64,000 bases of DNA from Nitrospirota bacterium (GTDB lineage: Bacteria; Nitrospirota; Leptospirillia; Leptospirillales; Leptospirillaceae). How positions within the stretch are numbered: position 1 is the stretch's first letter; the number at the start of each line of letters is the position of its first letter. The position numbers and the translations under genes were made by a program. The DNA is taken from positions 96,998-160,997 of the forward strand of contig JAJZHW010000002.1 of the NCBI GenBank assembly GCA_021810805.1. The letters run 5' to 3'. The notes under the pieces were generated by a model, which searched no databases, had not been told where the DNA came from, and was given only the letters and a program-made list of their open reading frames with translations. Shown piece after piece: positions 1-64,000 of the stretch.

Positions 1-2
1 AA

Positions 3-2606
3 TCCGGGGCACTGACTTCTGCCTCTGGAACCTTCACGTCTTCGAATGTCGGGAGCAGTATCGGCGGGACGGTCAGCCTCTCGACCTCCAACCTCAATTC
101 CGGCTCTGGCACCGGGTTCTCCTGGTCGAACTACTCGCTTCCCACAACGTTCACGGGGGGCTCGATCACGGCTCTTCCCGTGACGGCGACGGCGAATACG
201 GCAAGCATGACGTACGGGGGAACGGTTCCTTCTTTGTCGGGGACGTTCTCAACGACCGGGCCGACGGGGGGCCTGACGAACCTGTCGGGAACCTGGTCGA
301 CGACGGCGACCTCGTCCACCAACGCGGGGAGCTACGGAATCACGTCGGGGAGCTACACCTACGGAGGTGGTGCCGTGGCGGGGGACTTTAGCATTGCCCA
401 GGCGTCCGGGAACACGACCGCCCTGACGATCAATCGGGCGGCACTCACCCTTACCGTCGGTTCGAACGGGATCGCCAAGGAATACGACGGAACCTCGAAG
501 GCCTTTCTGACGTCTAATCCGAACGGATATTTAGTCACCAACGGAGGAATTAAGCAGACTGTCGCCCAGAACGTGACCGTGTCCGGGTGGGTCACCGGTC
601 AGGGAGCGACGCTTAACGTGAACAACGGAACCTATTCAACTGGATCCTCCCCGAACGTGGGAAGCTCCTATAGTGTGTCGGCCAGCATATTAGCGAGTTC
701 GTTTGCGAACCTCGTCGGCTCCACCTCGATGTCTAACTACCAGATCGGTACGGTTCAGCTGATTAACGGCAATTCTTACGCGTTTTCCTCGTCGTCCGGC
801 GTCATCAACCCGGCGCCTCTCGGCGTGGCGATCTCGAACGCTCCCAGCAAGGTCTACGACGGGACAAACACGGCGACGCTCGGGTCGACGAACATGAGCT
901 TCACGGGTTTGGTGACGGGGCAGGGGATCTCTCTCGGCACGACCCCTAGCAATGCCTATTACACCGCGAGCTCGACGAATCCCACGAAGGTCTCCAACGT
1001 GGGGTCGGGGTACGGCGTCACGGCGAATGTGGCGTATTCGGATTTCTCCACGAGTGGTGGCGCGACGCTCTCGAATTACTCCATCGGGGGGGTTCAAATC
1101 GTTTCGGGAAAATGCTTTACCGTCTCGGCCTCGGGAGGCGCCATCACCCCCGCTACCCTGAACGCCACGGCCACCGCGGCTTCCATGACCTACGGCAGCT
1201 CCGCTCCCGCCCTTTCGGGAACGATCTCGAGCCCGACCATCACCTCGACAACCTCACCCTCCCTTTCCTCCCTCGTCACGGCGACAAGCTGGTCGACGTC
1301 GGCAACCAGGACGAGCAACGTGGGTTCCTATTCGATTACCCCTGTTCTCTCCTACGGGACGAATCTGGACGGTACGTCCGTGGTGGCCGGGGACTTTACC
1401 CTCGTCTCCGCATCGGGAAACGCCACCGCGATGAGCGTCACCCCGGCTCCGCTGACAGTGAGCCTCTCCCCCGTCAACAAGACCTATGACGGAAGCTCCA
1501 ATGCCTATGCGGTGGGCCAGGCGACCCTGGAGACGGTCAACGGTGTGACCCAGAGCCTTTCGCCGAACGTCACTCTTTCTGGTTTTCTCAACGGCAACTC
1601 CGCGACCTTCACCACGGCGACCGGATCCTATCTGAGCGGGGGGAGTTCGGTGGCGAACGTGGGGAACGGCTATACGGTCTCGATCCCGGTTGGGGCCGGG
1701 TCCTTCTCGGCGGGAAGCGGGACCCTGCTCTCCAACTACTCCGTCAACGGGGTCCAGCTGACCGGGACGAACAGCGCCACGGTCTCAGGAACAGGATCCA
1801 TCTCCCCTCTGTCCCTCTCCCTGGGTTCGACTGCCTCGAAGACCGCTGACGGGGGAGCGGCGATCGTCCTGAACGCCTCGAATACGACGATTTCCGGAAT
1901 GCCCACAGGACAATCCGCGAGCCTTGCCGGAAACGTCTCCGGGACCCTCTCCGCTGCAAGCGTCGGATCGGATCTTGGAGGAACCGTCGCGCTTGTATCC
2001 GGCGACCTGACCGGAAACGGCTCCTTCCTCTCCGCGCTTTCGGCGGGCGACTATATTCTGCCGACCGCATTTACCGGAGGAAGCATCCTGTCCCTTTCGT
2101 CGAGCGCCATAATTCCCGTGGCCCAGGTCAGCTCCTCGGTCGAGTTGGCCTCCCAGGCGACGACAGGTCCCTCCGACAGCGGAAATGAGGTCGCTCCCCT
2201 TCCGGCATTGGTCGCTCCGTCCTTCGGAAGCTTCGGGGCCTCTCTCGGGGGAGGAGGCGGGTTGAGCCTGGGGGATCTGTCCGACGACTCGTCGACCATC
2301 TTCGACATGAGCTCTGCGAATACGACCTACAAGTCGCGCTCCAAAGATCAAACGGTCCTGGCCGTCGACTCCGGTACCATCCAGCCCGTTGAGAGCAAGG
2401 CTGTCACCGTGTCCCGCTCCGGGAACGGAGGAGGGGATTCCGGCGTCATCACCCTCGACGGCCAAGCGAAGAACGTCAAGAGCCAGTCGGTCGAGGTTGC
2501 TCATTCGCTCACGTTGGCGGGGTCGGCGTCCGCTCCCTACTCGCTCCAGGTTCCGACCTTCCACGGATCTGGAAATGGCGTCTTCGAGAGCTCGGAGAGC
2601 CAGTGA
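3..2606 (+). CDS. Large secreted YDG/MBG-repeat (filamentous hemagglutinin-like) adhesin, C-terminal part; 5' end lies outside the window
   Basis: Frame is open from the window edge through 2606. Repeats with KEYDGT/KVYDGT/KTYDGS motifs alternate with MTYGG/MTYGS (MBG-type) units; Ser/Thr/Gly-rich. Confidence 0.85.
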   Translation, partial: SGALTSASGTFTSSNVGSSIGGTVSLSTSNLNSGSGTGFSWSNYSLPTTFTGGSITALPVTATANTASMTYGGTVPSLSGTFSTTGPTGGLTNLSGTWSTTATSSTNAGSYGITSGSYTYGGGAVAGDFSIAQASGNTTALTINRAALTLTVGSNGIAKEYDGTSKAFLTSNPNGYLVTNGGIKQTVAQNVTVSGWVTGQGATLNVNNGTYSTGSSPNVGSSYSVSASILASSFANLVGSTSMSNYQIGTVQLINGNSYAFSSSSGVINPAPLGVAISNAPSKVYDGTNTATLGSTNMSFTGLVTGQGISLGTTPSNAYYTASSTNPTKVSNVGSGYGVTANVAYSDFSTSGGATLSNYSIGGVQIVSGKCFTVSASGGAITPATLNATATAASMTYGSSAPALSGTISSPTITSTTSPSLSSLVTATSWSTSATRTSNVGSYSITPVLSYGTNLDGTSVVAGDFTLVSASGNATAMSVTPAPLTVSLSPVNKTYDGSSNAYAVGQATLETVNGVTQSLSPNVTLSGFLNGNSATFTTATGSYLSGGSSVANVGNGYTVSIPVGAGSFSAGSGTLLSNYSVNGVQLTGTNSATVSGTGSISPLSLSLGSTASKTADGGAAIVLNASNTTISGMPTGQSASLAGNVSGTLSAASVGSDLGGTVALVSGDLTGNGSFLSALSAGDYILPTAFTGGSILSLSSSAIIPVAQVSSSVELASQATTGPSDSGNEVAPLPALVAPSFGSFGASLGGGGGLSLGDLSDDSSTIFDMSSANTTYKSRSKDQTVLAVDSGTIQPVESKAVTVSRSGNGGGDSGVITLDGQAKNVKSQSVEVAHSLTLAGSASAPYSLQVPTFHGSGNGVFESSESQ

Positions 2607-3129
2607 TCCGAAGGGGCTTCCAGGATCTTTCAATCCCGGCAATGGGGATTCGCTCCGCTGATTGGGAGGATGAGAACCGTCTGGGTGACGAGCCACGCAT
2701 TCCCCACAACTCGGCAGGTGATTGAAATAAGGGGAGCCTTAAGCTCGGTCTCCAAAGGAAGGCAGAGAAGCCAGTTCTGTCGTTTTTTGCGTGCAGACGT
2801 TGACAGCGCTCCCTCCGGCATCCTGACTCCCCTGCCCCGTAAGCCCCTACTGTGAGCCGATCTTTTTTGAAATCCCGAAAAACGGGCGAGAGTTGCGTCT
2901 CTGAGACGCTCTTCCTGCGCCTTTTTTTCCTCATCGACGGGGAAGACATAACCGGATTTCCGCGGACCTCTCCTCGATTCCTTTTCTACCCCCGACCTCT
3001 TCGCAAGCCTTCGATCGCCCCGTCTTTCCCGGGGGAAAACCGTCAGAAATCTCAGGATCTGAACAGATTCGCCGTTTTGCCTTTATCGCCTCTTCTGCTA
3101 AGATGGGAGGTATCAGAAGGGGTGGCGCA

Positions 3130-3336
3130 ATGGTCTATGACTGGGTCTTTCTCTTGGTTGGCGGGTTCGGAGCGCTCTACTCGGTTCGCCTTCTTCTGCG
3201 CCACGAGCGGCGAGAAAAATGGGCGACCTATCTCTTTTCTTCCCTCCTTCTATTCCTTTGGGGCCTTTTTTCTCTCTCTCCCGCGCGAACCGGGATCCTG
3301 AAGGCTTTAAACCGAACCTTCCTCGGAAGCTCCTGA
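3130..3336 (+). CDS. Small hypothetical membrane protein
   Basis: ORF MVYDWVFLLVGGFGALYSVRLLLRHERREKWATYLFSSLLLFLWGLFSL... has two hydrophobic segments and sits directly upstream of glgC. Confidence 0.45.
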   Translation: MVYDWVFLLVGGFGALYSVRLLLRHERREKWATYLFSSLLLFLWGLFSLSPARTGILKALNRTFLGSS

Positions 3337-3359
3337 CACACCCTCAAAGAGAGGTGCCT

Positions 3360-4616
3360 ATGCTGGCCCGGGACAGAGACAACATTCTGACGATCATTTT
3401 GGCCGGAGGGGAGGGAAAGCGTCTCTTTCCCCTGACGGCCGATCGGGTCAAATCGGCCGTTCCCTTCGGCGGTGCCTACCGGATCATCGATTTTGTCCTG
3501 AGCAATGTGGTGAACTCCGGCTACAGCAAGATCAAGGTCCTGACCCAGTACAAGTCCCACTCTCTCAACACCCATCTCTCCCGGGGCTGGAGGCTTTCTC
3601 CCCTTCTTGACCAGTATGTCGATCCGGTTCCCGCGCAGATGCGGACGGGCCCCCACTGGTTCCAGGGAACGGCCGACGCCGTCTTCCAGAACCTCAACCT
3701 GATCCTCGATGAAAAACCGGACCATGTCTGTATCTTTGGCGGGGACCACATCTTCAAGATGAACATCCGCCAGATGATGGAGCAGCACCAGGAAAGCAAA
3801 ATGGCCGTGACGGTGGCGGCCATTCCCGTTCCATTGTCCGAAGCGCACGAATTCGGGGTGATCCGGGTCGACGGAGGACGGATCCGGGACTTTGTGGAGA
3901 AACCTGCCCAGCCTGAGCCGACCGTTCCGGGAGGAACCACCGCCCTGGTCTCCATGGGCAACTATATCTTCAGGACGGAAGATCTTGTGGAAGTCCTCCG
4001 GCAGGATGCGGAAATAGCCTCCTCGAAACACGACTTCGGACACAATATTCTCCCCCGTCTGGCGGCCGAGGGACGGGCGGGGGTTTACGACTTCAGCCGA
4101 AATACGATCCCGGGCATGACCGAGACGGAGACGGGGTACTGGCGGGATATCGGGAACATCGATGCTTTCTGGAAGGCCCACATGGATCTTGTGGCCGTCA
4201 CGCCGTCCTTCAACCTCTACAACCCTTACTGGGTGATCCGGACCTACCGGCCCCAGGTTCCCCCGGCCAAGTTCGTCTTCGCCGACGAGAAGAACAAGCG
4301 GGTGGGGGTGGCGACGGACTCCATCGTCTGCGGAGGATCCATCATCTCCGGAGGTCAGATCGACCGTTCGATCCTGGGCCACGGAGTCAGGGTCAACAGC
4401 TACTCCCGCATCGAGGAGTCGGTTCTCTTCAACGGGGGAGATGTCGGCCGCTATTCCCACCTGCGCCGCTGCATCGTGGAAAAGGACGTCAGGATCCCCC
4501 AGGAGGTCCGGATCGGATTCGATCCCGTCGAGGACCGAAAGTTTTTCTTTGTCTCTCCGGGGGGAGTGGTCGTCGTGACCCAAGACGGGATCGACCGATG
4601 GCTCGCGGCGAGATGA
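3360..4616 (+). CDS. glgC: Glucose-1-phosphate adenylyltransferase (ADP-glucose pyrophosphorylase)
   Basis: N-terminal ILAGGEGKRLFPLTADRVKSAVPFGGAYRIIDFVLSN; GTADAVFQN; EKPAQP. ATG at 3360 follows GAGAGG. Confidence 0.95.
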   Translation: MLARDRDNILTIILAGGEGKRLFPLTADRVKSAVPFGGAYRIIDFVLSNVVNSGYSKIKVLTQYKSHSLNTHLSRGWRLSPLLDQYVDPVPAQMRTGPHWFQGTADAVFQNLNLILDEKPDHVCIFGGDHIFKMNIRQMMEQHQESKMAVTVAAIPVPLSEAHEFGVIRVDGGRIRDFVEKPAQPEPTVPGGTTALVSMGNYIFRTEDLVEVLRQDAEIASSKHDFGHNILPRLAAEGRAGVYDFSRNTIPGMTETETGYWRDIGNIDAFWKAHMDLVAVTPSFNLYNPYWVIRTYRPQVPPAKFVFADEKNKRVGVATDSIVCGGSIISGGQIDRSILGHGVRVNSYSRIEESVLFNGGDVGRYSHLRRCIVEKDVRIPQEVRIGFDPVEDRKFFFVSPGGVVVVTQDGIDRWLAAR

Positions 4617-4644
4617 CCGACAAAAAAATTCTGGAGAAATCCTT

Positions 4645-6807
4645 TTGAGCTCCCATATTTTGTTCCTGTGGCACATGCACCAGCCCTCCTACCTCGATCC
4701 CCTGACCAACGAAATGGTTCTTCCGTGGGTGAGGCTTCACGGGGTGCGAGGGTACTACGACATTCCCTTCATGGCGAGAAAGTTTCCCGAGATCCGGCAG
4801 ACGGTCAATCTCGTTCCCGTTCTTCTCGATCAGATCAAGGCCCTGGCCGACGGGTCGGTCGTCGACTCCTACCAGGTGCTTTCCCTTAAGCCGGCGTCCG
4901 ACCTCGACTTGGCGGACCGGATCTTCATGGCGAGAAACTTCTTCTCCTGTGCCTTCGAGACCATGGTCAAGCCCTATCCCCGGTACCTCTTTCTCTGGCA
5001 GAAAATCCAGTCGCGGCAGCCCGTCGCGGATGCCGACTACCAGAGAGTCGTTTCCGACATGAATGTCCAGGACTTTCTCGATCTCCAGATGTGGTTCAAC
5101 CTCACCTGGTTCGGCTACGGCGCCCGGAACCGCTATCCGGAGATAGAAGAGTGGATCGCCCAGGGGGCCAATTTTACCGAGGCCGAGAAGACCGCGCTCT
5201 TCTCCCTCCAGAACACGATCCTGAAGGAGCTGCTGCCTCTCTACAGGAAGCTTGCCGAAGACGGTCTGGTCGAGATCTCGACCTCCCCCTACTACCACCC
5301 CATCCTCCCTCTTCTGGTCTCGTCCAAGAGCGCCCGCCGGGCTCACCCCAACCTTCCCCTTCCCGACGAGTTCGCCTACCCCGAAGATGCCGAGGGACAG
5401 ATCTCCCGGGCCCTGGCCCGCCACGAAGAAATCTTCGGGATCCGACCCAAGGGAATGTGGCCCTCCGAAGGCTCGGTCTCCCCCGAAGTGGCCTCCATTG
5501 CCGCCCGTCAGGGGCTCACCTGGATGGCCTCCGACGAGGACATCCTCTACATCTCCCGCGACATGGCGGGAAAGGGAGGGGAGGGAACTCTCTATGAACC
5601 CTGGGAGATCCGCATCGGCGACGACAGGATCCGGATGGTCTTCCGGGATCGCAACCTCTCCGACCGCATCGGATTTTCCTATGCCCGCTTCAACGGCACC
5701 GAGGCGGCCCAGGATCTGATCGGGCAGATGGAGCAAATCTCCCGCCGGGAGGAAGGGGCGGGTCGGGAGGCCGTGATTCCCATCATCCTCGATGGAGAGA
5801 ATCCCTGGGAAGCCTATTCCGACGGAGGCTATCACTTCCTCAAAACGTTGTACGAGCGCCTTTCGACCCATTCGTTCCTCGGGACGAAAACGGTCTCCCA
5901 GGCCCTGGAGAAGGTTCCGGCGCGTCCCCTCGATCGGCTGGCCACCGGCTCCTGGATCAACCACGACTTCCGGATCTGGATCGGCCATCCCGAGGACAAC
6001 AAGGGGTGGAACTTCCTTCGTTCGACCCGACAGGCCTTCGCGGAGATTCTGGCGAAGGGATCGTCCGCCCCCGAGCAGATCGAAAAGGCCCGCCAGGAGC
6101 TTTATGCGGCCGAAGGTTCCGACTGGTTCTGGTGGTACGGGGACGACTTCAAAAGCCTCCAGTCGGGAGAGTTCGATCGCCTCTTCCGGATCCACCAGCA
6201 GAACGTTTTCCGGCTCCTGGGCCAGGTCCCTCCGGCGATCCTGAACGAGCCCGTCCGCCAGGCCGACCAGCCGGCCGGCCTCTCCCTTCCGGTGGATTTC
6301 ATCCGTCCGGTGATCGACGGCGAGGTCAGCCACTATTTCGAGTGGACCGGAGCGGGTCTCTACGACAACCACAAGCTCCAGGGGTCGATGTACCTTCGCG
6401 ACTCCCCCATCGCCTCCGTCTACTTCGGCTTCGACGAGGAGAAACTCTACCTGCGGGTCGACTTCGACTCCCACTACCGTCCGGAAGATCACCCCTCTCC
6501 CCGGCTCGACATCCGCTTCCTCGACCGGAAAGAGACGCGCTTTTGTCTCCCCCTCGTTCCCGGGGTGCGCGACGTTCCTCTCTCCTGCGGTGGGGATGGC
6601 ACGGAGGGGACCGCCCGGGTGGCCTACCAGAAGATTGTCGAGATCGCCGTTCCCTATGCGCTTCTCTCCCTCGAGGCCGGGGAGTGGATCGGCGCGATCC
6701 TCGAGCTTTACGAGGACAAGAAGATGATCGACCAGTGCCCTCGCGGCCATACGTTGTCGATCCAGATTCCCGATGACCAGTTTGTCAAATCGATCTGGAG
6801 GGTCTGA
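4645..6807 (+). CDS. Glycoside hydrolase family 57 protein (alpha-amylase/glucanotransferase-like)
   Basis: N-terminal LFLWHMHQPSYLDP, GYGARNRYPEIEEW, GMWPSEGSVSPEV (predicted nucleophile region), all typical of GH57. TTG start. Confidence 0.9.
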   Translation: MSSHILFLWHMHQPSYLDPLTNEMVLPWVRLHGVRGYYDIPFMARKFPEIRQTVNLVPVLLDQIKALADGSVVDSYQVLSLKPASDLDLADRIFMARNFFSCAFETMVKPYPRYLFLWQKIQSRQPVADADYQRVVSDMNVQDFLDLQMWFNLTWFGYGARNRYPEIEEWIAQGANFTEAEKTALFSLQNTILKELLPLYRKLAEDGLVEISTSPYYHPILPLLVSSKSARRAHPNLPLPDEFAYPEDAEGQISRALARHEEIFGIRPKGMWPSEGSVSPEVASIAARQGLTWMASDEDILYISRDMAGKGGEGTLYEPWEIRIGDDRIRMVFRDRNLSDRIGFSYARFNGTEAAQDLIGQMEQISRREEGAGREAVIPIILDGENPWEAYSDGGYHFLKTLYERLSTHSFLGTKTVSQALEKVPARPLDRLATGSWINHDFRIWIGHPEDNKGWNFLRSTRQAFAEILAKGSSAPEQIEKARQELYAAEGSDWFWWYGDDFKSLQSGEFDRLFRIHQQNVFRLLGQVPPAILNEPVRQADQPAGLSLPVDFIRPVIDGEVSHYFEWTGAGLYDNHKLQGSMYLRDSPIASVYFGFDEEKLYLRVDFDSHYRPEDHPSPRLDIRFLDRKETRFCLPLVPGVRDVPLSCGGDGTEGTARVAYQKIVEIAVPYALLSLEAGEWIGAILELYEDKKMIDQCPRGHTLSIQIPDDQFVKSIWRV

Positions 6808-8975
6808 TGAACCAGGAAAGAACCGATACACGGGCCACGATGGTCTTCGTCATGCACAACCATCAGCCCGCCGGAAACTTCGACCACGTCTTCCGGGAGT
6901 CGTTCGACCGGGCCTACCGCCCGACCGTCGAGCTTCTCTGGCAATACGAGGCGATCCACGCCTCCCTTCACTATACAGGCCCTCTTCTTGAGTGGATCGA
7001 GGCTCACGAGCCGTCTTTTCTCGATCTTCTCAAGAAGATGGTGGATCGTGGTCAGATCGAAATCCTGGGCGGGGGATTCTTCGAGCCGATTTTCTGCTGG
7101 CTCCGGCCGGAAGACCAGAGACGACAGATCGACCTCATGCGCCGGCACCTTCGGGAGCGCTTCGGACAAGGGGAGGGGGAGGGATTCTGGTTGGCGGAGA
7201 GGGTCTGGGAGACCGATCTGCCGGCAAGGCTCGCTCCCCTGGGCCTCTCCTGCGCCCCTCTCGACGACCATCACTTTCACCTGGCGGGGATCCCCGACGA
7301 CCGCCTTCACGGATACTACACCGTCAGCTGGGAGGGCCATCCCCTCAAGATCTTCCCCATCTCCAAGGATCTGCGTTACCTGATCCCCTTCCGCCCTCCG
7401 GAGGTGCTCCTCTCCTTTCTCGACCGCCAGGCGCGCGGAGGCAAGATTTTGACCTATGCCGACGACGGCGAGAAGTTCGGGGTCTGGCCCGCCACCTACA
7501 AATGGGTCTGGGAGGAGGGCTATCTCGAACACCTCTTTTCCCAGCTCAGCGCCCAAAGGGGATGGCTGAGGGTCGCTTCCATGGGAGAGATGGCCCGCGA
7601 AAGCGCTCCCACCGGGATCGCTGTCCTGCCCAACGCCTCCTACACGGAGATGATGGAGTGGGCGCTGCCGGCAAGGATCGGCCACACCTACCACCGGTGG
7701 CTCGAAAAATGGGAGCGGGAGGGGGCGGACGAGGATCTCCGGACCCTCTTCCGGGGAGGGATCTTCGAGAACTTCCTCGTGAAGTATCCCGACGTTCACC
7801 GCCTTTACCACCGGATGCTGCTCACCGGACGTTTCGTGGCGGAGGCCTATCCGGGGGCAACCCCCCCGGACTCCGTTCTCCTTCCCCATCTCCGGGCCCA
7901 GGGCAACGATGTCTACTGGCACGGTCTCTTCGGAGGCCTCTACCTCTCGAACCTCCGCCACGAAGCCTACAGAAGCCTTCTCGAGGCGGAAAGGGCGCTC
8001 GAAGAGGCCGGGAAGCTTCCCGTTCCGGCACGGCTTGCCGGGGATTTCGATGCCGACGGAGCGGAGGACCATTTTGTCAGGACGCGAACCTACAACCTCT
8101 GGATCACCCCCCGACGGGGAGGCTCCGTGCTGGAGTTCGACGACCGGACCACCGCTTTTCATCTGACCAACACCCTGACCCGCCAGGAGGAGTCCTACCA
8201 CATCCGCTTCCGGGAGGACAGGGAGCGGCAGAGTCAGGAGAAGGCGGGGCATCAGGAGGCCGGAGGGGGAATTCCTTCGATCCACGATTTGAACGCCGGG
8301 GCGGGCTCGGATGCCCTGGCCGGCATTGTGTACGACCGGCGCCCCCGCCGGGCCTTTTCGGAAGGGATCGCCCTCTCAGGGGCCTCTTCTGCAGATATTC
8401 TTGGGGGGGGATCGGTCTTTCTCGTCGACCTCGGGGAGGTGCCGGCCCGTCTCGAAGAGGCCGGAGAGGACCGACTGCGGTTTTCGCTCTCGGGAGCGCT
8501 TGAGGAACTTCCCTTGCGGCTCTCCAAGGAGTACCGTTTTCTTGCGGATCGCTTCACCGTCACTTACCGTCTCGACTCTCCCGGAAGCCCCTCCCTTCCC
8601 GAATCCTGGAAGGGGAAGAGGCTTTGGGTGGAGATTCCCCTCACCCTCCTTGCGGGACACGATTCCGGGAGGATCATTTCCGTTGAGGGACGGGGCGGGA
8701 CCGTCCTCTGGGATGAGCCGGGAGATTACGGTGCGGTGACGGGCTACCGGGGAGAAGACGCCTGGTCGAAGGCCGCCTTTCGGGTCCTCCTCTCGGGGTC
8801 GGACCGATTCCTCCACGGTCCCATCGAGACCGTCTCGCTCTCCGAGGCGGGGCTTGAAAAGACATTCCAGGGAACGCTGTTCATGCAGGGCTTCTCCCTC
8901 GACCGTCTCTTTGGCGAGGGGGGATCGATCACCGTCGTTTGCGGACCCGAATCAAGGAGCACCGTCCATGCCTGA
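6807..8975 (+). CDS. Glycoside hydrolase family 57 protein with C-terminal DUF1925/1926-like region (4-alpha-glucanotransferase/alpha-amylase type)
   Basis: FVMHNHQPAGNFDHVF N-terminus, GFWLAERVWETDLP, EKFGVWP. Start overlaps the previous stop (TGATG). Confidence 0.88.
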   Translation: MNQERTDTRATMVFVMHNHQPAGNFDHVFRESFDRAYRPTVELLWQYEAIHASLHYTGPLLEWIEAHEPSFLDLLKKMVDRGQIEILGGGFFEPIFCWLRPEDQRRQIDLMRRHLRERFGQGEGEGFWLAERVWETDLPARLAPLGLSCAPLDDHHFHLAGIPDDRLHGYYTVSWEGHPLKIFPISKDLRYLIPFRPPEVLLSFLDRQARGGKILTYADDGEKFGVWPATYKWVWEEGYLEHLFSQLSAQRGWLRVASMGEMARESAPTGIAVLPNASYTEMMEWALPARIGHTYHRWLEKWEREGADEDLRTLFRGGIFENFLVKYPDVHRLYHRMLLTGRFVAEAYPGATPPDSVLLPHLRAQGNDVYWHGLFGGLYLSNLRHEAYRSLLEAERALEEAGKLPVPARLAGDFDADGAEDHFVRTRTYNLWITPRRGGSVLEFDDRTTAFHLTNTLTRQEESYHIRFREDRERQSQEKAGHQEAGGGIPSIHDLNAGAGSDALAGIVYDRRPRRAFSEGIALSGASSADILGGGSVFLVDLGEVPARLEEAGEDRLRFSLSGALEELPLRLSKEYRFLADRFTVTYRLDSPGSPSLPESWKGKRLWVEIPLTLLAGHDSGRIISVEGRGGTVLWDEPGDYGAVTGYRGEDAWSKAAFRVLLSGSDRFLHGPIETVSLSEAGLEKTFQGTLFMQGFSLDRLFGEGGSITVVCGPESRSTVHA

Positions 8976-9972
8976 CCTCAGAAAGGACCCCATCGTCGGT
9001 CGATGGGTCATCGTCTCCACGGCCCGAAGCCGGCGTCCGGTCGACTACAAGGCCTACAAGAGCGAGTATCGATATCAGGTCTGCCCTCTTTGCGCCGGAC
9101 AGGAGGACAAGACGCCCCCGGAAGTCCTGGCCTATCGTCCCCAGGGCGGTCTTCCCAACTCTCCCGGATGGACCCTGCGGGTCGTTCCCAACAAGTTTCC
9201 CGCGCTCATGGTCGAAGGGAGCCTCGACCGCGAGGGCGTCGGCCTCTACGACAAGATGAACGGGGTGGGGGCGCACGAGGTGGTCATCGAGACCCCCGAG
9301 CACCGCAAGACCCTCTCCTCCTTTTCGGAAAAGGAGTTCGAGGATCTCCTGTGGGCCTACCGGGACCGGATCCTCGACCTGAAAAAGGACGCGCGGTTCC
9401 GCTACATCATGATCTTCAAAAACTACGGAGAGCCCGCCGGCGCCTCCCTCGAACACAGCCACAGCCAGCTCATCGCCCTTCCGGTCATTCCGACGGTGGT
9501 GATCGAGGAGATGCTGGGGGCCAAGTCCCACTTCGAGGAGAAGGAGCGCTGCATCTTCTGCGACATCATCCGGCAGGAGATCATGGACGGCTCCCGGCTG
9601 GTGGCGGAGAATCAGGAGTTCGTGGCGATCACCCCCTTCGCCTCCCGCTTTCCCTTCGAGGTCTGGATCCTTCCCAAGCGCCACGCCTCGTCCTTCCAGG
9701 AGGGGCAGAAATCCCAGTACGAGGCCATGGCAAAGATCTTCCTCGACGTGCTCAAGCGGCTCAACAAGGCCCTCATGAACCCTCCCTACAACTTCATCCT
9801 GCATACCGCCCCGCTCCAGGACAAGGCGTCGGACGACTATTACCACTGGCACTTCGAGATCATGCCGACGCTCACCCAGGTGGCAGGGTTCGAATGGGGG
9901 ACGGGGTTCTACATCAACCCGACCCCCCCCGAGGAGGCCGCCCAGTTTTTGCGTGAGATCACGATTCCGTAA
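8968..9972 (+). CDS. galT: GalT-like nucleotidyltransferase (galactose-1-phosphate uridylyltransferase / ADP-glucose phosphorylase family)
   Basis: DLRKDPIVGRWVIVSTARSRRP, CPLC and CIFC Zn pairs, LEHSHSQLIALP active-site-like motif, YHWHFEIMP. Confidence 0.85.
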   Translation: MPDLRKDPIVGRWVIVSTARSRRPVDYKAYKSEYRYQVCPLCAGQEDKTPPEVLAYRPQGGLPNSPGWTLRVVPNKFPALMVEGSLDREGVGLYDKMNGVGAHEVVIETPEHRKTLSSFSEKEFEDLLWAYRDRILDLKKDARFRYIMIFKNYGEPAGASLEHSHSQLIALPVIPTVVIEEMLGAKSHFEEKERCIFCDIIRQEIMDGSRLVAENQEFVAITPFASRFPFEVWILPKRHASSFQEGQKSQYEAMAKIFLDVLKRLNKALMNPPYNFILHTAPLQDKASDDYYHWHFEIMPTLTQVAGFEWGTGFYINPTPPEEAAQFLREITIP

Positions 9973-10090
9973 AGGATTTTTTTTCGCGATAGGCAGGGTC
10001 GCCCTTCCCGGATCTCCGGGCTTGGTAGGGGAGGGGACCGAAAGAAAAGACCATCCGTCCCAGGTGACGGCAATCCAAGGAGGATCCGCG

Positions 10091-11467
10091 ATGACCGGCA
10101 AGGCACAGGAAACGCTTTCTGACTGGCAAAAGCGCTATCGTTACGTGGCGGAGTTCCCGGGGGGAAGTCCCGCCGTCACCGATCTCCCCCGCTTTGTCCG
10201 GGAGTCTCTCGGCGAGGCGATGGACGATCTTCTTTTCCATCCCGTGGCCGACATCCGCTCCGCCGCCTTCCGCCTCATCCGGGAGGCCTTTGGCCGTTCG
10301 GGAGCCCGCATGGCCTCCATCGAACCCCTCTATCGCGCCATCGGACGGGGAGAGGAGAAGGGATTCACCGTGCCGGCGATCAATGTCCGGGGGCTGACCT
10401 TCCACACCGTCCGCCGCATCTTCCGGGCCATGAAAAAGATCGACGGTGGCCCCGTGATCTTCGAGCTGGCCAAGAGCGAGATCGGCTACACCTATCAGCG
10501 GCCGATGGAGTATGCCGCCCTGGTGATGGCGGCCGCCCTGGCCGAAGGGGTGACCGGCCCGGTCTTCGTTCAGGGAGACCACTACCAGTTCAGCGCCAAG
10601 AGCTACGCCAAGGACCCCGAGTCCGAAATCCTGGGGCTCAAGAAGCTCATCCAGGAGTCGATCGATGCCGGCTACCGCAACATCGACATCGATGCCTCCA
10701 CCCTGGTGACCCTCGAACCGAGCGACCTTCGGGACCAGCAGAGGGAAAACGGCCGGATGACGGCGCTCCTGACGCACTTTATCCGTCAGATCACCCCCGA
10801 CGGCTCCCAGGAGCCGGTCTCCGTGGGGGGCGAAATCGGAGAGGTCGGAAAGGAAAACTCCACTCCAGCGGAGCTCGATGCCTTCATGGAGGTCTATCGG
10901 GAGGAGCTGGCCCGCCACGATGGTCGGGCGACGGGGATCAGCAAGATCAGCGTCCAGACGGGAACCTCTCATGGGGGAGTCCCTCTTCCCGACGGCCGCG
11001 TGGCCCCGGTGAACCTCGACTTCGCCACCCTCGAGGCCCTGGGGGAGCGGGCCCGGAGCCGCTACCACATGGGGGGAGCCGTCCAGCACGGGGCCTCGAC
11101 CCTGCCCCCGGAGCTCTTCGATCATTTCCCAAAGGTACGGACTCTCGAGATCCACCTCGCCACAGGGTTCCAGAACGCCCTCTTCGACCACCCCTCCTTC
11201 CCCTCCGCGCTGAAGAAGGAGATGGAGGCCTACATGACCCGGGAGTTTGCCGGGGAGCGCAAGTCCGGAGAGACGGAGGAGCAGTTCTTCTACAAGAACC
11301 GGAAGCGGGTCTACGGCCCCTTCAAGAAGGCCCTTCTCGATCTTCCCGCCCCCGTGCTCGACCGGATCATGGACGACCTCGAAGCGAATTTTGTCTCTCT
11401 CTTCAAAAAGCTGGGCCTTGAAAAGACCGCCCCGGTTTTGGCCCGCCATTTCGGGAAGAATCGATGA
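10091..11467 (+). CDS. Class II fructose-bisphosphate aldolase family protein (long form)
   Basis: FTVPAINVRGLTFHTVRRIF, VFVQGDHYQF, GYRNIDIDASTLV, GGEIGEVGKENST, ISVQTGTSHGG match class II aldolase architecture. Confidence 0.8.
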   Translation: MTGKAQETLSDWQKRYRYVAEFPGGSPAVTDLPRFVRESLGEAMDDLLFHPVADIRSAAFRLIREAFGRSGARMASIEPLYRAIGRGEEKGFTVPAINVRGLTFHTVRRIFRAMKKIDGGPVIFELAKSEIGYTYQRPMEYAALVMAAALAEGVTGPVFVQGDHYQFSAKSYAKDPESEILGLKKLIQESIDAGYRNIDIDASTLVTLEPSDLRDQQRENGRMTALLTHFIRQITPDGSQEPVSVGGEIGEVGKENSTPAELDAFMEVYREELARHDGRATGISKISVQTGTSHGGVPLPDGRVAPVNLDFATLEALGERARSRYHMGGAVQHGASTLPPELFDHFPKVRTLEIHLATGFQNALFDHPSFPSALKKEMEAYMTREFAGERKSGETEEQFFYKNRKRVYGPFKKALLDLPAPVLDRIMDDLEANFVSLFKKLGLEKTAPVLARHFGKNR

Positions 11468-12258
11468 TCCGCACGCGCCCGGCGGCCTATACCTTTTGTC
11501 CGTGCGGAAGCGGGAAGAAGTACAAGTTCTGCTGCCGGAAATTCCCACGGAGAGGTCCCGTCTCCTTCTCCGAGGCCCACCGGCTCCTTTCGGCCCTCCC
11601 TTCTCCCCCGGTCGTCGCGAGCTTTTTGACGGAGGCCTACGAAAAAGACATGGGACTTGTCATGGCCACCGTGGTCCGGGCGGTTCCCGACGGGGGCTTT
11701 CTCGCAGTGGAGGCATTGGTGGACCGACTGCTTCTCGGGGTCAAAGACGTCAATTTTCGGATGGCGGCCTCCCCGGCCGATATCAAATGCATCCTCGCCG
11801 ACATCGAAATGATCACCTTCATGGAGGGCTACGCCGGTCGGGTGGCCAAGGAGGCCACGTTCGCTCCCGACGGGACCCTCGACCTCTCCTCGGAGGACTG
11901 GGAGAAGATCTACGAGGACAGTTCGGGAGATGTGGGAGACGTCACGATGAAAGCGATTCCCCTCGACTACGAAGAGGTGCGCGGCTTTGTTCTGGGAGCG
12001 ATCGACTTTGCTCGAAGCTACGGACAGGAGCCCCATGCGGAGTGGAAGTTCGCGAGCCCTGCCTTCGAACCGGACCGGTCCTACTCGACAAATTTCGAGT
12101 ACGGCCAAGAGGGAAAACCTCTCTATATCCAGGGTCCAAACGACGACCCTGGAAAGATTCTCGCGTCGCTTGAGAGGGCCCTGAGGGAAAAGGCCGACCC
12201 GCTCACCCCTTTCGAGGCTCCCAAATTCATCCTTAGCCTTCCCGGTTCTGCCCACTAA
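11464..12258 (+). CDS. SEC-C motif-containing hypothetical protein
   Basis: N-terminal YTFCPCGSGKKYKFCCRK (SEC-C zinc motif). Start overlaps previous stop. Confidence 0.75.
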   Translation: MIRTRPAAYTFCPCGSGKKYKFCCRKFPRRGPVSFSEAHRLLSALPSPPVVASFLTEAYEKDMGLVMATVVRAVPDGGFLAVEALVDRLLLGVKDVNFRMAASPADIKCILADIEMITFMEGYAGRVAKEATFAPDGTLDLSSEDWEKIYEDSSGDVGDVTMKAIPLDYEEVRGFVLGAIDFARSYGQEPHAEWKFASPAFEPDRSYSTNFEYGQEGKPLYIQGPNDDPGKILASLERALREKADPLTPFEAPKFILSLPGSAH

Positions 12259-12311
12259 AGCGCGACCCCTGTTGCCGCCGGCTCTTGCCTCGTGCGGAGA
12301 AAGGACACTTC

Positions 12312-13895
12312 ATGGAGACCCCCCGGGGAAATCTCGTCTTTGTGCTTCACGCCCATCTTCCCTATGTGCGCCACCCGGACCATTCGATCTTCCTCGAGGA
12401 GAACTGGTTCTTCGAAGGGCTGATCGAGACCTACCTCCCCCTTCTTGCCATGTTCGACCGCCTCGACCGGGAGGGGATCGGCTTTCGGATCACCATGACG
12501 CTGTCCCCCACGCTGGTCTCCATGCTGGAGGACCCGCTTCTCATGGGACGCTTCGAGGCCCGGCTCTCGCTTCTTCGGGAGCTGGCCGGACGGGAGACGG
12601 CCAGGACCCGGGGAGGGCCCTACGAGAAGATCGCGAGATTCTACGAGGGCCATCTGGCCTATCTCGAAGGGGTCTATCGCGAGGGGCTCGGCCGGGACAT
12701 TCTCGGAGGGTTCCGGCGCCACATGGACCGGGGAGCCCTTGAAGGGATCACCTGCGGGGCGACCCACGGCTACTTTCCCTTCCTGCAGGAGGTTCCCGGG
12801 TCGGTGGAGGCGCAGGTGCGGGTCGGGGTTTCGACCTTCCGCCGCGTCTTCGGTCGGGCCCCTCAGGGGATCTGGCTTCCCGAATGCGCCTACTACGAGG
12901 GGGTGGACCGCATCCTTCGCAAGGAAGGGATCCGCTTCTTCTTCATGGAGTCCCACGGACTCCTCTACGCCGACCCCCGACCCCCGGCGGGCGTCTATGC
13001 CCCCCTTGTCACTCCGGCGGGCGTCTGGGCCTTCGGCCGGGACCCCGACAGCTCCCGCCAGGTCTGGAGCGCGAAGGAGGGGTATCCGGGGGATCCCCTT
13101 TACCGGGACTTTTACCGGGATGTGGGCTACGACCTCGACTACGACTACGTCCGGCCCTATCTCCATACCGACGGCCCCCGGGGAATGACCGGGCTGAAAT
13201 ACCACCGGATCACGGGCGCCACCGACCAAAAGGAAATCTACGATCCGGAATTGGCCCGGGAGAGGGTGAAGGATCATGCCCGGGACTTCGTCTCCCGGCG
13301 GGAAGCCCAGGTCCGGGAGCTCTCGGGGACCCTAGGTATCGATCCCGTCATCGTCTGTCCTTACGATGCGGAGCTTTTCGGGCACTGGTGGTTCGAGGGG
13401 GTGAACTTCCTCGAGGAGGTCTACCGGGAGGTCGCCCGGCGCCGGACCCTTGCGGTCCACACTCCGGTCGAGCTTGTCAAACAGGGGATTCCGGCTTCGG
13501 GGGGAGACCCCGAGCCCTCCTCGTGGGGCGAGAACGGCTATTACGAGTTCTGGATGAACTCGACCAACGACTGGATCTACGCCCCTCTCTTCGAGGCGGC
13601 GCGAGAGATGACCCGCCTGGCCGCCCACTCGGGACGCGTGTCGGGACAGGATCGGGAGATTCTCAATCAGATGGCCCGGGAGCTTCTTCTGGCCCAGAGC
13701 TCCGACTGGCCCTTCATCATGACGACCGGGACCATGATCGACTATGCCGTCGACCGGATCAAGAACCATCTCTACCGTTTTTGGGTTTTGCGGGAGATGG
13801 TCGTGGGAGGGCGCTACCGGGAGGATGTCTTTCAGGAGATCCGGGGGAAGGACGCCCTCTTCCCCGAAATCGACTTCTCCGTCTTTCTTCCCTGA
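12312..13895 (+). CDS. GH57 family 1,4-alpha-glucan branching enzyme-like protein (DUF1957 type)
   Basis: GNLVFVLHAHLPYVRHPDH, GIWLPECAYYEGVDRIL, YDAELFGHWWFEG, LLLAQSSDWPFIMTTGTM are characteristic of GH57 branching enzymes. Confidence 0.92.
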   Translation: METPRGNLVFVLHAHLPYVRHPDHSIFLEENWFFEGLIETYLPLLAMFDRLDREGIGFRITMTLSPTLVSMLEDPLLMGRFEARLSLLRELAGRETARTRGGPYEKIARFYEGHLAYLEGVYREGLGRDILGGFRRHMDRGALEGITCGATHGYFPFLQEVPGSVEAQVRVGVSTFRRVFGRAPQGIWLPECAYYEGVDRILRKEGIRFFFMESHGLLYADPRPPAGVYAPLVTPAGVWAFGRDPDSSRQVWSAKEGYPGDPLYRDFYRDVGYDLDYDYVRPYLHTDGPRGMTGLKYHRITGATDQKEIYDPELARERVKDHARDFVSRREAQVRELSGTLGIDPVIVCPYDAELFGHWWFEGVNFLEEVYREVARRRTLAVHTPVELVKQGIPASGGDPEPSSWGENGYYEFWMNSTNDWIYAPLFEAAREMTRLAAHSGRVSGQDREILNQMARELLLAQSSDWPFIMTTGTMIDYAVDRIKNHLYRFWVLREMVVGGRYREDVFQEIRGKDALFPEIDFSVFLP

Positions 13896-13926
13896 TATCC
13901 CCGGTTCTGGCCGGAGTCCACAGAGC

Positions 13927-14298
13927 TCAGGGCTTTCGTTCGGCCATGAAGCTCTTGAAGCGCTCGAGCTCGTCAAGGGAGGCCCGGAAGCTGTCGAGCT
14001 CTCCCATGAAGGGTCGAAGACGTTCGACCTCGGCGATCACCCCTGAAAACCGCTCCATCTCCGCCATGAGGGATTTCATCCGGTCCTGCTCGGAGAGGAA
14101 GAAGGTCCGGAACCGGTCCATCTCGGCCAGCAGAAGCTTGAATTTGTCGAGCTCGGCCATGAAGCTCCGGAATCGTTCGATCTCCACCTTGAGCCCCCGG
14201 AAGCTGTCGAGCCCGAGAAGGGAGGGACGAAGGGATTCGACCTCTCCCATGAAGGAAGAGAATCGGTCGAGGGAGTTGGGGTTCTTTCCTGCATCCAT
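13927..14298 (-). CDS. Small protein built of ~11 tandem 10-residue alpha-helical repeats; function unknown
   Basis: MDAGKNPNSLDRFSSFMGEVES/LRPSLLGLDS/FRGLKVEIER/FRSFMAELDK/FKLLLAEMDR/... Good RBS on the minus strand (ACAAGGAGAAAAAAATG). 30-bp periodicity is visible in the DNA. Confidence 0.8.
   Translation of the reverse strand: MDAGKNPNSLDRFSSFMGEVESLRPSLLGLDSFRGLKVEIERFRSFMAELDKFKLLLAEMDRFRTFFLSEQDRMKSLMAEMERFSGVIAEVERLRPFMGELDSFRASLDELERFKSFMAERKP
13930..14262 (-). repeat. ~30-bp tandem repeat array encoding the decad repeats
   Basis: On the + strand, units such as TCGGCCATGAAGCTCTTGAAGCGCTCGAGC, TCGGCCATGAAGCTCCGGAATCGTTCGATC and TCTCCCATGAAGGGTCGAAGACGTTCGACC keep 30-bp phase, with one 3-bp insertion. 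Confidence 0.8.
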
Positions 14299-14340
14299 TT
14301 TTTTCTCCTTGTCAATCGATACTTTTGATTGTCTGTCGAA

Positions 14341-14375
14341 AAACTCCTTACATCAAATTATCTTGTAAGGAGTTT
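14341..14375. promoter_or_regulatory. Perfect 12-bp inverted repeat between divergent genes (possible operator or hairpin)
   Basis: AAACTCCTTACA-(TCAAATTATCT)-TGTAAGGAGTTT, between the minus-strand decad gene and the plus-strand GH15 gene. Confidence 0.6.
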
Positions 14376-14579
14376 CAAAAATAAAAATCATCGGATTCAT
14401 TATACACCTTTTTTCCGATTTGTGTGTCGGGATCCCTCGGGACGAAACGGGGAGCCTTTGTCGGCAACGGCAGTGTCTCGAATCTCTCAAGGACCTCTTT
14501 CCGAAAGCGAGCCAATGATGCACGATGCCGAATATCCTGCCTGTCAGGGGGCGGGATCAATCCCACGGGAGCCCCTTCG

Positions 14580-16925
14580 ATGAAGGCCCCCGAAGCCCGG
14601 GGAACCCGGGCGGTCTGGAGTCCGGCCGCCAAGGAGATGGTGGGAGGATCCCTGGGACCTTCCCGCCTCTGGTTCACCCTCTCCCAGGGAATCATCTCCG
14701 AGGTCTACTCTCCCCGGGTCGACATTCCCGGCGTCAAGGATCTGGGATTCATCGTGGCCGACGACCGGGGATTCTGGGTGGAGCTCAAGGGGGCAAAAAA
14801 CGTCCAGGTCGAGGCGGCCGGGGAGGGGATCCCGGCGGTGACGATCCGCCACACTCATGACCGCTTCCTCTTCACCTGTCGGGTGGTGGCCGCCCCCGCC
14901 CGGGACGTCCTTCTCGTCGAGTACCGTCTCGTCTCCGCCGATCCCCTTCGGGTCTATCCCCTCCTCTCCGCCCGGCTCGGGGGAGAGGCCTTCGGCAATG
15001 TGGCCCGTGTTCTCTCCTGGCACGGGAGACAGTTTTTGACGGCCTCCCAGGGCCCCTTTTCCCTCTCCCTGGGAGGGATGGGGTCCGGGGGCAAGGAGCT
15101 CTTTACGCGACTCTCCTGCGGCGAGACGGAGGAGAGCGACGGATGGCAGGATTTTGCCCGCCACGGGCGAATGGTCTGGAGCTGGGATTCGGCCGGTCCG
15201 GGGCAGGTGGCCCTGACGGGAGAAGGGGGGCCCTCGGGGACGCTGGCCCTGGCCTTTGCCGCAAGCCCCGAGGCCGCCTCGACTCTCTCTCTTTCCGCCT
15301 TGGCGGAGGGCTTCGAGAGCCAATGGGAGGAGCAGGTGGCCCTGTGGAAGGAGTGGCAGGAGAGCCTTCATCTTCCCCCGCGGATGACGGCACTCCAGAG
15401 GAAGGTCTACCGGACCTCGGCCATGGTGCTGAAGGTCCACGAGGACAAGACCTTTCCCGGAGCTCTCATCGCCAGCCTCTCCATCCCCTGGGGCGAGGCC
15501 TCCGACAGCCGGGGAGGCTACCATCTCGTCTGGAGCCGGGATCTCTCCGAGAGCGCCGGGGCGGCGCTGGCCATGGGCGACCGCGATCTGGGCCGGAGGA
15601 TCCTGGCCTATCTCCTGGCCACCCAGCAGGAGGACGGCCACTGGCTTCAGAACCAGTGGCTGGGGGGCAAGCCCTACTGGCAGGGGCTCCAGCTCGACGA
15701 GGCCGCCTTTCCCGTCCTGTTGGCCGCCTGGCTGGCGCGGGAGGGGTCCCTGGATCTTGAGGGGGTTCGGCCCATGATCGTGCGGGCGCTCTCGTTCATC
15801 ATCCGGGAGGGGCCGGTGACGGGCCAGGACCGATGGGAGGAGGATCCGGGGATCAACCTCTTCACCCTGGCGGTGGCGATATCCGCGCTGGTGGACGGAT
15901 CGGCTCTCCTCGATGCCGAGGAAAGGGAGGCCGCCCTGTGGGTGGCCGACACCTGGAATGCCAGCCTCGAGCGGTGGTGCTGGTCGGGGGAGACCGACCT
16001 TGCCAGACGGATCGGGGTCTCGGGCTACTATCTCCGGGCCGTTCCGGAGGCGATTCTGGAGGATCTGGCCGCCAAGGGGCTGCATCTACTCATCAAGAAC
16101 CGCTGCCACGATCCGGGGCTTCCCGCCTGCGACCAGATCAGCACCGATTTTTTTCAGCTGGTCCGGTTCGGGCTAAGGTCGCCCGAGGATCCCTTCATTC
16201 GGGAGTCCCGCAAGGCCGTCGACCGTCTCCTCCGGGCCGAGACGCCCGCCGGGACCGCCTGGTACCGCTACAACGGAGACGGCTATGGGGAGCACGAGGA
16301 CGGAGCCCCGTTCGACGGGACCGGCCGCGGACGTCCCTGGCCTCTTTTGGCCGGAGAGCGGGGCCATGTGGCGGTGGTGGCGGGAGAGAGCGCCCGGGGG
16401 TATCTCCGGGACATGGCGACGATGGCGAGCCCTCTGGGGCTTCTTCCGGAGCAGGTGTGGGACGCCCCGCCCCTTCCGGAGCGAGGCCTCTATCCCGGGG
16501 CCCCCACGGGATCGGCCATGCCCCTGGTCTGGGCCCACGCCGAGTTCATCAAGCTGGCCCACAGCGAATGGAAAAAAAAGCCCGTGGACCGTCCGGAGGC
16601 CACCTGGACCCGCTATGGAGGGGTTCGCCCGGAGGTCGGCTGGCGGCTCTGGCGCCACCGCCACAAGGTCCGGACTCTGGAAGAAGGGCGGGAGTTGCGA
16701 TTTCTCTGGTCGAGACGGGCCATGGTCCATTGGGGGGTCGACGGCTGGAAGGATCCCCGAAATACAGAGTCGAGTCCTCTGGGAATGGGGTTCTGGGGGG
16801 TCGCCCTCCCCGTTCGGGAGCTCTCCCGGGGGCAGGCAATCGTCTTCACCTTCTACTGGATCGACGAGGACCGCTGGGAGGGGGAGGATTACCGGGTGGA
16901 GGTTGTGGGGAACGAAGAAAACTAA
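14580..16925 (+). CDS. Glycoside hydrolase family 15 glucoamylase / glucan 1,4-alpha-glucosidase
   Basis: SLGPSRLWFTLSQGIISEVYSPRVD, SIPWGEASDSRGGYHLVWSRDLSESAGAAL, QDGHWLQNQWLGG-type motifs of bacterial GH15. Start could be the upstream GTG at 14424. Confidence 0.88.
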   Translation: MKAPEARGTRAVWSPAAKEMVGGSLGPSRLWFTLSQGIISEVYSPRVDIPGVKDLGFIVADDRGFWVELKGAKNVQVEAAGEGIPAVTIRHTHDRFLFTCRVVAAPARDVLLVEYRLVSADPLRVYPLLSARLGGEAFGNVARVLSWHGRQFLTASQGPFSLSLGGMGSGGKELFTRLSCGETEESDGWQDFARHGRMVWSWDSAGPGQVALTGEGGPSGTLALAFAASPEAASTLSLSALAEGFESQWEEQVALWKEWQESLHLPPRMTALQRKVYRTSAMVLKVHEDKTFPGALIASLSIPWGEASDSRGGYHLVWSRDLSESAGAALAMGDRDLGRRILAYLLATQQEDGHWLQNQWLGGKPYWQGLQLDEAAFPVLLAAWLAREGSLDLEGVRPMIVRALSFIIREGPVTGQDRWEEDPGINLFTLAVAISALVDGSALLDAEEREAALWVADTWNASLERWCWSGETDLARRIGVSGYYLRAVPEAILEDLAAKGLHLLIKNRCHDPGLPACDQISTDFFQLVRFGLRSPEDPFIRESRKAVDRLLRAETPAGTAWYRYNGDGYGEHEDGAPFDGTGRGRPWPLLAGERGHVAVVAGESARGYLRDMATMASPLGLLPEQVWDAPPLPERGLYPGAPTGSAMPLVWAHAEFIKLAHSEWKKKPVDRPEATWTRYGGVRPEVGWRLWRHRHKVRTLEEGRELRFLWSRRAMVHWGVDGWKDPRNTESSPLGMGFWGVALPVRELSRGQAIVFTFYWIDEDRWEGEDYRVEVVGNEEN

Positions 16926-17192
16926 TTTTGGCCATAAGAAAATCTGTCTTTCCCCCTCCCGATTGTCTTGAAACAAACGCCGTTCGTGTGATACGCTCCC
17001 TATCAATTCTCGGTTCCGACCGGCGCCTTTTCCAAAAAAAACAGACTGGGGTCCTTCTTGAGATGGATGTCATCCGGTTGTGAGAATCTTTCGGCGGGAG
17101 GAGACTCGGGCTTGGGGATGAGCTTCCCTGTTCGGGCATATGCGTGGAGAGTTTCCTTGTAAGAAATGGCCGGAGACTCTTAAAAAATTTTC

Positions 17193-17247
17193 TTTCATAG
17201 GGTATGAAAGCTTTCATGGAGAATGAAACGTTTCATAGGCTATGAAA
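17193..17247. promoter_or_regulatory. Symmetric multi-palindrome operator-like array
   Basis: TTTCATAgggTATGAAAgcTTTCATggagaATGAAAcgTTTCATAggcTATGAAA: four dyads, symmetric about position 17220, directly upstream of the RND-MFP gene. Confidence 0.75.
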
Positions 17248-17264
17248 GCTTCTGAAAGCAGGCT

Positions 17265-18362
17265 GTGGGACCAAATCTAACGCGTCGCAAAAAACTTATC
17301 GGTCTTCTGGGACTTCTCGCTGTCCTCCTGATGTCCTTTTTTCTTTTTCGACATCTCTCCGGAAAAGAATCGAGCGCCGTTTCTCCCGAAATGGCCTCTT
17401 CGCCCCCGGCTCCTGCCGCATTCAACCCCACCCGCTTTCGCACCGGCCACGTCAAATATCGCCATTTCGAGCTCTGGACGACCATTCCGGGTGTCATTCA
17501 TGGCTTCCGCAAGACGGTGGTCTACGGCCATGTTCCCGGTTACCTGAAGTTTTTGAATGTGGACAAGGGCGACTGGGTCACCCGGGGTCAGGTTCTGGGC
17601 TACATCTACGATCCGGAGCTTTATCAGAGCTGGCAGAAGGCCCTGGCCGAGGCGGCCATCGCCCACATCACCTTCCTGCGCAAGCTCCACGTCTGGGAAG
17701 GGGACCATCGGGTGATTTCCCTCCAGCGCGTCCAGATGGCCGAAGCCCGCTGGAAGGAACGGGAAGCCCGGGCAGGATATTATCGTTCTTTGGTCCGCTA
17801 CAAGACGATCGTGGCGCCTTTCACCGGAGTTGTCACCCACCGTTATGTCGACCCCTGGAACCTCGTCTCCACGGGGACGGGGGGGACCACTCCCGCCCTT
17901 CCCATCGTCAAGATCGAGGACATCGACACGATGCGTCTTTACGTGGGGGTTCCCGAACACTTCGTGCGCTTTGTGGTCCGCGGGATTCCGGCCGAGCTCT
18001 CCGCCCAGGGGCTTCCCGGGAAGATTTTCAAGGCCCGTGTCACCCGCTATGCCTTTCGCCTCGACCCCGAGACGCGGACGATGCGTACCGAGATCGACGT
18101 CGCCAACCCCGATCACCTTCTCATGCCCGGGATGTACGTCAAGGCCCGGATCCGTCTCCATGTCTATCCCCATGTTCTCTCCGTCCACCACATGGCGGTG
18201 ATCGAGGAGCGCCACGGAAATTTCATCTACGTTCTCGAACATGGGCTCAAGAAAAAGCGGCCCATCGTGGTGGGCTATCGAAACGGAGACTACACCGAGA
18301 TACTCCAAGGTCTTGACGGATCGGAGACCGTTCTCGTCAAGCTCCACAAGACCGTATTCTAG
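17265..18362 (+). CDS. RND efflux periplasmic adaptor (membrane fusion protein, HlyD/AcrA family)
   Basis: N-terminal TM anchor, GYLKFLNVDKGDWVTRGQVLGYIYDPEL lipoyl-like segment, APFTGVVTHRYVDPWNLV. GTG start is tentative. Confidence 0.88.
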   Translation: MGPNLTRRKKLIGLLGLLAVLLMSFFLFRHLSGKESSAVSPEMASSPPAPAAFNPTRFRTGHVKYRHFELWTTIPGVIHGFRKTVVYGHVPGYLKFLNVDKGDWVTRGQVLGYIYDPELYQSWQKALAEAAIAHITFLRKLHVWEGDHRVISLQRVQMAEARWKEREARAGYYRSLVRYKTIVAPFTGVVTHRYVDPWNLVSTGTGGTTPALPIVKIEDIDTMRLYVGVPEHFVRFVVRGIPAELSAQGLPGKIFKARVTRYAFRLDPETRTMRTEIDVANPDHLLMPGMYVKARIRLHVYPHVLSVHHMAVIEERHGNFIYVLEHGLKKKRPIVVGYRNGDYTEILQGLDGSETVLVKLHKTVF

Positions 18363-18433
18363 AGGCCGTCCACCCTGACCTCCCCCTGATGGTAGTGGGG
18401 AGGACAGGATGACGGCCACGCCAGGGGGAGTTC

Positions 18434-21400
18434 ATGTTTCTTGTCAAGATGTCGCTTAAAAGCCCCTACACGATCGTGGCCATGGCCCTGGCGATCGTTC
18501 TTCTCGGGGCCCAGAGCCTGACCTCCATGAACGTCTCCATCCTTCCCCGGATCCCCCTTCCCGTGGTGGAGGTTCTGACCGTCTTCCCGGGGATGAACGT
18601 CTACAACACCGAGATGGACATCACCGAGCAGATGGAGCGCATCATTCTCCAGGCGCCCTATATCCGGTCGGTCAAGTCGGAAAGCCTCGTCGGGATCAGC
18701 ATGATCCAGATCCGCTTCCGCTCGAACTATCCGCTCTCCTCCGGCGTCTCCATGGTCACCTCGCTCGTCTACTCTTCCCTGAAATATCTGCCGCCGGGAA
18801 TTTTTCCCCCGATCATCATCCCCTTCGGGATCTCCGCCATCCCCATCGCCGATCTGGTCCTCTCCTCCAAGGAGCTGACCCAGATGCAGATGTACGACAT
18901 CGGGTACTTCAACGTGCGTTCCCAGATGGGAACGATTCCCGGGGTGGCCGCTCCTCCCGTCTTCGGGGGACTCTCCCGCCAGATCCAGGTGTTCACCAAC
19001 AACACCGCTCTCCTGGCCCGGGGGCTCACGATCTGGGACGTGGTCAACGCCCTGAACCGCCAGAACATCATCTGGCCGGCCGGCTTCGCCAAGATCGGGG
19101 ACATGAGCTACAACGTCTTCGTCAACGCTCTTTTGGGACCGGTGAAGACCATCGGGGACGTTCCCATCAAGGTGAAGGATGGTCAGCCCGTCTACGTCCG
19201 GGATGTGGCCCAGGCTCGGGACTCCTACCGCATTCAGACGAACCCCGTGCGCGTCGACGGAAGAAAGTCGGTCTATATCCCCGTGCTCAAGCAGGAGGGG
19301 GCCAACACCGTCAAGGTCATCGATGCCACGAGGAATGCGATCAACAGCTTCTATGGTCTGCCCAAGAGCCTCGATATCTCGCTGGTCTTCGACCAGTCCG
19401 TCTATATCCGGGACTCGGTGGCCTCGCTCGAGCGCGAGGGAATTGTGGGGATCCTGCTGACGGCGGCCATGATCCTGCTCTTTTTGGGGAATGTCCGCTC
19501 CACCCTCATCATCACGACCTCGATCCCCCTCTCCCTTCTGGTGGGATTCGTCATGCTCAACGCCACCGGGCAGACCATCAACATCATGACCCTGGGAGGG
19601 CTGGCGCTGGCGATCGGTCGTCTGGTGGACGACGCCATTGTCGTTTTGGAGAACACCAACCGCCATCTCGAGATGGGGAAAGCCCCGGCGCAGGCAGCCT
19701 TGGACGGAGCCGGAGAGGTGGCCATGCCGGTGATGGCCTCCACCATTGCCACCATGATCGTCTTCTCCCCTGTCCTCTTTCTTCTGGGCAAGGGAAAGTT
19801 CCTCTTTACCCCCCTGGCCGCGGCGGTGGCGTACTCCATGCTGGCCTCCTACTTCGTGTCGATGACCCTTGTGCCGGTTCTTTCGACCTGGTTTCTGAAG
19901 CCCGAGTCGGCCTACAAAAACAGTCGCTCCCTCTTTCGGCGAGGGATTGAAAAATTCAATGAGTATTTTGGTCGGCTGAGGGCATTCTATCGGGGATACC
20001 TGAAGATCGCCCTGCGCCACCGGGCTCCGGTCTCGATCCTCATCTTCCTGGCCTTTGTCGGCTCATTCTTTCTCTTCTCCCAGATCGGGACCCAGTATTT
20101 CCCCCCCGACGACACCGGGGCCTTCATCATCCAGATGCGCCTTCCCGTCGGGAGCCGTATCGAAAAGACCGACGCGGTGAGTGCCCGGGTCGACGCCGCC
20201 ATTCGCCGGATCATTCCGGCCAAGGATATCGTCCACATCGTGATCAACGAGGGGGTCCGTCCGGGATGGGATGCCATGTACACCACCAACCTGTGGAGCC
20301 ACATGGCCTTTATCCTCATCCAGCTCAACCCCTCCGACGAGCGCAAGAGATCGATGTGGGACTTCCAGGACGAGCTTCGCCCCTATCTCGCCGCCCACTT
20401 CCCGAACGTCGAGTTCTACTACGAATCCTCGTCCATCATCACCCAGATTCTGGCCGGATCCGGTGAGGCGCCCATCGACATCCAGCTTCTTGGGGCCTCC
20501 TACCGGCAGCTCGGGAAGATCGCCAAAGAGATCGTGGCTCACGTCCAGACCATCCCCGGGGCCACCGATGTCCGGGTCAAGCAGAACATCCACTACCCGT
20601 CCATGTACATCGACGTCGATCGCAGCAAGGCCCAGTTCCTCGGGGTCTCGGAGCTCGACGTGGAAAAAAATGTGATTACGAGCCTGGTGACGAACGTGGC
20701 CATCGGAGAGAACTTCTGGGTCGACCAGACCACGGGGAACCCTTACTTTCTGACGGCCCAGTATCCGGAAGACAAGATCAACTCCATGGATGCCCTCTCC
20801 AATATCCTGATCCGCCAGAACAAGGGAACGGATTTCGCCGACGAAGGGGCCAAAAATCCCCCCATCTACCTTCGGGACATCGCCGACATCCGTCGGATCA
20901 CGATCCCTCCGGCCATCTTCCACTACAATGTGGAGCGGGTGGTGGACGTTCTGGTCAACGTCTCCCATGCTCCCGGTGTGTCGCTGGGAGGGGTGGGGAG
21001 CCAGATCGACGACTACATGGCCCACTACAAGCTCCCGGAGGGTTACTCCTGGCGGGAGTCGGGAATGCTGGCCTCCATGCACCGGTCCTTCGGGTCGATG
21101 GGGCTGGCCGTGCTTCTGGCCATGGCTCTTGTTTACCTGGCCCTCGTGGCCCAGTTCCAGAGCTTTCTCGACCCATTCATCATCATGATATCGGTGCCGT
21201 TCGGACTCATCGGGGTCTTTGCCATGCTCTACGCCACCCATACCGGGATCAACGTGGAGTCGCTCATCGGAGTGATCATGGACATCGGGATCGGCGTATC
21301 GAACTCGGTCCTTCTGGTGGAGTTCGCCATTCGTCTCCGGGAGCAGGGGGCGCCGCTCCATCGTGCGGTGGTGGAGGCGGGATCGACCCGGCTTCGTCCC

Positions 21401-21616
21401 ATCCTGATGACGGCGATCGGGACGATCCTGGCGATGATCCCCACCGCGGTGGGCATGGGGGTAGGATCGGGGGCGGAGGAGCCTCTCGCCCGGGCGGTGA
21501 TCGGCGGACTCCTCGTGATGACGGTCCTGACCCTGGTCCAGGTCCCGATCTTTTACGTCATCTTCCATTCCTGGGAGGAGAGGTGGAAGGAGAGAAAGCT
21601 CGCCCGGACGAGGTAG
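18434..21616 (+). CDS. RND efflux transporter permease (AcrB/HAE1-like)
   Basis: ~1060 aa. GLALAIGRLVDDAIVVLENTNRHLE (TM4 DD), QIGTQYFPPDDTGAF, IGVIMDIGIGVSNSVLLVEFA, RLRPILMTAIGTILAMIP. Confidence 0.93.
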   Translation: MFLVKMSLKSPYTIVAMALAIVLLGAQSLTSMNVSILPRIPLPVVEVLTVFPGMNVYNTEMDITEQMERIILQAPYIRSVKSESLVGISMIQIRFRSNYPLSSGVSMVTSLVYSSLKYLPPGIFPPIIIPFGISAIPIADLVLSSKELTQMQMYDIGYFNVRSQMGTIPGVAAPPVFGGLSRQIQVFTNNTALLARGLTIWDVVNALNRQNIIWPAGFAKIGDMSYNVFVNALLGPVKTIGDVPIKVKDGQPVYVRDVAQARDSYRIQTNPVRVDGRKSVYIPVLKQEGANTVKVIDATRNAINSFYGLPKSLDISLVFDQSVYIRDSVASLEREGIVGILLTAAMILLFLGNVRSTLIITTSIPLSLLVGFVMLNATGQTINIMTLGGLALAIGRLVDDAIVVLENTNRHLEMGKAPAQAALDGAGEVAMPVMASTIATMIVFSPVLFLLGKGKFLFTPLAAAVAYSMLASYFVSMTLVPVLSTWFLKPESAYKNSRSLFRRGIEKFNEYFGRLRAFYRGYLKIALRHRAPVSILIFLAFVGSFFLFSQIGTQYFPPDDTGAFIIQMRLPVGSRIEKTDAVSARVDAAIRRIIPAKDIVHIVINEGVRPGWDAMYTTNLWSHMAFILIQLNPSDERKRSMWDFQDELRPYLAAHFPNVEFYYESSSIITQILAGSGEAPIDIQLLGASYRQLGKIAKEIVAHVQTIPGATDVRVKQNIHYPSMYIDVDRSKAQFLGVSELDVEKNVITSLVTNVAIGENFWVDQTTGNPYFLTAQYPEDKINSMDALSNILIRQNKGTDFADEGAKNPPIYLRDIADIRRITIPPAIFHYNVERVVDVLVNVSHAPGVSLGGVGSQIDDYMAHYKLPEGYSWRESGMLASMHRSFGSMGLAVLLAMALVYLALVAQFQSFLDPFIIMISVPFGLIGVFAMLYATHTGINVESLIGVIMDIGIGVSNSVLLVEFAIRLREQGAPLHRAVVEAGSTRLRPILMTAIGTILAMIPTAVGMGVGSGAEEPLARAVIGGLLVMTVLTLVQVPIFYVIFHSWEERWKERKLARTR

Positions 21617-21619
21617 GGA

Positions 21620-22639
21620 TTACTCCCGGGGGAGGAGCGGAAGCTCGGACACCTCAAAGCGGTTTCCCGCCCCGTCGACGAGGGACTCTCCGGAATCCCA
21701 GTGGCTCCGCTTGACGTAGGCGAGGCCCACAGGACCGCCGCAGGTCACCGATGAGACAAGGCTGGTGAGGATCCCGGCTTCGGTGTGGTCAAGTGATGCC
21801 AGAAGGGGGCGCGGGAGAGACGTCTCCGGGGCGATGGTCCCCTCAAGTCGAACGCCGACGAGCTTTCTCGAGAGCTGGCCCTGGAATTTCAGACGGGTGA
21901 CCGGCTCCTGCCCCACATAGCACCCTTTGTCGTAGGAGACGGCGAGGGTGTCGAGGCCAGCTTCGGCAGGAAAATGGCCCTCGTTGAGCTCGGAGGGAAC
22001 GGTCGGGATCCCGCGCTCCACCCGATAGACCTCGAGTCCGCCATCGTCGAGGCGCTGGCCGCCTTGGGTGAGAACCCGTTCTTCGAGCGAGGCGAGAAGG
22101 GCCGGGCCTTTGTCGGCCGGAAGCCAGAGGTCGATATAGCCTCCGGTGTCGGCGTCGAAGGCTCCGGTCTCGGGGCGAAGAAAGGCGAACCCTCCTCCGG
22201 CGATCGTTCGCAATCCTCCCCCATCGCTCTCCGGTGTCAGAAGAGGGGAAACAAGAACGCGGGCCTCCGGCCCCACGAGGGAGGCCTGAACAAAGCCTTC
22301 GGTCTCCGAGGCCAGGGTCGCCTTGGTCCTGAAAAAGAGATATTTCTTGAGATGGGCCAGGAACTCCGCTTCCGCCTCCTTCGAAAAGAGCGAGGGGGAG
22401 AGGAGAATCCGGTCGGGAAGCACCCCGATCCAGCTGTCGAAGAGGATCCGGGCCTTGGGGCTCAGGAAAAATCCGTATCGAAGTGATCCGGGTTTCTGTC
22501 CGGCAACATCCTGGCAGAGAAGGCCCTGAAGAAACGAGGCCCGGTCGTCTCCGGACACCGAGACGAGAACGCGAGGGCGGGTGGCGATGTGGAGCCCGGC
22601 CCGGGCATGGGACGGACGGGTATCGGTTTGGGGTGTCAT
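21620..22639 (-). CDS. ygfZ: YgfZ/GcvT-like folate-binding protein
   Basis: DRASFLQGLLCQDV and the signature KGCYVGQEPVTRLKFQGQLSRKLVGV. ATG at complement 22639. Confidence 0.85.
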   Translation of the reverse strand: MTPQTDTRPSHARAGLHIATRPRVLVSVSGDDRASFLQGLLCQDVAGQKPGSLRYGFFLSPKARILFDSWIGVLPDRILLSPSLFSKEAEAEFLAHLKKYLFFRTKATLASETEGFVQASLVGPEARVLVSPLLTPESDGGGLRTIAGGGFAFLRPETGAFDADTGGYIDLWLPADKGPALLASLEERVLTQGGQRLDDGGLEVYRVERGIPTVPSELNEGHFPAEAGLDTLAVSYDKGCYVGQEPVTRLKFQGQLSRKLVGVRLEGTIAPETSLPRPLLASLDHTEAGILTSLVSSVTCGGPVGLAYVKRSHWDSGESLVDGAGNRFEVSELPLLPRE

Positions 22640-22792
22640 AAAGAGGCGCTCCTTCAGATTACAGGTGGTTCGGTCTGTCGCTGTCTTGGGATCGATCGGC
22701 AGGGGCGAGTCCCCATCTTCTGATGGTAGGGAGAGAATGCGAATGGTGTCAACAAACCCGGGAGAATATTGTCCGGAATATGAGGAACGACA

Positions 22793-24028
22793 ATGAGCGA
22801 ATCTGGAGGATCCTCCGGCGCCCCCCCGGGCGGGGCGCCCCACGCGGAATTTGAAGACCACGAATCCTTCCGTCCCGAATGGAAAAACGAAATCGATCTC
22901 CACGACGTCCACTTTCCGAATAAAGTCCGTCAGGGAATCCTTGCGTTCTTTTTCATAATGATTGGTGGGCCTGTCGTCCTCTTTGCCTACAAGTGGCTCA
23001 ATCCCCCCAAGCCTCCGGTGATCCCCCTTCCCACGGTCCAGGTGATGGCCGTCCGCTTCAGGACCCTCCACCACAAGGTGACCATTCCCGCGGCGCTGGA
23101 GTCCTTCAGGAAGGCCGTTCTCTATGCCCATGTTCCGGGCTACCTCAAGTACCTCAATGTGGACAAGGGCGACTATGTCCGCAAGGGGCAGGTGTTGGCC
23201 TACATCCAGGATCCTGAGCTCTTCCAGACCTATCAGCGCACGGTGGCCAGGGTTCGCATCGCCGATCTGACCTACCACCGGATCAAGCGCGTCTGGCTCG
23301 ACCATCCGTCCCTTATCTCGAAGGAGCGCGTCCAGCAGAAGTTTGCGATTTACCTCAAGACGGTGGCCCAGATGCGCCACGAGGAAGCGCTCCTTGCCTA
23401 CAAGACCATTGCGGCCCCCTTTGACGGCATGATCACACAACGCTTCGTCGATCCCGGCAAGCTCCTGTCCCAGGCCACCGAAGCCACCTCGACGGCCCAG
23501 CCCATCGTCACGATCGAGAAGGTCGACGCCCTTCGGGCCTATGTCTGGATCCCAGCCGATGTCTCCCCGCTGATCCGGAGAGGTCAGAAGGTCGAGGTCC
23601 ATCTTGCGGGACTTCCCAATCGAACCTTCTGGGGCCGGGTGACCCGTTTTGCCACGGCGGAAAACCCGACGACCCGGACGATGCGGACCGAGGTCGACAT
23701 GGACAACCCCGACCTTGCCATCCATCCGGGAATGTATGGAAAGTTCACCTTCTACCTCGAGAAATATCGGGACTCCATCGTGATTCCTGGGATGGCCGTC
23801 ATGGCGAGAAGGGACAAGCCTCTCTCCGTGATGGTCGTGAAGGACGGAAGGGCCCTGGAGGTTCCCATCACCATCGGAATCGACAATGCGAAGTGGGTTC
23901 AGGTGCTGTCGGGGCTGACCGCCGGCGATCGCCTTGTGGTTGCCGGAAAATGGCATGTCCACTCGGGAGAGCCCGTCCGGGCGGTTCCGATGAAGCCCGT
24001 GCCCTTCCGTCCGGCGCGCCAGCTATGA
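22793..24028 (+). CDS. RND efflux periplasmic adaptor (membrane fusion protein), second copy
   Basis: GYLKYLNVDKGDYVRKGQVLAYIQDPELFQTYQ, APFDGMITQRFVDPGKLLSQ; paralogous to 17265-18362. Confidence 0.88.
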   Translation: MSESGGSSGAPPGGAPHAEFEDHESFRPEWKNEIDLHDVHFPNKVRQGILAFFFIMIGGPVVLFAYKWLNPPKPPVIPLPTVQVMAVRFRTLHHKVTIPAALESFRKAVLYAHVPGYLKYLNVDKGDYVRKGQVLAYIQDPELFQTYQRTVARVRIADLTYHRIKRVWLDHPSLISKERVQQKFAIYLKTVAQMRHEEALLAYKTIAAPFDGMITQRFVDPGKLLSQATEATSTAQPIVTIEKVDALRAYVWIPADVSPLIRRGQKVEVHLAGLPNRTFWGRVTRFATAENPTTRTMRTEVDMDNPDLAIHPGMYGKFTFYLEKYRDSIVIPGMAVMARRDKPLSVMVVKDGRALEVPITIGIDNAKWVQVLSGLTAGDRLVVAGKWHVHSGEPVRAVPMKPVPFRPARQL

Positions 24029-24066
24029 CAGGGTCGGGAGAGACACGCGTCAAGGAAGGACAATTC

Positions 24067-25572
24067 ATGAAGCAGACAATGTGCGGACAGGAATATCTCC
24101 CGGCCAGGCGTTCAGGATTGATGAAGGCGATTGCCTTCGTTGGAGCCCTGGCGGGGACCCTTCATCCGGGAGGGACGCAAAGCGCCTGGGCCGAGAATAT
24201 GACAGCCATCTCGGACGACGGCATCCCGCCGGAGATTCTCTCTGTCGACCAGGCGGTCGACTTTGCCCTGAAGCACCACCCGAAGCTCATGTGGTTCGCC
24301 CACACAGTCAAACAGAAGGCCGCGACGGTGAAGGTCGCAAAGTCCCATTTTTTCCCCCATATCGGGGCAGGCGCGGTCTACGGCGAATCCGATCCGGGAC
24401 TTACCGATCGGCCATTCAACAACAACAATTTCATCGATCCGCTCTTCCCGATGACCTATGCCGCTCCAGGGGCTCTGGCCTCCCCCAATCTTCCCATGGG
24501 CGATGCCTCCTTGGGTGTGAACCAGATGCTTTACGACTTCGGCAAGTTCGAGCATCGGGTCCGGCAACGGCTGGCCGGGCAGAAGGCCTCGGAATTCTGG
24601 CTCTACGGCCAGGATGCCTGGGTGATCCTTCAGGTCAAGGAAGCCTACTACAGAGTGTTGCTGGACAAAAAGCTCATCGAGGTCTACCAGAAAAACCTCG
24701 ACCAGAGAAAGCTTGTCATGGATCTGACCCGCTCGCTCTACAAGGCGGACTACCGCTCCCGCCTCGACTTCGATCTGGCCCGTGTCGACTATGAAAAGGC
24801 TCGGGCTTTGCTTGAGGCCGAAAAGGCGGATCTCACGGCCCGTATCGCCCATTTTAACGATGCCATAGGACTGGGGCAGGGAGGGCGACGGGATTATCGG
24901 ATGACCTCGCCCCTCGATAAGGCGCCCGCGCCGATCATCTCCACCGATGACGCCATCGTCAGAGGGCTCACCTATCGTCCCGAGATCAATGCCACCAGGA
25001 ACCTCTATACCCAAGACAAGGAGCAGGCCCGGTATGAACGGGCTCAGCACTATCCTCTGATTTCCGCCTTTGGCAGTTATGGCTGGTTGGGGAACATGGC
25101 CACGGGGCAAAGCTATGCCGCATCCGGGGGATGGTGGTCCGGCGGCGGTTCGGTGACGATCCCCATTTATACGGGCGGAGAGATTCGCGGATTGACCGAA
25201 CGCGCCAGAGAAAAGGCTCGGGAACGAAAATACGGGATTGCCGATTGGTCCCACAATATTCGATACCAGATCGTTCGGGCCAGGTCCGATATCCGGGCCG
25301 ATGTCGCTTCAGTTCGGGCTTATACCGAGGCTGTGAAGGAGGCTGACTTGGCCCTCGTTCTGGCAACCAAGCGTTATACCGCCAACCTGATTTCCATTGT
25401 TGACCTGACGTTGGCAGAGGTGTATCTCCTCGATACGGAGGCATCTTTGGCGACTTGGCAATACCGGTATCAGGCCGACAGGGCGGCCTTCCGATTCGCA
25501 GAGGGTGTCGACTATCTCGGATATCTTCCCGATGTGCGTCAAAAAGTTGTTGAAAGCCTCTCCAAGAAATAG
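24067..25572 (+). CDS. TolC-family outer membrane efflux protein
   Basis: Signal-like N-terminus, VDQAVDFALKHHPKL, paired coiled-coil segments, GGSVTIPIYTGGEIRGLTERAREKARE. Confidence 0.85.
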   Translation: MKQTMCGQEYLPARRSGLMKAIAFVGALAGTLHPGGTQSAWAENMTAISDDGIPPEILSVDQAVDFALKHHPKLMWFAHTVKQKAATVKVAKSHFFPHIGAGAVYGESDPGLTDRPFNNNNFIDPLFPMTYAAPGALASPNLPMGDASLGVNQMLYDFGKFEHRVRQRLAGQKASEFWLYGQDAWVILQVKEAYYRVLLDKKLIEVYQKNLDQRKLVMDLTRSLYKADYRSRLDFDLARVDYEKARALLEAEKADLTARIAHFNDAIGLGQGGRRDYRMTSPLDKAPAPIISTDDAIVRGLTYRPEINATRNLYTQDKEQARYERAQHYPLISAFGSYGWLGNMATGQSYAASGGWWSGGGSVTIPIYTGGEIRGLTERAREKARERKYGIADWSHNIRYQIVRARSDIRADVASVRAYTEAVKEADLALVLATKRYTANLISIVDLTLAEVYLLDTEASLATWQYRYQADRAAFRFAEGVDYLGYLPDVRQKVVESLSKK

Positions 25573-25695
25573 GGGCGAAATCGATTCCACCGGGCTCCGG
25601 TTGACCCACTTTTTCGCTCCTTGGTATTGTTAGAAGGGAGATCCTCCGCGGCTCTCTTGCCATGAGGACGATGGACGTGGGTCAATCTTTCCGTA

Positions 25696-26685
25696 TTGAG
25701 AGCCAAGAGGCTCTCTGAAGGGGTGGGTTTTTTGGAAAAGGTGGTGATTTTGGGAACGGGCCCGGCAGGGCTGACGGCAGCCCTCTACACGGCGCGGGCC
25801 TTTTTGTCTCCTCTGGTTCTCGAAGGCCCTCAGGCCGGAGGACAGCTGACGATCACCACGGAGGTCGAGAATTTCCCGGGTTTTCCCGAGGGGATCACGG
25901 GACCCGAGCTGATCGAAAAGATGCGGGCCCAGGTTGTCCGTTTCGGGGCCCGCATCGAAACGGCCATCGTGGAGAAGGTCGAGAGGTCTGCTGACGGAGG
26001 GTTTTCGATCAGGACCGACGACGGTCGGGAGATCCGTTCCTGGACGGTGATCGTGGCCACGGGAGCCTCGGCCAAGTTTTTGGGGCTCTCGTCCGAGAAG
26101 GCCCTCATGGGAGCCGGCGTCTCGGCCTGCGCCACCTGTGACGGATTCTTCTTCAAGGGGCGAGAGATCGTGGTGGCGGGAGGAGGGGACACCGCTCTGG
26201 AGGAGGCCCTCTTTCTTACCCGATTTGCCAGCAAGGTGACGGTCATCCACCGGCGGGACACTCTCCGGGCCTCCAAGATCATGCAGGAAAAGGCCTTTGA
26301 GAATTCCAAGATCGCCTTTGCCTGGAACAGGGAGATTCTCGAGGTTCTCGATGTTTCCCAGGGGATGGTGACGGGAGTGCGTGTTCGGGACGTCGCCACC
26401 GGGGCCGACTCGATCATTCCCTGCTCGGGATTTTTCGTGGCCATCGGCCACCGCCCCAATACCGATTTTCTCGGAGGGCTGGCCGAGACCGATCCGACGG
26501 GATATCTGAAGACGCATTCCGGGACCAAGACCTCCGTACCGGGTCTCTTTGCGGCAGGAGACGTGGCCGATCCGGTGTACCGTCAGGCAATTTCGGCCGC
26601 GGGATCGGGATGCATGGCCGCCATCGATGCCGAACGCTACCTTGAGGCCTCCGGTGTGGAAAAAGCCGGCGTCGAAAGGACGTGA
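25696..26685 (+). CDS. trxB: Thioredoxin reductase-like FAD/NAD(P) oxidoreductase
   Basis: VVILGTGPAGLTAALYTARA, CATCDGFFFKGREIVVAGGGDTALEEALFLT, HRRDTLRAS, GLFAAGDVADPVYRQA. Alternative TTG start at 25732. Confidence 0.9.
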   Translation: MRAKRLSEGVGFLEKVVILGTGPAGLTAALYTARAFLSPLVLEGPQAGGQLTITTEVENFPGFPEGITGPELIEKMRAQVVRFGARIETAIVEKVERSADGGFSIRTDDGREIRSWTVIVATGASAKFLGLSSEKALMGAGVSACATCDGFFFKGREIVVAGGGDTALEEALFLTRFASKVTVIHRRDTLRASKIMQEKAFENSKIAFAWNREILEVLDVSQGMVTGVRVRDVATGADSIIPCSGFFVAIGHRPNTDFLGGLAETDPTGYLKTHSGTKTSVPGLFAAGDVADPVYRQAISAAGSGCMAAIDAERYLEASGVEKAGVERT

Positions 26686-26689
26686 TCGA

Positions 26690-27172
26690 TTGAAGGGACT
26701 CAAGATAGCAGGGCTCCTGCTGTTTGTCGTTTTCGTTTACCTCGGAGGCGATCTGATCGCGAACAACGCGGCCTTCATCAATTCCCCCGGAGTGGTCAAA
26801 CGACTCGCCGTCTATTTTACCCTCAACCGGGCCTGGACTACGGGGGGATACCCTCTTCCCGAGGTCGCTCCCCGAACCTTCTACGGGGATCCCGCCAAGC
26901 TGGCCGACAATATCACCCGTTCCATCAAGGGCTTTTCCGGATGGCATATCGAACAACAGTCTCCGGAAAAGACTGTCATTCGGGTGGAGCCCTCATTCTG
27001 GCACCATGCCACCCACCTGCTTGTGACCGTCTCTCCGGTGGCGGGAGGGGTTCGTCTCAATGCGGAGGCGACCTCGTCATCGGGCTTGCCCGATCTGGGG
27101 GCCGGCCGGAATGATATTCTGAACCTGTTTCATGCGATCGGAGAAGAAAATGCCATTCATCCGCCGGTCTGA
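26690..27172 (+). CDS. Hypothetical membrane-anchored protein (possible DUF1499-like)
   Basis: TM segment GLLLFVVFVYLGGDLIA, then a small domain ending GLPDLGAGRNDILNLF. TTG start inferred; family assignment tentative. Confidence 0.5.
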   Translation: MKGLKIAGLLLFVVFVYLGGDLIANNAAFINSPGVVKRLAVYFTLNRAWTTGGYPLPEVAPRTFYGDPAKLADNITRSIKGFSGWHIEQQSPEKTVIRVEPSFWHHATHLLVTVSPVAGGVRLNAEATSSSGLPDLGAGRNDILNLFHAIGEENAIHPPV

Positions 27173-28421
27173 CCGGTCGGCCCTCGTTCGTCGACTTCTC
27201 TCGGGGGTGCTCCTTCCCGGGATACTCTCGTTGTCGAGTCTCCCCGTCTTGGCGGGAGAAAACACTCCTTCGGGGGCCTCTCCCGAATCCGAATATTCCT
27301 CTCTGACGCTCCCTGTCTCGAATTTCGGGTTTCGGGGCGTCGCCAGAGACCGGTTCGGAACCCTCTACCTCTCTTCCACGCTGAAAAATGGTCTTTTTGT
27401 CCTTCCTCCTTCCTGCCGGAGCGAAGATTGCGCGACCCTGATTCCCCTGACCCCGGGACTCTCCGATCCGGGGGATGTGGTGGCCGACCCGGTCCGCGGA
27501 GGCGCCTATGTCCTTTTGCGTCTCGGGGACAAGGTCGACTATCTTCCCCGGGGGTGCCTCGCGGTGGCGTGTCTCGAGGTTCACCCGCTTCCCGAGCGGC
27601 CAGCCTATCCCTTCCGTGCCGTTTACGACCGGGGAAGGCAGAGGCTGGCCGTCCTGGATCGTCTCTCAAACAAGATCGTCCTGATCTCCTCCGGGTGTCA
27701 GGGGCGCCATTGTCTCACCTTTCTTCCCCTTCCCCCCAAGTCCGGAATCCCCTCGGGGCTGGCCTATGATTCCCGCCGAAAGGATCTGTGGGTCAGCTAT
27801 CGGCAAGGGACGCTTGTCCGTATTTCCCCTGTCTGTCGTCGCCTCTCCTGCGAGACGACCTATCCCCCGGGGAAAACGGGTCTGACCCTCGCCTCGCCGG
27901 TTGCGTCGGGGAAGGACGATGCCCTCTATCTGGCGGCAAATAAGGGGGGAGCCATCGGCTGGGTCGATCTCGCGGAAAATCCCCCAAGGCTCCGCCTGGC
28001 CTCTCTTGAGGCCACCTCGGGGACGATCTCCCATCTCGTCGCGCTCCCCTCCGGAGGGGTCTATCTGGTGACCGGGCTCCCGAGCGGACGCCCGCCGGGA
28101 GAGAGCCACCCTCATGGCGGCTTCTTTTCGCGTCCGCAAGGGAACGCGGGAGGCTTTGATCTCCGCCTTTTCCCCCTTCTCGGAGGAACGCCTTCGGGCC
28201 TCTCCCCGGGGGGGGCAAACGACCTCTGGATGACCGTCGACGACCAGGATGCCCTTTTCCGCCTGTCGCTCACATGCAAAAGGAGATCTCCGGTCCTCTC
28301 GAAGGTCTGTGTGACCCGGATTCCCTTCGAAAAAATCGAAACCCTCTACCACTCCCGGTACCACCAGGAGATCCAGATGCCCAAGGAGTCTTCTCCCGAC
28401 CTCTCCCGTCCTTCGGACTAA
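27132..28421 (+). CDS. Secreted hypothetical protein, beta-propeller-like, with repeated CX4C motifs
   Basis: Signal peptide (RRLLSGVLLPGILSLSSLPVLAG). Repeating units each with CRSEDC, CLAVAC, CQGRHC, CRRLSC. Confidence 0.65.
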   Translation: MRSEKKMPFIRRSDRSALVRRLLSGVLLPGILSLSSLPVLAGENTPSGASPESEYSSLTLPVSNFGFRGVARDRFGTLYLSSTLKNGLFVLPPSCRSEDCATLIPLTPGLSDPGDVVADPVRGGAYVLLRLGDKVDYLPRGCLAVACLEVHPLPERPAYPFRAVYDRGRQRLAVLDRLSNKIVLISSGCQGRHCLTFLPLPPKSGIPSGLAYDSRRKDLWVSYRQGTLVRISPVCRRLSCETTYPPGKTGLTLASPVASGKDDALYLAANKGGAIGWVDLAENPPRLRLASLEATSGTISHLVALPSGGVYLVTGLPSGRPPGESHPHGGFFSRPQGNAGGFDLRLFPLLGGTPSGLSPGGANDLWMTVDDQDALFRLSLTCKRRSPVLSKVCVTRIPFEKIETLYHSRYHQEIQMPKESSPDLSRPSD

Positions 28422-28454
28422 AGGCTGGCGGGAGCCAATCCGGAGAGTTCTCCC

Positions 28455-29894
28455 TTGTCCGGGATCGGATCTTCGGAACCCGAACCGAAAGGAGCTTCTT
28501 CCTTGCTCTCGAGAAAACGCTCCCTCGCCCCCCTCACCCCCGAAGAACGCCTTCTCTCCGTCACTTATGGCGGCCGCTCCTTTTCCCGGGAAGTCCCCCG
28601 CTATGAAATGCCCAGAGAGGGGATCCCGGCGGAGGCCGCCTATCGTCTGATCACCGACGAGCTGAACCTCGACGGAAATCCCTCCCTGAACCTGGCCACC
28701 TTCGTCACCACATGGATGGAGCCGGAAGCCGAAAGGCTGGTGAACTGTACCCTGAACAAGAATCTGGTGGACCAGGAAGAGTATCCCCAGACCGGCGTGA
28801 TCCAGGAGCGGGTGGTCAACATGCTTTCCCGCCTTTTTCATGCCCCGAAGGGAGAGGGAGGAATCGGCACGGCCACGGTCGGCTCCTCCGAGGCCATCAT
28901 GCTGGCCCTTCTGGCCCACAAGACCCGCTGGAAAAAGGAGCGTTTGGCCCGGGGGCTGTCCGCCGACCGTCCGAACATCGTGGCGTCGAGCGGCGTCCAT
29001 GTCGTCTGGGAGAAGTTCGCCCGCTATTTCGAGGTGGAGCTCCGGCTCCTTCCCATGGCGGGGGATCGCTACACCCTTGATCCCGAGGCGGTGGAGAGGG
29101 CGGTCGACGAGCGGACCATCTGCGTGGGGGCGATTCTGGGGACGACCTATACCGGCCATCTCGATCCGGTGGAGGAGATCGACCGGGTCCTCACAAAGCT
29201 CCGGGACGACAAGGGGTGGGAGATTCCGATTCATGTGGACGGAGCCAGCGGGGGATTCGTCCTTCCCTTCCTTGAGCCCGATCTTCGCTGGGATTTCAGG
29301 CTTCCCCGAGTCCGCTCCATCAATGTCTCCGGCCACAAGTTCGGTCTCGTCTATCCGGGAATCGGCTGGCTTCTCTTCCGGGAAGCCGCCGATCTTCCCG
29401 AGGATCTGGTCTTTCGCGTCAACTATTTGGGAGGCGAGGAGTCGACCTACACCCTCAATTTCTCGCGGGGCAGCTCCATGATGCTGGCCCAGTACTACAT
29501 GCTTCTCCGGCTGGGTGTTGACGGCTATCGCCGCATTCATGGGACCTCAATGGCCAATGCCCGCATTTTGGCCAAGAGGCTGGCCGAAGATGGGCGCTTT
29601 CGGGTCATCGGCGCGGCGGACCACCTTCCCATCGTCACCTTCGAGGTGGCAAAAGAGGCAGGATTTTCCGCGGTGGCCCTCTCCGAGAAAATCCGGGAGC
29701 GGGGCTGGATCGTGCCCGCCTATCCGCTTCCGTCCGATCTTACCGATCGGGTGATTCTTCGCGTGGTGGTGAAGGAAAACTTCAGCCGGGACATGGCCGA
29801 TCTTCTCCTTTCCGACATTTTCCGGGCTGCAACAACCTTCGCTCGAAGCTCATCTTCCACACACAATCTGCACCATCGCCATGGCGTCTGCTGA
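28455..29894 (+). CDS. gadB: Glutamate decarboxylase
   Basis: LNLATFVTTWMEPEAERLVNCTLNKNLVDQEEYPQT, IHVDGASGGFVLPF, SINVSGHKFGLVYPGIGW (PLP lysine). Confidence 0.93.
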   Translation: MSGIGSSEPEPKGASSLLSRKRSLAPLTPEERLLSVTYGGRSFSREVPRYEMPREGIPAEAAYRLITDELNLDGNPSLNLATFVTTWMEPEAERLVNCTLNKNLVDQEEYPQTGVIQERVVNMLSRLFHAPKGEGGIGTATVGSSEAIMLALLAHKTRWKKERLARGLSADRPNIVASSGVHVVWEKFARYFEVELRLLPMAGDRYTLDPEAVERAVDERTICVGAILGTTYTGHLDPVEEIDRVLTKLRDDKGWEIPIHVDGASGGFVLPFLEPDLRWDFRLPRVRSINVSGHKFGLVYPGIGWLLFREAADLPEDLVFRVNYLGGEESTYTLNFSRGSSMMLAQYYMLLRLGVDGYRRIHGTSMANARILAKRLAEDGRFRVIGAADHLPIVTFEVAKEAGFSAVALSEKIRERGWIVPAYPLPSDLTDRVILRVVVKENFSRDMADLLLSDIFRAATTFARSSSSTHNLHHRHGVC

Positions 29895-29897
29895 ATC

Positions 29898-30830
29898 GTG
29901 AACTCATCCGGCACCATTTCTGGGCGAGGGGGTCTCTCGGGAGGGGGAATCCCTCAAAAAGGCTCGGGTTCCTCCGATAAGGGAGTGATAACCCTCATCA
30001 TCAGCATTGCTGCTGTGATCTTTTCTCTGGGAACGCTCATCAGCGACGTGATTCGAAACAGGAACCTCCTGATCCACGATCTGCAGATCGATGGTCAGGT
30101 CTTTCATCGCACTCTGATCCAGCTTGATCGTCTGCATTGCTCCTCCTTCGGGACGAAGGGGCCGTTTTCCTCGGGGATGTGCCGGGATTCCTCCTTCTTC
30201 GTTCCCCCGTCCAATTCCCGGGGACGGGAGATCCTGCTTCAGAGGGCGGAATCTCTTGAGAATAGGATCGAGGTTCTTCTCAGGAAGCTGAATATGGGGG
30301 AGTTCGGCTATGTCACTCCTGTCGACTACCGGACCTTGGCCAAGGAGGAGATCAGGGATCTCAACTTCGAAAAGGCGAATCTCTACATCGGTAAGGAGGT
30401 CCGGGAAATTGCCGCTTACCGGGGTCATCCGGGTTATGTCTTGAGATCGATTCACGCCGATCTTATGAAAGGCTGGTACCAGAGCATTCTCGAAGGAAGA
30501 AAGCGGGACCATCTCTCGGGAGGGGCATATTTTGACAGGGCCCTTGCCAAGGCCGAGAGCCAGATTTCCATTCTTCCCGTCAGAAACTATACGATCGTCT
30601 TCATCCTTCAGCAGAAAGGTTGCGCCCGCCGGGTGGGAAGGAGTCTCTTCTATGACAAGTCCCGGGAAAGGGGAGACTATGATGCGTTCAGAACTTCCCG
30701 GGAGATTTTGAAAAACGAGCCGAAATCCGTCAAACTTCTTCACCCTCTTCGGGGGCATGATGCCATTTTTGAGGCAGGCCAACGAGGCGCGATTCTGTCG
30801 ACCTGTCAGGAAATGTTTGAGCAAATTTAG
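29898..30830 (+). CDS. Hypothetical single-TM protein
   Basis: GTG start right after gadB; Gly/Ser-rich N-terminus, then TM VITLIISIAAVIFSLGTLI. An antisense ORF of similar length also exists, so the call is moderate. Confidence 0.5.
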   Translation: MNSSGTISGRGGLSGGGIPQKGSGSSDKGVITLIISIAAVIFSLGTLISDVIRNRNLLIHDLQIDGQVFHRTLIQLDRLHCSSFGTKGPFSSGMCRDSSFFVPPSNSRGREILLQRAESLENRIEVLLRKLNMGEFGYVTPVDYRTLAKEEIRDLNFEKANLYIGKEVREIAAYRGHPGYVLRSIHADLMKGWYQSILEGRKRDHLSGGAYFDRALAKAESQISILPVRNYTIVFILQQKGCARRVGRSLFYDKSRERGDYDAFRTSREILKNEPKSVKLLHPLRGHDAIFEAGQRGAILSTCQEMFEQI

Positions 30831-31175
30831 ACCAAAGTTCCAGCAAGAATAACCTCTAAAAAATAAATTTTATTTTTTCAAAATGAGATGAATAATTCCT
30901 GTCGCCGCGCGAGTTGGCCCCTTAGGATTTCCTCGGCCACTCCCTCCGTTGTTCCCGGGGAAGACGTTCAGAGGGAGGGCTGAAGGGTCCTCCCCAGACG
31001 TCGAAAACCCCACGATGATTTTCAAGTGTCCAAAGGGAGGCTGATTTGTGATCTATGCGCTTCTTCCTGGCTTTTTCTTTGGAAATTTGATAAAAGTTTC
31101 CTGATAAAAAACATCCAGGCCGGATGAATGGACGAGTGTAAGGAACTCACACTGTTGGGGTAAAGGGGTCGGCTC

Positions 31176-33296
31176 ATGTCCGCGCGAAAGCATCGCTGGG
31201 AAGAGGAGCATTACCGCTTCGAGGCGATCTTCGCGTCCTCGGTGGATGCGATTCTTGCCGTCGATCCCATGCGCCACATCGTCCTGGCCAGCCCCTCCGT
31301 CTCCCGGATCTTCGGCTACGATCCCGACGAGCTCGTGGGCCGATCGATTTCAATCCTCTATGCCCGCACCGAGGACTTCATCGAGCAGGGACGTCTCCGG
31401 TATTCAAGTGAGGCGGGCGAGGCGCTGTCCTCCTACGAAGTCGAATATCGACGAAAGGACGGGTCGACCTTTCCCGGCGAGGCCTCGGGGCGGAAGATCC
31501 TCTCCTCCAAGGGAAGCGGAGCCATCGCCGGCTACATGGTGACCATCCGGGACATCTCCCGGCGGCGCCAGCTGATCAATGCCCTGGCCCGGGAAAAGGA
31601 GCAGTGGTTCGTCACCCTGAAGAGCCTGGGGGAAGGAGTGATCGTGGCCGATGCCTCGGGCCTCGTGACCTTCATGAATCCGGCGGCGGAGCTCCTCACC
31701 GGCTGGAGCTTTCTCGAGGCCTCTGGCCAGCCGGCGTCCGCGGTTTATGCGGCGATTTCCGAAGAGGAAGAGGAGCGTCGAAGCGATCCGGTGGCCCGCT
31801 GCCTCGCCACCGGCCACATCGTGGGGCTGGCCAACCACACCTGCCTCCTCACCCGGGACGGCCGGAAGCTGGCCGTGGAGGATTCGGCCTCCCCCATCCG
31901 GGACGGGGACCGGACCACCGGCGTGGTGCTGGTCTTCCGGGACGTCACCGAAAAAAGGGAGATGGAGCGCCAGCTTGCCCATCAGGCCCGCTACGACTAC
32001 CTTACCCAGATTCCCAACCGCGTGCTCTTCCACGACCGCCTCGACCAGGCCCTGGTCCGGGCGAGGCGCACCGGCTCCCCCCTCGCACTCCTCTACATGG
32101 ATCTCGACAGCTTCAAGGAAATCAACGATACCCTGGGCCATGCGGCCGGGGATCTCGTTCTCCGCACGGCCGCCGAGAGGCTCGTGAAGGCGGTGAGGGA
32201 GGAGGATACCGTGGCCCGCATGGGAGGCGACGAGTTTACCGTCGTCATGTCGGGATTCTCGGGGCGGGAGGATGTGGTGGAGACGGTGGGCCGTCTTTTC
32301 GGCTCCCTCTCCGGGCCGCTGGTGGTGGGGGGGCAGGAGGTCTCCGTCTCGGCCAGCGTGGGGGTCGCCCTCTTTCCCGAGGACGGAGAGGAGGCAGACC
32401 GCCTCCTCAGAAATGCCGATATCGCCATGTACAAGGCGAAGGAGCGACGGGGGAACGCCGTGGAGTTCTTCCGCTCCGAGCTCACCGGCGAGCTTGAGGT
32501 GCGCGTCGGATTCTCCGCGGCCCTGCGTCGGGCGGTGGAGCGCCACGAACTCTTTTTGGAGTTCCAGCCGGAGGTGGAGACCGTCTCCGGGAAGGTCCGG
32601 GGGGTCGAGGCGCTGGTCCGCTGGAACCATCCCCTCCAGGGGCCGCTCCTTCCGGGAGCCTTTCTCCCGCAGGCCCTCCGCATCGGTCTGGGCTCGGACA
32701 TCTCCGACTGGGTACTGAAAAATGCGGCTCTCGCCGCCCTCTCCTGGGGGAGGGACGCCGGGGACTCCTCCCTTCCCGTCTCCGTCAACGTCTCTCCCCG
32801 GGAGCTCCGCGCTCCGGTCTCCCTGGTCTCCCGTCTCCGAGGGATCCTCGCCGACACGGGCCTCCCTCCGGAGCGGCTCGAGATCGAGATCGCCTTCCCC
32901 GACGGCCGTCTGGGGGAGGAAGCGCCGCGCCTTTCGGAGATTCGCGCTCTGGGAGTCCGGCTTGTGGCCGACGACTTCGGAGACGGCGTCGTCTCTCTCG
33001 ACCTTCTCCGGTCGGGGCTTTTCGATCGGGTGAAGCTCTCTCGGCAGCTGTCGCCCGGACCGGATTCCGGAGGATTCGATCCCAAGGGCGCCGCCATGGT
33101 CCGGGCGCTCCTTGCCCTTCTCCGGGACCTGGAGATCCCGGCGGTCGCCAAGGGCGCCGAAAGCCGCGAGACCCTTCGGATCCTCCGGGAGGCCGGTTTC
33201 CGCTACGTGCAGGGATACGCCGTCTCCCGCCCCCTTCCCCCCGGGGAGATCGCGGGGTTTGTGGCTGCGGCCCGGATCCTCTCCGGTGGCGCCTGA
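31176..33296 (+). CDS. PAS-PAS-GGDEF-EAL cyclic-di-GMP signalling protein
   Basis: Two PAS domains, REEDTVARMGGDEF (I-site + GGDEF), EALVRWNHP, DDFGDG, VQGYAVSRP. Confidence 0.92.
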   Translation: MSARKHRWEEEHYRFEAIFASSVDAILAVDPMRHIVLASPSVSRIFGYDPDELVGRSISILYARTEDFIEQGRLRYSSEAGEALSSYEVEYRRKDGSTFPGEASGRKILSSKGSGAIAGYMVTIRDISRRRQLINALAREKEQWFVTLKSLGEGVIVADASGLVTFMNPAAELLTGWSFLEASGQPASAVYAAISEEEEERRSDPVARCLATGHIVGLANHTCLLTRDGRKLAVEDSASPIRDGDRTTGVVLVFRDVTEKREMERQLAHQARYDYLTQIPNRVLFHDRLDQALVRARRTGSPLALLYMDLDSFKEINDTLGHAAGDLVLRTAAERLVKAVREEDTVARMGGDEFTVVMSGFSGREDVVETVGRLFGSLSGPLVVGGQEVSVSASVGVALFPEDGEEADRLLRNADIAMYKAKERRGNAVEFFRSELTGELEVRVGFSAALRRAVERHELFLEFQPEVETVSGKVRGVEALVRWNHPLQGPLLPGAFLPQALRIGLGSDISDWVLKNAALAALSWGRDAGDSSLPVSVNVSPRELRAPVSLVSRLRGILADTGLPPERLEIEIAFPDGRLGEEAPRLSEIRALGVRLVADDFGDGVVSLDLLRSGLFDRVKLSRQLSPGPDSGGFDPKGAAMVRALLALLRDLEIPAVAKGAESRETLRILREAGFRYVQGYAVSRPLPPGEIAGFVAAARILSGGA

Positions 33297-33318
33297 AGAG
33301 AAAAGGAGCGGAGAGAGA

Positions 33319-36216
33319 ATGTCCGGAAACGATCAGAAGGGCTCCTCCCGGGGGAGCCGGCAGATCCGGGATTCGATTGCGGCCTTTCTCCTGGAGGAGC
33401 GAAGCCCCCGATTCCCCTTTGCCGTCGCCCTGCTCGTCGTCGCTCTGGCCTTTGTCCTGAGGCTTCTCATCGCTCCGGTGCCGGCGGGACTCCAGTACAT
33501 CACCTTCTTTCCCGCGGTCGCCCTGTCGGCGATCTTCGCCGGATTCCCGGCGGGCGTCTTTGCCACCCTGCTCTGCATCCCCCTGGCCACCTTCGTCTTC
33601 GTCTCCCCCTACTGGACCGTCTCCTGGGAGGTCCTGCAGAGAAGCCTCTGGTCCAATCTCGTCTTTCTGGGGGACGGACTCCTCGTCTCCTTCGCCGTGG
33701 GGCTTCTGAGAAGCCTTCGGGCCCGGGCCGAAGACCGCCTCCACGGAGCTGTCGAGAGCCTCGATGCCCTGAGGGGGCGAACCCGGACGATCCGATTGAT
33801 CTTCGACAACATGTTTCCCTACGTGGCCCTTCTCGACCTCGACGGGAAGATCGTCGAGATCAGTCGCACTCTCATCGCAAGGGAGGGCCAGCGCGTTGAA
33901 GATCTTCTGGGGCGCTCCTTTGCCGACCGGAAGCGGTGGACCTACGATCCCGCGGTCCACGCGCAGCTTCTTCTGGCCCTCGATCGCGCCCGGAAGGGGG
34001 AGACGGTCCGGTACGATACCCGGGTCTGGACCGAGGACGGACTCTTGCCCATCGACCTCCAGGTCTCTCCTGTCCGGGACGGCTCGGGGCGCGTGGAGGC
34101 TTTGCTTCTCTCCTCCGTGGAGATCGCGGACCGGGAGGAGGCCCTTCGCCGGCTGAAGGAGAGCGAGGAGCGCTTCCGGACGCTTTTCGAGTCGGCCGCC
34201 GACGGCGTCCTCATCGTGGGGGAAAACGGAGAGATCGAGGACCTGAATTCGACCCTGTGCCTCTGGCTCGGCTATTCCCGGGAGGAGATGGTGGGACGAA
34301 AGGTCTCGGAGTTCGTCGCCGCTTCCCAGTCGGGGGGATTTGCCGAGAGGTGGAAGGGGGTGGAGAGTTCGGGGCGGGCCCTTTTCGAGTCGGCCTACCG
34401 GAAGAGCGACGGACAGGAGCTTCCGGTGGAGGTGAACACGATCCGGGTTCAGGTGGGAGAGTCCTGGAAGCATCTCTCGCTGATCCGGGACATCACCGAG
34501 CGCCGGCGCATCGAGACCGAACTCCGGATTGCGGCCATCGCCTTCGAGTCGGCCGAGAGCATGATGGTGACAGATGCGCTGACCCGCATCCTTCGGGTCA
34601 ACAGGGCCTTCGTCGCCTCCACGGGGTATTCCGAGGAGGAGGTCCTGGGACAGACTCCTCGCATTCTCAAGTCGGGACGCCACGAATCTGCCTTCTACCA
34701 GGCGATGTGGGAGGAGCTGGCGGCGAACGGATCGTGGCAGGGGGAGATCTGGGATCGGCGGAAGAACGGCGAGGTCTACCCCAAGTGGCTCACCATCACG
34801 GCGGTCCGGGACCGGGAGGGGAGGGTGACCCACTACGTGGGCTCGCACACCGACATCACCGAACGCAAGTCGGCAGAGGAGGCCATCCGGACGCTGGCCT
34901 TCCACGATCCTCTCACGGGGCTTCCCAACCGCCGGCTCTTCTTCGACCGTCTCGACCGGGCCCTTTCGGCCGCCGCCCGTTACGGCCGCCGGGGTGCCCT
35001 GATTTTTGTCGACATCGACAACTTCAAGGTGCTGAACGACACCCGGGGCCATGCCCAGGGAGACGACCTTCTCCTCCATGTGGGGAGGCGGCTGAAAGAA
35101 ATCGTCCGGGCGGTCGACACCGTGGCCCGTCTCGGCGGGGACGAGTTCGTCGTCATGGCCGAGAACCTCTCCCCCGATTTGCCGGGAGCCTCCCGGGAGG
35201 CCGAACATCTCGCAGGAAAGATCGTCGCCTCCCTGCGGGAGCCGTATCCGCTGGAGCCCTCTCCCTACCGGACGACCACGAGCGTGGGGGTCGCCCTCTT
35301 CGACGGGAAGGAGGGCGGTCGGGAGGAGATCCTGCGGCAGGCCGATCTCGCCATGTACCAGGCCAAGCGCGCCGGAAAAGGCGCCTTCCGGTTCTTCGAT
35401 CCCCGGATGGAGTCGGCGGTCCGGGAGAGGTCGGCTCTCACCCAGGATCTTCAGGAGGCCCTCGAAGGGGGCCAGTTTCGTCTCTTCTATCAGCCCCAGG
35501 CGGATTCTTCGGGGAAAATCCGCGGGGCGGAGGCCCTGCTGCGCTGGCTCCACCCCGTTCGGGGAGTCGTCGGGCCCGACCGGTTCATCCCGGCGGCGGA
35601 GGAGTCGGGGCTGATTGTGCCCCTGGGTCGATTCGTGACAGAGGAGGCTCTGGCGGCCCTGGCCCGATGGAGCGCCAAGGGTCTTCTTCCGGAGGGCTTC
35701 GCTCTGGGGGTGAATCTTTCCGTCCGCCAGTTCCGGGAGGAGGGGTTCTGCGGGGAGGTGGGGGAGGCCCTGGTGCGCCACGGTGTCGACCCCTCCCGGA
35801 TTTTCTTCGAGATCACCGAATCCCTGCTCATCGACGGTCCCGATTCGGTGGGTCGGACCATCGATGCGCTTCGGGCGCTGGGGGTGGCCTTTTCCATCGA
35901 CGATTTCGGGACGGGCTACTCCTCTCTCTCCTACCTCCGGAAGCTTCCCGTCGACCAGATCAAGATCGACCGCTCCTTCGTGAAGGATCTCGACACCAGC
36001 GGGGGAGACCGGACCATCGTCGCCACCATCGTCGTCCTGGCCCGGGCGCTCTCCCTCGAGGTCGTGGCCGAGGGGGTGGAGACGGCCGAGCAGAAAAAGA
36101 TCCTCGAGGAGATGGGGTGCGAGCGCTTCCAGGGGTACCTCTTTGGCCGGCCCGTTCCCGAGGAAGAGTTCGTCGTCCGGCTCGCCGAGAATGGTTCTTT
36201 GGAAAAAAAGGGATGA
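33319..36216 (+). CDS. DUF4118-like membrane sensor-PAS-PAS-GGDEF-EAL cyclic-di-GMP signalling protein
   Basis: Multi-TM N-terminus (LLIAPVPAGLQYITFFPAVALSAIFAGFPAGVFATLL), PAS repeats, RAVDTVARLGGDEF, EALLRWLHP, FFEITESLL, DDFGTGYSSL, EGVET, QGYLFGRP. Confidence 0.93.
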   Translation: MSGNDQKGSSRGSRQIRDSIAAFLLEERSPRFPFAVALLVVALAFVLRLLIAPVPAGLQYITFFPAVALSAIFAGFPAGVFATLLCIPLATFVFVSPYWTVSWEVLQRSLWSNLVFLGDGLLVSFAVGLLRSLRARAEDRLHGAVESLDALRGRTRTIRLIFDNMFPYVALLDLDGKIVEISRTLIAREGQRVEDLLGRSFADRKRWTYDPAVHAQLLLALDRARKGETVRYDTRVWTEDGLLPIDLQVSPVRDGSGRVEALLLSSVEIADREEALRRLKESEERFRTLFESAADGVLIVGENGEIEDLNSTLCLWLGYSREEMVGRKVSEFVAASQSGGFAERWKGVESSGRALFESAYRKSDGQELPVEVNTIRVQVGESWKHLSLIRDITERRRIETELRIAAIAFESAESMMVTDALTRILRVNRAFVASTGYSEEEVLGQTPRILKSGRHESAFYQAMWEELAANGSWQGEIWDRRKNGEVYPKWLTITAVRDREGRVTHYVGSHTDITERKSAEEAIRTLAFHDPLTGLPNRRLFFDRLDRALSAAARYGRRGALIFVDIDNFKVLNDTRGHAQGDDLLLHVGRRLKEIVRAVDTVARLGGDEFVVMAENLSPDLPGASREAEHLAGKIVASLREPYPLEPSPYRTTTSVGVALFDGKEGGREEILRQADLAMYQAKRAGKGAFRFFDPRMESAVRERSALTQDLQEALEGGQFRLFYQPQADSSGKIRGAEALLRWLHPVRGVVGPDRFIPAAEESGLIVPLGRFVTEEALAALARWSAKGLLPEGFALGVNLSVRQFREEGFCGEVGEALVRHGVDPSRIFFEITESLLIDGPDSVGRTIDALRALGVAFSIDDFGTGYSSLSYLRKLPVDQIKIDRSFVKDLDTSGGDRTIVATIVVLARALSLEVVAEGVETAEQKKILEEMGCERFQGYLFGRPVPEEEFVVRLAENGSLEKKG

Positions 36217-37780
36217 AGGGACGAGATGTCATGGAAGAGGGAGCCTTGATGGCGGCACAGGAAGGGAGTAAGGAAAGACTTCCCCAGGTATTTTTCTGGA
36301 ACGACAATTTTGCGACGGGCTTCGAGGTGATCGACCGCCAGCATCGGGGGCTCGTCGAGCTCGTCAACCGGCTTCCCGCCCTTTCGGCGGGACTTCCCGG
36401 GGCGCCGGACCTTGCCGAGCTTCTCTCCGAGCAGAGATCCTACGTCGCCGTCCACTTCGCCACGGAGGAAGGCCTCTGGGAGCGGCTTCCCCACGCGGGT
36501 CCCCTCGCCCCCCTCCTCTCCCTCCACGAGGAGGAGCACCGGGACTTCGCCCGGAAAGTGGCCGGAATGGGTCGGTCGATGGGGCCGGGGGAGGTGGGGG
36601 AGATCGTTCTTTCCTGACCCACTGGCTCGCCCGCCACATCCTCGAGTCCGACCGCCGGATGGCCTTCGTCCTCAAGGGGGTGGAGCGGGGGCTCTCTCCC
36701 GGGGAGGCGCTGGCCGAGGCGGAGCAGGGGCTCGACCTGACGGCCGCCTTCACCCGGACGGTCCTGTCGATGTACGACCAGGTGGTCGACCAGGCCCTCC
36801 GGCTTATCGAGGAGATTGCCCGAAGAAAGTCCGCGGAGGGCTCTCTCCGGCTTTTGGGGCAGGTCTTCGAAAGCGTTCGGGACGGGATTCTCCTGCTGGA
36901 CCCCGCCGGGACCGTGGTCGACGCCAATCCGGCTCTCTGCCGCCGCCTGCAGTTTCGCCGGGAGGATCTCGTGGGCCGCTCGATCTTCAGCCCGTCTCCC
37001 GCTCTCTTCGACCTCGAGACTCTGGAGCGGGCCTTCCGGGAGGCGAAGGAGACGGGGCATTTTTCGGGAACGATCCTGGCCCGCCGGGAGGGAGGGGAGA
37101 CAGAAACCCTCTGGGTCTCCCTCTCCCCCGTCGTGGGAGAGACCGGAGAGAAAACACATCTGACGGCCTTTTTTGCTCCCGTCTCGGGGCTCCTCGAGGA
37201 GCGGACGGTCCTGGAGGCCGCCGCAAGTTCGGACCCCCTCACGGGAATCCCCAACCGGCGCTTCTTCGACGACCGTTTCCGGCGCTCGATCCGGGAGGCC
37301 GCCTCCGGGGGACACCGGGGAGCGCTGATCCTGGTCGATCTCGACCGGTTCAAGGCGCTCAACGATCTCCGGGGCCATCCGGCGGGGGACCAGGTGCTCC
37401 GGGAGACCGCCCGGCGACTCCGGGAGTCGGTGCGCCAGAGCGACACGGTGGCCCGCCTGGGAGGGGACGAGTTCGCCGCCGTCCTCTCCGGCCTCCATCC
37501 CGAGGAGAAAGTGGCCGCTCTCGAGGCCCGGGCCGCCGCCGAAAAGATCCGTCTTTTGCTGGCCCGTCCCTACGAGGTGAGCGTCCCGCTCGAAGACGGG
37601 GGGGAGGGGGCCTTCCGCCACCAGTGTCCTCCGAGCCTGGGGGTCGCCCTCTTCGGAGAGGGGAACCTCGGGGAGGAGCGGGAGGTCTTCGAAGAGGCGG
37701 ACCAGGCGCTCTATCGGGCCAAGCGCGCGGGGGGGAATGCCGTCTTTGTGGCCTGGGAGGAGCCCTCCGCTTCTTCGTAG
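36213..37780 (+). pseudogene. Bacteriohemerythrin-PAS-GGDEF gene interrupted by a frameshift near 36610-36617
   Basis: First frame encodes hemerythrin (VIDRQHRGLVEL, HFATEEGLW, HEEEHRDF) and stops at 36617. The next frame continues FLTHWLARHILESDRRMAFVL... through PAS and RQSDTVARLGGDEF to 37780. Confidence 0.8.
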
Positions 37781-37885
37781 GCATTTGTTGGACGAGGTCG
37801 GATCTGCCCGGTTAGAATGAAGGTCCGGGGCCGTCCGGGAGAAGGGTTCTCCCGGGCAGGCGGCCGGAAAACCCGGGAGAGAACG

Positions 37886-39896
<2,011 letters not shown>

Positions 39897-39910
<14 letters not shown>

Positions 39911-40577
39911 CGAGCTCCTCCAGGCGGTGGTTCTGGAAACCGGACCCGACCCCGCCCTTGCCGTCATCTGGCTTCACGGACTGGGTGCCGATGGCCACGA
40001 CTTCGAAGGGATCGTGCCCGAGATGGATCTTCGGGAGCCCTCCGTCCGGTTTGTCTTTCCCCATGCTCCGGTGATCCGGGTCCGGGTCAACGGGGGGATG
40101 CCGATGAGGGCGTGGTACGACATCGCCCATCCCGAAATCGGTCGCGATCCCGATCTCGAAGGGATGGGAGGGTCGGTGGCGGAGGTCGAGAAGCTGGTGG
40201 GTCAAGAGATCTCTCGCGGGATCCCCCGGGAGCGGATCGTGCTGGCAGGATTTTCCCAGGGAGGGGTGATTGCCCTCCTGTCGGCCTTCACCACGGGCCT
40301 TCGGTATGCCGGTGTGCTGGCCCTGTCGACCTATCTTCCCCCGGCGCCGGATCTTCGGCTTGTGGATAGCCCCACGCCCCTTCTGATGGTCCACGGGACA
40401 GAGGATCCGGTGGTCCCCTTTCGCCTGGGTAAGAGCAGTTTTGACCGGATCGTGGCGCTTGGCGGAGCGGGGGAGAGGCGCTGGCTCGACTACCGCATGG
40501 GCCACTCGGTCTGTCTCCCCGAAGTCGAAGAGATCTCCTCCTGGCTCCGGACCATCGCCAACAATCCCCTCTCCTGA
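39897..40577 (+). CDS. Carboxylesterase / phospholipase family alpha/beta hydrolase
   Basis: [26 protein letters not shown] nucleophile elbow, [18 protein letters not shown]. Confidence 0.9.
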
Positions 40578-40799
40578 GATGGCGCGGGGGAGCGGTCCTC
40601 CCATTCAAAATGGCGAAATGGGGGGGGGCTTTTCGTCCCCATAGTCATCTGACCTAAGAACCATCGGCCATCACTGTACCGGTTGTGAAATTTTTTTCAT
40701 ATGTTTTTACTTTTTAAAATATGGAGGATGTGTTAGGATAAGGGCTCAGAACTTACTGATAAAGACGGGGAAAAAATAGGCTGCAGGAGAAGGTAAGGC

Positions 40800-41120
40800 A
40801 TGCTCGATTCCCGGGAAATCAACCGCATGATCCTGGCCATCAGGGAGTTTGGCGATCTTCTGGAGAAGCTTTCTCTGGTGATCGACCGGCTTCAGGGGGC
40901 CCGGGAGGAGGGAGAGGCCGTCCTCTTGGCCCGGGAGCTTCTGCGGGAGGAGTCCGGGAGACTCTCCCGGGAGATCGCCCGATTCAAGGAGGACTTCCAG
41001 ATTCTCCACATTCGGGAGACCCGCTGGAGAAACGCCGTGGGGGATCTCAACCTCGATCTTCCCTTTCTTGTGGACGAGTTTTATTCGGTTCTCTCCCGCC
41101 ATGGCAAGCGGTCCGCCTGA
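40800..41120 (+). CDS. Small hypothetical helical protein
   Basis: ATG after GGAGAAGG; charged helical sequence. AT-rich promoter-like region upstream (40680-40740). Confidence 0.5.
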   Translation: MLDSREINRMILAIREFGDLLEKLSLVIDRLQGAREEGEAVLLARELLREESGRLSREIARFKEDFQILHIRETRWRNAVGDLNLDLPFLVDEFYSVLSRHGKRSA

Positions 41121-41347
41121 GAGCGACCAGGACTTCGCCATTGCTCCCCCTTCGTCGAAAAATATCCAGGAATATGCGCGTTTCCCCTTCTCTCCGACCT
41201 CCCGAGAAATTCTGATGCCAATCCTCCTCCTCTTTGGTAAACTGATACGGCAATCAGGACGCCATCGGCCCGATGCCGTGAGCGATTGACGCCTGTCAGA
41301 CGAACGATTTTGCATCCGAGAGGACTCCTCTGGACCGGTCAGGAACA

Positions 41348-41818
41348 TTGAATGTTAAATGGGAGGGGAAGAGATCCCGTCCCGCCGTCGGTGGGGCTCC
41401 GCGGAGAAAGATCCGGAATCTTTGTCCGGGGTTTCATCGTCTCTTTTTCATTCTTTTTTTAATGGCGGGCCCGGAGGCGGTGTTGGCCTCCCCGTCTCCC
41501 CCCTCCCTTCCCCGGCTCGCCTCCCTTGCCGTTCGTGGCTCGACGGCAACCCTGGTCTTTGACATTCCACGAAACCCTTCCGGGGTCTATCTCTACCTCT
41601 CTCTCGACGGAAACCGGATTTTGGGACGACGGATGGTTCCCGGCGGCCATCTCTCCCTTTGCCTCGGCTCGCTCTCTCCAGGATCGCACCGTCTGGGATA
41701 CCAGACGGCCCGCGCCGACCACATCGTCCTGATCGACCCCGTCATTGTCCCCGTCACGATTCCCGGAGGGTCTCCGGCCGACTGCCCCAGCGAAAGGCGC
41801 GTCGGAGGGAAGGGCTGA
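41348..41818 (+). CDS. Small hypothetical exported protein
   Basis: Hydrophobic signal-like segment LFFILFLMAGPEAVLAS followed by a short domain; start uncertain. Confidence 0.45.
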   Translation: MNVKWEGKRSRPAVGGAPRRKIRNLCPGFHRLFFILFLMAGPEAVLASPSPPSLPRLASLAVRGSTATLVFDIPRNPSGVYLYLSLDGNRILGRRMVPGGHLSLCLGSLSPGSHRLGYQTARADHIVLIDPVIVPVTIPGGSPADCPSERRVGGKG

Positions 41819-41824
41819 CCCAGG

Positions 41825-42352
41825 ATGCCGGTTCGCTCCCTTGTCTCCCACCTCGACAGAGGTCTCAGATTACCCTCGGAGGCTGTCGATCCTTGTTCTT
41901 TGGAGGTGCGCCAGGTCGTCCAGGATCTCTGGGATACGCTGGCGACCCAGAAGGGCGTGGCGATGGCCGCTCCGCAGATTGGTGTCGCATGGAGGATCTT
42001 CGTCTTCGACCTCAAGCGTCCCCGGGAGAAGGGAGGGCCCCCAACCCGGGGTCTGCTCGTCAATCCAGCGATCGAGAGACGCTTCGGCTCCATTCCGGTC
42101 ATCGAAGGCTGCCTCTCCTTTCCGGGTCTCGATCTGTCGATCCGACGCCCCGAGGGGGTGGTCGTCAGCGGATACGATCTCGAGGGCAAAAAAATCGTTC
42201 TTGAAGGAGGAGGGCTGTTTGCCCGGATGGTGGAGCACGAGACGGACCATCTTGAGGGCCGTCTTCTCCCGGACCGCCAGAATGCGCTGTCATCCTTTCT
42301 TTCGTTTTGGCGGCGGCGACGTTGGGAAGAACGAATGAGGAGAAGGATATGA
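41825..42352 (+). CDS. def: Peptide deformylase
   Basis: GVAMAAPQIGV, EGCLSFPG and VEHETDHLEGRL motifs; directly upstream of fmt. Confidence 0.92.
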   Translation: MPVRSLVSHLDRGLRLPSEAVDPCSLEVRQVVQDLWDTLATQKGVAMAAPQIGVAWRIFVFDLKRPREKGGPPTRGLLVNPAIERRFGSIPVIEGCLSFPGLDLSIRRPEGVVVSGYDLEGKKIVLEGGGLFARMVEHETDHLEGRLLPDRQNALSSFLSFWRRRRWEERMRRRI

Positions 42353-43296
42353 CGAGCGAGGGGGGGAGTCCCCGGACGGTCTTCATGGGCAGTCCCGATT
42401 TTGCCGTTCCCTTTCTCGAGGCCCTGGTGCGCGCCCGGTACGATGTTCGGGGGGTCGTGACCCAGCCCGACCGACCGAAGGGGCGGGGCCAGGAAGTCAG
42501 CCCCGTTCCGGTCAAGCGCTGGGCTCTCGACCATGGACTTCCCGTCGTGTCGCCCCTCTCCCTCCGGGATCCGGCGGGCCGGGATTTCCTCCCCCGGTGG
42601 GAGCCGGAGCTGATCGTCGTTGTGGCTTATGGTAAAATATTGCCGGAGGAGGTGTTGGCCTTCCCGCGCCAGGGGTGCGTCAACGTTCATGCCTCTCTTC
42701 TTCCCTCATACCGGGGAGCCTCTCCCATCGTCTGGGCCATCAAAAATGGGGAATCCGTGACAGGCCTTTCCCTGATGTGTCTGGATCGGGGAATGGATAC
42801 GGGCCCTGTCTTTGCCGCTCTCGAGATCCCGCTGGACCCCCGGGAGACGACACGGACCCTGACGGACAAGATGATGGAGCAGGGGCCGGACTTCATGCTC
42901 GATAGGCTTCGGGGCTATCTCTCAGGCGAGCGGGTTCCGGTGGCCCAGCCCCCCGAAGGGACGCTGGCTCCCCTTCTTAAGAAGGAGGACGGCCGGATTC
43001 CCTTCTCCGGGACGGCGGCTGCGGTGGATTGCCATGTGCGGGCGATGAACCCCTGGCCCGGGGCCTTCTTTTCCTCCTCCGTCGGAACGGTAAAGGTGGG
43101 GGAGGGAAAGGTTCTGGACCATGAGGTCCGGGGGGTTCCGGGAACGGTTCTCTCCTTGTCCCCTGACGGAATCGATGTCGCCTGCGGTGAAGGAGTCTTC
43201 CGGATTCTTGCCCTTCAGCGGGAGGGAGGCCGGATGATCCCGGTGGGGGAGTTCGTCTCCGGACGGCGTTTTCAGCCGGGAGAGATTCTTTCCTGA
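42349..43296 (+). CDS. fmt: Methionyl-tRNA formyltransferase
   Basis: VFMGSPDFAVPFLEALV, VTQPDRPKGRGQ, VVAYGKILPEEVL, NVHASLLPSYRGASPI. Confidence 0.96.
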   Translation: MTSEGGSPRTVFMGSPDFAVPFLEALVRARYDVRGVVTQPDRPKGRGQEVSPVPVKRWALDHGLPVVSPLSLRDPAGRDFLPRWEPELIVVVAYGKILPEEVLAFPRQGCVNVHASLLPSYRGASPIVWAIKNGESVTGLSLMCLDRGMDTGPVFAALEIPLDPRETTRTLTDKMMEQGPDFMLDRLRGYLSGERVPVAQPPEGTLAPLLKKEDGRIPFSGTAAAVDCHVRAMNPWPGAFFSSSVGTVKVGEGKVLDHEVRGVPGTVLSLSPDGIDVACGEGVFRILALQREGGRMIPVGEFVSGRRFQPGEILS

Positions 43297-43406
43297 GATT
43301 TTGTGCCGAGAGGATATTTACGGAAGCCGGTCTCCCAGGGGAGACCGGAGAGATTTCGTCCGCTGGAAGAGTCTCTCTTCCGGCATTGGCAAGGAGCTTT
43401 TGATCC

Positions 43407-44291
43407 ATGGTCAACTCGTTCAAGACCGTTGTTCTTCTGGGGCTTCTGACGGGCTTTCTCCTTCTGATCGGAAAGCATCTCGGCGGAAACGCAGGGATGG
43501 TGATCGCCCTTCTCTTTTCCCTGGGAATCAACTTTTTTTCCTGGTGGTACTCCGACAAGATCGTTTTGTCGATGTATGGAGCCCGGGAGGTGGGCGAGGA
43601 GATCGGCAATCCCCGGATTCGCGAAATTCGGGAGATGCTTGCCACCTTGGCTCGCCGCGGGGGGATCCCCGTTCCCCGGCTTTATATCGTCGACGACCCT
43701 TCGCCCAACGCCTTTGCCACGGGGCGGGATCCGAACCATGCCGCTGTGGCGGTCACGACCGGGATCATGGATCTCATGACCACGGAAGAGCTTTCGGGGG
43801 TGCTGGGCCATGAGCTGACCCATGTCATCAACCGGGACACCCTCATCTCCACGGTGGCCGCCTCTCTGGCGGGCGCGGTCACCATGCTGGCGAACATGGC
43901 CCAGTGGGCGGCTCTTTTCGGCGGAAGGGAGCGCGAGGAGCGGGAGGGAGGCGGCTGGAGCGACATCCTGATGGTCATTCTCGCCCCCATTGCCGGGATG
44001 CTTGTCCAGATGGCCATCTCCCGCTCACGGGAGTTTGCCGCCGATGCCGGCGGGGCCCATCTCTGCGGCGATCCGCTTTTCCTGGCGCGCGCCCTGGCCA
44101 AGCTCGAGCGGGGAGTGGATGCGGTTCCGCTCAATGCCAACCCGGCGACCTCCCATATGTTCATTCTCGAACCCTTTCATGCGGGAGGACTGATGTCTCT
44201 CTTTTCCACCCATCCCCCCACCGAAGAACGCATCCGTCGTCTGGAGGCGATGGCCGGGTCAAGTGTTCCCCAACGCCGGCATGCGTTTTAG
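43407..44291 (+). CDS. htpX: HtpX-family M48 membrane protease
   Basis: Two N-terminal TM helices, GHELTHVINRD (HExxH), SREFAADAGGA. Confidence 0.93.
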   Translation: MVNSFKTVVLLGLLTGFLLLIGKHLGGNAGMVIALLFSLGINFFSWWYSDKIVLSMYGAREVGEEIGNPRIREIREMLATLARRGGIPVPRLYIVDDPSPNAFATGRDPNHAAVAVTTGIMDLMTTEELSGVLGHELTHVINRDTLISTVAASLAGAVTMLANMAQWAALFGGREREEREGGGWSDILMVILAPIAGMLVQMAISRSREFAADAGGAHLCGDPLFLARALAKLERGVDAVPLNANPATSHMFILEPFHAGGLMSLFSTHPPTEERIRRLEAMAGSSVPQRRHAF

Positions 44292-44981
44292 ATGGCCATC
44301 TCCCGTGACGGACGTGATCTCCTGATCGCCCCCTCGATCCTCTCCGCTGACTTTCTTCGCCTGGGCGAACAGGTTCGGGAGGCGGCAGAGGCCGGCGCCG
44401 ATCTCTTCCACCTCGATATGATGGATGGCCATTTCGTTCCCAACCTGACCTTCGGTCCCCCGGTGGTGGAAGGACTCCGAAAGGTGACGGCGCTTCCCCT
44501 TGAGGCCCATCTGATGGTCCTTCGCCCCGAGATCTATCTCGAAGAGCTGGCGGCCGCCGGAATGCATCGGGTCATTGTCCACGCCGAAGCGACCACCCAT
44601 CTCCACTATGTCCTGGGAAAGATCGGATCTCTTGGGATGAAGGCGGGAGTCGCCCTCTCTCCCGCAACTCCGGTAGGGATGGTTGACGATGTTCTGGAGA
44701 TGATCGACCTCGTTCTGGTGATGACGGTCAACCCGGGGTTCGGGGGGCAGTCCTTCATTTCACACTCCTTCAAGAAGATCGGGGCCATGCGGGAGCTCCT
44801 CGACAGAAACGGGGCCTCCCACGTGCGACTTGAAGTCGACGGGGGAATCAAGGCCGGAAACATTGCCCGCGTTGCCGATTGTGGGGCGGATACATTCGTC
44901 ATGGGATCGGCCATTTTTTGTAAAGATCCATGCCAGAAGGTTTTCAGGGAGATCTATAAGTCGCTGTCACCGGGGGGATGA
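44292..44981 (+). CDS. rpe: Ribulose-phosphate 3-epimerase
   Basis: IAPSILSADFLRLGEQVREA, HLDMMDGHFVPNLTFGPPVVEGLRK, MTVNPGFGGQSFI, EVDGGI. Confidence 0.96.
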   Translation: MAISRDGRDLLIAPSILSADFLRLGEQVREAAEAGADLFHLDMMDGHFVPNLTFGPPVVEGLRKVTALPLEAHLMVLRPEIYLEELAAAGMHRVIVHAEATTHLHYVLGKIGSLGMKAGVALSPATPVGMVDDVLEMIDLVLVMTVNPGFGGQSFISHSFKKIGAMRELLDRNGASHVRLEVDGGIKAGNIARVADCGADTFVMGSAIFCKDPCQKVFREIYKSLSPGG

Positions 44982-45124
44982 AACATCAAGAACAACGATT
45001 CCTTGGGGATGTGATTTCGCTCCGGAGATACCGCCGTTGTGTTGCATTTTTCTTTCGTGAAGGGTAAGTTGTCTTAATCGCATTCTTTGCTTGATCTTTC
45101 GATCCGGAAGGTGGGGGGACGGGA

Positions 45125-45628
45125 GTGGACACACGGGAGTCGTCTGACCGCTTCTCCGCATTGTTCGACAGGTTTCTTGCAAAATTTGTCGACTACCTGG
45201 TGGCCCTCTCTCTCGAGCACGCCGGCTTTCTTCTGGGGAGCTCCTGGCTGGCCTGGCTTGCGGCAACGGCCTACCTTCTCATGGCCGATGGTCTTCCTGG
45301 CGGACGGAGCCTTGGAAAAAGGCTGGCCGGACTCCGGGTGACGGGACAGGGGGGAGAGCCTTGCAGCCTCTACCAGTCGACCCTCAGAAACTCCCCGATA
45401 GGACTGGCCTACATTCTGGAACAGATTCCCTGGATCGGTTGGATTCTTGGACTGGCGGTCATCTCCCTGGAAGGACTTCTTCTTGTGGGGATGCGGTCCG
45501 ACAAGAGATTCGGAGACGATCTTGCGGGAACAGTGGTAAAAAAAATTGCCGGCAGAGGCCTTGTTAAGGGAAATTCGCCGGGGACGGATCATCAGGACTC
45601 CGGGTCCACAGAGTCACAGGCTCCATAA
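45125..45628 (+). CDS. RDD-domain membrane protein
   Basis: RFLAKFVDYLVALSL, GRSLGKRLAGLRVTGQGGEPCSLYQSTLRN typical of RDD family. GTG start. Confidence 0.7.
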   Translation: MDTRESSDRFSALFDRFLAKFVDYLVALSLEHAGFLLGSSWLAWLAATAYLLMADGLPGGRSLGKRLAGLRVTGQGGEPCSLYQSTLRNSPIGLAYILEQIPWIGWILGLAVISLEGLLLVGMRSDKRFGDDLAGTVVKKIAGRGLVKGNSPGTDHQDSGSTESQAP

Positions 45629-45645
45629 GAATAAAGGAAAATCAA

Positions 45646-46677
45646 TTGGGTCTCATTGCAAATCTCTTCGGCTTTCTCTCACAGGATCTGGCGATTGACC
45701 TGGGCACGGCCAATACACTTGTCTATGTCAGGGAACAGGGTATTGTCATCAATGAGCCATCCATTGTCGCGATGGATCAGAAGTCCGGAACCGTTCTGGC
45801 GATAGGCCGGGAAGCCAAGAAAATGCTCGGACGGACTCCCGGAAACATTGTGGCCGTCCGCCCCGTCAGAAACGGTGTGATCGACAATCCCGACATCGCC
45901 CAGCAGATGCTCTCCTATTTCATCAACAAGGTCCACAAACGTTCGACCTTTGTTCGCCCCCGGATGGTCATCTGCGTTCCTTCGCGCATCTCGCTGGTGG
46001 CCCAGCGGGCCGTCAAGGATTCGGCCCGGATGGCAGGCGCCCGGGAGGTCTACCTCATCGAGGAGCCACTCGCCGCCGCCATTGGTGCGGGGTTGCCGAT
46101 CATGGAGCCCTCCGGAAACATGGTGATCGACATCGGGGGCGGCACCACCGACGTGGCCGTCATCTCTCTCGGAGGAACGGTCTACAGCGAATCCATCAAG
46201 GTCGCAGGAGACCGGATGGACGAAGATATCATCAATTACATCAAGAAGCAGCATAACCTTTTGATCGGCGACTCCATGGCCGAACGCATCAAGGTGGAGA
46301 TCGGATCGGCCTGTCCCCAGAAGGAAGGCCATTCCATGATCATCAAGGGACGCGATCTCATCTCGGGGCTGCCGAAGACCCTTCGGATCACGGAGGAGGA
46401 AATTCGGGATGCGCTCTCTGACACGATCAACAGTATCGTCTCCATCGTCCAGAAGACCCTTGAAAACACGCCCCCCGAGCTCTCGGCGGACATTATCGAC
46501 AGGGGAATCGTTCTGACCGGAGGGGGATCAATGCTGCGGGGCCTCGATGTGCGGATTCGGGATGAGATCCGCTTGCCGATCATTACCGTCGATGATCCTC
46601 TCATCACCGTGGTGACCGGCACCGGAAAAACCCTCGAGGAGCTGGATGTTCTGAAGAAGGTCTCCCTCGGGGACTAG
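45646..46677 (+). CDS. mreB: Rod shape-determining protein MreB
   Basis: DLAIDLGTANTLVYVREQGIVINEPSIVA, VRPVRNGVIDN, IDIGGGTTDVAVISLGG. Confidence 0.97.
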   Translation: MGLIANLFGFLSQDLAIDLGTANTLVYVREQGIVINEPSIVAMDQKSGTVLAIGREAKKMLGRTPGNIVAVRPVRNGVIDNPDIAQQMLSYFINKVHKRSTFVRPRMVICVPSRISLVAQRAVKDSARMAGAREVYLIEEPLAAAIGAGLPIMEPSGNMVIDIGGGTTDVAVISLGGTVYSESIKVAGDRMDEDIINYIKKQHNLLIGDSMAERIKVEIGSACPQKEGHSMIIKGRDLISGLPKTLRITEEEIRDALSDTINSIVSIVQKTLENTPPELSADIIDRGIVLTGGGSMLRGLDVRIRDEIRLPIITVDDPLITVVTGTGKTLEELDVLKKVSLGD

Positions 46678-46683
46678 GGGCCG

Positions 46684-47544
46684 GTGAGACATCCCACGAA
46701 AAGACCCTGGTCCGGGAAACTTCTGGGCGCTCTCTCCGTTTTTCTTGCGGCCCTTGTCGTCATGGGGTTCTATCCCGATCTCTTCCAGCGGTGGATTCTC
46801 GATCCTCCCCTGGCCGGGATTCGCGCGGTGCTCTCGGGGGCAACGGGCGTCTCCCACGGGACCTCCGGACTGGTGGGGAGATATTTCGATCTGGTCGGGG
46901 TCGAGGCGCAGAATGAAGATCTGAAAAGGCAGGTGGCAGATTTGACCCGGAAGCTGGCTCAGGAGAAGATCCTGGCCCAGAGATCCCAGGATCTTGAAGC
47001 CCTCCTGAATCTGAAGGCACGCATGACCCAGACCGAAATCCCCTGCCACGTGGTGGCGACGGGTTCCACCGATTCTCCTCGCACCATCCTTCTCGATTGT
47101 GGAAGACGTCAGGGAGTGGCCATCCAGGATGGCGTGATCGGTCCTCGGGGTGTCGTGGGATATGTCGTTCGGGTTTTTGATGTTTTTTCTCAGGTGATAT
47201 GGATTGAAGATCCGATGTTTGCCCTGGAGGGGCGTCTTGCGGACTCCGGGAAGAAAGGATTGGTCCGGGGTCAAGGACTGGGTCGCCCCCTGGCTCTCCG
47301 TTACATTCCCCCTCTGACCCCTGTGGAAAAGGGGAGTGAGGTGGTGACAAGTGGAGAGGACGGCTATTTTCCTCCGGAAGAACCGATCGGATCGGTGGTT
47401 TCCAGAGGAGATGCCGGCCGGAGAATCTTTCAGTCGGTGAGACTGGTTCCCGCGGAAAAGCTCGATGACCTCTGGGCCGTCTTTGTCCTTGTTCCCCCCC
47501 TGTCCTGGACATCAAGCCCGCTTCTTGGCAAGGAGACCCGGTGA
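46684..47544 (+). CDS. mreC: Rod shape-determining protein MreC
   Basis: N-terminal TM, coiled coil, LDCGRRQGVAIQDGVIGPRGVVGYVV; between mreB and mreD. Confidence 0.92.
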   Translation: MRHPTKRPWSGKLLGALSVFLAALVVMGFYPDLFQRWILDPPLAGIRAVLSGATGVSHGTSGLVGRYFDLVGVEAQNEDLKRQVADLTRKLAQEKILAQRSQDLEALLNLKARMTQTEIPCHVVATGSTDSPRTILLDCGRRQGVAIQDGVIGPRGVVGYVVRVFDVFSQVIWIEDPMFALEGRLADSGKKGLVRGQGLGRPLALRYIPPLTPVEKGSEVVTSGEDGYFPPEEPIGSVVSRGDAGRRIFQSVRLVPAEKLDDLWAVFVLVPPLSWTSSPLLGKETR

Positions 47545-48056
47545 GTCGATCCCTTCGGGTGCTTCTTTTTGGCGTTGTGGTTCTCGGATCATTTTCGGCT
47601 CTCCATTGGCTTCCTGATTCTCTTCAAGGGCTGAATCCTGTTCCGGTTTTTCTCTTTCTTTTTTTGGAACGCCGATCGTCGGCGGAGGCAGTTTTTTTGG
47701 GAGGTTTGGCTGGAGGGCTGATCTCGTTGGTGTTTCCAGGACCTCCCCTCATTCCGATTATTCGTTATGCTCTGGAGGGAGCCCTTGCCGGGCGCATGCA
47801 ACCTCTTGGGAGTTCTTCCGGAGCCAAGGTTTTTGCTTTTTTCTGGACATTCATGGGGGTTGATCTGGCGCTGGGACTTCTCTCCCGGCTTCTCCTTGAT
47901 GAACCCCTCACGATAGACCTCTTGAAAGATTGGTTGGTAATGGACGTCGTCTCGGCTTCGCTGGGTACGCTGCTTTTGTTCCTGTGGCGCTATCCCGGAA
48001 GAAACGACAGGCTTCGTTCACAAAAACATCATGGCATTGGATTCCCGCTCCCTTAA
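47541..48056 (+). CDS. mreD: Rod shape-determining protein MreD
   Basis: Small multi-TM protein in the mreBC-mrdA gene order. Confidence 0.85.
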   Translation: MSRSLRVLLFGVVVLGSFSALHWLPDSLQGLNPVPVFLFLFLERRSSAEAVFLGGLAGGLISLVFPGPPLIPIIRYALEGALAGRMQPLGSSSGAKVFAFFWTFMGVDLALGLLSRLLLDEPLTIDLLKDWLVMDVVSASLGTLLLFLWRYPGRNDRLRSQKHHGIGFPLP

Positions 48057-49878
48057 AAGAACTTTGCTGGGGACCCCCCGGGCGCGCTTTCGCGGACTCA
48101 TTCTGCTCTTCTGGGTCGGCCTTTCGGTTGTGGTCATCCGACTCTACGTCGTAGAGGTCATCAAGCACAGCCACTACCTTGCCCTGGCCCGGGAAAATAT
48201 TGTGAAGTCGACGCCGATTCCTCCTCTTCGAGGAGAAATCACGGACAGACATGGTGTGGTGCTGGTCCATAACGGACCGGAGTTTGCCCTCTTTGAAGTT
48301 CCCGGAGAGGTAAGGAGCCCCCGCGAAATCGGATGGGTCGCCTCCGATCTGGGGGTGCCGGTCGCCCGCCTTCTCCGCTCCACCCGCTCTCTTGGATTCG
48401 TTCTCCCCTCCCATGTTCCGGTTCCCCTGCTGGCAGGCCTTTCAATGGCTCAGGTCGGTCGGGTCAACATGGATCTCTACCGTCTCCCCGGATTTTTCAT
48501 CCAAATCATGCCCAAACGGATCTATCCCGAGAACAATCTCGCCGCGCATCTTCTGGGATATGTGGGGTCATTCACTCCCGGGGATCTGAAGAGTTCTCTC
48601 TACCGCCATCTTCCTCCCGGAACCGGAGTCGGAAAGTCAGGAATCGAAAAGGAGTACGACTCCTATCTCCAGGGGACGCCCGGCATGCGGCGGCAGCTTG
48701 TGAACTCCCATGGGATCATGATCAAGAGTCTTCGAGAAAAGCCTCCAGGAGAAGGCCAGTCGCTCCGTCTGACAATCGACATCCGCCTTCAGACGGTGGC
48801 TGAACGCATGCTGGGTGACAGACGGGGAGCGGTGGTGGCGCTGGATCCCCGCAATGGGGAGCTCCTGGCGTTGGCCAGCCATCCCTCCTACAGTTCGGGA
48901 GAGCTCTCCCAGGCAATGAGCACCGCCCGGTGGAACGAACTCGTTCACGCTCCGGACCACCCCCTCACCAACAGGGCGACCCAAGGACTTTACCCCCCGG
49001 GGTCGGTCTTCAAGATCGTCACGACACTCTCCGGTCTCCAGGAAAACAAGCTCGACCCAGACAAGAGCTTTCGATGTGGGGGAACCTTTCGGGTGGGTTC
49101 GGTGATCTTCCATGACTGGAAGAAGGGGGGACATGGAACCCTTCATCTGCATCGGGCCATCGAACAGTCCTGCGACATCTTCTTCTATACCCTGGGGATG
49201 AGGCTGGGTCCCGATGCGATCGCCCGGGTCGCCCGGGACTTCGGCCTGGGGCAGAAGACGGGGATCGATCTTCCGGCGGAGTTGTCGGGAGTGGTTCCGG
49301 ACAGACGCTGGAAAAGAAAATATCTTCACGCTCCCTGGTATCCGGGAGAGACTCCTCCCATGGCCATCGGTCAGGGGTATCTCACCGTGACTCCACTTGA
49401 GATGGCCCGACTCATGGGAGCGGTGGCCATGGATGGTAGGATGAGCCACCCGCACCTGCGACTTGGCAAGAGCAAGACTTCCCTGACTCCTGTGGGTTTT
49501 CCCCAAAAGGATTTTACCCTGGTAAAGGCTGACCTTCGGGATGTGGTGGCGGCTCCCCACGGAACGGGCCATCCGGTCAATCTTCCCTTCTTTGCCATTG
49601 CGGGAAAGACGGGGACGGCCCAGGTGGTGAGCAACCGGGGTCCCAACAAAAACAAGAAGCGCCCCAAGGCCGATTCCTGGTTCGTCGGCTTCGGGCCCTT
49701 CGACTCTCCCCGGATTGTCGTCGCGGTTCTCATCGAAAATGGGGGAGACGGTGGGGATGTGGCCGGACCTGTGGCCCGGGAGGTCTTCCGAATGTACTAC
49801 GTGACCCATGCCGCGGAGCTGACTCCCCCACCGCCACCCCCGGCTGCCCCGCTTCGGCCGGGGGGAGGTTCCCTTTGA
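48031..49878 (+). CDS. mrdA: Penicillin-binding protein 2
   Basis: LRGEITDRHGVVL, YPPGSVFKIVTTL (SxxK), AGKTGTAQV (KTG). Confidence 0.95.
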   Translation: MALDSRSLKRTLLGTPRARFRGLILLFWVGLSVVVIRLYVVEVIKHSHYLALARENIVKSTPIPPLRGEITDRHGVVLVHNGPEFALFEVPGEVRSPREIGWVASDLGVPVARLLRSTRSLGFVLPSHVPVPLLAGLSMAQVGRVNMDLYRLPGFFIQIMPKRIYPENNLAAHLLGYVGSFTPGDLKSSLYRHLPPGTGVGKSGIEKEYDSYLQGTPGMRRQLVNSHGIMIKSLREKPPGEGQSLRLTIDIRLQTVAERMLGDRRGAVVALDPRNGELLALASHPSYSSGELSQAMSTARWNELVHAPDHPLTNRATQGLYPPGSVFKIVTTLSGLQENKLDPDKSFRCGGTFRVGSVIFHDWKKGGHGTLHLHRAIEQSCDIFFYTLGMRLGPDAIARVARDFGLGQKTGIDLPAELSGVVPDRRWKRKYLHAPWYPGETPPMAIGQGYLTVTPLEMARLMGAVAMDGRMSHPHLRLGKSKTSLTPVGFPQKDFTLVKADLRDVVAAPHGTGHPVNLPFFAIAGKTGTAQVVSNRGPNKNKKRPKADSWFVGFGPFDSPRIVVAVLIENGGDGGDVAGPVAREVFRMYYVTHAAELTPPPPPPAAPLRPGGGSL

Positions 49879-50966
49879 GACAGGAGATCGGGACCTACAT
49901 TCTGAAGATCCATCCCCTTTTTCTTGTCGCCCTGGGGGGAGTTCTGGCCATCGACCTCCTCACGCTCTACTCGGTGAATCCCTACCTGGCGATGAAACAG
50001 GGAATCTGGGAGCTTGTGGGACTTTTTGTGGCGGGCGGGATCCTGATGGTCCCCTACACGCTTCTGGTGAAGAATGCCCGGCTCATCTATGGCATCGTCC
50101 TGGGACTCCTCTTCGTGGTCGTCCTGTTTGGCCATCAAAGCCACGGAGCCCGGCGCTGGATCGGAGTGGGCTGGTTTCAGATCCAGCCCTCCGAATTCAT
50201 GATCTTGGCACTCATCCTCTTTCTGACGGGGTCCCTCCTTCGCAATGGAAAAGATGTTCCCCTGACACTTGGATTGTTTGCCGGAGGCGCCCTAGCGGCC
50301 GTTCTTCCCGCGATCTTGATTGCCCGCCAGCCGGATCTCGGGACTGCCGTTGAGCTGATGATCATTTTTTCCGTCTACATTTTGCTCAAGGGAATCCCCT
50401 CCCGAATTCTGACCATTTCCCTGATCGGGGGGCTCGCCTTCTTTCCCATCGCGTGGGAGCTTCTCTGGACTCATCTTCACGAGTTTCAGAAGGACAGGAT
50501 TCGGGCATTCGTCGACCCGGCCTCCGATCCTTCGGGAATGGGGTACCACACCATCCAGTCCATCGTGGCGGTGGGGTCGGGAGGATGGTTCGGCCAGGGG
50601 CTCTCCGGTGCCACTCAGGTTCACTATCAGTTTCTCCCGGGGGCCCAGACCGACTTTGTCTTTGCCGTCTTCACCGAAGAATGGGGATTTGCCGGAGCTC
50701 TCCTTTTTTTGACGCTCATGGCCTATCTGGTCTGGTTTGCGGCACGAACGGCTCTGGAAAGCCGCGATCCGGCCGCATTTTACCTGGCGTCGGGGGTCAC
50801 GGGTTTTTTTCTGTTCGGGTTTCTGATCAATGCCCTGATGGTCCTGGGCGTCCTCCCTGTGGTGGGGGTTCCCATGCCCCTGATGAGTTACGGGGGATCG
50901 GCGATGATTGTTGCCCTTGGATCCCTGGCGCTTCTCCTGAACATACGTTTCTATGCGAAAAGGTGA
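49875..50966 (+). CDS. rodA: Rod shape-determining protein RodA (SEDS glycosyltransferase)
   Basis: HGARRWIGVGWFQIQPSEFM, KPDLGTA-like RQPDLGTAVELM, PLMSYGGSAM. Confidence 0.95.
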   Translation: MRQEIGTYILKIHPLFLVALGGVLAIDLLTLYSVNPYLAMKQGIWELVGLFVAGGILMVPYTLLVKNARLIYGIVLGLLFVVVLFGHQSHGARRWIGVGWFQIQPSEFMILALILFLTGSLLRNGKDVPLTLGLFAGGALAAVLPAILIARQPDLGTAVELMIIFSVYILLKGIPSRILTISLIGGLAFFPIAWELLWTHLHEFQKDRIRAFVDPASDPSGMGYHTIQSIVAVGSGGWFGQGLSGATQVHYQFLPGAQTDFVFAVFTEEWGFAGALLFLTLMAYLVWFAARTALESRDPAAFYLASGVTGFFLFGFLINALMVLGVLPVVGVPMPLMSYGGSAMIVALGSLALLLNIRFYAKR

Positions 50967-50988
50967 GGCGGGTCCCGCTCACCTTTTC
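50957..50988 (+). terminator. Strong hairpin overlapping the rodA stop codon (possible terminator/attenuator)
   Basis: GAAAAGGTGAG(G)CGGG-T-CCCGCTCACCTTTTC. Confidence 0.55.
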
Positions 50989-51132
50989 ACTTGAGATATC
51001 GACTCAATCGGCTGTCGATTGCGAACATGACCCACTTTCCAGACTTTTTTGGCTCCTTGAAGCTTCTTGTGGAGCCTCTGAAGGGTGGGTCTTCCAGAAA
51101 ATTTCGGATTTCTTGTATTGGAGGATGGAATT

Positions 51133-52701
51133 ATGGGCTCTGAAATACTGATTCACGTCACGGAGGAGGAGACAAAGGTCGCCATCATCGAATCCGGGCG
51201 CCTTGTGGAGTACTTCTTTGACAGAAAGCAAGCTCAGGGGATCGTGGGCAACATCTACAAGGGAAAGGTGAGCAAGGTCCTTCCGGGGATGCAGGCTGCC
51301 TTCGTCGACGTTGGCTTGGAAAAAGCCGCCTTCCTCTATGTGGATGATATCTTTGTGGAGGGGTCCGAGGTCCTTCCCGATGCCCTGCAGGAAGACTCCC
51401 CGGCCGGAACCTCGGAAGAGGAAGCCCCCGCCCCCGCACCCGTCTCTGAGGGAGAGTCCGCACCGACACCGCCTCCCCCGCCCAAGCGTTCGGGACGGCG
51501 ACCCATTGAAGAGGTCCTCTCCGACGGCCAGGAGGTCCTGCTCCAGACGACAAAGGATCCCATCAGCACCAAGGGTCCCCGGGCCACAACCTACATCAGC
51601 CTTCCCGGTCGATATCTGGTGTACATGCCCCAGGTGAACCATATCGGGGTCTCCCGGCGGATCACCAACGAGGGAGAGCGCCATCGCCTGAAGGATCTTG
51701 TCGGCTCCCTCAGGGCTCACAAGGGAGGCTACATCATCCGGACGGTGGCCGAGGGGATGACCGAAGACGAGGCAAGGATGGATATGGTCTTCCTCGACCT
51801 CCTGTGGGAAGACATCAAGGCAAAGTACGAGCAGGCCAAGGCTCCGGCCCTTGTGCGGGTGGATCTTGATGTGGTCTTTCGCACGATCAGGGATTATCTG
51901 ACCAATGATGTCGACCGTCTGGTGATCGACAACCAGAAGGAGTACCAGCGGGTCCTCGAATTTGTGAAGACCTACCTCCCGGCCTATGCGTCGAAAGTCG
52001 AGATCTGGAACAAAAAGACCTCCCTCTTTGGTGAGTACAACGTTGATCCTCAAGTGGCCAAGGCCCTTGAGAAGAAGGTCTGGCTGAAGTCGGGGGGGTA
52101 TCTGGTCATCGATCGGGCCGAGGCGCTCACCGTGATTGACGTCAATACCGGGCGATTCGTGGGGGAGAAGGATCCCGAGGAGACCATCCTCAAGACAAAT
52201 CTTGAAGCGGTGGACGAAATTGCCCACCAGCTGAGACTCCGCAATATCGGGGGAATCATCATCCTCGATTTCATCGACATGGAGAAGGAAAAGAACCGGG
52301 AGCGGGTCTTCCAGGGGCTTCAGGAGCTTCTCTCCCGGGACAAGGCCCGGACAAATGCCCTCAGGATCTCCGACCTGGGTCTTGTGGAGATGTCCCGCAA
52401 GCGGGTTCGGGAGGATCTCGTCCACCTTCTGGGAGAGACGTGCTCCTACTGTGACGGAAAGGGCTACGTCAAGTCCGTCCGCACGATCATCTATGAAATC
52501 TTTGAGGATCTCCGAAAACTTCCCTCCGGCCGCGGAGGAAAGGACCGAAGGGTCATTCTCTATGTCCACCCCGATGTCGAGGCGGAGATGGCGGCGGAAA
52601 AGCCCTTCCTCGACGCCGTCCAGCAGATCATCCGGAAAAAGGTCATCGTCAAGAGTGATCCGCTGTATCATATTGAAGAATTCGTGATTGTCTCACCATA
52701 G
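51133..52701 (+). CDS. rng: Ribonuclease G/E family
   Basis: GNIYKGKVSKVLPGMQAAFVDVGLEKAAFL, TVIDVNTGRFVG, GIIILDFIDMEKEKNRERV. Confidence 0.95.
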   Translation: MGSEILIHVTEEETKVAIIESGRLVEYFFDRKQAQGIVGNIYKGKVSKVLPGMQAAFVDVGLEKAAFLYVDDIFVEGSEVLPDALQEDSPAGTSEEEAPAPAPVSEGESAPTPPPPPKRSGRRPIEEVLSDGQEVLLQTTKDPISTKGPRATTYISLPGRYLVYMPQVNHIGVSRRITNEGERHRLKDLVGSLRAHKGGYIIRTVAEGMTEDEARMDMVFLDLLWEDIKAKYEQAKAPALVRVDLDVVFRTIRDYLTNDVDRLVIDNQKEYQRVLEFVKTYLPAYASKVEIWNKKTSLFGEYNVDPQVAKALEKKVWLKSGGYLVIDRAEALTVIDVNTGRFVGEKDPEETILKTNLEAVDEIAHQLRLRNIGGIIILDFIDMEKEKNRERVFQGLQELLSRDKARTNALRISDLGLVEMSRKRVREDLVHLLGETCSYCDGKGYVKSVRTIIYEIFEDLRKLPSGRGGKDRRVILYVHPDVEAEMAAEKPFLDAVQQIIRKKVIVKSDPLYHIEEFVIVSP

Positions 52702-52725
52702 GCTGTGAACTCAGGGAGATCCCAT

Positions 52726-53217
52726 ATGATGAATCGACCAAGACCTTTTGACCGTGTCCGTCAGGGAATGCTGCTGGCGGGGATCCTTCTTGTCTTCGGG
52801 GTCTCCGGGTGCACCGGGAAGGAGGGGGCGACCCTTCCCCCCTCCGCCCCGGGAAAGGTAGTGGGGGAGGTCGACCTCGATCCCCATGTGCCGCTCTGGA
52901 TGACTCATGGTTCCCTGTCGGTTGTGGCTCTCATGAAGGGGCCGACATCTCCGGACTGGCTTCCCGTCGCCCGCGTCCTTTTTGTCCACCCGACCTTCCC
53001 TGTGCCCTTCGAGATCTCCCAGAAGGACGTGCGCCTGACGGGGATTACCTTTCAGGGCTCAGTCAGGTTGATCGCCCGGCTCTCTCTCGAGTCAGGGAGC
53101 TCTCTCGTGGCGAGTGGCGAGTACAGCGGCTCCTCGCCGGTGTCCGGAACGGTCGGGGGGGGACCGGTTCGCATCGTGATTGACCGGAAGCTCCCTTCCG
53201 CGGGGGGGAGCCCCTGA
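52726..53217 (+). CDS. Hypothetical lipoprotein
   Basis: Lipobox-like FGVSGC after a hydrophobic N-terminus; C-terminal region resembles the Ig-like tail of cytochrome c biogenesis (CcmI/CycH) proteins. Confidence 0.6.
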   Translation: MMNRPRPFDRVRQGMLLAGILLVFGVSGCTGKEGATLPPSAPGKVVGEVDLDPHVPLWMTHGSLSVVALMKGPTSPDWLPVARVLFVHPTFPVPFEISQKDVRLTGITFQGSVRLIARLSLESGSSLVASGEYSGSSPVSGTVGGGPVRIVIDRKLPSAGGSP

Positions 53218-53219
53218 GG

Positions 53220-53612
53220 ATGAGCCGGACCCTGTTTTTCGAGGCCCTTTCCCTGTCGGTGAAAATCGGCACAAAAGCCCAGGAGAGAGCGCGTCCTCAA
53301 ACGGTGCTCGTCTCCGGTGAGTGTCGAATGGACGCCAAAGAACGAGGAAATGATCTTCTTGCCAAGACGGTCGACTATGACCGGCTGCTCCGGGTCATAC
53401 GATCCTGCGCCGAGCCGACGGAGTTTTCTCTTCTAGAACGCCTCGGCGACCATATTGTGGATCAGATCCTGGAGAGTTTTCCGGGAGTCGACTCCATCAC
53501 CTTGCGGCTTTGGAAGGAGCCGGCCCCCCTTCCCTTTCCGGTGGGTCGGGTGGGTGTGACGGTTTCTGAAACCCGCGCGTCCTGGTCCGGGCCAACAACG
53601 CTTCTCCCTTAA
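53220..53612 (+). CDS. folB: Dihydroneopterin aldolase family protein
   Basis: LFFEALSLSVKIGTKAQERARPQTVLVSGEC, KTVDYDRLLRVI, SLLERLGDHIVDQIL. Confidence 0.8.
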   Translation: MSRTLFFEALSLSVKIGTKAQERARPQTVLVSGECRMDAKERGNDLLAKTVDYDRLLRVIRSCAEPTEFSLLERLGDHIVDQILESFPGVDSITLRLWKEPAPLPFPVGRVGVTVSETRASWSGPTTLLP

Positions 53613-53628
53613 GGGAACAGGACTTTCG

Positions 53629-54468
53629 ATGATATTTCACCCCAATGTTTTTGGCCTTCTCCTCCTCCAGACCACGGCAGGAGGCGCCTTCTTCATGACC
53701 TTTCTCTACCGGTACCCTTCCGTCAACCGGTCGTTCTATCGCCTTCACGGCCTCCTTTTTCTCCTGGCTTCGGGGGGGGCACTCTTTGCCCTGGGGCCCA
53801 CCGGACTGGCAATTTCGCATGTCGCCTCCGATCCCGCCGGAGCAACGACCGTCTATCTCGTGCTGGGGGGAACGGCGGGGCTCGTCCTCTACAACATTCT
53901 CATCAACTTCATCCCCTGGGAGCGGTCGCGACGGCTCTCCCGTCCGCTTTTGAACATCTCGGGAATCCTCCTTTTGGGAGCGGTCGGCGGAGCCGCCCTG
54001 GTGCTGAACCACTCGCTGTCGCTCTCCCTGGGCGGCATTCTCCTCCTTCTGACCTTTTTTGTCGGCTCCTTTCTCCTGGGAGCGGTTCTTCTTGCGATGA
54101 ACTGGGGGCACTTCTATCTGACCAATCCGACCCTTCCCATTGAGCCGCTGGAATTTCTTGTCCGGGCCCTTCTCATCATGGCGGCGGGAACGGCGATACT
54201 TTCAGGGGGGTTAACGGTGAGGGACTGGAGTCTGCAGCCGGGCTTTGCCGAAGGCCTCCTCCTGGAATCCTTTCAGGGGCTTTACCTTTGGGGGCGTCTT
54301 CTCATCGGGGTGGCGGGAGGGCTCGTCATTTCGATCCTCGCCTACAAAACGGTCCGCATGCATTCGACTCAGGCGGCAACCGGCCTTCTCTATGTGGCTC
54401 TTCTGATGATCCTCTTCGGAGAAGCCTTTGCCCGCTTTCTTTTTTTGAATCTCGGGATTCTTGTGTGA
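53629..54468 (+). CDS. Hypothetical multi-TM membrane protein
   Basis: ~280 aa with about eight hydrophobic segments. Confidence 0.65.
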   Translation: MIFHPNVFGLLLLQTTAGGAFFMTFLYRYPSVNRSFYRLHGLLFLLASGGALFALGPTGLAISHVASDPAGATTVYLVLGGTAGLVLYNILINFIPWERSRRLSRPLLNISGILLLGAVGGAALVLNHSLSLSLGGILLLLTFFVGSFLLGAVLLAMNWGHFYLTNPTLPIEPLEFLVRALLIMAAGTAILSGGLTVRDWSLQPGFAEGLLLESFQGLYLWGRLLIGVAGGLVISILAYKTVRMHSTQAATGLLYVALLMILFGEAFARFLFLNLGILV

Positions 54469-54731
54469 AGAGGGACGGGGGGTTCGGAATGAGTCTTGCC
54501 GGTTCCCTTTCGGAATTTCTTTGAATATGGGTTGATTTCCCCCCCCCAATATCTATAAAATTGATAACCTGTGTGAGTGTATGCCTCTTTCCCCAAAGGA
54601 AGAGACTACAAGACGATGAACATGTGCCGGTGATGCCGGTTCCGCCAAAATTTCCCTGCGGCGGCAAAGACATTCGTCCTCTTTCGACAGAGGCGAAGGG
54701 TTTTGATCAAGGAAAGGTCAAGGAGGCCTGA

Positions 54732-54986
54732 ATGTCCATTCTGATTGCCGATAACTGTATTTCCTGTGGGGCCTGTCTTCCCGAGTGTCCCAACGATGCC
54801 ATCAGCGAAGGGGATCCGATCTACGTCATCGATCCGGACCTTTGCACCGAGTGCATCGGTTTCCACGATGAACCCCAATGCGCAGCTGTTTGCCCGATTG
54901 ACGAATGCTGCATTCCCGATCCGAACTGCGTGGAGACGGAAGAACAGCTTCTTGCAAAGAAAGCCAGGATCCATCCAAACGGATAG
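54732..54986 (+). CDS. YfhL-type 2[4Fe-4S] ferredoxin
   Basis: CISCGACLPECP and CTECIGFHDEPQCAAVCPIDEC cysteine clusters. Confidence 0.92.
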   Translation: MSILIADNCISCGACLPECPNDAISEGDPIYVIDPDLCTECIGFHDEPQCAAVCPIDECCIPDPNCVETEEQLLAKKARIHPNG

Positions 54987-54994
54987 TGGGGTAC

Positions 54995-55030
54995 CCTCCC
55001 GGAGCCCTCATGGGTTCCGGGAGGGATTTT
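54995..55030 (+). terminator. Rho-independent-like terminator after ferredoxin gene
   Basis: CCCTCCCGGAGCCC-TCAT-GGGTTCCGGGAGGG followed by ATTTT. Confidence 0.75.
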
Positions 55031-55050
55031 CCCCCTGAAGGGAGTAGGAA

Positions 55051-56934
55051 ATGGCGAGAAAATTCGTGCTGGTGGAGCCGAAGTCCACTCACTTGCATGT
55101 ATATAGTGCCTTCACCATTCCGAGGCTCGGTGTCATTCTCCTCGGAACGATGCTGCGCGATAGAGGTTGGGATGTGCGCGTCTATATTGAGGATGTCGCT
55201 CCCATTGATATGAAGGAAGTCCTTTCGGCGGATATCGTCGGAATCTCGACCCTGACCTCCACCGCTCCGCAATCCTATCGGCTGGCCCAAAAGGTTCGGG
55301 AAGCCGGGATTCCGGTGGTGATCGGAGGGACCCACGTCTCCTTCATGGCCGAAGAGGCTTTGGAGTATTCCGATTATGTCGTTCGCGGAGAAGGCGAAGA
55401 GACGCTGTTTGAATTGATCGAGGCGATGGACGGTACGCGGGCCATCGAAAAAATCCTTGGCCTTTCCTACTGGAAGGGCGGGCGGAAGATGCACAATCCC
55501 GACCGGCCGTTGAAGGAAGACCTCGACTCCAATCCAATTCCGGATTACAGCCTCGTCGAGGGCTGGAACACTCAGAAGCGGGGCCTCATCTCGATTGCCA
55601 CCTCCCGGGGATGCCCTTTCACCTGTACCTTCTGTTCCGTTCCGGGGATGTACGGCCACGGCTTCCGGATGCACTCCATCGAGCGGGTCATCGAGGAGAT
55701 CCGGGTCAACAACCCCAAATATGTCTTTTTTGCGGACGATCTCTTTACGGCAAACCGAAAAAGGACAAAAGATCTGCTCAAGCGGATGATCGAGGAGGGG
55801 TTGACGCCGGAGTGGGGGGCCCAGATCCGGACGGAAACAGCCTTCGATCCCGAGCTGCTCGACCTGATGAAGGCCAGCAACTGTTTCAACGTCTTCATCG
55901 GATTCGAGTCGATCAATCCTCAGACGCTCGATCTCTTCAACAAGCGACAGACCTACGAAAAGATCGTCCGGTCCGTGGAGGCCTTCAAGAAGCATGGCAT
56001 CCGGATCCATGGAATGTTTGTTGTCGGAGCCGATACCGACGACAAGGAGACAATTTTCGAAACGGCGCGCCTGGCCAGGGAGTGGGAGCTTCAGTCGATT
56101 CAGCTGATGATCCTGACCCCTCTCCCGGGATCGCCCGACTTCGATCTGTTCTATGCCACGGGAAACCGGGAGCTCCTTTACAAGGACTGGAGCCTCTACG
56201 ACGGACATCATGCCGTCTACCGTCCAAAGAACATGACCGCCTTCGAACTCAATGACGCCGCAATAGCCGCCATGGAAGACTTTTACTCCTGGAAAAACAT
56301 CGGCAGGAGTGCCATGCGCCGGGATTACTATTCGACGTTGATCCAGTTCGGGGCAAAACAGCTTTTAAAGAACTGGCGCCGGGAGAATCAGGGTTTCCTT
56401 GACGAACTCCGGTCGACGGTCTTTGAAAAGGTGGAGGAGATCGATGCCTCTTCCGCCAAAAAACCACGCACAAACCGTGTGGGTGTTCCGAGATTCGTGC
56501 TTGACTCGGAGCTTGGTTCGAGCCTCGTGGAATTTTTTGCGCGGCTTGGAAGTTCGGTTGTCCCCTTCTCCGAATCCCCGACCGAAGGGTCGGAGGATAT
56601 GGCGACCCTTTCGAGGATTGCCGGGAAGGTGGACTGTATTGTGTTGCCGGTGATGGAACGGGCGAGACAGGGAGAGGAAGAGTTCTTCTCAAAGATTGAG
56701 TCTGTGCGAAAGTGGTTAGCCAAGCACAAGAGCTCCGCCCCTGTCGCCGTCTCCCTTGTCCTCGACAAGCAGGACGGCTCGCTTTATTCCTCGCTGGCTC
56801 AGTTGGGAGCGTTTTTTACCCAGGATCTAGACAGGGTCCACAGGGCGTACAAGGAAACAGTGGCCAAGCTCAAGCTTTCCCCGTCCTCGGGGCATGAGGA
56901 GCCAAAGGTTCCGCTGGTCCAGATCGCCCACTAA
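55051..56934 (+). CDS. B12-binding-domain radical SAM protein
   Basis: N-terminal cobalamin-binding-like domain, TSRGCPFTCTFCSVPGMYG (CxxxCxxC). Has an extra C-terminal domain. Confidence 0.9.
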   Translation: MARKFVLVEPKSTHLHVYSAFTIPRLGVILLGTMLRDRGWDVRVYIEDVAPIDMKEVLSADIVGISTLTSTAPQSYRLAQKVREAGIPVVIGGTHVSFMAEEALEYSDYVVRGEGEETLFELIEAMDGTRAIEKILGLSYWKGGRKMHNPDRPLKEDLDSNPIPDYSLVEGWNTQKRGLISIATSRGCPFTCTFCSVPGMYGHGFRMHSIERVIEEIRVNNPKYVFFADDLFTANRKRTKDLLKRMIEEGLTPEWGAQIRTETAFDPELLDLMKASNCFNVFIGFESINPQTLDLFNKRQTYEKIVRSVEAFKKHGIRIHGMFVVGADTDDKETIFETARLAREWELQSIQLMILTPLPGSPDFDLFYATGNRELLYKDWSLYDGHHAVYRPKNMTAFELNDAAIAAMEDFYSWKNIGRSAMRRDYYSTLIQFGAKQLLKNWRRENQGFLDELRSTVFEKVEEIDASSAKKPRTNRVGVPRFVLDSELGSSLVEFFARLGSSVVPFSESPTEGSEDMATLSRIAGKVDCIVLPVMERARQGEEEFFSKIESVRKWLAKHKSSAPVAVSLVLDKQDGSLYSSLAQLGAFFTQDLDRVHRAYKETVAKLKLSPSSGHEEPKVPLVQIAH

Positions 56935-56971
56935 TTGTGGGGCCCAAGACACATTGAGGAGATGTGATTTC

Positions 56972-57421
56972 ATGGAAAAGATGACGAGAATTGCCACGCC
57001 GGAAGAGCTTTCCGGTAAAAAATGGTACGTTGTAGACGCCGCCGGACAGACCGTCGGCCGTCTCTCGGTCGAAGTTGCGACCCTTCTTCGGGGAAAGAAC
57101 AAGGTGTTCTTCACCTCCCATCAGGACGCCGGTGACTACGTCATTGTCGTCAATGCGGCCAAGGTGGCCCTGACGGGAAAGAAGTGGTCCCAGAAGATGT
57201 ATTACCGCCACAGCGGCTATCCCGGCGGATTCAAGTCGGCCACGGCCAAGGAGGTTCGGGAGAGAAAGCCCGAGCATCTGATCGTCCACGCTGTCAAGGG
57301 AATGCTTCCCAAGAACAAGCTGGCCAATCAGTTCATGAGCCGTCTTAAGGTCTATGCTGCGGAGGCCCATCCCCATCAGGCCCAAAATCCCGAAGTTTAC
57401 GCCATTGCAGGAGGTCGCTGA
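56972..57421 (+). CDS. rplM: 50S ribosomal protein L13
   Basis: [52 protein letters not shown]. Confidence 0.96.
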
Positions 57422-57828
57422 TGGAGAAGGAGCACAACGACGAAGGACGCGGAGCCGCGACCGGTAAGAGAAAAACAGCCATCGCCCGCGTGCGGGTCCA
57501 GAGCGGAACGGGGCAGATTCAGGTCAATGACCGGCCTCTCGAGGAATACTTTCCCCGGACCCTGTGGGCGACCCAAGTGAAGGCTCCCATCGAGATCACC
57601 AATATGACCGGAAAGCTCGACATCTTTGCCAAGGTGACCGGAGGAGGTCTCACCGGTCAGGCCGAGGCCATCCGCCATGGAATCTCCCGCGCCCTGCTCG
57701 AGATCAATCCGGAATTTCGCGAGCCTCTTAAAAAAGAGGGCTTTTTGACCCGCGATGCCCGCGTGAAGGAGCGCAAGAAGTTCGGCCAGAAAGGCGCTCG
57801 CAAGAGGTTCCAGTTCTCCAAGCGCTAG
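57421..57828 (+). CDS. rpsI: 30S ribosomal protein S9
   Basis: [22 protein letters not shown] ... [16 protein letters not shown] ... GLLTRD-like [28 protein letters not shown]. Confidence 0.97.
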
Positions 57829-57850
57829 GGTCCGCCATTCCTTTTTTCCG

Positions 57851-57882
57851 AAAAGGGGGAGACGCGTGTCTCCCCTTTTTTT
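57851..57882 (+). terminator. Rho-independent terminator after rpsI
   Basis: GGGGAGAC-GCGT-GTCTCCCC followed by TTTTTTT. Confidence 0.9.
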
Positions 57883-57910
57883 GGCCTTAATCGAGAGACT
57901 CATTTGTGAA

Positions 57911-58945
57911 ATGCATAAGATGACAGGGAAGATTCGAGTCGGGATTGTCGGAGCTTCGGGATATGCCGGCGGGGAGCTTCTGCGCCTTTTTGCCTCCCAC
58001 CCGCGAGCGGAGGTCGTCCGCATTGCGGGAGAGTCGAAGGCCGGAGCCACCATCGGTTCCGTTTTTCCCCACCTCAGACATTCCCTGACACTTGAGAAGA
58101 TTTCCGAAAAGCCCTTCTGGACCGATGTGGATGCGGTATTTTTCGCCTTGCCGGCGGGGCAGTCCTTCGAGCTTGTGAGAAGATACCGGGAGCAGGGAGT
58201 TCCGGTCTTCGATCTTGGCCCCGATTACCGCCTTAAAACTCCCGGCCTCTATCGTCAGGTCTACGGGATGGAGCACGGAGATCCTCTGGGTCTTGAGGAA
58301 GCTGTCTACGGCCTGCCTGAATGGGCGGGCGATCGGCTCACCTCCTCTCCCATTGTGGCCTGTCCCGGATGTTTTCCCACCGGGGCCCTCATGGGTCTCC
58401 TTCCGTTTTTCAGGGAGGAGCTTGTGGTGGAGGGCTCGACCGTTGTCGACGGAAAGTCGGGCATCAGCGGGGCGGGCAGAGGACTCTCTCTGGAAACCCA
58501 CTTCCCCGAAATTGGGGAGGGAATGGCTCCCTACAAGCTGCTCGATCATCGCCATGTGCCGGAGATGGAGCAGTGTCTGGCGCCATTCGGCGGCGGAGAG
58601 GTGACCTTTGTTCCCCACCTGGCCCCCATGAGCCGGGGAATCCTCTCGACCCTCTATATGACTCTCCGGGACTCCCTGCCCCAGGAGGCGATGGAGGCGG
58701 TCGTCGACCGGTGTTACGAGGGAAGCCCCTTTGTCAGGCGTGTCTCCTCTCCCCCCAACCCCCTCCATGTGCGGGGCACCAATGATGTGCTGCTGTACGT
58801 TCGCACCCGGGGACGGCGTCTTGTGGTGGTCACGGCCATCGACAACCTTGTCCGGGGAGCCGGAGGGCAGGGAATCCAGGCCATGAACCGCCGGTTTTCC
58901 CTGCCCGAGACTCTCGGAATCTCGGCTCCCGCTCTTTTTCCTTGA
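57911..58945 (+). CDS. argC: N-acetyl-gamma-glutamyl-phosphate reductase
   Basis: VGIVGASGYAGGELLRLFASHP, PGCFPTGALMGLLPF, HRHVPEMEQ, TNDVLLYV. Confidence 0.95.
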   Translation: MHKMTGKIRVGIVGASGYAGGELLRLFASHPRAEVVRIAGESKAGATIGSVFPHLRHSLTLEKISEKPFWTDVDAVFFALPAGQSFELVRRYREQGVPVFDLGPDYRLKTPGLYRQVYGMEHGDPLGLEEAVYGLPEWAGDRLTSSPIVACPGCFPTGALMGLLPFFREELVVEGSTVVDGKSGISGAGRGLSLETHFPEIGEGMAPYKLLDHRHVPEMEQCLAPFGGGEVTFVPHLAPMSRGILSTLYMTLRDSLPQEAMEAVVDRCYEGSPFVRRVSSPPNPLHVRGTNDVLLYVRTRGRRLVVVTAIDNLVRGAGGQGIQAMNRRFSLPETLGISAPALFP

Positions 58946-59003
58946 AGTTTCCCGAATGGGAGTTTACCCCCCAAAAATGCACCAGAGGCTTGAGGAGGAT
59001 GAC

Positions 59004-59501
59004 ATGGTAGAGCGTCTTCAAGGAGAAGGTTTCTTTTCCCGGTTCGTGGGTGGATCGATTCGCAAACCTCTCACTTTTCTTTTGGGTTTCGCTCTCCTCC
59101 TCGGCTCCCTTGGACTTGCGAGTGCCGAACCTTCTCTGCACGTCAAGGCGGGAGAATGGAAAATAGAGGCCGTGATGACGATGAAGTCCTCCGCCCCGGG
59201 AATGCCCGCAATGCCGGCTCGACACTCCTCGCTCCTGGAGTGTCTCTCTTCCCATCACCTTGTGCCTGACCAGAAGGCCAAGATGCCCAAAGATTGCACC
59301 TTTACCAAGCATTTTTCCGGGAATACCCTCACCTCGACCCTTCGCTGCGGCCAGTCCGTCACAACGGGAAGGTATACCTATTCGGGAAGGTCCTTTCGCG
59401 GCCAAAGCGTCACGACCATGACTGGCAATCTTCCCATGACAATGGAGACGAGGTTCACGGGCCATTATGTCGGCCCCTGCCGACATCCCGGAAAGGGGTA
59501 G
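59004..59501 (+). CDS. Exported DUF3617-like protein
   Basis: Signal peptide, then KAGEWKIEAVMTM...C...C pattern with conserved cysteines and GPC near the C-terminus. Confidence 0.6.
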   Translation: MVERLQGEGFFSRFVGGSIRKPLTFLLGFALLLGSLGLASAEPSLHVKAGEWKIEAVMTMKSSAPGMPAMPARHSSLLECLSSHHLVPDQKAKMPKDCTFTKHFSGNTLTSTLRCGQSVTTGRYTYSGRSFRGQSVTTMTGNLPMTMETRFTGHYVGPCRHPGKG

Positions 59502-59609
59502 AGGGGCAACCCTCCGGAGAGCCTGTCAGGAAATTCTGGAAATGAACACAGCGAAGCGACTCCACCTTAGAGAGCGTCCCCGTGAAGGGGGACCGAATGA
59601 AAGAAGAAC

Positions 59610-60827
59610 ATGTCAAAGAAGAAGAATGAAGGCGGGATCACCTACCCCTTGGGTTTTCGTGCGTCGGGACTTGTTTCGGGGGTCAAGAAGAATGGAAATC
59701 CCGATCTCTCCCTGATCGTTTCCGATGCCGACTGTGTGGCGGCAGGAGTCTTCACCACCAATCAGGTGAAGGCTCCCGCTGTGCGGATCAGCAGTCGTCG
59801 GGTTCGAGGCTCGGGGCTTCGGGCCATTGTGGTGAACAGTGGAAATGCCAACGCCTGCAATGGGGAGGCGGGAGAGCGGGATGCCCTGGCCATCGGGGAA
59901 AAGCTTTCCCTTCATTTGGGATGCGACCCCCGAAAGATTCTTCTGGCCTCAACAGGGGTCATTGGCCGGCCCCTAGAGATGAAAAAGATTGTCTCTGCGC
60001 TTCCTCGGCTGGTTGATTCGGCGACGCGGGAAGGCTTTGAAGAGTGTGCCCGGGGGATCATGACGACCGACACGCGATCCAAGTCGGCCGAAGCGGAGGG
60101 AACGGTCCTGGGAAAAAAGGTCCGGGTGGGAGGAATTGCCAAGGGGGTCGGTATGATCCATCCCCAGATGGCGACCCTGCTTGTCTTTCTCACCACGGAC
60201 GCCGCCGTCGAAAAGGAGGCGCTGAAGGCGCTGATGTCCCAGGTGGCGGACCGGACCTTCAATGCCCTCACAGTGGATGGGGACACCAGCACAAACGACA
60301 CGGCGTTGATCCTGGCGAACGGATTGGCGGGCAACGCCCCCGTGGCAAAAAACAAGGAGGGCTACCAAGAGCTTGTGTCGCTGGTGCTCTCCGTGTGCGA
60401 ATCGCTTCGGGACCAGCTCATCCGGGACGGCGAGGGAGTCACCAAGGTGATCCGGATCGTCGTGGGAGGGGCCCGGACGAAAAACGATGCCCGGAAGGTG
60501 GCCCAATCCATCGCCCGGTCCCTTCTCGTCAAAACGGCTTTTTTTGGGGAGGACGTGAACTGGGGACGGATCATGGTGGCGGTGGGAAATTCTGGTGTGA
60601 GGGTCTACGAAGAGAGAATCGACATTTTCATGGGAGAGGTCGCCCTGGTCCATCGGGGAGTGGGTCTGGGAGCCCTTCAGGAAGAAAAGGCCCTGGAGGT
60701 GATGAAGAAAAAGGAGATCACCCTTCGGGTCATGTTGGGGATCGGCTCCATGGAGGCCGAATATTGGACGACAGATCTGTCGGTCGAATATGTGCGGATT
60801 AACGCAGGATACAAAGGAAGAACCTGA
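59610..60827 (+). CDS. argJ: Bifunctional glutamate N-acetyltransferase/amino-acid acetyltransferase
   Basis: GVFTTNQVKAPAV, VVNSGNANACNGEAG, GGIAKGVGMIHPQMATLL, TVDGDTSTNDT. Confidence 0.96.
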   Translation: MSKKKNEGGITYPLGFRASGLVSGVKKNGNPDLSLIVSDADCVAAGVFTTNQVKAPAVRISSRRVRGSGLRAIVVNSGNANACNGEAGERDALAIGEKLSLHLGCDPRKILLASTGVIGRPLEMKKIVSALPRLVDSATREGFEECARGIMTTDTRSKSAEAEGTVLGKKVRVGGIAKGVGMIHPQMATLLVFLTTDAAVEKEALKALMSQVADRTFNALTVDGDTSTNDTALILANGLAGNAPVAKNKEGYQELVSLVLSVCESLRDQLIRDGEGVTKVIRIVVGGARTKNDARKVAQSIARSLLVKTAFFGEDVNWGRIMVAVGNSGVRVYEERIDIFMGEVALVHRGVGLGALQEEKALEVMKKKEITLRVMLGIGSMEAEYWTTDLSVEYVRINAGYKGRT

Positions 60828-60877
60828 TCTGTTTGAATAAAAATTTTTTTTGTGGTAAAAATAAATGTTTTTCGAAG

Positions 60878-61030
60878 TGGGTGGCGACACCGCTTTGAAG
60901 GAGCTCCCCGAAGATGCGCGGGAGCGGAAGCCTTCGCGAAGAAGGTCTTCTTGAACGAGGGAGAGGGCGACAACGGGTTGCCCCCCAATGAATGTCGATA
61001 GCGAACCGCGGAGACACTCCGTTCACCCAC
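60878..61030 (+). ncRNA. Candidate structured RNA / long leader upstream of rpsB (unassigned)
   Basis: Non-coding 280-nt gap; terminal pairing GTGGGTG (60878-60884) with CACCCAC (61024-61030), internal hairpins AAGAAG-GT-CTTCTT and GGGCGAC-aacgg-GTTGCCC, AT-rich promoter-like sequence just upstream. Confidence 0.35.
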
Positions 61031-61109
61031 GGGTCCGCACAGGCCGGGTCGCCCATTGGCCTGACGGCGGGACAGGTTCGCAGGACTCAACCCAAAGAAA
61101 GGGACACGC

Positions 61110-61877
61110 ATGTCATCAGTGACGATCAAGGAGCTTCTCGACGCCGGAGTTCATTTCGGCCATCAGGCAAAACGCTGGAACCCGAAGATGAAGCGCTTCA
61201 TTTATGGGGAGCGCAACGGGATCTATATCATTGACCTTCAGCAAACCACCCGCCGCTATCGCCAGGCGACAGCCTTCATCAAGAAGATCGTCGGCGAAGG
61301 CAAGTCCGTTCTCTTCATCGCCACCAAGAAGCAGGCCCAGACCATCGTTGTCGAGGAAGCGGAGCGTTGCGGGATGTTCCACGTGACCCAGCGCTGGCTC
61401 GGAGGGATGCTGACGAACCATCAGACAATCCGGAAATCCGTTGATCGCCTCAAGAAGATCGAAGCGATGAGGGAAGGGGAGCAATGGGCCCGTCTTCCCA
61501 AAAAAGAGATTGCCCAGCTCGAGAAGGAAGAGTCAAAGCTTCGGTCGACCCTGTCGGGCATTCGTGGAATGTCGCAGCTTCCGGGGGCGGTCTTCGTCAT
61601 CGACCCCAAGAAGGAGCATATTGCGATCCATGAGGCCAACCGTCTTGGCATCCCCGTGGTGGCCATGGTCGATACGAACTGCGACCCTGATCTGATCGAT
61701 TTTCCGATTCCTGCCAACGACGATGCCATTCGCTCCATCCGCCTCATGGCCTCGGGAATCGCCGATGCTGTCATCGAAGGAGGCATTTCCCGCCGCTCTG
61801 CCCAGAAAGCCCCTGATGCGGTTTCCGTCAATGCAGGGCTGGAAGAGGCCTTCACTGCGGGAGAGGAAAAGGCCTAA
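61110..61877 (+). CDS. rpsB: 30S ribosomal protein S2
   Basis: [42 protein letters not shown]. Confidence 0.97.
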
Positions 61878-61975
61878 ACTTTTTCGGACTCGAGAGTCTG
61901 CGAGGAATCTCCCCCTCCACCTGGTGCGAGGGGGCCCCCCAGGGGGATGGTAGAAAAACGGAGGAACCGAACGAT

Positions 61976-63288
<1,313 letters not shown>

Positions 63289-63319
63289 ACCTGGAACCCG
63301 GGAATGGGGAGGTAAGAAC

Positions 63320-63874
63320 GTGGACTCTGAGCTAAAGGGACATGGGGTCAAGATGGATCAGGCAGTGGACCACTTCCGGAAGGAAATTTCGACCCTCCGG
63401 ACGGGACGGCCCTCCTTGGCCCTTGTGGAGCATGTTCGCCTCGACTACTATGGAAACCAGGTCTCCCTCGACAAGGTGGCCGCCCTCAATATCGTCGACA
63501 ATCGGATGATCACCATTACTCCATGGGAGACCAAGCTGATCCCGGAGATTGAAAAGGTGATCATGGCGGCGAATCTTGGCCTGACCCCTCAAAACGACGG
63601 GAAATGTGTCCGTCTTGTCGTTCCTCCCATGACGGAGGATCGTCGAAAAGACCTGGTAAAAATTCTCAAAAAAATGGCCGAAGAGGCCAAGGTCTCGCTT
63701 CGCAATATCCGTCGGGATGCCAATGAGGACCTCAAGAAGAAGTCAAAGGACGGACTTCTGACGGAGGATCGGGTCAAGCGTCTTCAGGAAGAGGTCCAAA
63801 AGCTTGTTGATGGAGCCTCTGCGAAGGTCGATGAACATGCGAAGAAAAAGGAGCAGGAAATCCTTTCGACCTGA
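63320..63874 (+). CDS. frr: Ribosome recycling factor
   Basis: MDQAVDHFRKEISTLRTGRPSLALVEHVRLDYYGNQ, RRDANEDLKKKSKDG. GTG start. Confidence 0.96.
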   Translation: MDSELKGHGVKMDQAVDHFRKEISTLRTGRPSLALVEHVRLDYYGNQVSLDKVAALNIVDNRMITITPWETKLIPEIEKVIMAANLGLTPQNDGKCVRLVVPPMTEDRRKDLVKILKKMAEEAKVSLRNIRRDANEDLKKKSKDGLLTEDRVKRLQEEVQKLVDGASAKVDEHAKKKEQEILST

Positions 63875-63892
63875 CTTCCCACCCCCGACCCC

Positions 63893-64000
63893 ATGACCTC
63901 CTCCCTCCGCCTCTCCTGTGGCGATCTTCCAAAGTCTCGCAGCCGAGTCACCATCGATCTCGGAGGTCTTCTCGAAAATGTCGGGACGGTCCGAAAGGCC
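63893..64000 (+). CDS. Truncated 5' end of an ORF, possibly alanine racemase
   Basis: MTSSLRLSCGDLPKSRSRVTIDLGGLLENVGTVRKA; 'R-x-x-IDL-x-x-L-x-x-N' resembles alanine racemase N-termini. Only 36 codons visible. Confidence 0.4.
   Translation, partial: MTSSLRLSCGDLPKSRSRVTIDLGGLLENVGTVRKA

Follow-up and report, generated by a model that had tools for sequence, protein, structure and literature searches.

A tandem decad-repeat protein confined to one genus of the Nitrospirota: a candidate high-twist helical rod

Coiled coils are described as having periods of about 3.33 to 3.9 residues per turn, and 10/3, seen in the form of single stammers, is taken as their lower limit (PMC4786415). The reason given is that one stammer is enough to force a short 3-10 segment into the helix, and that nonads depart from the helix altogether; the Thermosinus protein Tcar0761, with 14 consecutive nonads, is an alpha/beta coiled coil (PMC4786415). 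A decad with 4-3-3 spacing is present in PDB entry 3aqb (PMC9369452). In open-access papers, for which our literature search was incomplete, isolated decads were found but a protein made of tandem decads was not. Here we describe such a protein, encoded within a 64,000-nucleotide stretch of DNA from a Nitrospirota bacterium (the window), and compare it with these systems. The coordinates of the gene, its repeats and its neighbours are collected in Table 1.

Table 1. Features of the decad-repeat gene and its surroundings (window coordinates)
Feature	Position	Strand	Details and basis
Decad-repeat protein CDS	13927..14298	(-)	123 aa, stop included; translation, orthologues, dN/dS
Leader MDAGKNPNSLDR	14263..14298	(-)	12 residues; M1, G4, K5 and L10 invariant (family alignment)
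Eleven tandem decads	13930..14262	(-)	Residues 13-123; hydrophobic positions 1, 4, 5, 8
Unit 2	14203..14232	(-)	Contains proline, as [LIV]RP; corresponds to unit 9; unit-unit scores
Unit 6, FRTFFLSEQDR	14080..14112	(-)	Middle unit, 11 residues; family alignment
Unit 9	13990..14019	(-)	Contains proline, as [LI]RP; corresponds to unit 2
Shine-Dalgarno sequence AAGGAG	14305..14310	(-)	6 nt 5' of ATG; window sequence
Stem-loop	14341..14375	(-)	Presumed 5' leader; perfect 12-bp arms AAACTCCTTACA / TGTAAGGAGTTT
-10-like element GGTGTATAAT	14399..14408	(-)	Upstream-region alignment; putative promoter activity
GH57 branching-enzyme gene	12285..13895	(+)	Glyco_hydro_57 + BE_C; convergent neighbour of the decad gene
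GH15 gene	14580..16925	(+)	Glucodextran_N + GH15; divergent from the decad gene; one clade only

An initial annotation of the window had described this minus-strand open reading frame as encoding a helical protein of 10-residue repeats, and the translation quoted there was reproduced. The layout it proposed also held: residues 13-123 form an unbroken series of 11 decads, of which the sixth is longer by one residue. Within the decad, positions 1, 4, 5 and 8 are hydrophobic, positions 2 and 10 are basic, positions 7 and 9 are acidic, and positions 3 and 6 are mostly small. The passage from unit 6 into the next unit (SEQDR-MK) is invariant across the homologues, and units 4-7, which carry the insertion, are the best-conserved part of the protein family. 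Unit-unit scores showed that units 1-4 are similar to units 8-11, and MAFFT superposed decad fragments on the proline-bearing unit. All 13 homologues lack Trp and Cys, and each has at most one Tyr.

The self-identity of the window protein peaked at lags of 10 (z 4.4), 20 (z 7.0) and 30 residues (z 4.4), and each of these values was reached by 0 of 2,000 shuffles. We also computed a hydrophobic periodogram over periods of 3.1-4.05, averaged over the family of 13 homologues with the inserted residue removed. The peak lay at 3.34 (power 6.5), with a power of 6.57 at exactly 10/3, and the highest power given by any of 2,000 shuffles over the whole range was 2.18. The 10-residue period is thus real, and every homologue carries 11 consecutive units with core positions 1, 4/5 and 8, which places the protein among decad-type (10/3) helical repeats. 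In contrast, the power was 0.35 at the 7/2 period of a canonical heptad coiled coil and 0.13 at the 11/3 period of hendecads or 11-mer amphipathic repeats, for which no Pfam family was listed at E <= 0.1. These values bear out the proposal that the repeat is neither a heptad nor an 11-mer.

A 30-bp period in the DNA had been noted as well. Identity at lag 30 was indeed seen, but it provides no independent evidence, since random synonymous recoding of the protein gives about as much: relative to such recoding, z was 2.0 for the window and -0.5 to 1.1 for three orthologues. As lag-30 identity is not clearly above that expectation, we dropped the 30-bp period as a sign of recent amplification; for the same reason, the amplification of the repeat appears to be old.

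Comparison of the orthologues gave dN/dS values of 0.02-0.22 (Nei-Gojobori), and the open reading frame is a genuine gene whose frame is under strong purifying selection. Antisense frames are open in places too, as would be seen if the open reading frame were spurious, a side effect on the antisense strand of repeats in GC-rich DNA. This reading is scarcely credible in view of the dN/dS values, of the 13 species that keep one frame, the insertion and a length of 122-124 residues, and of the conserved start, Shine-Dalgarno sequence and -10-like motif. The start codon is conserved in the family, and a purine-rich GGAG-type site lies upstream of the gene in all homologues. The motif GGTGTAT within GGTGTATAAT is common to both clades, most of the other clade having GGTGTATCCT; it sits approximately 100 nt or more 5' of the ATG and may serve as the promoter of the decad gene. 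The stem-loop in the window sequence had a folding z of -2.65. A related hairpin was present in close relatives only and the other clade was without it, so we dropped the possibility of a conserved leader RNA; an Rfam scan of window positions 12000-17300 gave no credible match.

Of 41 genomes searched, 13 of the 14 belonging to the genus contained an orthologue (E <= 3.1e-42), and none of the 27 others did. In the fourteenth genome (G010, 70% complete), the contig ends inside the neighbouring branching-enzyme gene, whose match covers only contig bases 3-488 and residues 4-165 of 536; because the contig end cuts the adjoining gene, the absence of the decad gene from this genome cannot be judged. 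Loss of the frame in close relatives, an outcome that the initial annotation had named as telling against its proposal, was not found, the frame being intact in all 13 genomes that have the gene. The homologues are 59-97% identical and 122-124 residues long, and they share the 11 units as well as the insertion. Their records are those of "Nitrospirae bacterium" MAGs, and the source genus is probably an uncultured one next to the iron-oxidiser Leptospirillum.

A scan of 84,980 species with two peptide patterns, which distant decad proteins could escape, returned 12 loci, all from the same genus. The whole-family profile, run against 296 genomes of the phylum, recovered the 13 homologues and one weak outlier (G160, E 0.005), and a search with the single protein gave one weak match in a sister genus (G015, E 0.03); no tandem decads were detected at either locus when the six-frame open reading frames of the fetched loci were scored with a decad matrix. 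Matches to a fragment profile were confined to the genus among 198 genomes of the phylum. No relative was found among phages and plasmids (tblastn, E <= 0.1) or in the viral contigs searched. Scans of Pfam, NCBIfam and PHROGs produced nothing above threshold, and the weaker matches were to helical families of various kinds. The match to Bacteriophage protein K (PF12283) scored 21.4 bits over 26 residues, against a Pfam cut-off of 25 bits, and the Pfam matches listed at E <= 0.1 included no phasin family. A confident match to a known coiled-coil or phasin family, which the initial annotation had also named as telling against its proposal, was thus not obtained. Profile searches of the PDB, started from the entire family or from decad fragments, had a best E of 0.16, and Foldseek returned 0 matches to the PDB, a lone helix holding little fold information. 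The decad protein is restricted to one genus, and no family was found elsewhere in the searches made.

The decad gene is convergent with the GH57 branching-enzyme gene in 12 of 12 orthologous loci. The GH57 and GH15 flanks given in the initial annotation are both real in the window, but only the former is constant. GH15 occurs at the site only in the window's clade (L018, L019 and L021; L020 is too short to tell), and in the other clade the efflux genes HlyD and AcrB are the first to be recognised beyond the decad gene. In L006, the one locus of that clade inspected for an open reading frame between the decad gene and the efflux genes, a DUF4384 protein with a lipoprotein-like start (positions 2127-3227) lies where the window has GH15. 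The site adjoining the decad gene therefore varies in content between the clades.

The branching-enzyme gene is preceded on its 5' side by two further GH57 genes, a nucleotidyltransferase gene of the GlgC/GlmU type and an aldolase-like gene. The three GH57 genes form one cluster (window positions 4645-13895), one with alpha-amylase/4-alpha-glucanotransferase C-terminal domains and one with a branching-enzyme C-terminal domain. Two further open reading frames of the alpha-glucan cluster have no Pfam match above cut-off; that of 317 aa (9003-9956) is kept through the family, and that of 264 aa (11464-12258) is variable. Elsewhere in the window, an 808-aa open reading frame (180-2606) carries MBG and YDG domains, which are typical of large repetitive surface proteins. 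Five sister-genus genomes contained the alpha-glucan block with neither the decad gene nor a detectable remnant at the site; at the sister-genus loci L056 and L057, HlyD is the next recognised gene, within ~0.6 kb of the branching-enzyme gene. Since these blocks are without it, either the decad gene arose at this position in the genus's ancestor or other lineages have lost it.

A nearly all-helical fold was predicted by AlphaFold2, which supports the earlier description of the protein as helical. With only 12 closely related sequences as input, the window protein was modelled with helices at residues 9-22 and 30-121 (mean pLDDT 83, at least 90 over residues 41-120), and an orthologue from clade 2 was modelled as one helix at residues 7-121 (mean pLDDT 85). 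The pTM was approximately 0.4 for both single-chain models, as expected for a lone rod. In the window protein, the helix break at residues 23-29 falls around the proline of unit 2; a hairpin was absent from both models.

Plotted at 108 degrees per residue, the four hydrophobic positions would lie within one arc, from 324 to 72 degrees, with the small residues (positions 3 and 6) opposite and both charges on each flank, where R/K2 is paired with E/D9 and E7 with R/K10. Across the 13 proteins, position 7 and the following decad's position 2, five residues apart (i to i+5), were of opposite charge in 110 cases and of like charge in 0, and the counts were the same for position 9 and that position 2, three residues apart (i to i+3). 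The i to i+5 relation is the g-e' spacing of parallel coiled coils. What these signs suggest is only that parallel, in-register pairing would be favourable by charge, and the pattern is not independent evidence, because it follows from the repeat consensus. For a continuous decad coiled coil on a 3.63-residue helix, the computed pitch was ~50 A and the pitch angle 30 degrees for a dimer or 38 degrees for a trimer, compared with 12-15 degrees for heptads; on a normal alpha-helix, the hydrophobic stripe turns by approximately -80 degrees per unit. Because the required pitch angles are steep, the helix would have to be over-wound throughout, unless the decad packs otherwise than as a rope.

The initial annotation had suggested that the protein might coat or scaffold a polysaccharide granule or a membrane. 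The decad gene adjoins the alpha-glucan cluster at every orthologous locus, and in the window this cluster has three GH57 genes, the GlgC/GlmU-type nucleotidyltransferase gene and GH15, as would suit a protein that coats or organises an alpha-glucan (glycogen) granule. However, conservation within the genus extends to entire neighbourhoods, and the linkage therefore says little about such a role; the site in the other clade is without GH15, the decad gene is convergent with the branching-enzyme gene and not in its operon, and sister genera keep the alpha-glucan cluster without the decad gene. Starch- and glycogen-binding modules use aromatic platforms, and the 13 homologues, with no Trp and almost no Tyr, offer next to nothing for sugar stacking. 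With GH15 linked in one clade and aromatic residues so scarce, the position of the gene is all that speaks for a glycogen coat, which we consider improbable. An amphipathic-helix coat of a membrane or a hydrophobic granule, in the manner of phasins, perilipin or synuclein, would agree with tandem amphipathic repeats that are rich in Phe, Met and Leu and have basic residues flanking the hydrophobic face. Straight amphipathic helices, however, need approximately 3.6-3.67 residues per turn, and the power was 0.12-0.13 at 3.6 and 11/3, compared with 6.6 at 10/3. Since the period is 10/3 and not ~3.6, the hydrophobic stripe winds round the helix, and its rotation of some 80 degrees per unit fits a surface coat poorly. 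There was also no Pfam match to phasin, apolipoprotein, perilipin or LEA families, and we give this second kind of coat a similarly small chance.

Alternatively, the protein may be a helical partner of one or more other proteins, possibly the branching enzyme, on which it would dock either as one long helix or as a helix folded back at the two RP units. Each decad would then turn its hydrophobic patch in a new direction, and the rotating stripe suits a helix surrounded by partners. The AlphaFold2 break near the unit-2 proline of the window protein, the resemblance of its two halves and the constant linkage to the branching-enzyme gene point the same way, but sister genera have the branching enzyme without the decad protein, and neither AlphaFold2 model shows a hairpin. 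We regard docking of this kind as rather unlikely.

The reading that we favour, tentatively and at a little under an even chance, is that of a cytosolic, self-associating, high-twist helical rod or scaffold of 11 decads, specific to the genus. Along the helix, the decads would present hydrophobic residues on one face, charges on both flanks and small residues at the back, and helices would pair in parallel and in register as a dimer or trimer. The product would be a short, strongly left-handed helical rod, ~160 A long, which may serve as a spacer or scaffold; oligomerisation, handedness and role are what we infer from the repeat. Strain could be eased by local over-winding (3-10 helix), and the extra residue in the middle unit would lift the mean period to 3.36, easing it further. 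The 13 homologues, down to 59% identity, do not differ in the number of units, in register or in the unit-6 insertion, and strong purifying selection acts on the gene, which argues that the exact geometry matters. In favour of the rod count the 10/3 power beyond that of shuffles, the conserved register, the AlphaFold2 helix, the opposite-charge pairs, the lack of Trp and Cys, and the conserved start signals. Against it count the steep pitch, the place of 10/3 at the limit of coiled coils, the derivation of the charge pattern from the consensus, the narrow AlphaFold2 input and the pTM of 0.4. A natural continuous decad (10/3) coiled coil, that is, an extended, strongly left-handed multi-helix rod with over-winding spread over the 11 units and relief at its mid-point by the conserved extra residue, is possible but somewhat unlikely; it would, to our knowledge, be the first natural one.

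The 11-mer repeats of apolipoprotein, synuclein, perilipin and LEA proteins are, like the decad protein, tandem amphipathic helical repeats, but they have a period of 11/3 and a straight stripe, at which period the decad protein has a power of 0.13 (6.6 at 10/3), and they gave no Pfam match. Phasins are likewise small, helical and amphipathic; the decad protein differs by its strict decad and has no Pfam phasin match. Tcar0761 shares with it a natural origin, many near-identical units and a period below the residues per turn of heptads. Nonads, however, have 9 residues, beta-layers and an [aliphatic]-A-T-K motif, whereas the decad protein has a 10-residue unit, is without the motif and is predicted to be fully helical; it is therefore not a nonad alpha/beta coiled coil ([aliphatic]-A-T-K-[polar]-[DE], PMC4786415). 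Stammers and isolated decads, like the decad protein, place 10 residues over 3 turns (3.33) with 3-4-3 or 4-3-3 core spacing, but stammers are lone local discontinuities in heptad coiled coils (PMC4786415), whereas the decad protein has 11 decads in a row and no heptads. It is also lineage-restricted, and no ancestor was traced at the corresponding position in sister genera. With 123 residues, no Cys or Trp and strong purifying selection, it is a compact test object, and a structure would tell continuous 10/3 winding from another use of the repeat, for instance in a helix with binding partners on every side. If true, a continuous decad coiled coil would extend the known architectures to their supposed lower limit of periodicity.
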